Positions 1 through 41,559 of a DNA stretch of 41,559 nt are shown one piece after another. Positions within the stretch are counted from its first letter, which is position 1, and every line of letters begins with the position of its first letter. The translations under genes were made by a program, and so were the position numbers. The notes below the pieces were generated by a model, which was not told where the DNA came from, ran no database searches, and was given only the letters and a program-made list of their open reading frames with translations. Location: contig SVGW01000023.1 in the NCBI GenBank assembly GCA_015056125.1, positions 1 to 41,559 on the forward strand, given 5' to 3'. The stretch is from Clostridiales bacterium (lineage in GTDB: Bacteria > Bacillota > Clostridia > Christensenellales > Aristaeellaceae).

Positions 1-126
1 TTCCTCACCTCTGCCGTCCAGAATATGAAACGGATCGTCAAGGCGATCTTTTCTTGTTTTATTTCCTTTCCCTATGCTAAAACGCCATGTTCTCTCTCGA
101 AAACATGGCGTTTTTCAGCGGTCTGA
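1..126 (+). CDS. Possible transposase C-terminal end (partial, 5' truncated)
   Basis: Frame 1 is open from the window edge to a TGA at 124-126, giving 41 residues that begin FLTSAVQNMKRIVKAIF. The stretch AVQNMKRIV resembles the last helix of DDE transposases of the IS1182/IS5 type, which commonly end in a QN-x-KR-I segment. The catalytic part would lie upstream of the window. A terminator hairpin (79-118) lies inside the last part of the frame, so the natural end of the protein may have been lost. Because only about 16 residues look family-like, this is a suggestion from pattern memory and not a firm call. Confidence 0.35.
   Translation, partial: FLTSAVQNMKRIVKAIFSCFISFPYAKTPCSLSKTWRFSAV
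79..118 (+). terminator. Intrinsic terminator 1 of a tandem set
   Basis: A 13-base stem AAAACGCCATGTT (79-91) pairs with AACATGGCGTTTT (102-114) and is followed by T residues. Both arms carry A/T tails, so it could work in both directions. It would end transcription of the truncated upstream frame. Confidence 0.8.
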
Positions 127-155
127 AGTCTTGCAGAAATGCAAGACTTTTTTGT
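126..155 (+). terminator. Intrinsic terminator 2 of a tandem set
   Basis: Perfect 10-base stem AAGTCTTGCA (126-135) and TGCAAGACTT (140-149) with a GAAA tetraloop and a following T-run. A textbook rho-independent terminator eight bases after the first one. Confidence 0.85.
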
Positions 156-182
156 TGTTTTGGGGTGGTTTTTGAAGGATTC

Positions 183-223
183 AGCGAGCTCTCCGTCGTT
201 TTCGGAGACCTCGCTTCTTTTTT
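183..223 (+). terminator. Intrinsic terminator 3 of a tandem set
   Basis: Stem of AGCGAG (183-188) plus TCTCCG (190-195) pairing with CGGAGA (203-208) plus CTCGCT (210-215), with a single symmetric C/C mismatch, followed by a long T-run. It is the third terminator within 145 bases and insulates the integrase scar from the left flank. Confidence 0.75.
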
Positions 224-245
224 TGCCATTTTGTCAGCTATTTGT

Positions 246-334
246 ATCAGTTTTTGCCTTTTTAAGCCCCCGCAAACCCTGTATTTTCAAGGGGTTGTGG
301 GATTTTGAGGCAATCAGTTTTTGCATCAGTTTTT
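246..334. repeat. Short direct repeats next to the integrase 3' end
   Basis: ATCAGTTTTTGC occurs at 246-257 and again at 313-324, and ATCAGTTTTT follows directly at 325-334, overlapping the integrase stop codon. Integrases commonly sit beside their attachment site, and short repeats there can be arm-type binding sites or part of att. This is only a positional suggestion; no matching second att copy was found in the window. Confidence 0.3.
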
Positions 335-1099
335 AAGGCCATAGGCACTGGCAATGGGCACGGCGGTGTTGCGATGCTCGCTGCGGCCTTTCACATAATG
401 CTTCAAGGTCATGGCTGCCGTGGTGTGACCTGCTGCCGCCTGGGCTTGTTTGATGTCCTTGGTCATGTCGTAGAGGTCAGTCAGCACAGTTGTCCTGAAC
501 CGGCGCGGCGTGATGGCTTCTGCAAAGTTGATATCCTGTTAGAGTCGCTGACACATTTTTTGCGTCTAGGTGTAGGACAACGGCTTCTCACCACCCAGTA
601 CGAAGTGCTCCCCTGCGCTGCGAGTCAGATATGGAATAATCTGAGGCATCAGGTCAATCACGCGGCGGCTTGCATCTGTCTTTGTTCCCTTCAGCAGAGG
701 TTCGTTCCGGTGTGGATGCGTAACAGCACGCTCAATGCGGATCATCTGCTCCACAAAATCAATGTCTTGCCATTGCAGTCCGAGGATTTCTTCAGGACGC
801 AAGGGATGCAGCGTGTGCAGTGCCAGGTAGTTCCTGTCCATCGGCTTTTTGACATCGGCAATGTGCTGCACCAGGTATCGCATCTGCTCCACGGTGTAAG
901 GCTCAATCGGCTTGCTAGCTTGACCCGTGATACGGATGCTGCGCGAACGCAAGGGAGTGCGCTGAATCAGTTCATCTTCTATGGCTTGCTCAAATATCAT
1001 GTTCAGGATATTCTTGACCTTGATTTTCGTCTCCTTTGCACACGTCATGGCATTGAAAACCTTCTGTACATCGACAGGGTGAATATAATATATATACAA
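326..1099 (-). pseudogene. Tyrosine recombinase (phage/ICE integrase), degraded
   Basis: Site-specific integrase remnant. Reading from the high coordinate down, the first 177 codons carry part of the core-binding domain and the start of the catalytic domain. They include the first catalytic Arg in LRPEEILGLQW and the beta-hairpin Lys in KGTKTDASRR. A TAG (566-568) and, eight codons later, a TAA (539-541) interrupt the frame. The same frame then continues without any shift through TPRRFRTTVLTDLYD, the AGHT box and the nucleophile Tyr in TLKHYVKG, ending at a TGA (326-328). The usual HxxR histidine is Arg here. About 120 N-terminal residues normally present are missing beyond 1099. The element is therefore unable to move by itself. 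The open parts are confidently an integrase; inactivity is inferred from the two stops and the lost N-terminus. Confidence 0.88.
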
Positions 1100-1135
1100 G
1101 GTTGAGAAATCACCAAATGAACAAAAAACACCTGA

Positions 1136-1369
1136 TTAAAAAGGATGATATGTATGCCCAATTTGCACCTTCGTTGCGGCGATCCGCTGGTCGATCAGCG
1201 CAGGGAGTTGCTGCATGATCTCATGAGCAAGAGAGTTGATAGAGGCGTCCACGTAGGCAGTAAACTCCTGAATGTGGATCTGGTGATAGGGATTGTCGCT
1301 ATGCGACATACTGGCTTGAAGCTATAGCTTATGCTTCGCCATCAGGGCTTGGGCATCGAATTGATTCAT
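1136..1369 (-). pseudogene. Small element-borne protein broken by an amber codon
   Basis: A good ribosome site (AAAAGGAG) precedes an ATG at 1369. The frame reads MNQFDAQALMAKHKL, meets a TAG at 1322-1324, then continues in frame for about 60 codons (including HQIHIQEFTAYVDASINSLA and IMQQLPALIDQRIA) to a TAA at 1136-1138. The total of 77 coding positions suggests a small, mostly helical accessory protein. I do not recognise the family. It lies between the ribbon-helix-helix remnant and the integrase, as accessory genes of integrative elements do. Restart within the frame (an internal ATG follows the TAG) cannot be excluded, so a shortened product is possible. Confidence 0.5.
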
Positions 1370-1386
1370 AAACATTCTCCTTTTCT

Positions 1387-1402
1387 ACGGCGAGATCGCC
1401 GT
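1387..1402. promoter_or_regulatory. Operator-like palindrome upstream of the 1136-1369 gene
   Basis: ACGGCGA (1387-1393) and TCGCCGT (1396-1402) form a perfect inverted repeat with a 2-base centre, placed just upstream of the ribosome site of the minus-strand small gene and just downstream of the ribbon-helix-helix frame. Its place and symmetry suit a small dimeric repressor, possibly the ribbon-helix-helix product itself. This is inference from position only. Confidence 0.35.
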
Positions 1403-1423
1403 GTGAATTGATGTAGTCGCGTA

Positions 1424-1534
1424 TTATTTACGCAGAATTTGTGAAATGGTCGTATCTGTCCGTCTGGCGATTGCCGCAAGTAACTCTTTCTCTTCCGGCA
1501 ATAGACGAATCCCAATAGTAGCGATAAGAATCAC
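1424..1534 (-). CDS. Ribbon-helix-helix (CopG/Arc-like) DNA-binding fragment
   Basis: The frame encodes ATIGIRLLPEEKELLAAIAR followed by RTDTTISQILRK and a TAA (1424-1426). This fits the strand-helix-turn-helix pattern of CopG-type regulators (a basic beta strand, then PEE..LL..IA, then TISQILR). The best ribosome site, AAAGGAG, sits so close to the GTG at 1534 that the original start may have been a few codons downstream, where ATC now stands. The product of about 36 residues is shorter than the usual 45 or more, so it is likely a decayed remnant. Its neighbours are the broken small gene and the broken integrase, which together look like the control end of an integrative element. Confidence 0.4.
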   Translation of the reverse strand: MILIATIGIRLLPEEKELLAAIARRTDTTISQILRK

Positions 1535-1757
1535 GCTCCTTTCATAGATACTTGCGTTTTGAAATGGAGCGATTGTGCAACATTGTCCAACGGTGCTTAA
1601 CTGTTTTACCACATAAAAGCATCCCCGGTGTCCCATGCACTCTTGGATGCGTCATTGGCTTCTGGACTTCTGCTGCTCTTGGTGTTTATCGGGGTGAGAA
1701 CGCTCGGCCACCGGACGGGCAGTGGTGTAGTTTATTGCTTCCTTTCGTTGCCAAGGG
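1535..1757. other. Gene-free stretch between the element scar and the DUF4132 cassette
   Basis: About 220 bases in which no frame has a convincing ribosome site together with family-like residues. A minus-strand frame near 1660-1755 reads as a plausible gene tail (NYTTARPVAERSHPDKHQEQ) but ends quickly. It may be more element debris. Nothing else was seen. Confidence 0.4.
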
Positions 1758-1787
1758 TTTACACACCGGACAATATCCTGCTATAAT
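1758..1787 (+). promoter_or_regulatory. Promoter of the beta-grasp/DUF4132 cassette
   Basis: TTTACA (1758-1763) and TATAAT (1782-1787) are separated by 18 bases. Transcription would start near 1794, about 34 bases before the first ATG at 1828, and the AAGGAGG ribosome site falls in between. Confidence 0.6.
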
Positions 1788-1827
1788 AGAAGAGATTATA
1801 TTCGTTCTCTAAGATAAGGAGGCCTTT

Positions 1828-2250
1828 ATGACCATCCACATTCACATCCGCCAACTGGGAAAAAAACGCAACACCGTCAGCGCTGTTCCCTTTGATCTAT
1901 CCGCCCAGCCTGCAACGGTTGGCGAGTTGATCACCGCCGTGGTGCAGGAATGCGTGGCGGCGTATAACCAGCGCGTTCGCAGGGGAGAAATGGCCATTCA
2001 TCCGATGACGGAGGAACGGCTTGCCGATATGGAAACCGTAGGGAAGCTAGCCTTTGGCGTGAATTACAGTGAAAAGCAGGCGGACGAGGCAACGGCGATC
2101 GCCAACGCCCTACAGGGCTTTGAGGATGGCCTATACCGAATTTTTCAGGGGCAGAGGGAGCTGACCGGGCTGGACGAAGGGCTCTCCCTGTCTGACAAGG
2201 AGGAGCTGACCTTTATCCGCCTGACCATGCTGACGGGCAGCATATTTTGA
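1828..2250 (+). CDS. Predicted ubiquitin/MoaD-like beta-grasp protein, partner of DUF4132 protein
   Basis: A 140-residue soluble protein of unknown function. The pattern suggests a beta-grasp fold. Residues 2-10 and about 14-26 look like a beta hairpin (IHIHIRQLG, then NTVSAVPFDL), and TVGELITAVVQECVAAYNQR looks like the helix that packs across the sheet. After a helical insert (about 52-95), YRIFQGQRELTGLDEGLSL followed by ELTFIRLTML resembles the third strand, DG-type loop and last strand of ubiquitin, ThiS or MoaD. The C-terminus is LTGSIF, with no terminal Gly-Gly. It has a strong AAGGAGG site and its own promoter. The next gene starts 12 bases after its stop, so the two are surely co-transcribed. 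The fold is inferred from sequence pattern; function is not known. Confidence 0.6.
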   Translation: MTIHIHIRQLGKKRNTVSAVPFDLSAQPATVGELITAVVQECVAAYNQRVRRGEMAIHPMTEERLADMETVGKLAFGVNYSEKQADEATAIANALQGFEDGLYRIFQGQRELTGLDEGLSLSDKEELTFIRLTMLTGSIF

Positions 2251-2262
2251 TGGAGGTACAAC

Positions 2263-5200
2263 ATGACTGAAAGCGGGAATATTTATGAATTGCTCCCCCC
2301 GGCATTGGCGGGCTATGAGGGAACGTTGATAACCCTCCAGAAGCAATCCTTCCGCAATCTGCTAAAGACGGTGGATGACGAGCGGAAAGCATTCCTTGGC
2401 GGATGGACGTCCGGCATGCGGACCGTCGGCCGGGAACGGAAAGCCCTGAACAGGGCGCTGAACGCAGGCGTGAAGCCCTCTGCTTATGCTGAGAAATCGC
2501 TTACCTGGGTGCGGGACAAGGGCTTTGTTCCATCAGAATACTGGCCGGAGCTGCTGGAAGCAATGGATCGCCTGCTGGAGCAGCCTTATTCTATCGGCTG
2601 GGAGCGGCGCTCGTATCGCTCATTAAACTATGGAGCCTATACGAATCGGATCCATTCCATCTTGAGGGATTTTGTGAACGACGTGCTGCTGCCCTTCAAG
2701 CTGGTTGATCTGTTGACCGGTCACGTACCGGAGACGGTCACGGAGTTTATGTCCAAGACGAGTTTTCATACAACCATTGCGCTGGTGGCCCGGATCGCTT
2801 CTGCGCTGGATCGGAACGACAAGCAGGTGGAGCAGGCCATCCGGGACATGATCGACGGCGATGCCAAGCCCTTCTTCATGAGCGAAGTGATTCGCGGCAT
2901 CCTGTGGAGTCATCGGGCTGATATGCATGAAATGCTTGGACGGCTGCTGGTAGCAGCGCGTCTGCAGGAAGGCCTGCGCCAGACCATCTGCGAGAATGCA
3001 GATATGGGTTCGCCGGCAGCCTTCCTTTCGATGATTGACGTGATCGAAAAGAACGACCTGATTCGCTTCTCCTCCGTGAAGCGGGCAGTTGGCGTATGGC
3101 TGGGGCTGATTTCGGAGGAAAGCGGCAGCCTGGACCGGGTGAGCAGCAAGTCCATCGCGCTCATTTCCCGATGCCTCAGGGATGAAGCATTCATCGAAGA
3201 ATGCCTGGCCAGCGAGGACAGCATGCAGATCCACATCGGCCTGTGGGCCATTGGCGTGCGGGATGTGCGCAAGGCGATCGAGCGGGCCGGCGTGCTGGCC
3301 GCCAAGGGAACCCATCATCAGCGATTGTCGGCGGGTTATTTCGTCCAAGGCCTGCAGCGGCCTCTCTATCAGGCGGTGGTAGCGATGAACATCATTGCAG
3401 CCTACCCGGAGGAGCTGGACACGGTGGCGATGTATCTGCCGATGGTGATGGAAAACTGCCTGATTCAGCTCGGCCAGACGGTGAAAAGCGAAGGAAACGC
3501 AACGTGGCAGGAGTATTTTGGAAGCGAACAAGAGGCGCGTTCCTTCCATGCGTTGCTGGTGTCTATCCGTAGCCAGGTCACCAAGAAGCAGGTGTTCGAT
3601 CCCTGCGTTTTCCCGTGGCACAAGGCTGTGTTGGATAAGGGAGCCCTTTCCGAGCGCATCTGCGTGATTGCCCGCCTTTTGGATGACGATCAGCTGATCG
3701 ATGATTCCATTCAATACTTTGGCGATTGCGATCCCTGGAACAGGGAATCGCTGCTGGAAACCAGCTATGGCAGGATGCGCACGCCCAAGCAGCGGCAAAT
3801 GATCCTGACCTCCGTTTGCGACAAGGGCGATATGTGCCGGCGCACCGCCATCAAGCTGGTGGACGCTATGCAGCTGACCAGGGAAGACTATGCCGAACTG
3901 GAAAAATTGCTGCGCTTTAAGTATGCCGATTCGCGCCGCGCAATAATCGGCTGGATGATGAAGCAGGCGGATGATGCGCTGCTTGGCAGCATCGCCCGGC
4001 TGCTGGGGGATAAAAAGAGCGAAGAACGCCGGATGGCTGCGCTGGATATGATCAAGCAGCTCATGGATGAGAATAAGCGCCTTGCGCTGATAGCTCAGTG
4101 CGCCCAGCTGGTAACAGCGTATGAAAATCCTACAGCCAAGGAAAAGACCCTTGTGGATAGCCTGCTGGCCAAGCTTGGCACCGCCCCGGCCCAGGAGGAA
4201 GCGCTGTTTACCGAGGCGGATATGTATCATCCGGTTCTGGAAGATTCGCCGGAATCGGAGCAGGCGGTGCTGACATACATGCGCTATTTCCCCGAATCCC
4301 AATTGGCGGATCAGCTGGGGGGAAGGAAAAAGCGCTGGGCCGATTTATTCTTTAAGAAAAAGCGGGATGAATTTGCCCGGGCCAAGGCGGATTTTAATAG
4401 CCTGCTGGCCTGCTATGAGCAGCATAAGATGGATCCGATCAAAAACCGTGCTGGCGAAGAGATACTGCTGTGCAACCTGCACGGGATGTATCTTGGGCAG
4501 GAGCGCATTGTGCTTCATGAAGTGTGGGATGCCTGGTATCAGGAGCAGGTAAATGATCCGGAACGGCTGCTGAGAGTGTGTATTCTCGCTCACACTGACA
4601 GGAATAGCAGCTCGGATAAGGCCATCGCATCTGCCTTTGGAGAAGGGTATCAGCAGGGGATGTTGCCGCTGAAGGATTTGCGCCGGGTGTATCTGCGGAA
4701 CATCACTGCCGATCTGGTAAAGCAGCATGTGCCGGCATATGACCTAAAGTATATTGCGGCGGCGCTGTTGATTTGGCTGGCAAAGTGCGCAGGGGATAGC
4801 CTTCTGTGGACGGAACCGGAAGGAGATCGGGCCCGTTGGGTCAGCCAGCCCATTGTCAATCAGGATCAGCTGGCATTACTGCTGCAATATATTGATTACG
4901 GGCATGAAGGAATGCTGCCGGCCATTTTCCCGGCAGGTATGCTGCTGTCGGAGCGCATCGAGCGCACCTGGCGTGAGCGAATAAAAAACCAACAGCAGCA
5001 GGGCGACGCTATCGTGATTGAGCATGGCGGCTGGACATCCGTGCAAAGCTTCCACGGGGCAATTCTTGGCGCAATGAACGTTCGTGTGTTCCCGGATTTA
5101 TCTGTGCTGCTTCGTGCCAGCTATCGGGGAATGCTGTCTCGCCGCAGCGTGTATGCATGGCTGCTGACGAGCAAGATGGCCCGAAACGCCGTGCGGGATT

Positions 5201-7467
5201 TAACAACCCTGTCCAGCGTATACCGCGCTGCAGGGCAACAGTATACAGCCCGCAATACATACAGCTACTATACGGGCGCACGGCACACCGAGGAATGCCT
5301 GTGCGGCTACATTTGCAAGAATAAGCCGGAAACGGATGAAGACTTTGCTATGCTGCAGTATGCGGATGAGGTCAGCACGCCGCTTGTGCGCAGGATTATT
5401 GATGCAGAGCTGAAACGCGGCGATACCGAAACGCCCTATTCTCCCCTGGTTGGCGGTATCCATCGCATCTGGGGCGCGGAAGATTTTATGGTGATTCTGT
5501 CCGCGCTGGGCAAGGATAAGCTGCTGCGTTCCTTCTATTTCTCTGTGCAGGGCTATGGCCGCACGGAAAGCCTGTGTACCATGCTGAGCGTGTGCGTTCC
5601 AGCCAAAACGGATACGGCGGATCACCTGCGTCGGCTGATGAAACAGCATAAAATCAGCGAAAAACGGCTGATGGAGGCGGCGCTGTACAGCCCGGAATGG
5701 GTTGAAATAGTGGGCGAGGCCATTGGCCTGCCCTCCTTCCGCCTGGCCGCGTATTACTTTATGGCCCATATGAACGAGGATTTCGATGACGTCCGCAAAG
5801 CGCGCATTGCGCGGTTCACTCCGCTGTCCATTGAGGAATTAAAAAATGGCGCATTCGATATCGGCTGGTTCCGCAGCGCCTATGAGGAAGTGGGCGAAAA
5901 GTATTTCGATCTGATCTATGATGCGGCGAAGTATATCACCTCAGGCGCCAAGCACGCCCGTGCCCGGAAGTATGCAGACGCGGTACTGGGGCGGCTGGAG
6001 CTGGCTGCGACCAAGGATGAGATCATCCAGAAGCGCAACAAGGATCTGCTGATGGCCTACGCCCTCATTCCGCTCTCCGGCGAGGATGATTTGCAGGCGC
6101 GTTATCTGTACATTCAGCAGTTCCTGAAGGAAAGCCGGGGTTTTGGCGCACAGCGCGCTGCCAGCGAGAAGACGGCTGGCGAAATTGCGCTGACCAATCT
6201 TGCTCTGAATGCCGGATATGCCGATAGCATGCGCCTGACCCTGCGCATGGAAAGCCGCCTGGTGGAAGAAAACCGAGCGCTATTTGAACCCTATGCCATT
6301 GATGATCTGAAAGTGCAGCTCACTGTGGACGATCAGGGAGTAACAGGCCTGCTGTGTGAAAAGGGCGGCAAGGCGCTCAAGAGCATTCCCGCCAAATATA
6401 AGAAGAACGAGTACATCCTGCGGCTGAACGATATGAAAAAGCAGCTGGTGGAGCAGCAGCGCCGCGCCAAGCGAATGCTGGAGGACGCCATGGAGGCATC
6501 CACTGTGTTCACTGCCGGGGAACTTTCTGCGCTCATGGGGAATCCCGTAATCGCACCGATGCTTCGCAATCTGGTGTTCAAGCAGGAAGAACGCTTCGGC
6601 TTCATTGACGGCCTGTCGCTCACAGATGCAGATGGCGCTGATACCGTGCTGGATGCTTCCTGCGATCTTGTCGTGGCGCATCCCTTCCACCTGTGGAAGG
6701 CGCAGCAGTGGCTGCCTTTTCAGCGAAAGATCTATGCAGATCATATGGTGCAACCCTTCCGGCAGGTGTTCCGCGAGCTGTATGTCAAAACGCCGGATGA
6801 GCTGGGCAAGGATACTTCTCTGCGCTATGCCGGCAATCAGATTCAGCCTGCCCGCACCATGGCTTGCTTGAAAGCACGGCGCTGGATTGCCGATGTGGAA
6901 GCCGGGCTGCAGAAGATTTACTATAAGGAAAACATCGTCGCCACGATCTGGGCGCTGGCGGACTGGTTCAGCCCAGCCGACATCGAAGCGCCCACGCTGG
7001 AATGGGTGGCATTCCTTGACCGCAAGACCGGGAAACAGTTGAAGATCGATGACGTCCCGGAGATCATCTTCTCCGAGGTCATGCGCGACGTGGATCTGGC
7101 TGTCAGCGTGGCCCATGCGGGTGGCGTCGATCCCGAAACCAGCCACTCTACCATGGAGATGCGCGCAGCTATCCTGTCCTTCACACTGCCGCTGTTTCGC
7201 CTGAGCAATGTGGAGATCCGGGACGGCCATGCCATCATTGCAGGCGAATTGGCGCAGTATAGCGTCCACCTGGGCAGCGGTACCGTGCATCAGATCGGCG
7301 GAACGATGCTCTCCGTGCTGCCGGTGCATTCCCAGCATCGGGGCAAGCTGTTTCTGCCCTTTGTGGATGAAGACCCCAAGACGGCGGAGATCATCTCCAA
7401 GGTGTTGCTCTTTGCCCAGGATGGGAAGATCAAGGACCCCACCATTTTGGAGCAAATTCAAAGGTAA
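2263..7467 (+). CDS. Giant DUF4132/DUF5724-family protein
   Basis: A 1734-residue protein without signal peptide or membrane segment. Most of its length is short amphipathic helices with HEAT-like spacing (clear around residues 450-640, for example RRMAALDMIKQLMDENKRL), so an alpha-solenoid scaffold is likely. The last 300 residues carry the conserved tail of the DUF4132 group: AGNQIQPARTMACLKARRW, ADWFSPADIEAPTLEWV, FSEVMRDVDLAVSVAHAGG (from about residue 1602), YSVHLGSGTVHQ and HSQHRGKLFLPFVDEDPKT (about 1689 onward). No WGR domain is visible at the N-terminus, unlike E. coli relatives. The ATG at 2263 has GGAGG six bases upstream. It follows the beta-grasp gene by 12 bases and is closed by a terminator at 7614. 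The biochemical role is unknown. Confidence 0.8.
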   Translation: MTESGNIYELLPPALAGYEGTLITLQKQSFRNLLKTVDDERKAFLGGWTSGMRTVGRERKALNRALNAGVKPSAYAEKSLTWVRDKGFVPSEYWPELLEAMDRLLEQPYSIGWERRSYRSLNYGAYTNRIHSILRDFVNDVLLPFKLVDLLTGHVPETVTEFMSKTSFHTTIALVARIASALDRNDKQVEQAIRDMIDGDAKPFFMSEVIRGILWSHRADMHEMLGRLLVAARLQEGLRQTICENADMGSPAAFLSMIDVIEKNDLIRFSSVKRAVGVWLGLISEESGSLDRVSSKSIALISRCLRDEAFIEECLASEDSMQIHIGLWAIGVRDVRKAIERAGVLAAKGTHHQRLSAGYFVQGLQRPLYQAVVAMNIIAAYPEELDTVAMYLPMVMENCLIQLGQTVKSEGNATWQEYFGSEQEARSFHALLVSIRSQVTKKQVFDPCVFPWHKAVLDKGALSERICVIARLLDDDQLIDDSIQYFGDCDPWNRESLLETSYGRMRTPKQRQMILTSVCDKGDMCRRTAIKLVDAMQLTREDYAELEKLLRFKYADSRRAIIGWMMKQADDALLGSIARLLGDKKSEERRMAALDMIKQLMDENKRLALIAQCAQLVTAYENPTAKEKTLVDSLLAKLGTAPAQEEALFTEADMYHPVLEDSPESEQAVLTYMRYFPESQLADQLGGRKKRWADLFFKKKRDEFARAKADFNSLLACYEQHKMDPIKNRAGEEILLCNLHGMYLGQERIVLHEVWDAWYQEQVNDPERLLRVCILAHTDRNSSSDKAIASAFGEGYQQGMLPLKDLRRVYLRNITADLVKQHVPAYDLKYIAAALLIWLAKCAGDSLLWTEPEGDRARWVSQPIVNQDQLALLLQYIDYGHEGMLPAIFPAGMLLSERIERTWRERIKNQQQQGDAIVIEHGGWTSVQSFHGAILGAMNVRVFPDLSVLLRASYRGMLSRRSVYAWLLTSKMARNAVRDLTTLSSVYRAAGQQYTARNTYSYYTGARHTEECLCGYICKNKPETDEDFAMLQYADEVSTPLVRRIIDAELKRGDTETPYSPLVGGIHRIWGAEDFMVILSALGKDKLLRSFYFSVQGYGRTESLCTMLSVCVPAKTDTADHLRRLMKQHKISEKRLMEAALYSPEWVEIVGEAIGLPSFRLAAYYFMAHMNEDFDDVRKARIARFTPLSIEELKNGAFDIGWFRSAYEEVGEKYFDLIYDAAKYITSGAKHARARKYADAVLGRLELAATKDEIIQKRNKDLLMAYALIPLSGEDDLQARYLYIQQFLKESRGFGAQRAASEKTAGEIALTNLALNAGYADSMRLTLRMESRLVEENRALFEPYAIDDLKVQLTVDDQGVTGLLCEKGGKALKSIPAKYKKNEYILRLNDMKKQLVEQQRRAKRMLEDAMEASTVFTAGELSALMGNPVIAPMLRNLVFKQEERFGFIDGLSLTDADGADTVLDASCDLVVAHPFHLWKAQQWLPFQRKIYADHMVQPFRQVFRELYVKTPDELGKDTSLRYAGNQIQPARTMACLKARRWIADVEAGLQKIYYKENIVATIWALADWFSPADIEAPTLEWVAFLDRKTGKQLKIDDVPEIIFSEVMRDVDLAVSVAHAGGVDPETSHSTMEMRAAILSFTLPLFRLSNVEIRDGHAIIAGELAQYSVHLGSGTVHQIGGTMLSVLPVHSQHRGKLFLPFVDEDPKTAEIISKVLLFAQDGKIKDPTILEQIQR

Positions 7468-7470
7468 CCT

Positions 7471-7608
7471 CTATAAAATGCGGTCAATTGCGTCCGTGTA
7501 AGCTCCCTTTTTTAACGCTGCGCCCATGATGGAGCGGCACTTGATTGCTGCAGGATACTCCTGTAAAATAGCGGAAGTATGTGATCGCAACTGGGCAATA
7601 TATTCCAT
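7471..7608 (-). CDS. 45-residue orphan frame, possible gene tail
   Basis: An ATG at 7608 opens a frame ending at a TAG (7471-7473), antisense to the end of the DUF4132 transcript. It encodes MEYIAQLRSHTSAILQEYPA followed by AIKCRSIMGAALKKGAYTDA and IDRIL. The composition (helical, Lys/Ala rich, balanced charge) looks protein-like and not random, but no ribosome site precedes the ATG and the gene lies directly behind a terminator hairpin. It is most likely the surviving 3' end of a deleted gene. The family is not recognised. Confidence 0.25.
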   Translation of the reverse strand: MEYIAQLRSHTSAILQEYPAAIKCRSIMGAALKKGAYTDAIDRIL

Positions 7609-7613
7609 AACAG

Positions 7614-7663
7614 AAAGCGCCGCTGGCAATGGAGCTGGCGGCGCTTTGATATATTTGATTTTT
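7614..7663. terminator. Bidirectional terminator between DUF4132 gene and DMT transporter
   Basis: AAAGCGCCGC (7614-7623) pairs with GCGGCGCTTT (7638-7647). On the plus strand it is followed by a T-rich run ending in seven Ts. It closes the cassette on the plus strand and can serve the convergent transporter gene on the minus strand. Confidence 0.7.
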
Positions 7664-8572
7664 TTAGCTCAGAGGCGTGCCCAGGCGGATGTTCATCAGC
7701 ACCACGCTGGCAATGCCGCAGAGGAGGCCGATGGTTTGCTTTTTTGAGAGCTTATCCTTAAAGAGGATGATACCGGAGAGCATCATCAGCAGGGAATTGA
7801 GACCGGCGTAGGTGGGGAAGAGGAAGGTGGCGTCCACTACCGACAGGGCATACATATTGAAGCGCCGGTACAGCGTGAGCAATACACCTACCGCCAGAGT
7901 GTAGAGCAAAACGGGGCGCTTGAAGCCCAGGGGGCTCTTTTCGCCCTTGCGGGCGTTGATGAAATAGAGGATAAAGCCGATGGCGGAAGAAATCAGATAG
8001 CCCAGGGAAAGCTGGGTGGACTGGGCATTGGGCAAAAGGGCATCGGCGGTGCGCAGGAAAAACTTCTGGCAGATGCCGTCAAAGGAGGCGACCGCCATGC
8101 AGATCAGGGGCAAAATCACCCATTTGCGGGTGGCCTTTTTTTCATCGGGCTTGCTTTCGGTGGTAAGGATCATGGAGGCTACCAGCAAAGCAATGGCCAC
8201 CAATTGGGAGGGATAGAGGGGCTCGCCAAAGTACAGGCAGGAAAAGCCCGTAGTCACCAGCACATAGAAATTGCCAATGAGCACCGTTAAGGATACGGGG
8301 CCGGTGCGCAGGGCAATGGCATAGCAATATTGGAAGGTGATATTGCAGATGCCCGCCAACACCGCATAGAAAACAATGGTGCCCGTTACCTGGCCCACGG
8401 AGAAAATCAGCGCCATCAGCACAGCAATCACGAAGAATAAAAGGGAATTGAACCAAAGATTATCCTGGGCAGAGCGGATGTGCTTGCGGCTCATGAAGCC
8501 CTGAACCGTCACCTTGGAGCCGGCCAATACCGCCAGCAAGAGCACCAGCAGAAATTGCAGAATGGGGGACAT
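7664..8572 (-). CDS. DMT superfamily (EamA-like) transporter
   Basis: A 302-residue, very hydrophobic membrane protein with about ten membrane-spanning segments arranged as two repeats, the size and layout of the drug/metabolite transporter superfamily. The start MSPILQFLLVLLLAVLAGSK is the first segment, and residues FNMYALSVVDATFLFPTYAG are typical of the second-half EamA repeat. The substrate cannot be read from sequence; relatives export metabolites, amino acids or nucleotide sugars. AAAGGATG provides a ribosome site, and a good promoter lies at 8619-8646. It diverges from the GH36 gene and converges on the DUF4132 gene, with no evident functional link to either. Confidence 0.85.
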   Translation of the reverse strand: MSPILQFLLVLLLAVLAGSKVTVQGFMSRKHIRSAQDNLWFNSLLFFVIAVLMALIFSVGQVTGTIVFYAVLAGICNITFQYCYAIALRTGPVSLTVLIGNFYVLVTTGFSCLYFGEPLYPSQLVAIALLVASMILTTESKPDEKKATRKWVILPLICMAVASFDGICQKFFLRTADALLPNAQSTQLSLGYLISSAIGFILYFINARKGEKSPLGFKRPVLLYTLAVGVLLTLYRRFNMYALSVVDATFLFPTYAGLNSLLMMLSGIILFKDKLSKKQTIGLLCGIASVVLMNIRLGTPLS

Positions 8573-8618
8573 GCGCTTTTCATCCTTTCATTTTATAAAA
8601 AACAAATCTGTTGCTTCT

Positions 8619-8646
8619 ATTATAGTTGAATTCCGTGATTTTGCAA
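8619..8646 (-). promoter_or_regulatory. Promoter of the DMT transporter gene
   Basis: On the minus strand TTGCAA (8641-8646) and TATAAT (8619-8624) are 16 bases apart. The -35 hexamer is its own reverse complement, but no matching -10 is found on the plus strand, so it is assigned to the transporter only. Confidence 0.65.
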
Positions 8647-8699
8647 GTTTCTTTTTATTTTCTGGTGAATATTTCATAGTTTCCAAAGGAACAAGGATG

Positions 8700-8705
8700 T
8701 ATAAT
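8700..8705 (+). promoter_or_regulatory. Possible -10 box for the GH36 gene
   Basis: A perfect TATAAT lies 35 bases before the GH36 start, but no TTGACA-like element is seen 16-18 bases upstream (TAGTTT at 17). If real, the promoter would be weak or activator-dependent. Confidence 0.35.
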
Positions 8706-8739
8706 GAAGATGGATGCAGCCATGAATGGAGGAAGCAAC

Positions 8740-10704
8740 ATGGAATTTTTAAAATCTCAGAAGCGATTTGATTTTGTATATAACGGCATGCCCTTTGAGC
8801 AGCTTTCTTTTGAAACCCGGCAGCAGGAAAGCGATCATCAGCTGATCACGGAATATCTTTTCCCGGATGGGCTGAAAATCACCAACATCGCCACAAAATA
8901 TGAAAACGCCTTTGAATGGGTGAACTGGCTGGAGAACCTTGGCAGCGCCCCCACGGGGATTATTTCCCAATTGGAGGATGCCTCGGTTGCCCTGCCCATG
9001 GATCATGAGGAGCCCCTGGCCTGGACGGCGTTTCACCCAGCTTTTGAAGAGCACACCCAGGTGTATGCGCCCTCCGGCTCCACCTGGTGCTTTGATGAAT
9101 TCAACGCCTTTGCCGACCGCAGCGCCGATAACCGCTATCAGGGGCATCTCTACTGCGGAAATACCAGGCGCTATGCCACCAACGGCGGCCGTTCCAGCAA
9201 TAAAAGCGCCCCCTTTTTCCATGTGCATAAGGGAGGAAAGGGCTATATTTTTGCCATTGGCTGGAGCGGGCAGTGGAATTGCCAGATCACCCGACGCCCC
9301 AATGATGTGGAGGTAAAAACCAAGATCGAGGACACCCATTTCCGCCTTTTGCCCGGGGAAAAATTCCGAACTTCCTCTTTCGTGGTAATGCCCTATGCAG
9401 GCAGCGTAAGAGAGGGGCAGAATCAGTGGAGAAAGCTTGTGAAGGAGCATTTTTCTCTGGTGGGCAGGCCCGGGCGGGATGCATACGGCCCCCTGTGCGC
9501 CAGCATTTGGGGAGGCATGAAAACGGAAGATGTGATCAAGCGGATCCACGCCATCAAAAAGTATGAATTGCCTTTTGAATATATCTGGATGGATGCAGGC
9601 TGGTATGGCATCGATACTGCCCCCACCCCCGATGAATTTGAGGGGGATTGGGGAAATCATACCGGAGATTGGCGGGTAAGCCCCCTGATCCACAGCAACA
9701 ATCTGAAAGATGTGGCCGATGCGGTGCATGCGGCGGGAATGAAATTCCTGCTGTGGTTTGAGCCGGAGCGGGTGATCAAATCTACCCCCCTTATCCAGGC
9801 GCATCCGGAATATTTTTTCCTGCCTCCGGATGAAAAGGAAAAGAACCGGCTTTTGAACCTGGGCCATGAGGAGGCCTGGGAGGATTGCTTCAAAATGCTG
9901 TGCACTATGATCGAAGAAACGGGCATTGATTTTTATCGTCAGGATTTCAATATGGAGCCCTTGCCCCACTGGCGGCATAATGACCGGGAGGATCGCCGGG
10001 GTATTTCGGAAATCAAGCACATCAACGGCCTCTATCGGCTGTGGGACGCGTTGCTTTCCCGTTTCCCCCATCTGATGATCGATAACTGCGCATCCGGCGG
10101 CCGCCGCATCGATATTGAAACTTTGCGGCGCAGCATTCCCCTGTGGCGCACGGATTATTGCTGCCCGGCAGATTATCTGGTGGAGGGCGCCCAGTGCCAT
10201 CATCTTTCCTTTAATCAATGGATGCCCTTTTCCGGCACTGGCGGTGGCAGGCCCTATGACACCTATCGCATCCGCAGCGCCTATTCCCCGGCCCTTACTA
10301 CGAACTACACCTTCAGCCAACGGGAAAATTTCGGGGATGACGGGGAAAAGATGGCTTGGCTGAAAGAGAGACTGGAGGAATATCTGAAGGTGCGCCCTTT
10401 GATGACGGAGGATTTTTATCCCCTTTCTCAGGTGAGCGACCGGAAGGACGTGTGGTGCGCTTCTCAGTTTGACAGGCCTTCCCGGGGCGACGGCATGCTC
10501 CAGTTTTTCCGCCGGGAGGACGCCCCCTATGAAACGGCCTGTTATGCCCTTTGCGCTATTGATCCTGAAAAGGATTATGTGTTCAGGGATGCCGATGACG
10601 GCAGAGAATTTATGATCAGCGGCGCAGAACTGAAAGAGAAGGGCTTTTCCATTACCATGAAGGAAAAACGCTCCTCCAAGCTGTATTTCTATTATAAAAA
10701 ATAG
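8740..10704 (+). CDS. GH36-family alpha-galactosidase (or alpha-N-acetylgalactosaminidase)
   Basis: A 654-residue cytoplasmic glycoside hydrolase with no signal peptide. An N-terminal beta-rich supersandwich (about 1-250) precedes the TIM barrel. Signature segments are WMDAGWYG (Asp 285 region), YRQDFNMEP with the presumed nucleophile Asp 402, DNCASGGRRIDIETLRRS, and LWRTDY with the presumed acid/base Asp 472. The 70-residue spacing between the two aspartates equals that of characterised GH36 enzymes. The ATG at 8740 is chosen because GGAGG lies seven bases upstream; an upstream in-frame ATG at 8704 falls on the -10 region. The next gene begins 11 bases downstream, so it is co-transcribed with the amidohydrolase. 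Exact sugar specificity (Gal versus GalNAc) is not decided. Confidence 0.88.
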   Translation: MEFLKSQKRFDFVYNGMPFEQLSFETRQQESDHQLITEYLFPDGLKITNIATKYENAFEWVNWLENLGSAPTGIISQLEDASVALPMDHEEPLAWTAFHPAFEEHTQVYAPSGSTWCFDEFNAFADRSADNRYQGHLYCGNTRRYATNGGRSSNKSAPFFHVHKGGKGYIFAIGWSGQWNCQITRRPNDVEVKTKIEDTHFRLLPGEKFRTSSFVVMPYAGSVREGQNQWRKLVKEHFSLVGRPGRDAYGPLCASIWGGMKTEDVIKRIHAIKKYELPFEYIWMDAGWYGIDTAPTPDEFEGDWGNHTGDWRVSPLIHSNNLKDVADAVHAAGMKFLLWFEPERVIKSTPLIQAHPEYFFLPPDEKEKNRLLNLGHEEAWEDCFKMLCTMIEETGIDFYRQDFNMEPLPHWRHNDREDRRGISEIKHINGLYRLWDALLSRFPHLMIDNCASGGRRIDIETLRRSIPLWRTDYCCPADYLVEGAQCHHLSFNQWMPFSGTGGGRPYDTYRIRSAYSPALTTNYTFSQRENFGDDGEKMAWLKERLEEYLKVRPLMTEDFYPLSQVSDRKDVWCASQFDRPSRGDGMLQFFRREDAPYETACYALCAIDPEKDYVFRDADDGREFMISGAELKEKGFSITMKEKRSSKLYFYYKK

Positions 10705-10715
10705 GGGGAAAGCCA

Positions 10716-11540
10716 ATGAAAATTTACGACATGCACATTCACAGCCGCCACGGAGAGCCTAAACCGGAGGAACTGTTGGAAAAGATGGAGCATGCCGGGG
10801 TGTACGGAGGCGTGCTGCTCTCTCCCGCACCAATGGAATATAAAAAGGGGCAATACATCTGCCAGATGCCGTACAGGGAACGGCTTGCCCATGTAATGAA
10901 ATGGACAAAGAACAGCTGCGGCCGGCTTTTTCCCTTTCTGTGGGTGAATCCTTTTGAAAAGGATGCCCTGGAGATTATCGATGACGCTGCCCGGGAAGGG
11001 ATTGCGGGGTATAAGATGATCTGCGATACGTTTCCTGTGTATGCTCCGGAAGCGCTGAAGCAAATCGAGGCGATTGCGCAAACCGGGCTGCCCATTCTTT
11101 TTCATTCGGGCATTCTCTATGATGCTGCCCCCTCTGCGCAGTATAACCGTCCGGCCAACTGGGAATATCTTTTGCCCTTCCCGGGGCTGCGCTTTGCCAT
11201 GGGGCACTGCTCCTGGCCCTGGCATGATGAATGTATCGCCATGTACGGAAAATTTCAGTTTAACCGCAGCAAAACGGCGTGCAGCGAAATGTATTTCGAT
11301 CTCACCCGGGGAACCCCGAAAATATATCGTCGGGAATTGCTCACCAAGCTTTACACCGTGGGCATGGATGTGGAAAACAATATCCTCTTTGGCACGGATG
11401 CGAACACCGCCCATTACGATTCCGAGGAAATCAAAGAGCGCATTCGCTATGATAACGAAATTTATGATGAATTGGCCCTGACTGAGGAACAAAGGGAAAA
11501 GATATACGAAAAGAATCTTCTGCGTTTCCTGGGTAAATAA
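10716..11540 (+). CDS. Amidohydrolase-2 family metal-dependent hydrolase
   Basis: A 274-residue TIM-barrel hydrolase. The N-terminal metal motif HxH is in YDMHIHSRHG, followed by further expected metal or catalytic positions in LFHSGIL, GHCSWPWHD and ILFGTDANTAHY (catalytic Asp). Family members hydrolyse or decarboxylate small ring compounds and lactones. In sugar operons such enzymes often act as lactonases or on keto-sugar derivatives. GGGGGAAAG precedes the ATG by four bases and the spacing to the GH36 gene is 11 bases. The convergent neighbour is a Gfo/Idh/MocA dehydrogenase, so lactone hydrolysis after sugar oxidation is a reasonable but unproven role. Confidence 0.75.
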   Translation: MKIYDMHIHSRHGEPKPEELLEKMEHAGVYGGVLLSPAPMEYKKGQYICQMPYRERLAHVMKWTKNSCGRLFPFLWVNPFEKDALEIIDDAAREGIAGYKMICDTFPVYAPEALKQIEAIAQTGLPILFHSGILYDAAPSAQYNRPANWEYLLPFPGLRFAMGHCSWPWHDECIAMYGKFQFNRSKTACSEMYFDLTRGTPKIYRRELLTKLYTVGMDVENNILFGTDANTAHYDSEEIKERIRYDNEIYDELALTEEQREKIYEKNLLRFLGK

Positions 11541-11545
11541 AACAG

Positions 11546-11592
11546 AAAAACGCCTTTCCGCAGCATCTCTGCCGACGGAAAGGCGTTTTTTC
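11546..11592. terminator. Bidirectional terminator between convergent operons
   Basis: AAAAACGCCTTTCCG (11546-11560) pairs with CGGAAAGGCGTTTTT (11576-11590). It has A-runs on one side and T-runs on the other, so it can end both the GH36-amidohydrolase transcript and the minus-strand NagB-like operon. Confidence 0.88.
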
Positions 11593-11603
11593 ATTGACAA
11601 GGT

Positions 11604-12737
11604 TTATACCGGGCGGATATCCACGAATTCATCGTTTTCGGCAGATCTCCGGGCAGCCAGGCACATTTCGGCGCTGAGGATGCCCTGGGCAAGGGTGGCG
11701 TGGGATACGTCTTTTCCCCGCACCACATCGGCAAAATTCTGCAGCAGAGCAAAATCGCCCCCGTGGTGGCCTTCCCGGCCGGGGGTCTGCTCCTGATCGC
11801 ATTTGTTTTCGTTGTGACGATACACATTGATCACGCCGGATTTGAAATCAAATTCCAGGGTGCCCTTATAGCCGATGAACCTGGCGCCCCGCTTGCCTGC
11901 GCCTTTCCGGACAACGAAATCCTGCGTGTATACCACGTGCATGCCGGAAGCGTAGCGCACGATGGCGCTGCCGCTGTCCTCGTTGCCGGTGTCTTTGGCA
12001 AAGCAGCAAAAGTCTCCGGGGTTGGGTTCATTGTAGCTCATCACGTTTTTGACGCTTTCGGGGCATTCCTCCTGCCGGGGACAATCTTCGCATTTCTGGC
12101 CCTGGGGCATATCCCCTTTGAAAATCTGCTTGGAATGCATGGCGCAGATGCGCACGGGCTGCTCATTGCCCAGAATGAAATTGATGTAATCAAAATCGTG
12201 GGTAGCCTTCTGCAGGAAAAGCCCGCCGGTTTCGTGATCATCCCGATACCACTTATGGTAATAGCCCCGGCCGTAGTATACGTTATTCACGGCTTCTACG
12301 TGCTGCACTTTGCCCAGCACACCGGAATCCACGATTTCTTTTACGCGCACGGCGATGGTGCAGGCGCGAAGAGGAAAGGATACCACCACTTGATCGCTCA
12401 TGGGCAGCATAGCCTTCAGGGCGTCCAATTGCTCATAGCTGGTGGCTACGGGCTTTTCAAGAAACAGGGGAAGCCCTGTTTCTTTTACCAGCAGAGCCAT
12501 GGGCGTGTGCAGGGAACAGCGGGTGCCGATCATCACACCGTCCAGCTTTTCATTGTTCAACATATCCCGGGCATCGGCATAGAAGGCGATCTCCTGGCCT
12601 TCAAATTGCTTTTTCATATCCTCCACACGGGGGTCTGCAATGGCGGCAATGGAAAAATCTTTGTGATCTTCCAGCAGCTTATCCACCAGGCTGCTCATTC
12701 TCCGGCCGCAGCCGATGACGCCGATTCTGTAATTCAT
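11604..12737 (-). CDS. Gfo/Idh/MocA-family NAD(P)-dependent sugar dehydrogenase
   Basis: A 377-residue oxidoreductase. The N-terminal Rossmann fold is clear (YRIGVIGCGRRMSSLVDKLL) and LFLEKPVATSYEQLDAL holds the EKP lysine motif that contacts cofactor and substrate. The C-terminal alpha/beta domain carries a cysteine-rich insert, KCEDCPRQEEC followed by DFCCF, which is not part of the minimal family fold and could bind a metal. The ATG overlaps the TGA of the DUF4091 gene by ATGA, and AAGGAG lies upstream inside that gene, so translation is probably coupled. It is the last gene of the NagB-like operon. The likely reaction is oxidation or epimerisation of a sugar or sugar derivative, possibly through a 3-keto intermediate. 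Confidence 0.85.
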   Translation of the reverse strand: MNYRIGVIGCGRRMSSLVDKLLEDHKDFSIAAIADPRVEDMKKQFEGQEIAFYADARDMLNNEKLDGVMIGTRCSLHTPMALLVKETGLPLFLEKPVATSYEQLDALKAMLPMSDQVVVSFPLRACTIAVRVKEIVDSGVLGKVQHVEAVNNVYYGRGYYHKWYRDDHETGGLFLQKATHDFDYINFILGNEQPVRICAMHSKQIFKGDMPQGQKCEDCPRQEECPESVKNVMSYNEPNPGDFCCFAKDTGNEDSGSAIVRYASGMHVVYTQDFVVRKGAGKRGARFIGYKGTLEFDFKSGVINVYRHNENKCDQEQTPGREGHHGGDFALLQNFADVVRGKDVSHATLAQGILSAEMCLAARRSAENDEFVDIRPV

Positions 12738-14419
12738 GAAAGCATCTCCTTGATTTTTTCGTTGATCTTCAGCCGAAGGGTCAAAAGCGCATCCTCTTCG
12801 GGGGTAAGCGTGATGGAAAGGGGCGCGCCCAGGGTTTCTTCGCAGAGAGCTTCCACCTTTTCCCTGCCGATGGCGCTCTCCAGCAGCTTCAGGGCCCGCA
12901 CGTCATCCATGGCCTCCTGCATCATTTTTTCCCGGATGGAGGGGGCGGCGTGGCACACGTCCTTCCCAAATACCGGATAGCAAAGATGAGCTGCGCCGGG
13001 GAAGATTTTGTAGCCGTTGGGAGCGGAATGGGGATTGAAGCGGCCCTGGCTGAGCCGGTCGTAGTAGAAATTGTAGCCCCAGTGAAGGAAGCCCAGGGCA
13101 TTGTAATGATACAGCATGAGCCCCAGCACCCGGGTTTTGGCAGCGGTGTTGCTCAGGAGGCGGTTGGTGAATTCGGTTGCGCTGCCGGTGTAATAAAGCC
13201 AGAGAGAGGGGCAGCGGCCCAAGAAATCATCCGCCTTGCGCACGGAGGCAATGGGCTGCTTCACCAGCCCCTGCAGGAAAAATTCCGGATTGCTCATGGC
13301 GTCGGCAGTGATATCGTTTGCAAGCAGGTCTTTTACCGTTTCCACCGCTCGGCGATAGGAGGGCAATTGCTCGATGATAGGTTCATCGGATATATGGAAA
13401 AGCAACTGATCCCGGATTCCCTCCTCCTTGGCAAAAGCGAAAAAGGCGGAAAGATAGGCCCGGATAAAGGAAACATATTCTTCTCCTGCAGCATCGGTAT
13501 CAAAGCCGAAAATACGCTTGCCTTCCCGGTCGTAGATATTGGGGGCATGGGAGGCGCCCCACTGGGAAAAGAGGTGGGAATGCTCAAAATAGCGGATGCC
13601 GCAGGCTTTGGCATGGGCAATAAAGGTGCGCATCCTGTCAAAGCCAAAATGCCAGCCGGAGGGCTCCTTTTTCACATCTACCAATTGCACGTTCATCCTT
13701 TCGCTCCCCACGGGGGTATCCAGGGGCGGAGTGAAGGCAGGGAGCAGAAGGGTATTTTGCCGGTGGCGCACCATGTTTTTTACGTAGTCATCAAATATTT
13801 CATAGAATTTTTCGCTGTAGAGCTCCACATCGAAGGTGTCGCAGAGCACATCCTCATGAAACCAGTTGGTGTAATACAGGTTCTGCTCCGGCAGCGCCGC
13901 GTCGATCACCTCCAGGCGGAGGGATTTTTGTGCCAGCACCCGATTGTCGGAAAGGCTGAGGAGGGTGATATCCACGTCATAATCTCCGGGGGTGAGGAGA
14001 GCGCTGTCCGGGTTCACGGTGAACCATACGGCCTGATAATCGGAGGAATAGGCATTAAGGAGATTATCGGTATCCTTTTCAAAGCCGTCTTTGATCACCG
14101 GGTCGGCAGGCCTTGGCAGAAGCAGATCGGGGAAAAGCCCGGGCCTGTCGGATTCAAAGCCGGGAAGATGATGGGGATTCCAGGGCTGCAATACGGGGAG
14201 AAAATCCACCCGCCAGGCAGAGATGGGCAGGCCTTCGCACCGGGCGGATACGCTTACTGGCTGGCAAAGGGCCTCTTCCTCCGCCCGATAAAGGGCCTGG
14301 AAGGAAAAGGGCTCGTTTTTCAGCAGGCTGGCCTGTTTCAGCTGCCGGGGATCAATCTCCTGCTCGGTGCGCCCGGGCAGGTGCTTGTATTGTGAAGAGA
14401 CGATTTTCAGCAGGTCCAT
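12734..14419 (-). CDS. DUF4091 domain protein, putative glycoside hydrolase-like
   Basis: A 561-residue cytoplasmic protein. The N-terminal half is beta-rich. The C-terminal half is a predicted TIM barrel of the DUF4091 type, with VQLVDVK, YFEHSHLFSQWG, LLFHISDEP (an acidic pair at a strand end, as in glycosidase active sites) and LGFLHWGYNFYY. It is clearly homologous to the gene at 36795. GAGGTG precedes the ATG at 14419, which lies three bases after the nagA stop codon. Being between an N-acetylhexosamine deacetylase gene and a sugar dehydrogenase suggests work on an amino-sugar-containing glycan. Catalysis by this domain is not established here. Confidence 0.78.
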   Translation of the reverse strand: MDLLKIVSSQYKHLPGRTEQEIDPRQLKQASLLKNEPFSFQALYRAEEEALCQPVSVSARCEGLPISAWRVDFLPVLQPWNPHHLPGFESDRPGLFPDLLLPRPADPVIKDGFEKDTDNLLNAYSSDYQAVWFTVNPDSALLTPGDYDVDITLLSLSDNRVLAQKSLRLEVIDAALPEQNLYYTNWFHEDVLCDTFDVELYSEKFYEIFDDYVKNMVRHRQNTLLLPAFTPPLDTPVGSERMNVQLVDVKKEPSGWHFGFDRMRTFIAHAKACGIRYFEHSHLFSQWGASHAPNIYDREGKRIFGFDTDAAGEEYVSFIRAYLSAFFAFAKEEGIRDQLLFHISDEPIIEQLPSYRRAVETVKDLLANDITADAMSNPEFFLQGLVKQPIASVRKADDFLGRCPSLWLYYTGSATEFTNRLLSNTAAKTRVLGLMLYHYNALGFLHWGYNFYYDRLSQGRFNPHSAPNGYKIFPGAAHLCYPVFGKDVCHAAPSIREKMMQEAMDDVRALKLLESAIGREKVEALCEETLGAPLSITLTPEEDALLTLRLKINEKIKEMLS

Positions 14420-14422
14420 AGC

Positions 14423-15592
14423 TCACACCTCATACACTTTCTTCCCTTGTGAAAATACGGCTTGCGTGCGGTAATGCTCATCCAGCACGGTGATTTCGGC
14501 GTCCATGCCTTCTTTGATCTGACCGCGCTTTTGTTCCAGGCCCAGAAGCCTTGCGGGCACGGCGCTCATCATATGAGCGATCTCGGGCAGGGGCAATTGA
14601 TAGCGGGGGCCGCACAGGGCCTGCACCATCATATCCCCTGCCGCCATGGAGCCGGCAAAGCTGGAGCGGTCGGGGAGCTTGGCCACTCCGTCTTCCAGGA
14701 TCACCCGGTTTTCTTCCTTGATTTCTCCCAGATAGCTTTCACCGTCCTCACTGCTGCCGGCGGCGCGCATGGCGTCCGATACCAGGCAGGTATGGTCGAT
14801 TCCCTTGCATTTTTCCGTCAGCAGCAGGGATTCTTTGCACACGTGATGCCCGTCTCCGATGAGCTCTACAGTGAAGCGGTCATCAATCAGGGCAGTTTCT
14901 TCAATGGCGCCGGTGACATAGCTGCCGATTTTGAAGCGGCGGGAGGTAGCGCTGTAGAGATGGGTGATCCGGGAAAAGCCTGCGTCTGCGGCTTTTCTGA
15001 CGGTATCGGCGGAGGCTTCGCTGTGGCCGATGGAGAATTGCACCCCCAGGGGAGAAAGGGCGCAGGCCAGTTCCATCACCCCATCCACTTCGGGGGCAGC
15101 GGTGATGCAGGAAAGAACGGCGGCGTGCTCCTTTAATTCATCTATGTGGCGCCGGGAGGGCGGAATGATGCAGCTCATATTCTGCGCGCCGCACATTTGG
15201 GGGGACAGAAAGGGCCCTTCCAGATGAGCTTTGCCCATGAAGGGGGAGGAAAAATCATGCATCATGCCAAGAAATCTTTGCACATTTTCCCATTCGCAGG
15301 AAACCAGGGTGGGGCAAAGGAGCGTGACGCCGTGGGATAAATGGGCCTGCAGGGCCCCGGAAAAGGCTTCCTGGGTTCCGTCCACAAAATCATGGCCGCC
15401 GCCGCCATGGGCGTGCAATTCAATAAAGGCGGGCAGCACATAGCCGCCTTGGGCATTATACACTTCCGTATCTTCCAGGATTTCTCCATGAAAATCACAG
15501 GATAAAATTCGGCCGTTCCCCAGCAGCAGATCGCCCTTGCGAGCGCTGCTACCGGTAACGAGGACGCCGTTTTGAATCAGCGTTTTTTTCAT
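14423..15592 (-). CDS. nagA: N-acetylglucosamine-6-phosphate deacetylase family (NagA-like)
   Basis: A 389-residue amidohydrolase. Motifs follow NagA in order: HxH in FIELHAHGGGGHDF, metal Glu in AHLEGPF, metal His in FSIGHSEA and ITHLYSA, substrate-side His in LIGDGHHV, and catalytic Asp in LVSDAMRAAG. The usual THLFNAM is THLYSAT here, so the substrate pocket may differ a little. The classical reaction releases acetate from GlcNAc-6-phosphate. The ATG overlaps the TGA of the NagB-like gene by ATGA. Since its partner NagB-like protein lacks the standard phosphate loop, the true substrate of the pair could be a different acetylated amino sugar. Confidence 0.85.
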   Translation of the reverse strand: MKKTLIQNGVLVTGSSARKGDLLLGNGRILSCDFHGEILEDTEVYNAQGGYVLPAFIELHAHGGGGHDFVDGTQEAFSGALQAHLSHGVTLLCPTLVSCEWENVQRFLGMMHDFSSPFMGKAHLEGPFLSPQMCGAQNMSCIIPPSRRHIDELKEHAAVLSCITAAPEVDGVMELACALSPLGVQFSIGHSEASADTVRKAADAGFSRITHLYSATSRRFKIGSYVTGAIEETALIDDRFTVELIGDGHHVCKESLLLTEKCKGIDHTCLVSDAMRAAGSSEDGESYLGEIKEENRVILEDGVAKLPDRSSFAGSMAAGDMMVQALCGPRYQLPLPEIAHMMSAVPARLLGLEQKRGQIKEGMDAEITVLDEHYRTQAVFSQGKKVYEV

Positions 15593-16437
15593 TTGTTATA
15601 AATGCGGATTTCCGGTACAGGGGACTGGAGAGCCACCCGGGCGGCATAGAGCACGGCGTCGGGGTGACGGGCGAAAAGGGAGCAGGGATAGGCGGGGTTT
15701 TCGCCTTCGTGGAGGATCCTGCGCAGGGCGCCGGCGTTCCAATCCCGGGGCATGCACATGCGCACCTTTTTGGCCATGAACATTTCCTTCATGCCCACGG
15801 TGATGCAGTAGTTGGGAATGCCCTTGAGGTCGCCGCCGCAGTTCATATAGCAGTTGATGGTGCGGGTTTCCCGGGAGATGGGCAGCACCCGGGTGGGGCG
15901 ATTGAGAAATTCTTCGGGGGTGCATTGTTCGCCGGGTTCCGGAGGCTCATTGAAGGCGAAGTGGCCGTTGATGCCCACGCCGCCCCAGGCCATATCCAAT
16001 TTGCCCGCCTTTTGGATCAGCTCCAGCACTTTGCTCTCTTCCCCGGGGATGGGGAAGTGGCGATTTTCGGGAAGCACATTGAGCTCCTCGTCAATCTGGC
16101 TGTAGAAAATGCGGTCCATGCCCCCCCGGAAGGAAAGGGGATCGGATGTATCCAGGTATTTGAAATCATCGGTGAGGTATTCATCCATGTTGATGAAGGT
16201 GCAGCGCTTCAGGCTGATTCTGTAGGTGTTCACCAGATACACCAGGCGGCTGTAGGGGCCCAGGGGGCCGTAGGGAACCACCATGATGGTGTCCTCGCCT
16301 TTGGCATTGTTGGCGGCAATGCATTCGGCCACTTCAATGGCCATGCGCCAGTACAAATCATGCTCGGTATCGCATACGGCCAGCTTGATCTTGCTGCCGA
16401 TGCCCAGTTCATTTTCGGGGATCAGATTGCAATGCAT
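15589..16437 (-). CDS. Divergent glucosamine-6-phosphate deaminase/isomerase (NagB-like)
   Basis: A 282-residue protein of the NagB fold. FINMDEYL matches the catalytic NMDEY block, INGHFAFNEPPEPGE matches the DGHIAFNEP block, and CITVGMKEMF matches the late TVGM helix. Two key features differ from true NagB. The Asp before GH (E. coli Asp141) is Asn, and the N-terminal phosphate loop (TGSTP type) is replaced by VPYGPLGPYSRL. It is also about 16 residues longer than the typical enzyme. This looks like a sub-family whose substrate may not be GlcN6P. It is the first gene of a four-gene coupled operon, with AAGGAGG before the ATG, divergent from an AraC regulator. Confidence 0.78.
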   Translation of the reverse strand: MHCNLIPENELGIGSKIKLAVCDTEHDLYWRMAIEVAECIAANNAKGEDTIMVVPYGPLGPYSRLVYLVNTYRISLKRCTFINMDEYLTDDFKYLDTSDPLSFRGGMDRIFYSQIDEELNVLPENRHFPIPGEESKVLELIQKAGKLDMAWGGVGINGHFAFNEPPEPGEQCTPEEFLNRPTRVLPISRETRTINCYMNCGGDLKGIPNYCITVGMKEMFMAKKVRMCMPRDWNAGALRRILHEGENPAYPCSLFARHPDAVLYAARVALQSPVPEIRIYNK

Positions 16438-16474
16438 GGAAGAAACCTCCTTAACGGTCGAATAATTTAATTTT

Positions 16475-16506
16475 ATTATAGCGCACAGTAGGGGGAAAGC
16501 ATATGC
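16475..16506 (-). promoter_or_regulatory. Activator-type promoter of the NagB-like operon
   Basis: On the minus strand a perfect TATAAT lies at 16475-16480, but the hexamer 17 bases upstream is only TATGCT (16498-16503). A palindrome GCATATGC (16499-16506) overlaps that position. A missing -35 with a symmetric site in its place suits activation by the divergent AraC-type protein. Confidence 0.5.
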
Positions 16507-16539
16507 CCTCCAACGCTGAAAATTAGCACGATTTCGCTA

Positions 16540-16568
16540 TTGATCCCGAGAAAGACGCATGCTATAAT
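16540..16568 (+). promoter_or_regulatory. Promoter of the AraC-family regulator
   Basis: TTGATC (16540-16545) and TATAAT (16563-16568) with a 17-base spacer. The start point would be near 16575, giving a leader of only about 14 bases. Confidence 0.7.
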
Positions 16569-16588
16569 GCCAAAAAGGGGGCGTGAAT

Positions 16589-17428
16589 ATGACGGAATAT
16601 GTGCCGGTTGATTACACCACCGAGCGGACGAGCAAAGAATATCTTTCCGTCAACAGCTGCGGGGTGCAGCTTATCAGCCTGTGCGACCGGGGCAGCAAGC
16701 GGCTGAACGGGCGGAAGGATTATCATATTTTATATGTGCAGCGGGGCGTATGCCATGTGGAAATGGAAGGAAAGGAGCATCAGGTGGGCGAGGGCGGCGT
16801 GATTTTCTTTCCTCCCCAAGCACCCCAGATCTATCACTATAAAAAAGAGGACCGCTCCATTTCCCACTATATCCATTTTACTGGAGTGGGTTGCCAAGAA
16901 CTGCTGGAGCAGTTGGGCCTTCACAGGATGCGCATTTTCAGGATGGGTCGCAGCCATTCCTATGAGGAAATATCCGAAAAAATGGCCCGGGAATATGCTA
17001 TGAGTAACCGCTTCTGGGAGCAAAGGTGCGCAGGGCTATTGCAGGAATTGCTGAGCATTGTGGCCAGGAAATATGCCCTGCGGGAAACGGGGGTTTCTTC
17101 CTCCGGGGAGAGCCGGATCAATGGGGTGTGTCAGGTATTGTATGAGCATTCTCAGGATCCCCCATCCGCCGGAGACCTGGCGGCCCTCTGCTGCCTGAGC
17201 GAAAGCCGCTTCACCCATTTATTCCGGGAAGTGACGGGAAAATCGCTGCAGGATTTTATCGCCGCTTTACGAATGGAAAAAGCCAGGGAACTGCTTTCTG
17301 CCACCGATATGCCGGTAAGGGAAATCGGGGAAGCGGTGGGCTATGGGGATCAAAATTATTTTTCCCGGCGATTTAAAAGCATCGTCGGCTGTTCTCCGCG
17401 GGAATATCGCAGGCGGGAAACAGAATAA
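16589..17428 (+). CDS. AraC-family transcriptional regulator
   Basis: A 279-residue regulator. The N-terminal half is a cupin-like sugar-sensing domain (HILYVQRGVCHVEMEGKEHQ and GGVIFFPPQAPQIYHYKK). The C-terminal 100 residues carry two helix-turn-helix units: DLAALCCLSESRFTHLFREV followed by REIGEAVGYGDQNYFSRRFK and the closing GCSPREYRR signature. The ATG at 16589 is chosen over the GTG at 16583 because GGGGG lies seven bases before the ATG. It is divergent from the NagB-like operon, whose promoter lacks a -35, so it is the probable activator. The MFS gene downstream has its own promoter. Confidence 0.9.
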   Translation: MTEYVPVDYTTERTSKEYLSVNSCGVQLISLCDRGSKRLNGRKDYHILYVQRGVCHVEMEGKEHQVGEGGVIFFPPQAPQIYHYKKEDRSISHYIHFTGVGCQELLEQLGLHRMRIFRMGRSHSYEEISEKMAREYAMSNRFWEQRCAGLLQELLSIVARKYALRETGVSSSGESRINGVCQVLYEHSQDPPSAGDLAALCCLSESRFTHLFREVTGKSLQDFIAALRMEKARELLSATDMPVREIGEAVGYGDQNYFSRRFKSIVGCSPREYRRRETE

Positions 17429-17442
17429 AGTGAAAAATGCCG

Positions 17443-17471
17443 TTGCCCGGGGGCTGAAACTGATATATAAT
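17443..17471 (+). promoter_or_regulatory. Promoter of the MFS transporter gene
   Basis: TTGCCC (17443-17448) and TATAAT (17466-17471) with a 17-base spacer, starting a transcript that should include the M20 peptidase gene. Confidence 0.7.
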
Positions 17472-17527
17472 GGAAGCTATGCGGGCCTGGGGCCCTTTTA
17501 CCAATGAAACGGAGGCGGACACAACAC

Positions 17528-18721
17528 ATGAACCGGATCAAAGAAATTTTCCGCAGCAATTCTTCTTACAAAATGCTGCTGATCTCCATTCTGGTTTCCG
17601 GCCTTTCCTACGGCCTGTATAAGGGGATGCTGGATAATTATCTGGCGGAAATCGTGAAAATGACGGAAATGGATCGGGGCGTGACGGAATTTTTCCGGGA
17701 GCTGCCGGGCATTTTGCTGGTGTTTATTCTGGCCGTGTTCTATATGATGTCGGCAGAAACGATGTATAAGGCTGGCGCGGTGATTATGCTGGTGGGCATG
17801 AGCATGTTTTCCCTGCTCCCGGCCACAAAAGTGCTCACCATCCTTTCCCTTTGCATTTTTTCCATCGGCGAGCATATCCAATTGGGCATGAAAAGCACCC
17901 TCACCATGAGCTATGCCAAGCCCGATAAGGGGGGCGCCGCCCTGGGGGTGCAAAGCGCTGCCAGCCAGGTGGGCACATTGGCCGGGTATCTGGTGATCGT
18001 GTTGGTGTTTTCCCTGATCACTGCGAATCAGCCCTACCGCTTCTTTTTTGTGATTGCTGCCATCCTGGCCGCCGTGAGCCTGATTTACACCCTGCGCATC
18101 AAGGGAAACAGCCAGCCCGACGCCACCAAGCGCCGCTTCTATTTCCACAAAAAATATACGAAATATTACATGCTGGAAATGTTCTACGGCGCCCGCAAGC
18201 AGGTGTTTATGACCTTTGGCCCCTATGTGCTGATTCTCTTTTACGGCGCCGATGCGGCTACCATCAGCTTGCTCTTTGCTATTTCCGCCGTAGCCTGCTT
18301 TATCGCTTCTCCCATTGTGGGCAGGATCATCGATAAGGTGGGCTACAAGGTGGTGATGGTGATGGACACCATCATTCTGGTGGCGGTATGTGCCTGCTAC
18401 GGCTTTGCCCATCACTTGTTCTCCATGAATGTGGCCTTTATCATCTGCTGCGTGAATTATGTGCTGGATTCCGTGATCTCCCTTGCCTCCATGGCCTCCA
18501 ATGTATACGTAAAGGATTTGGCGGATAACCAGGAAGAAGTGAAGGCCACCATCTCCACCGGCGTATCCATCAATCATGCCATCACCATTTTTATCGCTCT
18601 CTTTGGGGGTTGGATCTGGGAAGCCCTGGGAATCGAAACCCTGTTTGTGATTTCTGCCGCGCTGGGCCTTTGCAACAGCGCCTACGCTGCCACCATCAAA
18701 ACCAGGAAAAAGATCGCTTGA
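17528..18721 (+). CDS. Major facilitator superfamily transporter
   Basis: A 397-residue integral membrane protein with about twelve hydrophobic segments (for example LLISILVSGLSYGLYKGML, ILLVFILAVFYMM and VMVMDTIILVAVCACYGF). The central loop is charged (KGNSQPDATKRRFYFHKKY), as between the two six-helix halves of MFS carriers. The start at 17528 is favoured because GGAGG lies 12 bases upstream, while the in-frame ATG at 17504 lacks a site. It is followed after 19 bases by an M20 peptidase gene, so uptake of a small amide- or peptide-like compound and its hydrolysis may be linked. Substrate unknown. Confidence 0.85.
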   Translation: MNRIKEIFRSNSSYKMLLISILVSGLSYGLYKGMLDNYLAEIVKMTEMDRGVTEFFRELPGILLVFILAVFYMMSAETMYKAGAVIMLVGMSMFSLLPATKVLTILSLCIFSIGEHIQLGMKSTLTMSYAKPDKGGAALGVQSAASQVGTLAGYLVIVLVFSLITANQPYRFFFVIAAILAAVSLIYTLRIKGNSQPDATKRRFYFHKKYTKYYMLEMFYGARKQVFMTFGPYVLILFYGADAATISLLFAISAVACFIASPIVGRIIDKVGYKVVMVMDTIILVAVCACYGFAHHLFSMNVAFIICCVNYVLDSVISLASMASNVYVKDLADNQEEVKATISTGVSINHAITIFIALFGGWIWEALGIETLFVISAALGLCNSAYAATIKTRKKIA

Positions 18722-18740
18722 TCAAAGGAGAATTTTCACC

Positions 18741-19886
18741 ATGGATATTCGCTTGCTTTTTGAAAAAATTGATGCGCTGAATGATGCGTATATTCAGGTG
18801 TGGGAGGATTGCTGCAATCTGGAAAGCCCGTCCCTGTATAAAGAAGGGGTGGACCGGGTGGGCGCCTACTTTGCCGGTTTGGCCCGCAAAAAAGGCTGGC
18901 AGGTGGAAGAATTGCCTCTGGAGCATGCGGGCAACGCGATGTGCATCACCATGAACCCGGATGTTCAAAACCGCGCCGTTGCCCTGTCCGGGCATATGGA
19001 TACCGTGCATCCCGTGGGCTCCTTTGGCACTCCGGCTGTGCGCAGGGTTGGCGATAAAATCTATGGCCCCGGGGTGACGGACTGCAAGGGCGGCATCGTG
19101 GCGGCTTTCCTGGCCATGGATGCTTTGGATCAATTGGGCTATCGGGAGCGCCCGGTGCAATTGCTGCTCCAATCGGATGAAGAAGTGCACAGCCGCATCA
19201 GCGAGCAAAAATCTATCCACTGGATCTGCGAAAAAGCGAAAAATGCCGTGGCATTTTTGAATGCCGAGCCCCAGGATCGGGGCGCAATCAAGCTTCAGCG
19301 TAAGGGCGTGATGGGGATGGAAATCCGCATCAAGGGCAAGCCCTATCATGCGGGCCAATGCTATCTGGGCCATAGCGCCATCGCTGCCGCCGCGCAATTG
19401 ATTGGGGAAATTGAAAAATTTAAGGATCCGGATGGAATCACCTGCAACGTGGGCACCATTACCGGAGGCACGGCGGCCAATGTGGTGCCGGAGGAATGCG
19501 CTTTCCTGGTGGATATCCGCTACACCTGCGAAGAAGAGCGGAAAAAGATCGCTGCGGCCATGGAAGGAATCGTATCCCATGTGGCGGAGGGCTGCGAAGC
19601 CGAAATTATCAGCCGAGGCTGGCGGCCCGCCATGGAGCAGAATGATCAGAACGATGCGCTCTTTGAAAAAATCAATGAAATTTTTGCCGGCGTCGGCTTG
19701 CCCAAAGCCCAAAGATCCAAGGGCAACGGCGGCTCCGATGCGGCGGATGTGACGGCGTATGGCATCCCCTGTGTGGATTGCCTGGGTACTATGGGCGGCG
19801 GCATTCATACTCTGGATGAATATGGCGAGCTTGCTTCCCTGGCGGAGGCCGCCAAGCAAATGGCTTTGATTGTAAGCCATCTGTAA
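18741..19886 (+). CDS. M20-family metallopeptidase/deacylase
   Basis: A 381-residue cytoplasmic zinc hydrolase. Metal and catalytic motifs run in order: SGHMDTVHPVG (His and catalytic Asp), GPGVTDCKGG (bridging Asp), SDEEVHS (catalytic Glu then Glu), LNAEPQ, and the late His in GGGIHTLDE. A dimerisation lid (about 190-300) starts with KGVMGMEIRIKGKPYHAG. The family includes carboxypeptidase G2-like enzymes, succinyl-diaminopimelate desuccinylases and N-acyl amino acid deacylases. AAAGGAG precedes the ATG. Co-transcription with the MFS carrier suggests it works on an imported amide or peptide. Confidence 0.88.
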   Translation: MDIRLLFEKIDALNDAYIQVWEDCCNLESPSLYKEGVDRVGAYFAGLARKKGWQVEELPLEHAGNAMCITMNPDVQNRAVALSGHMDTVHPVGSFGTPAVRRVGDKIYGPGVTDCKGGIVAAFLAMDALDQLGYRERPVQLLLQSDEEVHSRISEQKSIHWICEKAKNAVAFLNAEPQDRGAIKLQRKGVMGMEIRIKGKPYHAGQCYLGHSAIAAAAQLIGEIEKFKDPDGITCNVGTITGGTAANVVPEECAFLVDIRYTCEEERKKIAAAMEGIVSHVAEGCEAEIISRGWRPAMEQNDQNDALFEKINEIFAGVGLPKAQRSKGNGGSDAADVTAYGIPCVDCLGTMGGGIHTLDEYGELASLAEAAKQMALIVSHL

Positions 19887-19893
19887 AATAACC

Positions 19894-19925
19894 CTATCAT
19901 TTTTTCCTGAAATGGTGTATGATAG
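19894..19925 (+). promoter_or_regulatory. Inverted repeat over the MATE promoter region
   Basis: CTATCAT (19894-19900) and ATGATAG (19919-19925) are perfect inverted arms. The right arm overlaps a -10-like TATGAT (19918-19923), and no good -35 is present. This could be an operator of a dimeric repressor controlling the MATE gene, or a simple hairpin. Confidence 0.35.
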
Positions 19926-19961
19926 TGCCTGCACACTTTTAGAAAGAAATGGAGAAGCACC

Positions 19962-21365
19962 ATGACCCTGCGGAAACGAATCTCTCCCTTTATTGGAGAT
20001 AAGGCCTTTTATCGCTCCCTGATGGCTATTGCTATTCCCGTCATGCTTCAGAACGGGCTCACCAATCTGGTATCTTTGCTGGATAATATTATGGTGGGCG
20101 CCGTTGGCACGGAGCAGATGACGGGAGTATCCATCGTCAATCAATTGTTGTTTGTATTCAACCTATGCATTTTCGGCGGCCTGTCCGGAGCGGGCATTTT
20201 TACGGCCCAGTTTTTTGGGAAAAAGGATACTCAGGGCGTGCAGCACACTTTCCGCTTTAAGCTGATGCTGGCCATGGTGATTTTCCTGATCGCCCTTGTT
20301 ATTCTTTCCCTGTTCAGCGATTCCCTGATCGCTATGTATCTTCATGAGGGCGGCGAAACGGGGGATCTGGCGGCCACGGCGGTTTATGGCAAGGAATACC
20401 TGCTGGTGATGCTCTGGGGGCTTTTCCCCTTTGCCCTGCAGCAGGCTTATGCCTCTACCCTGCGGGAATGCGGGGAAACTCTCCTGCCCATGAAGGCGGG
20501 CATCATTGCGATCCTGGCGAACCTGGTGCTCAATTATATCTTTATCTTTGGCCATCTGGGCATGCCGGCTATGGGCGCCAAGGGCGCGGCCCTGGCCACC
20601 GTAATCGCCCGGTATATTGAGTGCTTCATTATTGTTGGCTGGACCCATCGACACAAGGATCAGGCCCCCTTTATCGTGGGGGCCTATCGCTCCATGCATA
20701 TTCCGAGGCCCCTGGTCAAGGATATTTTTATCAAGGGCATGCCTCTGCTGGTGAACGAGGCGCTGTGGTCCGCCGGTATGGCTACCCTCACCCAGTGCTA
20801 TTCCGTGCGCGGGCTGGCCGTGGTGGCGGGGCTGAATATCTGCTCCACGATTTCCAACCTCTTTAACGTGGTTTGGATGGCCAACGGCACCGCCGTTTCC
20901 ATTATCGTGGGGCAGCAGCTGGGAGCCAATGAATTTAACAAGGCCAAGGATAGCGTGAAAAAAATCATGGCTTTCTCCGTGGCCTCTGCCCTGCTTACCA
21001 CCCTTTTGCTGCTGGTGCTCTCGCCCCTCTTCCCCCGGATGTACAACACCACCGAGGAAGTGCGCCAAATTGCCAGCGGGCTTTTGATGATCGTGGCCTT
21101 TGCTGCCCCCATCCATGCCTTTGCGCATGCTTCCTATTTCACCCTGCGCTCTGGCGGCAAAACCTGGATCACCTTCCTCTTTGACAGCGCCTATCTGTGG
21201 GTGATCAGCATCCCTGTGGCCCGTTTCCTTTCGGGCGGCACGTCCCTTCCTATCCTGCCCATGTACGCCATCTGCCAGTATATTGACATCATCAAGTGTA
21301 TCGTGGGCTTTGTGCTTTTGAAAAAGGGCGTGTGGATCAATAATATCGTGTCCGACAAAGACTGA
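19962..21365 (+). CDS. MATE-family multidrug/metabolite exporter
   Basis: A 467-residue membrane protein with about twelve membrane segments in two similar halves. Family features include LMAIAIPVMLQNGLTNLVSL with LDNIMVGAVGTEQM in the first half, and MPLLVNEALWSAGMATLTQC with NVVWMANGTAVSIIVGQQLG in the second. MATE proteins export cationic compounds in exchange for Na+ or H+. GGAGAAGCACC lies before the ATG. An operator-like repeat lies upstream, and a structured 3' module begins a few bases after the stop. No resistance or biosynthesis genes lie nearby to point to a substrate. Confidence 0.9.
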   Translation: MTLRKRISPFIGDKAFYRSLMAIAIPVMLQNGLTNLVSLLDNIMVGAVGTEQMTGVSIVNQLLFVFNLCIFGGLSGAGIFTAQFFGKKDTQGVQHTFRFKLMLAMVIFLIALVILSLFSDSLIAMYLHEGGETGDLAATAVYGKEYLLVMLWGLFPFALQQAYASTLRECGETLLPMKAGIIAILANLVLNYIFIFGHLGMPAMGAKGAALATVIARYIECFIIVGWTHRHKDQAPFIVGAYRSMHIPRPLVKDIFIKGMPLLVNEALWSAGMATLTQCYSVRGLAVVAGLNICSTISNLFNVVWMANGTAVSIIVGQQLGANEFNKAKDSVKKIMAFSVASALLTTLLLLVLSPLFPRMYNTTEEVRQIASGLLMIVAFAAPIHAFAHASYFTLRSGGKTWITFLFDSAYLWVISIPVARFLSGGTSLPILPMYAICQYIDIIKCIVGFVLLKKGVWINNIVSDKD

Positions 21366-21370
21366 GTAAC

Positions 21371-21567
21371 GGGAGCAGGGGGCTTCTCGCCCCCTGTACC
21401 CCTCGCCAGAGGACATCTTCCTCTGGACTCCGGTATGCGACCAAGGCATGTGATCTAAGCTGCGTTTTTGCGCAAGAAGCTTTAGGAACGAAGAAACGAT
21501 TTACACGGGCACAATGCAAACAAGAAAACGCCGGGAGAGAAAGCAAGCTTTCTCTAACCGGCGTTTT
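21371..21567 (+). repeat. Structured 3'-end module, copy A (reads with the MATE gene)
   Basis: It begins six bases after the MATE stop codon. Hairpin 1 is CAGGGGGC (21376-21383) with GCCCCCTG (21389-21396). Hairpin 2 is CCAGAGG (21406-21412) with CCTCTGG (21420-21426), followed by ACTCCGG. Then come GAAACGATTTACACGGGCA (21494-21512) and a terminator. It lacks two internal hairpins present in copies B and C. It shares its terminator with the inverted copy B. Confidence 0.7.
21525..21567. terminator. Shared bidirectional terminator between MATE and the C39-like gene
   Basis: AAAACGCCGG (21525-21534) and AGAGAAAGC pair with GCTTTCTCT and CCGGCGTTTT, with a small internal bulge and TTTTTT following. 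It lies centrally between two inverted repeat modules and can stop both convergent transcripts. Confidence 0.88.
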
Positions 21568-21746
21568 TTCTCGTTTTCCCCGGATGCGTTGCATCCGGCT
21601 GACGGCAGGAACTGCCGCCGTGCCCGTGGGTGACGCGTTTCCCTACGCTTCACCGGCACGTTGTATGTAAATGTGCGTTGTGTGTCCGGAGAATGGGTCC
21701 AGGGACGATCGTCCCTGGTGGGGCGGAGGGGCGAAGCCCCCCATCG
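21525..21746 (-). repeat. Structured 3'-end module, copy B (reads with the C39-like gene)
   Basis: On the minus strand it starts just after the stop codon at 21751. It has a GGGGC-TTC-GCCCC hairpin (21728-21740), the perfect palindrome CCAGGGACGATCGTCCCTGG (21699-21718), TCTCCGGA, the CCCACGGGCAC box (21620-21630), a CGGCAG/CTGCCG hairpin (21603-21617) and a CCGGATGC/GCATCCGG hairpin (21580-21598). It ends with ACGAGAAAAAACGCCG leading into the shared terminator. It matches copy C block by block along its whole length. Confidence 0.75.
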
Positions 21747-21750
21747 TTTC

Positions 21751-24063
21751 TTACTTGCTTTCCGGTAAAATCAGCCTTACGCCCCGCTTGGCCACGTAGG
21801 CGGCATCCAGATAATATTCCATGCCGCCGTAGGAATCGGTTTCGATATAATAGGTGCTGCCGGGAATTTCATCCAGAGAAGAGATGGCGATAAAATCGCC
21901 TGCTTCATTCTGATAATAGATGGAAGCGTTTCGGATGCGCTCGAAGGTGGCAGAGGGAGCGGAATCGATGATGCGGAATTTGGTTTTATCCTCCGATACC
22001 CCGGCTACCATGGCAATATGGCCCGATACCACTGCGAAGGAATACACTGCGCCCTTTTCCATCCGGGAAAGGATATCGCTTAAATTGGTGTAGAGATCAT
22101 AGCGGGTTTTAAAGCCGAAATCGTTTCCGGCATGGCCGATAAGGGTGCTGTTCATGGTGCCCCCTTCCAGCAGGCAGAAAGCATAGGTTTCGGCCAGGGA
22201 TTCGGGAAGAATTTCATCCCCGGTGTAGCCAAGCAATTGCAGGGCATGGGACAGGGCGAAGATGGCGCAGCCTGAATGCTCCAGGGTGCTGTGGCGGTAT
22301 TTTTTATCCTGCCACCAGCCGTCCGACTGGCTGTAGAGCACAAATTCATGGGGCGCAGCTGCTTCCTCCGTAACGGAAAGGGCCGCATCCCCCAGTTTTA
22401 CGGCAGCGGGGGCGGCGTCCGGGGGAAGCAGCATGGTCCATTTGGCGTAGCGCCCCGTTTCATCTCCGGGCACGCACCGGTCAATCTGGGCGTTTTCCGG
22501 GGTAAAGGATTGAATCAGCGCCCCGGAGGCATCCAGCACATGAATGGAATCGGCGGCTGCCGTCACCTGCACAGAAAGCAGGGTATTTTTTTCATCCTTC
22601 ACCAGATGGGCGCTTTCTTCTGCAAAGGCGGCGCGCTCCGCCTCTACAAAGATTTCAGCAGTTTTTTTCCGGTTGGCGCCGTCTTTATTTTCAGCGGCAA
22701 ACAGCAGCGTTTGGCTGCCGCTGCCCTGGAGGGGGATATCGATCAGCCATAAAAAATGATCCTCTGCCGCTTGCGCGTGCTCCAGGCCGAATATCAGAGG
22801 ATCGCTCCAGGCGGCGGATGAAATAACCAGCTGATGGGCATCCAAAGAGGTTGCCACCCGGGCGGTGAGGGTATCCTGATAGGCTGTTCCCTGGGCTTGG
22901 TCCAAAGAAACCTCTTCCACATCCGCGCCCTGGGGCGTGGGAAACTGGAATATATATAGATACGCCCGGGCGCTTTGGCAGGAAAGGGTGATCTGGCCGG
23001 AGCGAAGCTGATTGGCGCTATTTTCCTGGGCAGCTACCACCAGGGTATTTTCCTCCTGATGGAAGGAAAAGAAATCGCCGGTTCCTTCTGCCGTCCAGGA
23101 GCCGGTGGCACCTACTTGAAAGCGCTTTTCGCCCTGAGCATTTTGCCAGGAATGAATGATATCGTCCTCGACCACCAGATAATCCCGGGCGCTGTTCAGA
23201 GAAATTTCCTCTTCCACGCCGTTTCCGGCGGACTGGGTTACCTGAAAATCTACGGATATTTTTCCGCAGGAAATTGTCACAGTGCCCTGACGCAGCACGC
23301 CTTTTCCGGGAGATGCCAGAAGGGTGAGGGAATCGCCGCTTTCCCCGCATGTGGGGCTTAAGTGGATAAAATCTGCATCGGTTTCAGCCGTCCATACGCC
23401 GGGGGAATGCACCGTCCATTCCTTCATGCCTCCCTGGGCGAAAAAAGCGCCGGTACTGCCTGAAATGCCAAGGCCCGGGCCCTCCTGGATGGAAAGGGAA
23501 AGCGCGGCTGAAGCAGGATTGCCCTGAGCGTCCGTTACCAGGGCCTGCACCTGCATATGGCCCGCCTGGCCAAAGGTATATTGGAAGGATGCTTCCGGGC
23601 TTTCCTGGCAGGCAATGCGCTCAGAGCCTGATACAACGGAATATGCATAGGAAAAGGGAGGAACGCCCCCTTCCACTTCTGCCAAAAAAGTTACGCTGTC
23701 CCCTGCCAGGATGCTTTCTTTCTCACAGGAAAGATGGCACACGGGAAAAGAGGTGATAGAAAAGGCGGATTCCGCCGTTTCCTTATTTCCTTCTTCATCC
23801 AGCGCTGCCACTCGCAGGGTGTAGCTTCCCTCTTGAAGGGGCCGGTAAGCTCCAAAGGATTGGGCTACGGGCTGGGTGGTAAACAGCTCTTTTCCGTTTT
23901 TCAAAACGGTGTATTGGTAGGATGCGGCCTTTGCCCCCAGAACCTCAAATTCCACCTGGCCCCCCAGGGTGGCGGTATCATTTTTCCAGAGGATTTGCAC
24001 ATCTGCCAGGGCCATGGCAGGCAGCAGGCACAGCGCCAGGAGAATACTGATCAGCCTTCGCAT
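21751..24063 (-). CDS. Secreted protein with BACON-like domains and a C39-like cysteine peptidase domain
   Basis: A 770-residue exported protein. A signal peptide of about 20 residues (MRRLISILLALCLLPAMALA) is followed by Ig/PKD-like segments (about 25-200). Two BACON-like repeats follow (about 215-280 and 300-370; WTVHSPGVWTAETDADFIHL is typical), then further beta-sandwich sequence. The C-terminal 190 residues resemble the peptidase C39-like family: HSGCAIFALSHALQLLGYTG with presumed catalytic Cys 599, SGHIAMVAGV with His 682, and FRIIDSAPS with Asp 700. No anchor or sorting motif is seen at the C-terminus. GGAGG precedes the ATG. A role in cell-surface or extracellular proteolysis is likely; the target is unknown. 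Confidence 0.75.
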   Translation of the reverse strand: MRRLISILLALCLLPAMALADVQILWKNDTATLGGQVEFEVLGAKAASYQYTVLKNGKELFTTQPVAQSFGAYRPLQEGSYTLRVAALDEEGNKETAESAFSITSFPVCHLSCEKESILAGDSVTFLAEVEGGVPPFSYAYSVVSGSERIACQESPEASFQYTFGQAGHMQVQALVTDAQGNPASAALSLSIQEGPGLGISGSTGAFFAQGGMKEWTVHSPGVWTAETDADFIHLSPTCGESGDSLTLLASPGKGVLRQGTVTISCGKISVDFQVTQSAGNGVEEEISLNSARDYLVVEDDIIHSWQNAQGEKRFQVGATGSWTAEGTGDFFSFHQEENTLVVAAQENSANQLRSGQITLSCQSARAYLYIFQFPTPQGADVEEVSLDQAQGTAYQDTLTARVATSLDAHQLVISSAAWSDPLIFGLEHAQAAEDHFLWLIDIPLQGSGSQTLLFAAENKDGANRKKTAEIFVEAERAAFAEESAHLVKDEKNTLLSVQVTAAADSIHVLDASGALIQSFTPENAQIDRCVPGDETGRYAKWTMLLPPDAAPAAVKLGDAALSVTEEAAAPHEFVLYSQSDGWWQDKKYRHSTLEHSGCAIFALSHALQLLGYTGDEILPESLAETYAFCLLEGGTMNSTLIGHAGNDFGFKTRYDLYTNLSDILSRMEKGAVYSFAVVSGHIAMVAGVSEDKTKFRIIDSAPSATFERIRNASIYYQNEAGDFIAISSLDEIPGSTYYIETDSYGGMEYYLDAAYVAKRGVRLILPESK

Positions 24064-24141
24064 GGAAAGCCTCCTTTGTGGCTCAATATCTTTTTTATTA
24101 TAGCACGAAATAAAGAAATGGAATGCAGTTTCTTCCGAAAT

Positions 24142-24501
24142 TTACAAAAAAAGAACAGGCTTTTTTGCCTGTTCCTGAATGCTTTCAGGAGTCAGGGCCC
24201 ATAATTCTTCCTGGGAAAGACGCTGCAAAAGCCAAGGCATTTTATCGGGAAAAAAGGTTTGCTTAAAGCCACCCAGCAGCGTGCAAAGGGCGGCGCAGCC
24301 CACGTTGGCGCGCACGGAAGGCACGGCGTCGCCCCCGGCCAGAGCGGCGCCAAGGGCGGGGCGAAGCTGGGTTACAAACATTTTTTCCGGGTCGTGGTGG
24401 ATTTCTCCCTTCCACTGGCGCAATTGCTTTTGCGCGCTGCGCTGGTGCTTTGGCGCCTTTTCCCGCAGCATGGGCAGCAGTTCTTCTTCAATATATCGCA
24501 T
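24142..24501 (-). CDS. Hypothetical 119-aa protein whose terminator precedes its stop codon
   Basis: A mostly helical, basic protein (MRYIEEELLPMLREKAPKHQ onwards, with RSAQKQLRQW and LRPALGAALAGGDAVPSVRA) that I do not recognise. The start at 24501 is a choice. A promoter at 24549-24577 rules out the in-frame ATG at 24609, but no ideal ribosome site lies just before 24501. The last codons (EQAKKPVLFL) are encoded by a complete intrinsic terminator, and the TAA (24142-24144) lies beyond its U-run. Most transcripts would therefore end without a stop codon. It diverges from the rpsF operon. Confidence 0.5.
   Translation of the reverse strand: MRYIEEELLPMLREKAPKHQRSAQKQLRQWKGEIHHDPEKMFVTQLRPALGAALAGGDAVPSVRANVGCAALCTLLGGFKQTFFPDKMPWLLQRLSQEELWALTPESIQEQAKKPVLFL
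24146..24174 (-). terminator. Intrinsic terminator inside the 3' end of the 119-aa gene
   Basis: On the minus strand GAACAGGC and GCCTGTTC form a perfect 8-base stem (24153-24174) with an AAAAAA loop, followed directly by seven Ts (24152-24146). The reading frame's stop codon comes one base later, at 24144-24142. Confidence 0.85.
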
Positions 24502-24548
24502 TTCAGGAAGTATAGAAACGCCTCTTTTCCTTAAAATTGTATGCCAAT

Positions 24549-24577
24549 ATCGTATCATATCCGGGCCGGGAATGCAA
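24549..24577 (-). promoter_or_regulatory. Promoter of the 119-aa gene
   Basis: On the minus strand TTGCAT (24572-24577) and TACGAT (24549-24554) are 17 bases apart. The transcript would start near 24542, about 40 bases before the chosen ATG. Confidence 0.6.
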
Positions 24578-24633
24578 TGCCGCGTTTTCTCAATGATTTT
24601 TTCTGCCATTTGGCATTTTTTTCAGAAAACCCC

Positions 24634-24662
24634 TTGCAATTTGGGAGAAAAGCCTTTATAAT
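24634..24662 (+). promoter_or_regulatory. Promoter of the rpsF-ssb-rpsR operon
   Basis: TTGCAA (24634-24639) and TATAAT (24657-24662) with a 17-base spacer, a strong vegetative promoter as expected for a ribosomal protein operon. Confidence 0.85.
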
Positions 24663-24681
24663 ACCATATTGGCACATCCTT

Positions 24682-24703
24682 GCGTCCTACAAGGATAGGA
24701 CGC
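24682..24703 (+). promoter_or_regulatory. Hairpin in the rpsF leader
   Basis: GCGTCCTA (24682-24689) and TAGGACGC (24696-24703) form a perfect 8-base stem with loop CAAGGA, 16 bases upstream of the GGAGGTG ribosome site. Many bacteria autoregulate this operon through an S6:S18-binding leader hairpin. The bulged CCG typical of that motif is not evident here, so the role is uncertain. Confidence 0.4.
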
Positions 24704-24729
24704 CATACGTCCATGAGGAGGTGAAAAGA

Positions 24730-25107
24730 ATGAACAAGTATGAAGTGGTGTACATCATCGACCCCGCCGTGGAAGAAGAAGCCCGCAAGGAGCTGATCGC
24801 CAAGTTCAACGACCTGATCGCCAACAACGGTGGCAGCGTTGAAAAGGTGGAAGAATGGGGCAAGCGCCGTCTGGCCTATGCGATCGATTATAAGACCGAG
24901 GGCTACTACGTGCTGGTCAACTTCCAGGCTGAAGCCGAACTTCCCAAGGAACTGGAGCGCAACCTTCAGATTTCCGACAGCGTCATTCGCTACCAGGTGA
25001 TCCGTCTGCTGGAGCGTAAGGCTGGCGTGAAGCCCCGCCCTGTGCGCGTGGCTGCCCCCGTGGCCCCCGCTGCTGAAGCGCCCGTGGAAACCCCTGCCGC
25101 CGAATAA
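24730..25107 (+). CDS. rpsF: 30S ribosomal protein S6
   Basis: A 125-residue ribosomal protein that binds S18 and 16S rRNA in the platform of the small subunit. MNKYEVVYIIDPAVEEEARK and the WGKRRLAYAIDYKTEGYYVL segment are standard S6 signatures, with YQVIRLLERK closing the fold. The tail after residue 100 is an Ala/Pro/Glu-rich extension (PVAPAAEAPVETPAAE), common in Firmicutes S6. The ATG at 24730 follows GGAGGTG by seven bases. It is first in the operon with ssb and rpsR, the usual Firmicutes order. Confidence 0.97.
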   Translation: MNKYEVVYIIDPAVEEEARKELIAKFNDLIANNGGSVEKVEEWGKRRLAYAIDYKTEGYYVLVNFQAEAELPKELERNLQISDSVIRYQVIRLLERKAGVKPRPVRVAAPVAPAAEAPVETPAAE

Positions 25108-25122
25108 TCGGGAGGAGCGAAG

Positions 25123-25572
25123 ATGAACAAGGTCTTTCTGATTGGCAATCTCACCCGTGACCCGGAACTGCGTACTACACAGACCGGCATCTCCGTTTGC
25201 TCTTTCACCATCGCTGTGAACCGCCGCCGCCAGAGCAATGCCGAGGCGGGCCAGCCTGAAGCGGATTTTTTCCGGATCAGCGCATGGCGCCAGCTTGGCG
25301 AGATCTGCGCCAAGTATCTGGCCAAGGGCCGCAAGGTCAGCGTGGTGGGCACGGTCAGCGCCTCTGCCTATACGGGCAATGACGGCGTGGCCCGGGCCAG
25401 CCTGGAAGTGCAGGCCGAAGATGTGGAATTCCTCACGCCCCGCGGCGAAGCTGGCGAAATGCCCGCTTACGCGCCTGCTGCGGCTCCTGCCCCCCGGGCC
25501 AATCCCGGCTATGGCAGCGCACCCCAGGGCGGCGGCTTTGTGCAGGTAGACGAAGAAGAATTGCCTTTCTAA
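25123..25572 (+). CDS. ssb: Single-stranded DNA-binding protein
   Basis: A 149-residue SSB. It opens with MNKVFLIGNLTRDPELRTTQ, the standard OB-fold start, and continues with CSFTIAVNRRR and ADFFRISAWRQLGEICAKYL. The OB fold covers about 1-108. A flexible Pro/Ala/Gly linker follows and the acidic tip is DEEELPF, the peptide by which SSB recruits replication and repair partners. GGGAGGAG precedes the ATG. It lies 15 bases after rpsF and 30 bases before rpsR. Confidence 0.97.
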   Translation: MNKVFLIGNLTRDPELRTTQTGISVCSFTIAVNRRRQSNAEAGQPEADFFRISAWRQLGEICAKYLAKGRKVSVVGTVSASAYTGNDGVARASLEVQAEDVEFLTPRGEAGEMPAYAPAAAPAPRANPGYGSAPQGGGFVQVDEEELPF

Positions 25573-25602
25573 TTGGAAATCGATAGAAGGAGGAAGCAAG
25601 AC

Positions 25603-25857
25603 ATGTCTGAAGATCGTGGCGAAAAGCGTCCGCGTCCGCGTGGAAAGCGTCCGCGCCGGAAGGTGTGCGATTTCTGCGTGAACAAGATCGAATATATTGA
25701 TTATAAAGATGTAAACCGTCTGCGTCGTTCCATCAACGAGCGTGGCAAGATCCTGCCCCGCCGTATGACTGGCAACTGCGCCAAGCATCAGCGTCAGCTG
25801 AGCGAGGCCATCAAGCGCGCCCGTGCCATCGCGCTGCTGCCCTACACCGTAGACTAA
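25603..25857 (+). CDS. rpsR: 30S ribosomal protein S18 (zinc-binding form)
   Basis: An 84-residue S18. The basic N-terminus precedes KVCDFCVNK and [10 protein letters not shown], which together give a CxxC...CxxH zinc ribbon, so this is the C+ form. The core [20 protein letters not shown] is standard. The ATG at 25603 is chosen over an in-frame TTG at 25573 because AGGAGG lies just upstream of the ATG. A terminator follows 15 bases after the stop. Organisms with zinc S18 sometimes also carry a zinc-free paralogue; none is seen here. Confidence 0.96.
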
Positions 25858-25871
25858 TCTTATATTCAAGA

Positions 25872-25904
25872 AGAACGTCGGCGAACACCGGCGTTCTTTT
25901 TTTG
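25872..25904 (+). terminator. Terminator of the rpsF-ssb-rpsR operon
   Basis: AGAACGTCGG (25872-25881) pairs with CCGGCGTTCT (25888-25897), with one T-G pair, followed by a T-run. Confidence 0.9.
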
Positions 25905-25979
25905 CAAAAAATTGATCGTTTTCTCTTTTTCCATCGTCATATATAGTGTAATCGCGATTATGGAGGAAAGGAATGTTCC

Positions 25980-26456
25980 ATGACGGAAAAGGATTTTGAC
26001 AGCCGGGTACGGGCGCTGGAAGAGAAAATGTATCGGATCGCTCGTTCTATGCTACGATCGGATTTTGATTGCGCCGATGCCATCCAAAATGCCGTATTTG
26101 CCGCTTGGAGAAGGCTTTCCACCCTACGGGAGGAGGAACGCTTTGAAAGCTGGCTGATGCGCATTTTGATCAATGCCTGCCGGGATTGCCAGCGCGGATA
26201 TCAGAAGCGTAAGGGGGAAGGGCCCCTGGAGGATACGCTGATTGAAAGCGCACAGGGGATAAAAAACCTGGATTTGCAGATGGCGCTGCAGCGATTGCCT
26301 GAAAAATATCGCTTACCCGTGCTTCTCCATCATATGAACGGCCTTTCCGTTCCCCAAATTTCCCGGATTTTAATCCTGCCGCAAACAACGGTAAAGGGGC
26401 GTATCCGGGAAGGACTGAAAAGGCTGCGCACGATGCTTGAGGAGGATGAAGAATGA
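25980..26456 (+). CDS. ECF-type RNA polymerase sigma factor
   Basis: A 158-residue sigma-70-family protein with only regions 2 and 4. Region 2 covers about 10-75 (MYRIARSMLRSDFDCADAIQ, FESWLMRILINACRD). Region 4 covers about 98-150 (RLPEKYRLPVLLHHMNGLSV, PQTTVKGRIREGLKRLR) and gives the helix-turn-helix that reads the -35. GGAGGAAAGG lies upstream of the ATG. The stop overlaps the start of the next gene (ATGA), so it is translated together with its likely membrane anti-sigma factor. Such pairs usually control envelope-stress genes and their own expression; no matching repeated promoter could be identified by eye. Confidence 0.9.
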   Translation: MTEKDFDSRVRALEEKMYRIARSMLRSDFDCADAIQNAVFAAWRRLSTLREEERFESWLMRILINACRDCQRGYQKRKGEGPLEDTLIESAQGIKNLDLQMALQRLPEKYRLPVLLHHMNGLSVPQISRILILPQTTVKGRIREGLKRLRTMLEEDEE

Positions 26457-27805
26457 AGCTGGATTTTCATACGGCTTTCCCCCAGGTTCCAGAGCATGTG
26501 CATATGCGGCTGGAAAAAGCATTGGAGGAAAAAGAAACGATGAATGGAAAAAAGGCGAGGCGCCCTGCTGCTGCACTGGCTCTTGCTTTGGCGCTGCTGT
26601 TAGGGCTGATGGGCATTGCTTATGCTGCCGTGCATGCGGGCATTCTGGACTATCTGGTGGGTGGGGAAGAGCAAGCTTCCCAGGGGCTGATTGACAGCAT
26701 TCAGCCTGTTGCGGCTACTGCGGCGGCGGATGATATCAGGATTGATTTGACCGGCGCTGTGTTTGACGGTGATCGGCTAGCGCTTTCCTTTACCATGGAA
26801 AATGAAAGACCGGAAGACATTGCCCTGGTCACGTTGGATACCGTCACCCTGAACGGCCAATGGATCCCGATTGATTTTCAAAGCTTTCTGGATCAGTGGC
26901 TGCCTGAAGTATTCAGCATGAATGAACCGGGATACGTGCGTAATCCCATCTCCGGGGGCATGCTCAGCGATTGGATCGATCAGGATTTCAGCGGCATTCT
27001 CCAGGGGGAAGCCACCTTTGTGGTGAGCCGTCCGGTAAAGCAACTGGCGGTGGTGGATCCCTGGATGTGGTATGATTTGGATCAGGTGATTCCGGAGGCA
27101 GCGTGGCGGCAGGATTACCAGAACAGGAAGGAAGCCGTGCTGGGATCGGGTGCGATAATTGCCGATGCATTTACCATGGAGGCAGGCTACTGGCTTTCTC
27201 AGGGGTATACGCCGGTGAACATCAGCGGAAGATTTTTGCTGGAAACGGCAGAACACAGGCATTTGATTCCCTTTTATGCGGGAGAGGGCTATGGAGAGAG
27301 GGCTCTTTATACCAACGTGACCAATCGAAGCGGGCAAATGATGGAAAGCGCCCGAATCACCCTGCCTTTTACCATCGATGCGGATGCAGCTAAATCCATT
27401 CGTATTGAACCGATGCTTTCTGATATTGCCCTTTCCAATTGCACGGTGCATTTTGAAAAGGTGCTGGCGACGCCCCTTTCCACCCTGATTCATATGAAGC
27501 TCTATCCTCTGGAAAATACCGAAGAAGCGGCGGATGAACTGATGCGCTGCTATCCCAGCCCCAGCCTGGTTTCTCCGGAAGGGCAAGCCATTGACTGGCT
27601 GAATATGGAGGGCATGGGTTGGGGAAGCGGACCTTCTTCCGATGAAGAGCAGAAATATTATGAAATCGGTATCTCCTGGGGCGGCATGGCCGAAATTCCG
27701 GATGCGCTGCATTTTTCCTTTGAATATGCGGATGAAGCGGCAGATGAACACATTCAAAAGCTTCGTCAGGAGTTTATGGAAAAAGTGGTGATTCCTCTAA
27801 GATAG
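26453..27805 (+). CDS. Membrane-anchored anti-sigma-like protein (DUF4179-type)
   Basis: A 450-residue protein. A short cytoplasmic part (1-37; FPQVPEHVHMRLEKALEEK, the typical anti-sigma start) is followed by one membrane helix (about 38-60, AALALALALLLGLMGIAYAA). The large extracellular, beta-rich domain resembles DUF4179 regions (IRIDLTGAVFDGDRLALSFT). This layout and the 4-base overlap with the sigma gene argue for a transmembrane regulator that holds the sigma factor until an external signal arrives. What the outer domain senses is unknown. A weak hairpin follows at about 27818-27836, so the AGE gene with its own promoter is a separate unit. Confidence 0.78.
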   Translation: MKLDFHTAFPQVPEHVHMRLEKALEEKETMNGKKARRPAAALALALALLLGLMGIAYAAVHAGILDYLVGGEEQASQGLIDSIQPVAATAAADDIRIDLTGAVFDGDRLALSFTMENERPEDIALVTLDTVTLNGQWIPIDFQSFLDQWLPEVFSMNEPGYVRNPISGGMLSDWIDQDFSGILQGEATFVVSRPVKQLAVVDPWMWYDLDQVIPEAAWRQDYQNRKEAVLGSGAIIADAFTMEAGYWLSQGYTPVNISGRFLLETAEHRHLIPFYAGEGYGERALYTNVTNRSGQMMESARITLPFTIDADAAKSIRIEPMLSDIALSNCTVHFEKVLATPLSTLIHMKLYPLENTEEAADELMRCYPSPSLVSPEGQAIDWLNMEGMGWGSGPSSDEEQKYYEIGISWGGMAEIPDALHFSFEYADEAADEHIQKLRQEFMEKVVIPLR

Positions 27806-27862
27806 TGAGTACAGAGTCAGCCTGCCAGGGCTGGCTCTCCTCATAAAAGCAGTGCTCCCCTC

Positions 27863-27891
27863 TTGCCCAAAACCGTTTCAGGATGTATAGT
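27863..27891 (+). promoter_or_regulatory. Promoter of the AGE-family epimerase gene
   Basis: TTGCCC (27863-27868) and TATAGT (27886-27891) with a 17-base spacer, 37 bases before the ATG. Confidence 0.7.
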
Positions 27892-27927
27892 GGAGGAAGG
27901 AAAAATTTGTGAAAAGAGGCGTGACGT

Positions 27928-29193
27928 ATGAAGCAGCAGCTTGAACAGACGAGACTGGAAATTCAATCCATTTTGGCGGACAAGGTGATTCCTTTCTGGT
28001 TGGAGCGAGCAGTGGATAAGCAATACGGTGGCTATCTCACTTCTTTTGATGAGAATGGAAAATTTGACGGCAATGGCGTGAAATGCATGGTCACCCAAAG
28101 CCGGATGTTATGGGGCTTTTCGTATCTTGCGCCTTTTGCCCGGGCGGAGGACTGGCCCCGCATGAAGGCGGCTGCCGATCAGGGATATGAATTTTTCAAA
28201 AAGTATTTCTTTGATCCTGTGTATGGCGGCGTATACTGGATGCTGAACCGGGATGGTTCTGTAGCGGATGCAGCCAAGCTGGTGTACGGCGAGGGCTTTG
28301 CGATTTACGCGCTGGCCCAGTATGCCATCACCTATCACTGTGCCGAGGCCTTGGCGCTGGCGGAAAGCATATTTGATTTGCTGCAAAAATATTGCGCGGA
28401 TACCCGCTTCGGGGGCTATTTTGAAAATGTGGAGCGGGATTTTAGCCTGTCTCCCGCTGGAGCATATGCAGGGGACAGAAAATCATTGGATATTCACATG
28501 CATTTGCTGGAGGCCTTTACCACCCTTTACCAGGCAAGCGGCAAAGAAATCCATCAGAGGAAGCTCAAGGAAGTGCTGGATGTGATCATGGATCACATGG
28601 TGGATAAGGAGCAGGGCTTTGGCTACAATCAATTCAAAACAGATTTCACCCGGGTGCCAGCCATTGCTATCAAGCGCACTTGGAATGCAGAGAGGGAAAC
28701 CAACGAAGCTTTGGAAGAGCCGGCAGATACCACTTCCTACGGCCATAATATCGAGCTTACCTGGCTGGCCGATCTGGCGCTGCAGAAGCTGGGCTGTGAG
28801 CGGGAAGGATATGATGCTGCCTTTGGCCGGATTCTTCGTCATGCCCTGGCCCACGGGATCGATTGGGAACGAGGCGGCGTATACCGGGACGGCGTGGGCT
28901 GCGGCCCGGCGCTGGTGTTGGATAAAGAATGGTGGCAGAATTTTGAGGCCATGACTGGGCTGCTCAACGGATACCGCATGTATGGCGGGGAAGAACTGGC
29001 TAAGGGATTTTTGAATGTGTGGCATTTCGTGAGAGATCGCTTTATCAATTTGGAGATCGGGGAAAGCCGCCAGATGCTGTCTGTAACAGGGGAGCCGCTG
29101 GTATCCAACCTGGGCAACCCTTGGAAGGGAATTTATCATACTGGGCGTGCGTTGGCTGTGTGCCTTGAAAATTTTGAACGCCTGGAAAAATAA
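27928..29193 (+). CDS. AGE-family epimerase, cellobiose/mannobiose 2-epimerase-like
   Basis: A 421-residue (alpha/alpha)6-barrel protein. SRMLWGFSYLAP, FGGYFENVERDF, SYGHNIELTWLADLAL, EWWQNFEAMTGLLNGY and PWKGIYHTGRALAVC match the conserved blocks of the acylglucosamine/cellobiose 2-epimerase family. The SYGH-IE block with the late histidine in YHTGRA is closer to cellobiose 2-epimerases (C-2 epimerisation of the reducing-end glucose of a beta-1,4 disaccharide) than to renin-binding GlcNAc 2-epimerases. AGAGG lies eight bases before the ATG. It is monocistronic and is followed by a large palindrome. Which disaccharide it uses is not determined. Confidence 0.85.
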   Translation: MKQQLEQTRLEIQSILADKVIPFWLERAVDKQYGGYLTSFDENGKFDGNGVKCMVTQSRMLWGFSYLAPFARAEDWPRMKAAADQGYEFFKKYFFDPVYGGVYWMLNRDGSVADAAKLVYGEGFAIYALAQYAITYHCAEALALAESIFDLLQKYCADTRFGGYFENVERDFSLSPAGAYAGDRKSLDIHMHLLEAFTTLYQASGKEIHQRKLKEVLDVIMDHMVDKEQGFGYNQFKTDFTRVPAIAIKRTWNAERETNEALEEPADTTSYGHNIELTWLADLALQKLGCEREGYDAAFGRILRHALAHGIDWERGGVYRDGVGCGPALVLDKEWWQNFEAMTGLLNGYRMYGGEELAKGFLNVWHFVRDRFINLEIGESRQMLSVTGEPLVSNLGNPWKGIYHTGRALAVCLENFERLEK

Positions 29194-29207
29194 ACGGCCA
29201 AAACCAA

Positions 29208-29244
29208 TGGGAGGGAAGCGGGCTGCAGCCCCGCTTCCCTCCCC
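29208..29244. terminator. Long GC palindrome between convergent AGE and hpf genes
   Basis: GGGAGGGAAGCGGG pairs with CCCCGCTTCCCTCCC around a CTGCAG centre, with one bulged base. No T-run follows, so it may act as a mRNA 3'-end stabiliser or a bidirectional barrier more than a classical terminator. Confidence 0.5.
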
Positions 29245-29280
29245 GGCGGTATCGCATAAAATCACTGAGAAAATAAGAAA

Positions 29281-29820
29281 TTAATCTTCGGGCACCATCA
29301 GGCCCAGGTTGCCGTCCTTGCGCAGATAAAGCACATTGGTGCGCTCGGTTTCGATATTGACGAATACGAAGAAGCTGTGGCCCAGCAGTTCCATCTGCAA
29401 AATGGCATCCTCCACGGCCATGGGGCGAACGGGGAAGGTTTTGGTGCGCACCACTTTGCGCTCGCCCGTTCCGTAGGCCGCGATATCTTCGATAAATTCG
29501 GCGGTTTCTTCTTTGTAGGCGTCCTCCCGCAATCTCTTTTCCAGCTTGGTGCGGTGGCGCAGAATCTGGCGCTCCAATTTGGCCAGGGCGCTGTCGATAG
29601 ACATAAAGAGGTTATCCTTGCTGGAGGATTCAGCGCGGAGAGTGATGCCGTTGATGGGCACGGTGATTTCGCAGATGCGTTCATCCCTTTCCCGGCGCAG
29701 CCGCACAAACATTTCCGTATCAGGCTTTAAATAACGTTCCATGGTGGCGGTTTTCTTGGTGATCCGGTTGGTGATGCCCGGGGTGACAACCATGTTTTTC
29801 GCGGTGATAGTGGTTTTCAT
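29281..29820 (-). CDS. hpf: Long-form ribosome hibernation promoting factor
   Basis: A 179-residue protein. The N-terminal domain (1-100: MKTTITAKNMVVTPGITNRI, SSKDNLFMSIDSALAKLERQ) binds the 30S decoding region. The C-terminal domain (about 125-179: RTKTFPVRPMAVEDAILQME, LLGHSFFVFVN) is the dimerisation domain that joins two 70S ribosomes into inactive 100S particles. The start at 29820 is chosen because GAGAGGAG precedes it and homology begins there; longer upstream frames are AT-rich leader. The leader carries a stationary-phase-type promoter candidate and an unusual hairpin. It is separated from mreB by a terminator. Confidence 0.95.
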   Translation of the reverse strand: MKTTITAKNMVVTPGITNRITKKTATMERYLKPDTEMFVRLRRERDERICEITVPINGITLRAESSSKDNLFMSIDSALAKLERQILRHRTKLEKRLREDAYKEETAEFIEDIAAYGTGERKVVRTKTFPVRPMAVEDAILQMELLGHSFFVFVNIETERTNVLYLRKDGNLGLMVPED

Positions 29821-29843
29821 AAAAACACTCCTCTCATTCATAT

Positions 29844-29868
29844 ATGGCCGAAGCCGCTTCGGCTTTTT
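29844..29868 (+). terminator. Terminator-like hairpin in the hpf leader, pointing against the gene
   Basis: GCCGAAG and CTTCGGC form a perfect 7-base stem with a 3-base loop, followed by TTTTTT on the plus strand. It lies between the hpf promoter candidate and the hpf ribosome site, oriented to stop transcription coming from within hpf on the opposite strand. In the hpf mRNA it forms the same stem without a U-run. Confidence 0.5.
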
Positions 29869-29897
29869 TCGCTCTCTCTTCTTCTTATGATTAAAGC

Positions 29898-29922
29898 ATT
29901 CGACGGGCACAAAAAAATTCCT
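29898..29922 (-). promoter_or_regulatory. Candidate sigma-H-type promoter of hpf
   Basis: On the minus strand AGGA (29919-29922) with following Ts, then GAAT (29898-29901) after 17 bases, resembles the sigma-H pattern AGGAnnT...GAAT. In B. subtilis the orthologue yvyD is transcribed by sigma-H and sigma-B. No good sigma-A -35/-10 pair was seen in the leader. Confidence 0.4.
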
Positions 29923-30037
29923 GCAAGAAAAATGGAAATAAACAAAATTTTTATTTTTAAATGGGCAAAATGGACAAAACAAAGGAAAAAAGATGATAAA
30001 ACAAAGGGAAAAGGGATAAAATAAACCATTTAAATTG

Positions 30038-30067
30038 AAAACTGCCGCGGTTTTTTCCGCGGCAGTT
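30038..30067 (-). terminator. Terminator of the mreB-like gene
   Basis: AACTGCCGCGG and CCGCGGCAGTT form a perfect 11-base stem (30040-30067) around six bases, about 10 bases after the mreB stop on the minus strand, followed by TTTC. Confidence 0.75.
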
Positions 30068-30078
30068 GTGTTTTTGGA

Positions 30079-31095
30079 TCAGCGCTTGCGCCGGTCGTTT
30101 AAGAATTGACCAAATTCGCTCCAGTTTTCCAGCGTCAGCCCGCAGCCCCGGGCCACGGCCTCCTGGGGATCCTCGGCCAAATGGCATTCCACCTTGAGGG
30201 CCAGGGCCACAGCCTCGCAAAGACCGCCCAGCAGGGCGCCGCCGCCGGAAAGCACGATGCCGGATTCAAAAATATCCGCCACCAATTCGGCAGGGGTATG
30301 CTCAAGCACGGCATGAATGGCTTCCAGCAGGGCCTGGAGGGGTTCATCCAGGGCTTCGGTGATTTCGTCGCTGGTGATGCGCATCACCTTGGGCAGCCCG
30401 GAGATCAGATTGCGCCCGGTCACTTCCATATAAAATTGCTCGTTTCGGGGCAGAGCGGAGCCGATATTGATTTTCAAATCTTCCGCAGTCAATTCGCCGA
30501 TGAGAAGATTATGCTTGCGGCGGATATAGCGAATGATGGCGTCGTCAAATTGATCGCCGCCGATTTTCACCGTATCCCTCACGATGACCCGGCCCAGGGA
30601 CATCACCGCGATTTCCGTCACCCCGGCCCCGATATCGCAGATCATCTGGCCATAAGCTTCGCCAATGGGCAGGCCTGCGCCAATAGCGGCGGCAATGGGC
30701 TTTTCAATCATTTGGGTGCGCCGTGCGCCCGCTTCAAACAGGCTGGTCATAATGCTGTGGCGCTCCACTTCATTCACCCCGGCGGGCACCGAAATCAGAA
30801 CCCGGGGGCCGCCCAGCAGCCTTTTGCCCGCCACCTTGGTGACAAAATAGCGCAGCATGGCGCTTACCAATTCAAAATCAGCGATCATGCCATCCCCCAG
30901 GGGGCGCATGGCCACAATATTACCCGGGGTGCGCCCGATCATCCTGCGCGCTTCCTCGCCTACGGCGAGCACGTTGCGCGTATCCCGGTCAAAGGCGATA
31001 ACGGCGGGCTCGTTGAGCACCACGCCTTTTCCTTTGCCGTAAATGACGACGCTGGCTGTACCCAGATCGACGCCAAGATCCAGAACCGTTGCCAT
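30079..31095 (-). CDS. mreB: Actin-like cell shape protein of the MreB/Mbl family
   Basis: A 338-residue bacterial actin. The nucleotide-binding motifs are present: phosphate 1 (LGVDLGTASVVIYGKGKG), connect and phosphate 2 (MICDIGAGVTEIAVMSLG), and adenosine (SGIVLSGGGALLGGL). Length and the IVAMRPLGDGMIADF segment are typical. It forms membrane-associated filaments that guide side-wall peptidoglycan synthesis. No mreC or mreD lies beside it, so it is a stand-alone homologue more like Mbl or MreBH; the symbol is a family name. The ATG at 31095 has AAGAGGAG upstream. A strong promoter lies at 31278-31306 with a hairpin-rich leader of about 175 bases. Confidence 0.9.
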   Translation of the reverse strand: MATVLDLGVDLGTASVVIYGKGKGVVLNEPAVIAFDRDTRNVLAVGEEARRMIGRTPGNIVAMRPLGDGMIADFELVSAMLRYFVTKVAGKRLLGGPRVLISVPAGVNEVERHSIMTSLFEAGARRTQMIEKPIAAAIGAGLPIGEAYGQMICDIGAGVTEIAVMSLGRVIVRDTVKIGGDQFDDAIIRYIRRKHNLLIGELTAEDLKINIGSALPRNEQFYMEVTGRNLISGLPKVMRITSDEITEALDEPLQALLEAIHAVLEHTPAELVADIFESGIVLSGGGALLGGLCEAVALALKVECHLAEDPQEAVARGCGLTLENWSEFGQFLNDRRKR

Positions 31096-31270
31096 GAAAG
31101 TTACTCCTCTTTACGGGAAAATTCGTGGATATATTCGCCACAAGATTGAAAAATCCTCTTTTTGGGGCGATTTATGGGAATGATCCGCCACTTTTTCGGA
31201 GGATTCTCCGAAAAAGGGCCCTCGCCTCACCACTTGTTTGGGTGAAAACACCCAAGGGAATGATGGGGCT
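31096..31270 (-). promoter_or_regulatory. Structured mreB leader
   Basis: The 175-base 5' untranslated region contains two clear hairpins in transcript order: TTGGGTG and CACCCAA with a 4-base loop (about 31235-31252), then CTTTTTCGGA and TCCGAAAAAG (31181-31206). The length and structure exceed what a simple leader needs. No known riboswitch pattern was recognised. Confidence 0.45.
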
Positions 31271-31277
31271 GTATACC

Positions 31278-31306
31278 ACTATACCACTTTTTTCCCGCCT
31301 TGGCAA
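31278..31306 (-). promoter_or_regulatory. Promoter of the mreB-like gene
   Basis: On the minus strand TTGCCA (31301-31306) and TATAGT (31278-31283) with a 17-base spacer, starting 24 bases past the stop codon of the GH127-like gene. Confidence 0.8.
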
Positions 31307-31329
31307 GAAAGCGCCACGATTTGGCCGGA

Positions 31330-33207
31330 TTACAAGTAGATATTAAAGAGCAGGGGATCCTTCTGGCTCCAGTGGTTGGTCCCGGTGGCATAGTCGCAAA
31401 GCATCATTTCCACGCGTTCATCGCCTTGGATGAATACGGCTTTGTAAGCATTGCGCACCTGATTATTTTGCACGGGCGTTACCTGGCAGGCATAGCCCTT
31501 TTGACAGATGCTGGGAGAATGATACATTTCTTCTTCCGTGGAGCCCACCCGCTTGCTCCGGGCGAGGAGCAAGGGGCCATAGAGCAGGGAAGCGCGCTGA
31601 TCCCAGGTCATGATATCGGCAGGAATATCATTGCCTTGAATGAAACGGCGATAGGGCAGATCTTCCGGCGCAAGGGGCAGGGGCGCTTTATCCATTTCCC
31701 GCAGCCGGGGGTTCATATCAAATTGGATAGAAAGCACGCTTTTTCCGGCGGGGACGGCCGCGGCGTGATAGGTGCCGGCTTTTTCGGTGGCGCTATCGTT
31801 GACGAGGGTTTTTTTGCTCCAGGAGGGAATGCGCAGGAAAAGGACGGTGGGCTCCTTGACTTCGGCGGTGATTTCCACGTGCCCATCCATGAGATAGCTA
31901 CCCCCGATTTCGATCTTTATCCCATCCAGGGTGCAGGCAAAATCGGTGTACATATTTACATATATGCCCTTCTCCCCCTGCATCACAAAGGCCTGGCAGG
32001 CGTTCATATAGCCCCGGGGCATGTTATTTACGCAGCAGTGGCTGTGATTCATGCTGGATTGGAAGGTGGCCACCTGATGCCGCCCTGCACTGCGCACCGC
32101 CCGGGCGCCCCATTTTCCATCGGCAAAGGAAGCGGCCAGAAAGGGATTTAAGAAGGCTTGCTCAAATACGTCCATGTATTCAGGGTCGCCGGTGAGGGTA
32201 TAAAGCTCGTAGCACACCCGCATCCAGTGGAGCACGTCGCAGGGCTCAGAGCAGGAATTATCCCACTTGGCGGCCCCTAAGAACAGATCGTTGAAGCCCA
32301 CGCTGAATACGGCGTTTCCCTCGTGCTCTTTCAATTGATGATAGATATTTTTGACGGCTACAAAATAATCTTCGTTGCCCGTTACCCGGTAAAGCTCCAA
32401 GAGCCCATCCAGGCAGCTCATCATTTCATAGGCTTTGGCCCAATGCTCCGGCTGGGGATACCAGGTATGCACCGGGGTATTTTTCAAGCCGTTTTTGATA
32501 AGATTGGGACAAAGATCATCCTCCCTGTTCCAATCCTGAGCAATTTCCAGGCAAAAATCCAGGTATTTTTTTTCTTCCGTGGCCCGATAAAGCAGCAGCA
32601 TGGGCTTTAAAATGGAGCAGGATGGAAGGCCGGAAAAGGTGCCGGTAGCGCCCAGACGGATGTGGTTTTCTTTCAGCATTTCCAGCATCTGATCAGTGGT
32701 GCGTTTGGCCCCCAGGAGCACCCGCTCATCTTTGGTGAGCTGATACACTTCCATCAGTCCCCACAGGGTATACTTCCTGCACCAGATATTCCAGTTCCAT
32801 TTACAGGGCCAACCCACGGCGGCCATGGCGGCTTCGGGATCGGGGGAAAAGCAATTAAGGGGATCTTGATAGGTGCCGATATAGCCGTTGGGATCGGCTG
32901 TGGCAATGAGATTCAGGGCTGCCTGCAGCAGAAACGCCTTTAATTCCTCATCCCTTTTATACTGGCACACCCGGCAGGCGCTGATCACCCATTTGCCCCA
33001 GAATTCTCCCCGCCACATGCCAACGGCATGCTTATCATCCTCCCGCAGGCGGAATTTTTCTTCCGTTTCGCCGTATATTTCCTGCTTGGCAAAATCAGAA
33101 AGCACCCGTTCATAAAGAAAAATATCCATCTGTTTCCCGATGGGGCCCATGAGGGAAAGATTGGACAGGGAAGGCGGATTGAGCTTATTTTTCACGGCGT
33201 CTTGCAT
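31330..33207 (-). CDS. GH127-like beta-L-arabinofuranosidase family protein
   Basis: A 625-residue cytoplasmic protein with an (alpha/alpha)6 barrel followed by beta-rich domains. The zinc-thiolate site of GH127 is preserved: Glu 321 and Cys 323 in CSEPCDVLHWMR, and Cys 391-Cys 392 in HSHCCVNNMPRGY. These correspond to the E-x-C and CC ligands of the bifidobacterial enzyme HypBA1, whose first CC cysteine is the nucleophile. WRGEFWGKWVISACRVCQYK and NGYIGTYQ are also family-like. The usual ETCA is SEPC here, so specificity may differ from L-arabinofuranose. Start at 33207 has AGGAGG upstream. Its promoter shares the -35 with addA on the other strand. Confidence 0.8.
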   Translation of the reverse strand: MQDAVKNKLNPPSLSNLSLMGPIGKQMDIFLYERVLSDFAKQEIYGETEEKFRLREDDKHAVGMWRGEFWGKWVISACRVCQYKRDEELKAFLLQAALNLIATADPNGYIGTYQDPLNCFSPDPEAAMAAVGWPCKWNWNIWCRKYTLWGLMEVYQLTKDERVLLGAKRTTDQMLEMLKENHIRLGATGTFSGLPSCSILKPMLLLYRATEEKKYLDFCLEIAQDWNREDDLCPNLIKNGLKNTPVHTWYPQPEHWAKAYEMMSCLDGLLELYRVTGNEDYFVAVKNIYHQLKEHEGNAVFSVGFNDLFLGAAKWDNSCSEPCDVLHWMRVCYELYTLTGDPEYMDVFEQAFLNPFLAASFADGKWGARAVRSAGRHQVATFQSSMNHSHCCVNNMPRGYMNACQAFVMQGEKGIYVNMYTDFACTLDGIKIEIGGSYLMDGHVEITAEVKEPTVLFLRIPSWSKKTLVNDSATEKAGTYHAAAVPAGKSVLSIQFDMNPRLREMDKAPLPLAPEDLPYRRFIQGNDIPADIMTWDQRASLLYGPLLLARSKRVGSTEEEMYHSPSICQKGYACQVTPVQNNQVRNAYKAVFIQGDERVEMMLCDYATGTNHWSQKDPLLFNIYL

Positions 33208-33239
33208 AAAGATGCCTCCTATAAAACGAATTTTTCTAC

Positions 33240-33268
33240 AGTATAGAGAATCTCTTTTGTCTTGTCAA
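33240..33268 (-). promoter_or_regulatory. Promoter of the GH127-like gene
   Basis: On the minus strand a perfect TTGACA (33263-33268) and TATACT (33240-33245) with a 17-base spacer. The -35 overlaps the addA -35 by five bases. Confidence 0.85.
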
Positions 33269-33290
33269 GGAAGAAAGGTTGGGTTACAAT
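33262..33290 (+). promoter_or_regulatory. Promoter of addA
   Basis: TTGTCA (33262-33267) and TACAAT (33285-33290) with a 17-base spacer. The -35 lies on the same bases as the -35 of the divergent GH127-like gene promoter. Confidence 0.8.
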
Positions 33291-33342
33291 AGGAAAAAGA
33301 GAAATGGGATTTGGAAAAAAGCGAAGAGTAGGAGGGAAGAGG

Positions 33343-36300
33343 ATGCAGTGGACGGCAGGGCAGCAGGCGGCGATCGATGCAAGAAATGAAAGCGTGCTGG
33401 TGAGCGCGGCGGCCGGCTCCGGGAAAACGGCGGTGCTGGTGGAGCGAATGCTTTCCCTGCTTCGGGAGGGCGGCCGCATTGATCGGATGCTCATCGTCAC
33501 CTTTACAAGGGCGGCTGCCGGAGAAATGCGGGAGCGCATTGGCAAAAGGCTGGAGGAGGAAGGGGCCCAAAACGCCCATTTGCGTCGCCAGGCCATGCGG
33601 TTAAATCGCGCTTGCATCTGCACCCTGCACGTGTTTTGCGCCCGGGTGCTCAGGGAGCATTTTGAAGCGGCGGAGATTGATCCCCTGTGCCGCATCGGCG
33701 ATGAAGATAAGCTGGCCATGCTAAAAAAACGGGCTCAGGACGAGGTATTGGAAGCGGCGTACCAATCCCCCGATGAAGATCTCCAGGCCCTCTTTTCCCA
33801 ATTTGAAGATGAGCAGATTGTGGAAATGATGGAGCAATTATATGAATTTCTCATGGCCCAGGAAGATCCCTGGGGCTGGGCGGAGGAATGCTGCCGGGAG
33901 GAAAAAGCGCAGTTAGAGGCCTGGATGCCCATTCTGCACGCTTTATGCGCCGAAAAATTGGAGGGCGCCAGGGAACTGATGCCCGAAATGGAAAAAATCC
34001 TTTCCCGGGGGGACGGCCCCACCCGCTATGCGCCTGCCTTTGAAGCGGATGCAGCCCTGATGCACGCCCTTGTGGAAGGGGCACAAAAGGGCACTCTCAA
34101 TGGCGGGAAAACCTCCTTTTGCAGGCTCAGTACCAAGAAGGCAGGGCCAGGGGAAAACCCGGATCTGGCCGAAGCCTATAAGGCTCTTCGCAACGAATGG
34201 AAGGAAAGAATCAACGATGCCCGCGCTCTTTTGCCTGAAAATGCGGAAGCGGCCCGGGATACCCTTGCCCATCCCCTGCCCGCGCTCCGGGCGCTGTGCC
34301 AGCTCACCCGCGCCATGGAGGAACGATATTTTGCCTATAAGCAGAATAAAAATTACCTGGATTACAGCGATTTGGAGCATTTGACCTTAAAGGCCCTTGC
34401 GGATGACCGGGTGAAACAGGCGGTGGCGGGGAAATTTGACGCCCTGTTTATCGATGAATACCAGGATGTGTCGGGCATTCAGGAGGCCATTTTGCGCGCC
34501 CTTCACGAGGGGCAAAAGAATCTTTCCTTTATGGTGGGGGATGTGAAGCAGAGCATTTATCGCTTTCGCCTGGCCGATCCCACGCTGTTTTTGCAGAAAT
34601 ACCGGGATTTTTCTTTGCTGGAGGATGCACCCCAAAGAAAGATTCTTTTGCAGCAGAATTTCCGCTCGGATGAAAATGTGCTGCGTTCGGTGAACCAGGT
34701 ATTTTCCCATGCCATGCGGGAAAGGGAAACGGAGATCGCCTATGATGAGGCCGCCATGCTGCGCCCCGGAGGCAATCAGCCCTTGGGCGCAGCTGTGGAA
34801 ATTCATTTGATGACCGCCCAGGAAGAGGACGGTGGAGAGGGCGAGCTCACGGGCGGATATCGCTATGAGGCGGCCTTTGTGGCCCGGCGCATTCGGGAAT
34901 TGATGCACACCTTTACCGTGCGGGATCAAGAGGGCACCCGCCCTTTGCGCTTTCGGGATATTGCCATTTTGCTGCGCTATGCTTCCGGGCGTGCGCCCCA
35001 GATTGCAAGAATCCTGCAGCAGGAGGGGATTCCCGTATACAGCGATGCCGACGCCCAGTTTTTTGATCTGCCGGAAGTGAAGGATCTTTTGAATCTTTTG
35101 CAGGTGATTGATAATCCTTTGCAGGATGTGGCCCTGCTTTCTGCCCTACGCTGCCCCTGCTTTGGCTTTGATGAAGAGGAATTAGCCAGGATTCGCCTGG
35201 TAGATCGCACCCCCGGCACGCCCTTTCACCAGGCATTTCTTGCACTGATGGAAAAGGAAGGGCCACTTGCCGAAAAAGCGAAAAAAACCTGGGAGCAGTT
35301 TGCTACCTGGCGTTTCCTTTCCATGAATGTACCGGTGGATCAATTGATCTGGCAGGTGATGGAGGAAAGCGGGCTGTATATGCGATCGGGCGCTTTGGAG
35401 GAAGGGGAGCTTCGCCAGGCCAACTTGCGATTGCTGGCTGAGCGCGCCCAGGGGGAATCTGCCCGTGAGGGGCTTTCCCAGTTTCTTCGGGAAACGGGGC
35501 GCATCCGCAGTAGCGATGACGGAAAATCCGCCAAAACTCTGGGAGAAAATGAAGATGTGGTGCGCATTCTCACCATGCACAAATCCAAGGGCCTGGAATT
35601 TCCTGTGGTATTTTTGATGGAATTGGCCCGACCCTTTAGAAACCGCCACGATACTCCCCTGCGCCTTCATGCCAAGCATGGGATGGCGCTGGAATATGTG
35701 GATGGGGAAAGAAGGGTCACCCGGGAAAGCCCTGCCGTGCAGGCCATGGACGGGGTGCTTTCCAAAGAGGCCCGGGCTGAAGAAGCCAGGCTTTTATACG
35801 TAGGCATGACCCGTGCCCGGGAAAAGCTGATTTTGCTGGGCTCCCCCCGGCAGCTATCCGCCGCCCGGGAGCGCTGGGCGCGCCCCGCTTCCGCCTATGC
35901 CGCCGGGGCGGCTACAAGCATGCTGGATTGGGTGATGGAAAGCTTGGGCGGATTGACAGAAGGCCAGGTGATTGGGGAAAACGGCAGCGTATGGCAGATG
36001 CAATTGGTGGCAGCGGGGGATTTAACCGCGCCCCGGCAGCGAATGCTGATTCAGCCCCCGGAAGTTTCCGATGACCCTGCATCCCCTGTGATCACGGCCC
36101 GGCTCAGCAGGGAAATCCTGCCCCAGCCGCCGCTGAAAACCTCCGTCAGCGCCATCGCCAAGCCCCTCCGGGAGGAAAAAGATGATTGGGAATCCCCCGG
36201 AGATAAGCGATTGCCGCCCCCGGAGGGCATTCGGCCCCTGTTCCTTGCGGATCAGGAAATCACCGCCGCCCAGCGGGGTACCATCACCCATCGGGTGCTT

Positions 36301-36738
36301 GGGCTTGTGGATTATGATATGGTGAAGGAGGGGAAACTTTCCCAGGCCGTGAGGCAGCTGGAAGAAAGAGGATTGCTTTCGGAAGGGGAAAAACAGAGCG
36401 TGCGCATGAATTGGCTCCGGGACTTTTTTGCTTCCGATTTGGGAAAACGGGCGCTGTCTGCCGGGGAAATTCACCGGGAATGGGCCTTTAACTTAAGGGG
36501 CGAAGGCCAGAGCCTGATTCAGGGCGTGATCGATTTATGCTTTCTGGAAGGAGAAGAATGGGTGCTGGTGGATTACAAAACCGACTGGGCAGATGAGGAA
36601 ACGCTGAAAAAGCGCTATACTTTGCAAATTCAGTGGTATGCCCGGGCGCTGGCCATCATTACGGGGAAGCGAGTGAAGGAAGCCTATATATTCTCCCTCC
36701 GGGAAAATACGGGCTGGCCCGTTCCCTTGGAGAATTGA
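33343..36738 (+). CDS. addA: AddA-type ATP-dependent helicase-nuclease subunit
   Basis: A 1131-residue double-strand break repair protein. Superfamily 1 helicase motifs are in order: SAAAGSGKT (Walker A, Lys 28), LFIDEYQDVSG (Walker B), GDVKQSIYRFR, QQNFRSDENV, ILTMHKSKGLEFPVV and LLYVGMTRAREKL. The C-terminal PD-(D/E)xK nuclease has GVIDLCF, VLVDYKTDW (catalytic Asp and Lys) and QIQWYARAL. The start at 33343 follows GGAGGGAAGAGG; an upstream in-frame TTG (33262) lies in the -35 box and cannot be used. Length is near the 1200-residue norm. AddB, its obligate partner that is usually encoded just upstream, is not in the window. Confidence 0.93.
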   Translation: MQWTAGQQAAIDARNESVLVSAAAGSGKTAVLVERMLSLLREGGRIDRMLIVTFTRAAAGEMRERIGKRLEEEGAQNAHLRRQAMRLNRACICTLHVFCARVLREHFEAAEIDPLCRIGDEDKLAMLKKRAQDEVLEAAYQSPDEDLQALFSQFEDEQIVEMMEQLYEFLMAQEDPWGWAEECCREEKAQLEAWMPILHALCAEKLEGARELMPEMEKILSRGDGPTRYAPAFEADAALMHALVEGAQKGTLNGGKTSFCRLSTKKAGPGENPDLAEAYKALRNEWKERINDARALLPENAEAARDTLAHPLPALRALCQLTRAMEERYFAYKQNKNYLDYSDLEHLTLKALADDRVKQAVAGKFDALFIDEYQDVSGIQEAILRALHEGQKNLSFMVGDVKQSIYRFRLADPTLFLQKYRDFSLLEDAPQRKILLQQNFRSDENVLRSVNQVFSHAMRERETEIAYDEAAMLRPGGNQPLGAAVEIHLMTAQEEDGGEGELTGGYRYEAAFVARRIRELMHTFTVRDQEGTRPLRFRDIAILLRYASGRAPQIARILQQEGIPVYSDADAQFFDLPEVKDLLNLLQVIDNPLQDVALLSALRCPCFGFDEEELARIRLVDRTPGTPFHQAFLALMEKEGPLAEKAKKTWEQFATWRFLSMNVPVDQLIWQVMEESGLYMRSGALEEGELRQANLRLLAERAQGESAREGLSQFLRETGRIRSSDDGKSAKTLGENEDVVRILTMHKSKGLEFPVVFLMELARPFRNRHDTPLRLHAKHGMALEYVDGERRVTRESPAVQAMDGVLSKEARAEEARLLYVGMTRAREKLILLGSPRQLSAARERWARPASAYAAGAATSMLDWVMESLGGLTEGQVIGENGSVWQMQLVAAGDLTAPRQRMLIQPPEVSDDPASPVITARLSREILPQPPLKTSVSAIAKPLREEKDDWESPGDKRLPPPEGIRPLFLADQEITAAQRGTITHRVLGLVDYDMVKEGKLSQAVRQLEERGLLSEGEKQSVRMNWLRDFFASDLGKRALSAGEIHREWAFNLRGEGQSLIQGVIDLCFLEGEEWVLVDYKTDWADEETLKKRYTLQIQWYARALAIITGKRVKEAYIFSLRENTGWPVPLEN

Positions 36739-36767
36739 TTGCGCTGCATACGGAAACGTGCTAAAAT
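36739..36767 (+). promoter_or_regulatory. Promoter of the second DUF4091 operon
   Basis: TTGCGC (36739-36744) and TAAAAT (36762-36767) with a 17-base spacer, beginning at the base after the addA stop codon. Confidence 0.65.
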
Positions 36768-36794
36768 AAGAAGAAAAAAGGAGCGTTTATTAGG

Positions 36795-38435
36795 ATGGAA
36801 TATAAAATTATTTCCTGCGTAGAAAAGATTTTTCCCGATGGACGGGGTACGGACGGCGCGGCGCCCAAGCTTTCTGCCCTCAGGGGCGAGAGCATTTCTT
36901 TCCAGATTGCTTTCAGGGCAGAGGCGGCGGATTCCCCGTATTTCTGGCCGCAGGTGATTTCCCCGATTAAGGATTATATCACCGTGCGCAGGGTGGAAAG
37001 CGTGCCTGTGCGCATTTCCCGCACCATGGAAAACAGCGATGCGGATTATCTTTCTCTGGCACCTGGAATGTATCCTGATCTGCTGGTGGAACTCAAGGGC
37101 AAGGCTGTTCTTTGTCCTCAGGGCCAGTGGCGTTCTTTGTGGGTGGAGGCGGAGATTCCCGCAGATGCGGAAGCCGGCGTATTCCCCATAGAGGTTTCCT
37201 TTCAGCCCTTGGAGGGAGAGGAGATCATCCGGGCGAAGACGGAATTGGAGATCATTCCTGCCCGGCTTCCCGAGCAAAGGGTGATCCACACCGAATGGTT
37301 CCACGCCGATTGTCTGGCGGATTATTATGATGTGCCCGCTTTTTCTCAGCGGCATTGGCAGATCGTGGAAAACTTTGTAAAAACGGCGGTCAAAAGGGGC
37401 ATGAGTATGCTGCTTACCCCCCACGTGACCCCCGCTCTGGATACCTATATTGGAGGCGAACGCACCACCGTGCAACTGGTGGATGTGAAAGTGGAAAAAG
37501 GTGAATACTCCTTTGATTTTTCCAAGCTCAAGCGCTGGATAGATATGGCCCTTGATTGCGGCATGAAATACTTTGAAATGGCCCATCTTTTCACTCAGTG
37601 GGGCGCCAAGGCCGCGCCCAAGGTGATGGCTGAAAAGGATGGAACCTATCAGCGCATCTTTGGCTGGGATACCCCGGCAGTGGGCGGGGAATACACCCGG
37701 TTCCTCCATGCGTATCTGCCGGAGCTTACACAAAAATTAAAGGAATGGGGCGTAGCGGAAAAGTGCTATTTCCATGTGTCGGATGAGCCCAATGAAGAAA
37801 AGCTGCCTTTTTACAAGGCGGCCCGGGAATCTTTGGGGGACTTGCTGGAGGGCTTCCCCATTATGGACGCCATGAGCCATTATCCCATTTATGAAGAAAG
37901 CCAGATTCAGTGCCCGGTGGTATCCATTAAGGCGGTGGAAGGTTTTCTGGAAAAGGGTGTAAAAGATCTGTGGGGCTATTATTGCTGCGGCCCCACCCAG
38001 ATCATGACCAACCGCTTCCTGCAAATGCCCCTGCATCGCACCCGGGTCATGGGGATGCAGTGGTATAAATATCAGTTGGTGGGCTTTTTGCATTGGGGCT
38101 ATAATTTCTATAATATCATGCATTCCGCCGCCCCTATCGATCCCCATTTGGATACGGAGGCGGGAGGCCATTTCCCGGCGGGGGACGGCTTTATCGTCTA
38201 TCCCGGCCGAGATGGGAAGCCGGAAGAATCCATTCGCCTGATCGCCATGCATTATGCCTTCCAGGATATGCGGGCTCTTTCCCTGCTGGAAAGCCTGATT
38301 GGCCGGGAAGAAACCCTTCGTATCCTGGAAAAGAATGGAGAGATTACCCTGGAAAAGTATCCCCGCACAGGGGATGGGCTGCTGGCCCTGCGCACTTTGG
38401 TGAACCAGGCGATTCGGCAGGCCGTGAACGCATAA
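36795..38435 (+). CDS. DUF4091 domain protein, second copy
   Basis: A 546-residue paralogue of the protein encoded at 12734-14419. Shared blocks are TTVQLVDVKVEKG, YFEMAHLFTQWGAKAAP, CYFHVSDEPNEEKLPFY and LVGFLHWGYNFYN, in the same order and spacing. The N-terminal 170 residues form a beta-rich domain (ISFQIAFRAEAADSPYFWPQ). The C-terminal TIM-barrel-like part carries the acidic SDEP. No signal peptide, so it acts in the cytoplasm. AAAGGAG lies upstream of the ATG. It heads a three-gene operon with a ceramidase-like and a phosphodiesterase-like protein. The reaction is unknown, though the barrel and acidic pair suggest a glycosidase. Confidence 0.78.
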   Translation: MEYKIISCVEKIFPDGRGTDGAAPKLSALRGESISFQIAFRAEAADSPYFWPQVISPIKDYITVRRVESVPVRISRTMENSDADYLSLAPGMYPDLLVELKGKAVLCPQGQWRSLWVEAEIPADAEAGVFPIEVSFQPLEGEEIIRAKTELEIIPARLPEQRVIHTEWFHADCLADYYDVPAFSQRHWQIVENFVKTAVKRGMSMLLTPHVTPALDTYIGGERTTVQLVDVKVEKGEYSFDFSKLKRWIDMALDCGMKYFEMAHLFTQWGAKAAPKVMAEKDGTYQRIFGWDTPAVGGEYTRFLHAYLPELTQKLKEWGVAEKCYFHVSDEPNEEKLPFYKAARESLGDLLEGFPIMDAMSHYPIYEESQIQCPVVSIKAVEGFLEKGVKDLWGYYCCGPTQIMTNRFLQMPLHRTRVMGMQWYKYQLVGFLHWGYNFYNIMHSAAPIDPHLDTEAGGHFPAGDGFIVYPGRDGKPEESIRLIAMHYAFQDMRALSLLESLIGREETLRILEKNGEITLEKYPRTGDGLLALRTLVNQAIRQAVNA

Positions 38436-38445
38436 GGAGAAGGAT

Positions 38446-39909
38446 ATGGCTCGCTGCAGCTTTGGGAAAATTTCCCTGAAAGGGCATTTTGATCCTGTAT
38501 GGCCCTTTGGCACCGATCTGTATGCCCGGCTCTTTTATCTGTGCGCTGGCGATCAGGAAGCCCTGATCGTGGCGCTGGATACCCTGTGCACGCAGCCCCG
38601 GGAAACGGATCGCTTTCGGGAGATGGTGGAAAAAGAAACCGGCATCCCCAGGGATCATATTTGGTATCACGAATTGCAAGTGCATGCCGCCCCGGATTCC
38701 GATCAATTAAAGGGCGTGTGGATGGATGGCCTGGCAAAGGCGGTGGCCAAGGAAGCCCTGCGCATCCGCGATCTTTCCATGCCCTTTACCTGCCAGGTGG
38801 CGGAAGCGGATCTTGGCATGCGCTATTCCATGAACCGGCAGCAGTATGTGGCCGGACTCGGAGGCGTTACCATTTGGACAGGGATGGAATTTGATGAAAA
38901 GATGCGCCCCTGCAGCCGGCATCCGGAAAGGATGCTTTTAAGGGGATATGAGCCCGATCTTCCTGTATTTGACCGGCCCATTCCCTTTGATAATCCTGTG
39001 GATTCCAAGGCGTATCTGTTTGTGTTCCGCAATGAACAGGGCGGCGTCATCGGCACCCTTTCCCGCTTTGCCGCCCATCCGGACGTGGCGGTGCTCTTTG
39101 AGCATCATCCCATCCCCCATGAGGAAAAATTAAAGCAGTATCATTATGATTTTGATTGGCCGGGCACGGTATCGGAGCGGATGGAGGCATTTTTTAAAGC
39201 ACCCTCCCTCTATCTCAACGGCCCCTGCGCCGATCTTGCCATGAAAAAGGGCTACGGCACCATGGATACCTATGAAACATCGGCCCAGGAATGCAGAAGG
39301 CTCGGGAATGATCTGGCCGATGCGCTGCTGAAAGCCTATGAAAAAAAGCGGGGGTCCCTGGGCAATGCCGATAACCTGAAGGCCATTCAATTCCGGGTGG
39401 AATTGCCTATGCAGGATTGCATTCCCCGCAGCCTGAAAGAGCTGGACCACTGGGAAGAAAAAAAGCAGGAAGCAGAGGAAGCCTTCCAAGGGGCGATCCT
39501 GGAAAATGCCCCTGCCTACCGGGTGAAGCAGCTGGGAGATGATAAATGGCGCACGGACGGAATGCCCTATGTGGTCAAAAATATCTGCGGCTTTACGGAG
39601 GAAGAACTTAACCGGCGCACCGCTCCGGTGACGGTTTCCGCACTGCAATTGGGAGATTATCTTTTTGTGGGCGTGCCGGGGGAAAGCCTTTCTGAAATGG
39701 GTATTTGGCTGCGCTCCGCCTTTACCGGGGTGAAAACCATTCCCGTGGATCAGGTGAACGGCTATTATGATTATATGGTCACCCCCACCTGGCTCACCCT
39801 GGGGGGCTACACCTATTGGGCCAGCTGGATCAGCCGGGAAGCGATCCCGCTGCTCAAAGATGAAATCGTTAAAAAACTGGACGGATTTTTAGATGAGGAG
39901 AGGTGCTGA
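38446..39909 (+). CDS. Neutral ceramidase-like (alkaline ceramidase superfamily) protein
   Basis: A 487-residue protein that begins with FGKISLKGHFDPVWPFGTD and continues with ALIVALDTLC. This resembles the N-terminal domain of the neutral/alkaline non-lysosomal ceramidase family. WYHELQVHAAPDSD occupies the place of the metal-binding HTHSGP motif, FAAHPDVAV that of the second histidine region, and LYLNGPCADLA that of the NGDVSP block. The middle is reworked relative to true ceramidases, and there is no signal peptide, so ceramide itself is an unlikely substrate. The ATG follows AAGGAGAAGG and lies ten bases after the DUF4091 gene. Amide hydrolysis of a glycoconjugate breakdown product is a possible role. 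Confidence 0.6.
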   Translation: MARCSFGKISLKGHFDPVWPFGTDLYARLFYLCAGDQEALIVALDTLCTQPRETDRFREMVEKETGIPRDHIWYHELQVHAAPDSDQLKGVWMDGLAKAVAKEALRIRDLSMPFTCQVAEADLGMRYSMNRQQYVAGLGGVTIWTGMEFDEKMRPCSRHPERMLLRGYEPDLPVFDRPIPFDNPVDSKAYLFVFRNEQGGVIGTLSRFAAHPDVAVLFEHHPIPHEEKLKQYHYDFDWPGTVSERMEAFFKAPSLYLNGPCADLAMKKGYGTMDTYETSAQECRRLGNDLADALLKAYEKKRGSLGNADNLKAIQFRVELPMQDCIPRSLKELDHWEEKKQEAEEAFQGAILENAPAYRVKQLGDDKWRTDGMPYVVKNICGFTEEELNRRTAPVTVSALQLGDYLFVGVPGESLSEMGIWLRSAFTGVKTIPVDQVNGYYDYMVTPTWLTLGGYTYWASWISREAIPLLKDEIVKKLDGFLDEERC

Positions 39910-39913
39910 TAAA

Positions 39914-41221
39914 ATGAATGCAAAGGATAGACACGTGATCGTGGTATCGGTAGATGCTATGGTGTATGAGGATATGGAAACGCTGGCGAAATTATCCGCC
40001 TTCCAAAGCGTGTGGCATCGCGTGGCCCGGGTGAATCAGGTGAAATCCATCTATCCCTCCATCACCTATCCCTGCCATGTGACCATGGAAACGGGGATGT
40101 ATCCCGATCGGCACGGCATCATCAATAATGAGCAGCCTATTATCGGCCAGCGCAACAGCCCCTGGCAGCATGAGCGCAGCCTGGTGAAGAGCAAAACGAT
40201 CTTTGACTATGCCAAGGAAGCCGGGCTTACCACCGCGGCGGTATTTTGGCCGGTGACGGGCAACGATCCTTCCGTTGATTATCTGATCAATGAATATTGG
40301 CCCCAGACCCCGGAGGAAACGGGGATGGAATGCTTTAAAAATTCCGGTTCCAGCGAGGAAGTATTGGAAAAGGTGGTAAGGCCCAATCTGCCCATTCTGG
40401 ATAACCACCACCGCCAGCACCCTTACTGCGATATTTTTATCATGCGCTGCGCCTGCGATATGGTGAGAAATTTTAAGCCCAATTTATTGATGGTGCACCC
40501 TGCCAATGTGGACGCCTACCGCCACCAGACCGGGCTGTTTACCGAAAAGGTGACCCAGGGCCTGTATGAAACCAACACCTGGTTTTTTGAACTGATGAAG
40601 GCCTGTGAAGATGCTGGCATCCTGGAAAACACGGATTTCTTCGTGGTCAGCGATCATGGGCAGATGAATATCCGCCGCTGTGTGGCTCCCAATGTGAAAT
40701 TAAGGGAAGCCGGGCTCATCGATGTGGATGAGCAGGGCGAAGTGAAGGATTGGCGGGCCTTTTGCAAGGCGGCAGGCCTTTCCTCCCATGTGTATCTGAA
40801 AGATCCGGAAAATAAGAAGGATTGGGAAGAAACCAAGAAGATATTGGATGCTTTGTGCGCCGAGGAAGTGTACGGTATCAGCCGGGTGTACACGAAAGAA
40901 GAAGTCCAAAGGGAAGAACGCCTTTCCGGGGATTTCTCCTTCGTATTGGAAACGGATGATTACACTTCCTTTTCCAACGATTGGAAGCGGCCGATGGTAA
41001 AATCTTTGGATAATCAGAACTATCGCTTTGGCCGGGCCACCCATGGACATCTTCCCCATAAGGGCCCCCAGCCTACGCTCCTGGCCTTTGGCCCCCATAT
41101 CAAAGAGGGCGTTGTGATGGAGAATGCGCATCTGGTGGATGAGGCACCCACCTTTGCCGGAGCGCTGGGCATTGAGATGCCGGGAACGGACGGCCGGTGC
41201 CTGAAGGAAATTCTGAAATAA
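39914..41221 (+). CDS. Alkaline phosphatase superfamily phosphodiesterase (nucleotide pyrophosphatase type)
   Basis: A 435-residue metal-dependent hydrolase. Metal ligands and nucleophile are visible: Asp 14 in VVSVDAM, Thr 51 in YPSITYPCHVTMETG, LLMVHPANVDAYRHQ, FVVSDHGQMN and RATHGHLPHKG. This set fits type I phosphodiesterase/nucleotide pyrophosphatase enzymes, which cleave phosphodiesters or pyrophosphates with two zinc ions. The start at 39914 is preferred; GAGGAG lies upstream and the in-frame ATG at 39893 would overlap the previous gene. No signal peptide. It is third in the DUF4091 operon, four bases after the ceramidase-like gene. A structured 3' module starts just after its stop. 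Confidence 0.85.
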   Translation: MNAKDRHVIVVSVDAMVYEDMETLAKLSAFQSVWHRVARVNQVKSIYPSITYPCHVTMETGMYPDRHGIINNEQPIIGQRNSPWQHERSLVKSKTIFDYAKEAGLTTAAVFWPVTGNDPSVDYLINEYWPQTPEETGMECFKNSGSSEEVLEKVVRPNLPILDNHHRQHPYCDIFIMRCACDMVRNFKPNLLMVHPANVDAYRHQTGLFTEKVTQGLYETNTWFFELMKACEDAGILENTDFFVVSDHGQMNIRRCVAPNVKLREAGLIDVDEQGEVKDWRAFCKAAGLSSHVYLKDPENKKDWEETKKILDALCAEEVYGISRVYTKEEVQREERLSGDFSFVLETDDYTSFSNDWKRPMVKSLDNQNYRFGRATHGHLPHKGPQPTLLAFGPHIKEGVVMENAHLVDEAPTFAGALGIEMPGTDGRCLKEILK

Positions 41222-41232
41222 AAGGCAGGGGA

Positions 41233-41439
41233 ACGTGGGGGGCTTTGCCCCTCCGCCCCACCAGGGGCATTGCCCCTTGACCCTTTCTCCGGATATTGCT
41301 TGACTTGAATTGCAAGCAATGTGCCAGTGACGCTTGGGAAACGATTGTTGCCCACGGGCAAGGCGGCGAATACGCCGCCAGCCGGATGCAAAGCATCCGG
41401 GAAAACGAGAAAAAACGCCGAAGGAGAAAGCGTGTGAAG
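41233..41439 (+). repeat. Structured 3'-end module, copy C, cut by an IS element
   Basis: It starts 12 bases after the phosphodiesterase stop. GGGGC-TTT-GCCCC hairpin (41239-41251), CTCCGCCCCACC, AGGGGC/GCCCCT hairpin, TCTCCGGA, a perfect ATTGCTTG/CAAGCAAT hairpin, the GGAAACGATT...CACGGGCA box, GGCGGCG/CGCCGCC (41362-41379), CCGGATGC/GCATCCGG (41382-41400), then the left arm of the terminator (AAAAAACGCCG, GGAGAAAGC). The right arm is missing because IS sequence begins at 41440. Confidence 0.8.
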
Positions 41440-41559
41440 TGACCCCAAAAAGTTAGACAAATATGTCTGACTCAAATTGTTCAAGCAGCCAAGAGGGCTT
41501 GCTGTCTGTGTAATGCAGGCGGCAAGCCCTTTAGTTTTGCCTTGATCCGCCTGTTGTTG
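41440..41559 (-). mobile_element. IS3-family insertion sequence, transposase 3' end and terminal repeat (partial)
   Basis: The end TGACCCCAAAAAGTTAGACA is a typical IS3-family terminal inverted repeat. Reading inward on the minus strand it is directly preceded by the C-terminus of an OrfB transposase. The rest of the element lies outside the window. It sits inside the loop or arm of the module C terminator. Confidence 0.85.
41481..41559 (-). CDS. IS3-family transposase OrfB, C-terminal 25 residues (partial)
   Basis: The frame enters from the right edge and ends at a TGA (41481-41483). Its residues are NNRRIKAKLKGLPPALHRQQ followed by ALLAA. The NN-R-I-KAKL-G-PP segment is the conserved tail of the IS3-family (IS150-like) DDE integrase domain, where it follows the YN motif. 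The catalytic DDE residues lie outside the window, so activity cannot be judged. Confidence 0.85.
   Translation of the reverse strand, partial: NNRRIKAKLKGLPPALHRQQALLAA

Follow-up and report, generated by a model that had tools for sequence, protein, structure and literature searches.

Does a small ubiquitin-like protein encoded directly ahead of a giant DUF4132 protein work together with it and, if so, in what process? This question is raised by positions 1758–7663 of a 41,559-nucleotide stretch of DNA from a Clostridiales bacterium (contig SVGW01000023.1), hereafter the window.

A two-gene unit beside an integrase remnant

On the forward strand, a σ70-like promoter (1758–1787; TTTACA and TATAAT spaced by 18 bases with a TG before the −10, a consensus match only, at 11 of 12 bases) is followed by a Shine-Dalgarno-like AAGGAGG (1816–1822) and the ATG-initiated small gene (1828–2250), which encodes a 140-residue ubiquitin-like beta-grasp protein. 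After a gap of 12 bp, itself containing a Shine-Dalgarno-like GGAGG (2252–2256), the ATG-initiated large gene on the same strand (2263–7467) encodes a 1734-residue DUF5724-DUF4132-DUF7737 protein. An intrinsic-terminator-like hairpin with a 14-bp stem was found by scanning (7614–7647, forward strand), followed by GATATATTTG. All parts of the self-contained unit described in the original prediction (a promoter-like site, two genes 12 bp apart and a terminator-like hairpin) are thus confirmed. Since the scan returned 5 promoter-like and 7 terminator-like sites against shuffled means of 4.1 and 5.9, the promoter and terminator are backed solely by their strength and placing. For context, a truncated tyrosine integrase remnant lies on the reverse strand (566–1099); its partial Phage_integrase match scores 26.9 bits, just below the cut-off of 27.1, and the sequence beyond it contains in-frame stops, in agreement with the dead integrase predicted beside the cassette.

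The predicted DUF4132/DUF5724 identity of the large protein was recovered by Pfam, which also finds DUF7737. DUF5724 (PF18991) covers residues 88–1329 (2524–6249; E 6.5e-273, 909.3 bits against a gathering score of 25), DUF4132 (PF13569) residues 1369–1541 (6367–6885; E 1.3e-42, 146.2 bits against 27) and DUF7737 (PF24879) residues 1631–1732 (7153–7458; E 1.2e-34, 118.8 bits against 27), all on the forward strand. DUF7737 and DUF4132 together form the putative docking region discussed below.

The two genes are paired across several phyla

By inspecting 80 fetched genome loci we found the large gene directly downstream of the small one at 75, at a few of these as separate fragments, with a median intergenic gap of 12 bp as judged by longest ORFs. 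At four of the five other loci the contig ends 131–369 bp past the small gene; at the fifth, the large gene is on a separate contig of the same genome, where no small gene was found next to it. The adjacency on which the prediction of a two-gene unit depended therefore holds. Among 398 same-phylum genomes, the small protein occurs in 9, and DUF5724 scores over its cut-off in those same 9. In 296 Bacteroidota genomes, DUF5724 scores over the cut-off in 7; 6 of these hold the 6 strong small-protein matches, and the seventh is borderline. Deinococcota, Actinomycetota and Alphaproteobacteria also have the pair, in some cases with a short partner. The evolutionary distances of the two proteins correlate over 70 pairs (r 0.84, a figure to which common ancestry and two or more duplicated loci contribute). 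In the covariation of 70 pairs, a few columns predominate and no single interface stands out.

The small gene was found in 10 of 200 same-family genomes, which bears out the accessory nature expected of the cassette; of the 103 high-quality genomes of the family, only one carries it. The cassette appears to spread between lineages. Some copies are on records listed as plasmids. In the tree, the three Bacteroidota rows fall among Bacillota rows.

Long and short partners share a DUF4132-DUF7737 module

In some genomes the small gene is directly upstream of a shorter partner of 858–865 residues, which has DUF4132 and DUF7737 without DUF5724. This short form was seen at three places in two genomes and in Novosphingobium, and the same arrangement occurs in Nonomuraea, in a copy that was outside the Pfam scan. 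All six DUF7737 places in 153 Bacteroidota genomes coincide with small-gene finds. Conversely, DUF4132 occurs without DUF7737 at six places in four same-family genomes, none of which gave a small-protein match, and locus L184, also with DUF4132 and no DUF7737, has no small gene beside it. Long and short partners have the DUF4132-DUF7737 module in common, which on these sequence comparisons makes it the likeliest candidate for the docking site. One Acetobacter plasmid and one Nonomuraea place have DUF7737 without a detectable neighbouring small gene, so that such a docking rule would not be absolute.

Fold and C-terminal tail of the small protein

No Pfam, PADLOC or NCBIfam model matched the 140-residue protein at E≤1. 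Structure prediction (pLDDT 79) gives a ubiquitin-like beta-grasp fold with beta-beta-alpha-beta-beta order, and MOCS2A, Urm1 and ubiquitin are among its structural matches; the model thus favours the fold originally proposed. The main helix is separated from the third strand by an insert of about 50 residues that holds two additional helices. The C-terminal tail has a pLDDT below 50, and its role is therefore read from conservation alone.

The window protein ends in G137-S-I-F140 (codons at 2236–2247, forward strand) and does not have the Gly-Gly of conjugating or sulfur-carrying ubiquitin-like proteins. Its glycine, which corresponds to the first of the Gly-Gly in distant relatives, is conserved in 99% of the 99 sequences aligned, and the last residue is W, F or Y in 92 of the 99. 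In all eight homologues read from Deinococcus or from beside short partners (spanning Deinococcota, Bacteroidota, Alphaproteobacteria and Actinomycetota), Gly-Gly stands right at the stop. We thus find a previously undescribed split, in which the window's clade retains one glycine and usually an aromatic end while the Deinococcus and short-partner versions end in Gly-Gly. No E1, E2 or JAB match was obtained in the 28 window ORFs scanned, and none of the three is among the 25 commonest of 169 families formed by 135 neighbours of the cassette. Elsewhere in the window's genome ThiF scores over its cut-off, on another contig and with an in-frame stop. For the window protein, the label "modifier-like" in its covalent sense finds no support in the G-S-I-F end or in the scanned window ORFs, which gave no E1 or JAB match.

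Deinococcus homologues connect the pair to DNA damage

The 140-residue protein has a homologue in D. radiodurans, DR_A0165 (SEP068184), for which a MoaD/SAMP1-like fold has been predicted (PMC9650054). DRA0165, placed in an operon with DRA0166, is reported to belong to the DdrO DNA-damage regulon, and mitomycin C raises DRA0166 protein in the wild type and not in cells without irrE (PMC8533742). PMC9650054 describes DR_A0165 as restricted to Deinococcus and without a DdrO motif. Both statements are contradicted, by the homologues in other phyla and by the motif in the DR_A0165 locus sequence, respectively; motif-like sites are present at all three Deinococcus loci opened. The same source reports that deletion of DR_A0165 leads to higher, not lower, total antioxidant capacity and to higher catalase activity, and that the protein binds thioredoxin (Trx1 pull-down) and co-purifies with 157 proteins (PMC9650054). 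In one further genome (G694), one cassette copy lies behind an S24-peptidase gene and the other behind a umuC-type polymerase gene. Ten regulator motifs were sought upstream of 78 mostly Bacillota cassettes and none was clearly enriched, which may mean that only some lineages tie the cassette to DNA damage. Of the "defence or stress" role first put forward, the stress half is now the better supported, through the Deinococcus homologues, and the defence half is not upheld: PADLOC gave no match at E≤1 for either window protein or at E≤0.01 for two homologous pairs, the 135 neighbours show no recurrent families, each PADLOC model occurs in three of them at most, and no relative was found in phage records or, using pattern scans that reach close relatives, in viral contigs.

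A two-subunit model and its alternatives

The adjacency of relatives in several phyla, together with DNA-damage induction in a radiation-resistant bacterium, suggests that the products of the two genes probably act as one two-part stress machine. Our preferred reading, to which we give a probability of about one half, is a dedicated two-subunit complex of accessory, stress-serving function. The genes, their close linkage and co-occurrence, the predicted fold, the conservation of the tail and the shared module are established here. In the proposed complex, the 140-residue MoaD/ubiquitin-like subunit, whose gene immediately precedes that of its partner, would pair with the giant protein by docking on its C-terminal DUF4132-DUF7737 module, in the window's clade presumably without covalent linkage. 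This module may read the conserved tail (L-x-G-x-x-aromatic in the window's clade and L-x-G-G in more distant homologues), and the long DUF5724 region, missing from the short form, would be an added scaffold. The cassette would serve a stress response both in Deinococcus, where it is part of the DNA-damage regulon, and elsewhere.

Several other readings have to be weighed against this complex. The small protein could be a true modifier or sulfur carrier, with a housekeeping E1/MoeB-like enzyme activating its C-terminal glycine and the DUF4132-DUF7737 protein serving as a dedicated ligase, receptor or acceptor enzyme. The Gly-Gly exactly at the stop in 8 of 8 Deinococcus and short-partner homologues, the near-invariant first glycine, the structural matches to MOCS2A, Urm1 and ubiquitin, the MoaD/SAMP1-like fold predicted for DR_A0165 (PMC9650054) and the ThiF match would all suit such a role. 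However, the aromatic end of 92 of 99 sequences would need to be trimmed first, E1, E2 and JAB are missing from the scanned ORFs and the commonest neighbour families, and the ThiF match is on another contig and interrupted by a stop, and we regard this reading as unlikely. Similarly low in probability is a combined version, in which a DNA-damage-linked bacterial ubiquitin-like system, so far unrecognised, has a Gly-Gly beta-grasp protein whose C-terminus is handled by DUF4132-DUF7737 as dedicated ligase, receptor or acceptor, and the aromatic-ended Bacillota/Bacteroidota branch, including the window, is secondarily non-conjugating.

The patchy distribution, the very large multi-domain protein, the adjoining integrase remnant, the plasmid-listed copies and the Bacteroidota rows among Bacillota could also indicate mobile cargo acting against phages or in conflicts between elements. 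The lack of PADLOC matches and of conserved neighbours, the searches of viral contigs (by pattern scans that reach close relatives) and phage records that turned up no relative, and the DNA-damage regulation in Deinococcus (PMC8533742) make this improbable. A redox regulator, in which the small protein binds thioredoxin and lowers antioxidant capacity with the large protein as its stabiliser or target, would account for the deletion phenotype and the Trx1 pull-down (PMC9650054), but the co-purification list of 157 proteins is broad (PMC9650054) and neither the D. ficus nor the D. psychrotolerans pair has an annotated thioredoxin gene as neighbour; we consider it still less probable. Least probable of all is that the small protein only assists folding of the giant protein and stays outside the working complex. 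Its gene does come first and is tightly linked; however, its tail is conserved to the last residues, which suggests a lasting contact, although a folding role could also explain it.

Significance and comparison with known systems

DUF4132 proteins are found in many bacteria, with E. coli as an example from the 14 control genomes; they are almost unstudied and seldom named in the literature searched, in which DUF7737 is not named. The pairing gives one DUF4132 branch a dedicated partner, links it to a published Deinococcus knock-out phenotype and a DNA-damage regulon, and opens it to direct experimental tests; it also corrects the Deinococcus-only claim for DR_A0165. A functional Gly-Gly end would make this another bacterial ubiquitin-like system.

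The original prediction had placed DUF4132 proteins of enterobacteria near MoxR and VWA genes. Such a context holds for a different DUF4132 type at one locus (L041), next to MoxR-type AAA+ and VWA genes. The L041 protein shares DUF4132 with the window protein, but carries LRR_5 where the latter has DUF5724; it gave no match to DUF7737, and a ubiquitin-like gene is absent from the locus. Neither MoxR AAA+ nor VWA was matched in the 28 window ORFs scanned, which lie to both sides of the cassette where sequence exists. The cassette thus differs from the MoxR-vWA ternary systems, which it resembles as a large multi-component accessory system (PMC7159879); the text of that source nowhere names DUF4132.

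With MoaD, ThiS, Urm1 and ubiquitin the small-protein family shares the beta-grasp fold and, in distant homologues, the Gly-Gly end, whereas the window protein has the two-helix insert of about 50 residues and the aromatic-ended tail of its clade, and no E1 was seen next to it. Other ubiquitin-fold proteins encoded with larger, though different, partners are TmoB and YukD; TmoB is called a bound subunit and YukD is cited as not conjugated (PMC1779556). The Deinococcus pair DR_A0165–DR_A0166 has the same arrangement as the window pair, a MoaD-like-fold small protein directly upstream of a DUF5724-DUF4132-DUF7737 protein, and differs from it in the Gly-Gly end of DR_A0165 and the DdrO motif ahead of its gene.

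Results

The cassette consists of a small ORF of 140 aa (1828–2250, plus strand) and a large ORF of 1734 aa (2263–7467, plus strand), separated by 12 bases. With a strong promoter-like site 5′ of the small ORF (1758–1787, plus strand) and a terminator-like hairpin 3′ of the large one (7614–7647, plus strand), the unit of promoter, two closely spaced genes and terminator described in the original prediction lies at the place claimed for it. The giant protein indeed contains DUF4132, accompanied by DUF5724 and DUF7737; Pfam, NCBIfam and PADLOC gave no hit for the small protein. The neighbouring integrase had been called dead, and what remains of a tyrosine integrase 5′ of the cassette, on the opposite strand, is truncated; the sequence beyond it contains in-frame stops. 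Between this remnant and the cassette lies a 70-aa ORF (1424–1636, minus strand) with weak, sub-threshold matches of the ribbon-helix-helix or NikA-like type. Two GH123-type glycoside hydrolases (12734–14419 and 36795–38435), joined by melibiase-like and GH127 genes, make up a glycan-use region surrounding the cassette. The source assembly is incomplete (2.86 Mb, 122 contigs, about 82% complete).

That the two genes belong together was borne out by a neighbour survey in which the large gene lies downstream in genome after genome; the pairing is real. Among 200 genomes of the same family the small protein was found in 10 and DUF4132 in 13. Besides the window's own, eight of the nine small-gene genomes have a complete small gene with the large gene directly downstream, cut by a contig end in two cases (L033 and L036). 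In the ninth (G186) the pair is in pieces on three contig ends and there are two different large-gene copies (88% DNA identity), reflecting either a duplicated cassette or a strain mixture. Here (L037, L038 and L039) both large-gene contigs start with the 128 bases that end the third contig within the small gene. Across the phylum, the small protein occurs in 9 of 398 genomes, and the nine with DUF5724 over the cut-off are the identical set; a tenth DUF5724 match, in a genome without the small protein (G211), is sub-threshold. The large gene looks broken in two genomes (G202 and G347), since DUF5724 matched in two frames. Counting high-quality genomes, only 1 of 103 in the family and 8 of 355 in the phylum have the small gene.

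A pattern scan of one genome per species (84,980 species) yielded 403 relatives, of which the closest 80 were fetched. The large gene is directly downstream in 75 of these 80 loci, in a few of them in pieces, and in 65 of the 75 the gap between longest ORFs is −40 to 50 bases. Four of the other five loci are contig ends; in the fifth (L092) the large gene sits on another contig of the same genome. Among these closest 80 of the 403, the pair has no other recurrent neighbour. In Fusobacterium vincentii (L065, near 12001–12132) the small gene is a broken fragment, and the large gene is absent within 24 kb.

The small-protein profile matched 9 of 296 Bacteroidota genomes, one of these matches (G806) probably by chance, and DUF5724 was over the cut-off in seven, one borderline. 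Both were present in six genomes, adjacent and in the usual order in five. In G820 (L179:4790–11391) the order is reversed, and a 346-aa gene lacking Pfam matches separates the two. Weaker small-protein matches in G694 (two places) and G841 lie directly upstream of short partners of 858–865 aa, which have DUF4132 and DUF7737 and no DUF5724. The short arrangement also occurs in Novosphingobium humi, where the small-gene stop overlaps the large-gene start, and in Nonomuraea gerenzanensis, where the large-protein domains are putative. Among plasmid records, Bacteroides finegoldii carries the pair, as do the three Deinococcus records opened (H5 being a fourth hit). The two-gene system is accessory and probably spread between lineages.

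The C-terminal comparison took in 99 small proteins, from 80 genome loci, two plasmid records and the 17 rows of A2, a few of them duplicates. Of these, 82 end in W, six in F, four in Y, three in G, three in L and one in I. Position −4 is glycine in 90 of them, with 99% glycine in the alignment column of G137. A Gly-Gly end occurs in one of the 99, the D. radiodurans protein. The three Deinococcus small proteins opened terminate in LTALAGG, and the five beside short partners in PLVGG or PLKGG; all eight of these thus have a Gly-Gly end, which falls at the glycine retained in the window's clade as part of G-x-x-aromatic. For the C-terminal module, an unrooted tree built on 38 selected rows has a fully supported branch splitting short forms, two of which lack a small gene, from long forms, with Deinococcus among the latter. 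Because Gly-Gly occurs on both sides of this branch it is likelier to be the ancestral state, with the root and several long rows leaving room for other histories.

Discussion

This conserved two-gene system pairs a subunit of predicted ubiquitin fold with a giant protein. We suggest, with a probability of about one half, that the two proteins would form a non-covalent two-subunit stress complex. The main rival reading, that the small protein performs conjugation or carrier chemistry, we consider unlikely. A role of the proposed stress complex in DNA damage can be considered from Deinococcus, where DRA0165 (the small protein) is reported as a DdrO-regulon member that has its motif at −83 and is putatively operonic with DRA0166 (the large partner), and tagged DRA0166 increases after mitomycin C in the wild type and not without irrE (PMC8533742). 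We find an exact match to the DdrO-motif 20-mer at L064 11892–11911 (gene start 11974), and motif-like sites with one, two and one mismatches to the 15-base consensus at the three Deinococcus loci. PMC9650054 states that there is no such motif and that the gene is confined to Deinococcus; both statements conflict with our data. According to the same paper, a strain lacking DR_A0165 has greater antioxidant capacity and more catalase activity, and the protein co-purifies with 157 proteins and binds thioredoxin. In G694 one short pair follows an S24-peptidase gene (L180:7069–7956) and the other a umuC-type polymerase gene (L181:5919–7208), itself preceded by a reading frame that we label UmuD-like from its translation. 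Upstream of the D. psychrotolerans pair there is a photolyase-type FAD domain. DdrO regulation and these neighbours together suggest a connection with DNA damage that extends beyond a single lineage. Such evidence is absent for the window's own lineage, where no regulator motif is clearly enriched upstream of the cassettes.

Three open PubMed Central papers were found to name DUF4132, and none to name DUF7737. Nor was the pair described as conserved outside Deinococcus in the available portions of PMC8533742, PMC9334617, PMC7159879, PMC1779556 and PMC9650054.

The small protein may dock at DUF4132-DUF7737, as this portion is common to long and short partners and the presence of the small gene mostly tracks DUF7737. 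In 153 Bacteroidota genomes DUF7737 turned up at six places, each of them part of a pair; counterexamples, with DUF7737 and no detectable small gene, are an Acetobacter plasmid and a single place in Nonomuraea. The former (L199, A. oryzifermentans, typed mobilizable) encodes a DUF4132-DUF7737 protein near HTH and BrnT toxin genes, and no ubiquitin-like gene was found at this locus. The C-terminal third is the most conserved part of the large protein; its last 400 residues are predicted with a pLDDT of 88, and the model gave no clear functional match. G616 encodes a 915-aa DUF5724-DUF4132 protein with no DUF7737 match and no adjacent small gene.

Four genomes of the window's bacterial family (G178, G044, G074 and G119) have DUF4132 without DUF7737, at six places in all, and none of the four gave a small-protein match in the search of 200 genomes. 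In E. coli, one of the control genomes, DUF4132 is present and DUF5724 and DUF7737 are absent. At one of the six (L041, G178:C2) a gene combining BspA-like LRR and DUF4132 adjoins MoxR-type AAA and VWA (DUF2201) genes. The MoxR/VWA context given for enterobacterial DUF4132 proteins in the original prediction exists at this one locus within the window's own bacterial family, but it accompanies a DUF4132 protein of a different type from the large protein of the cassette.
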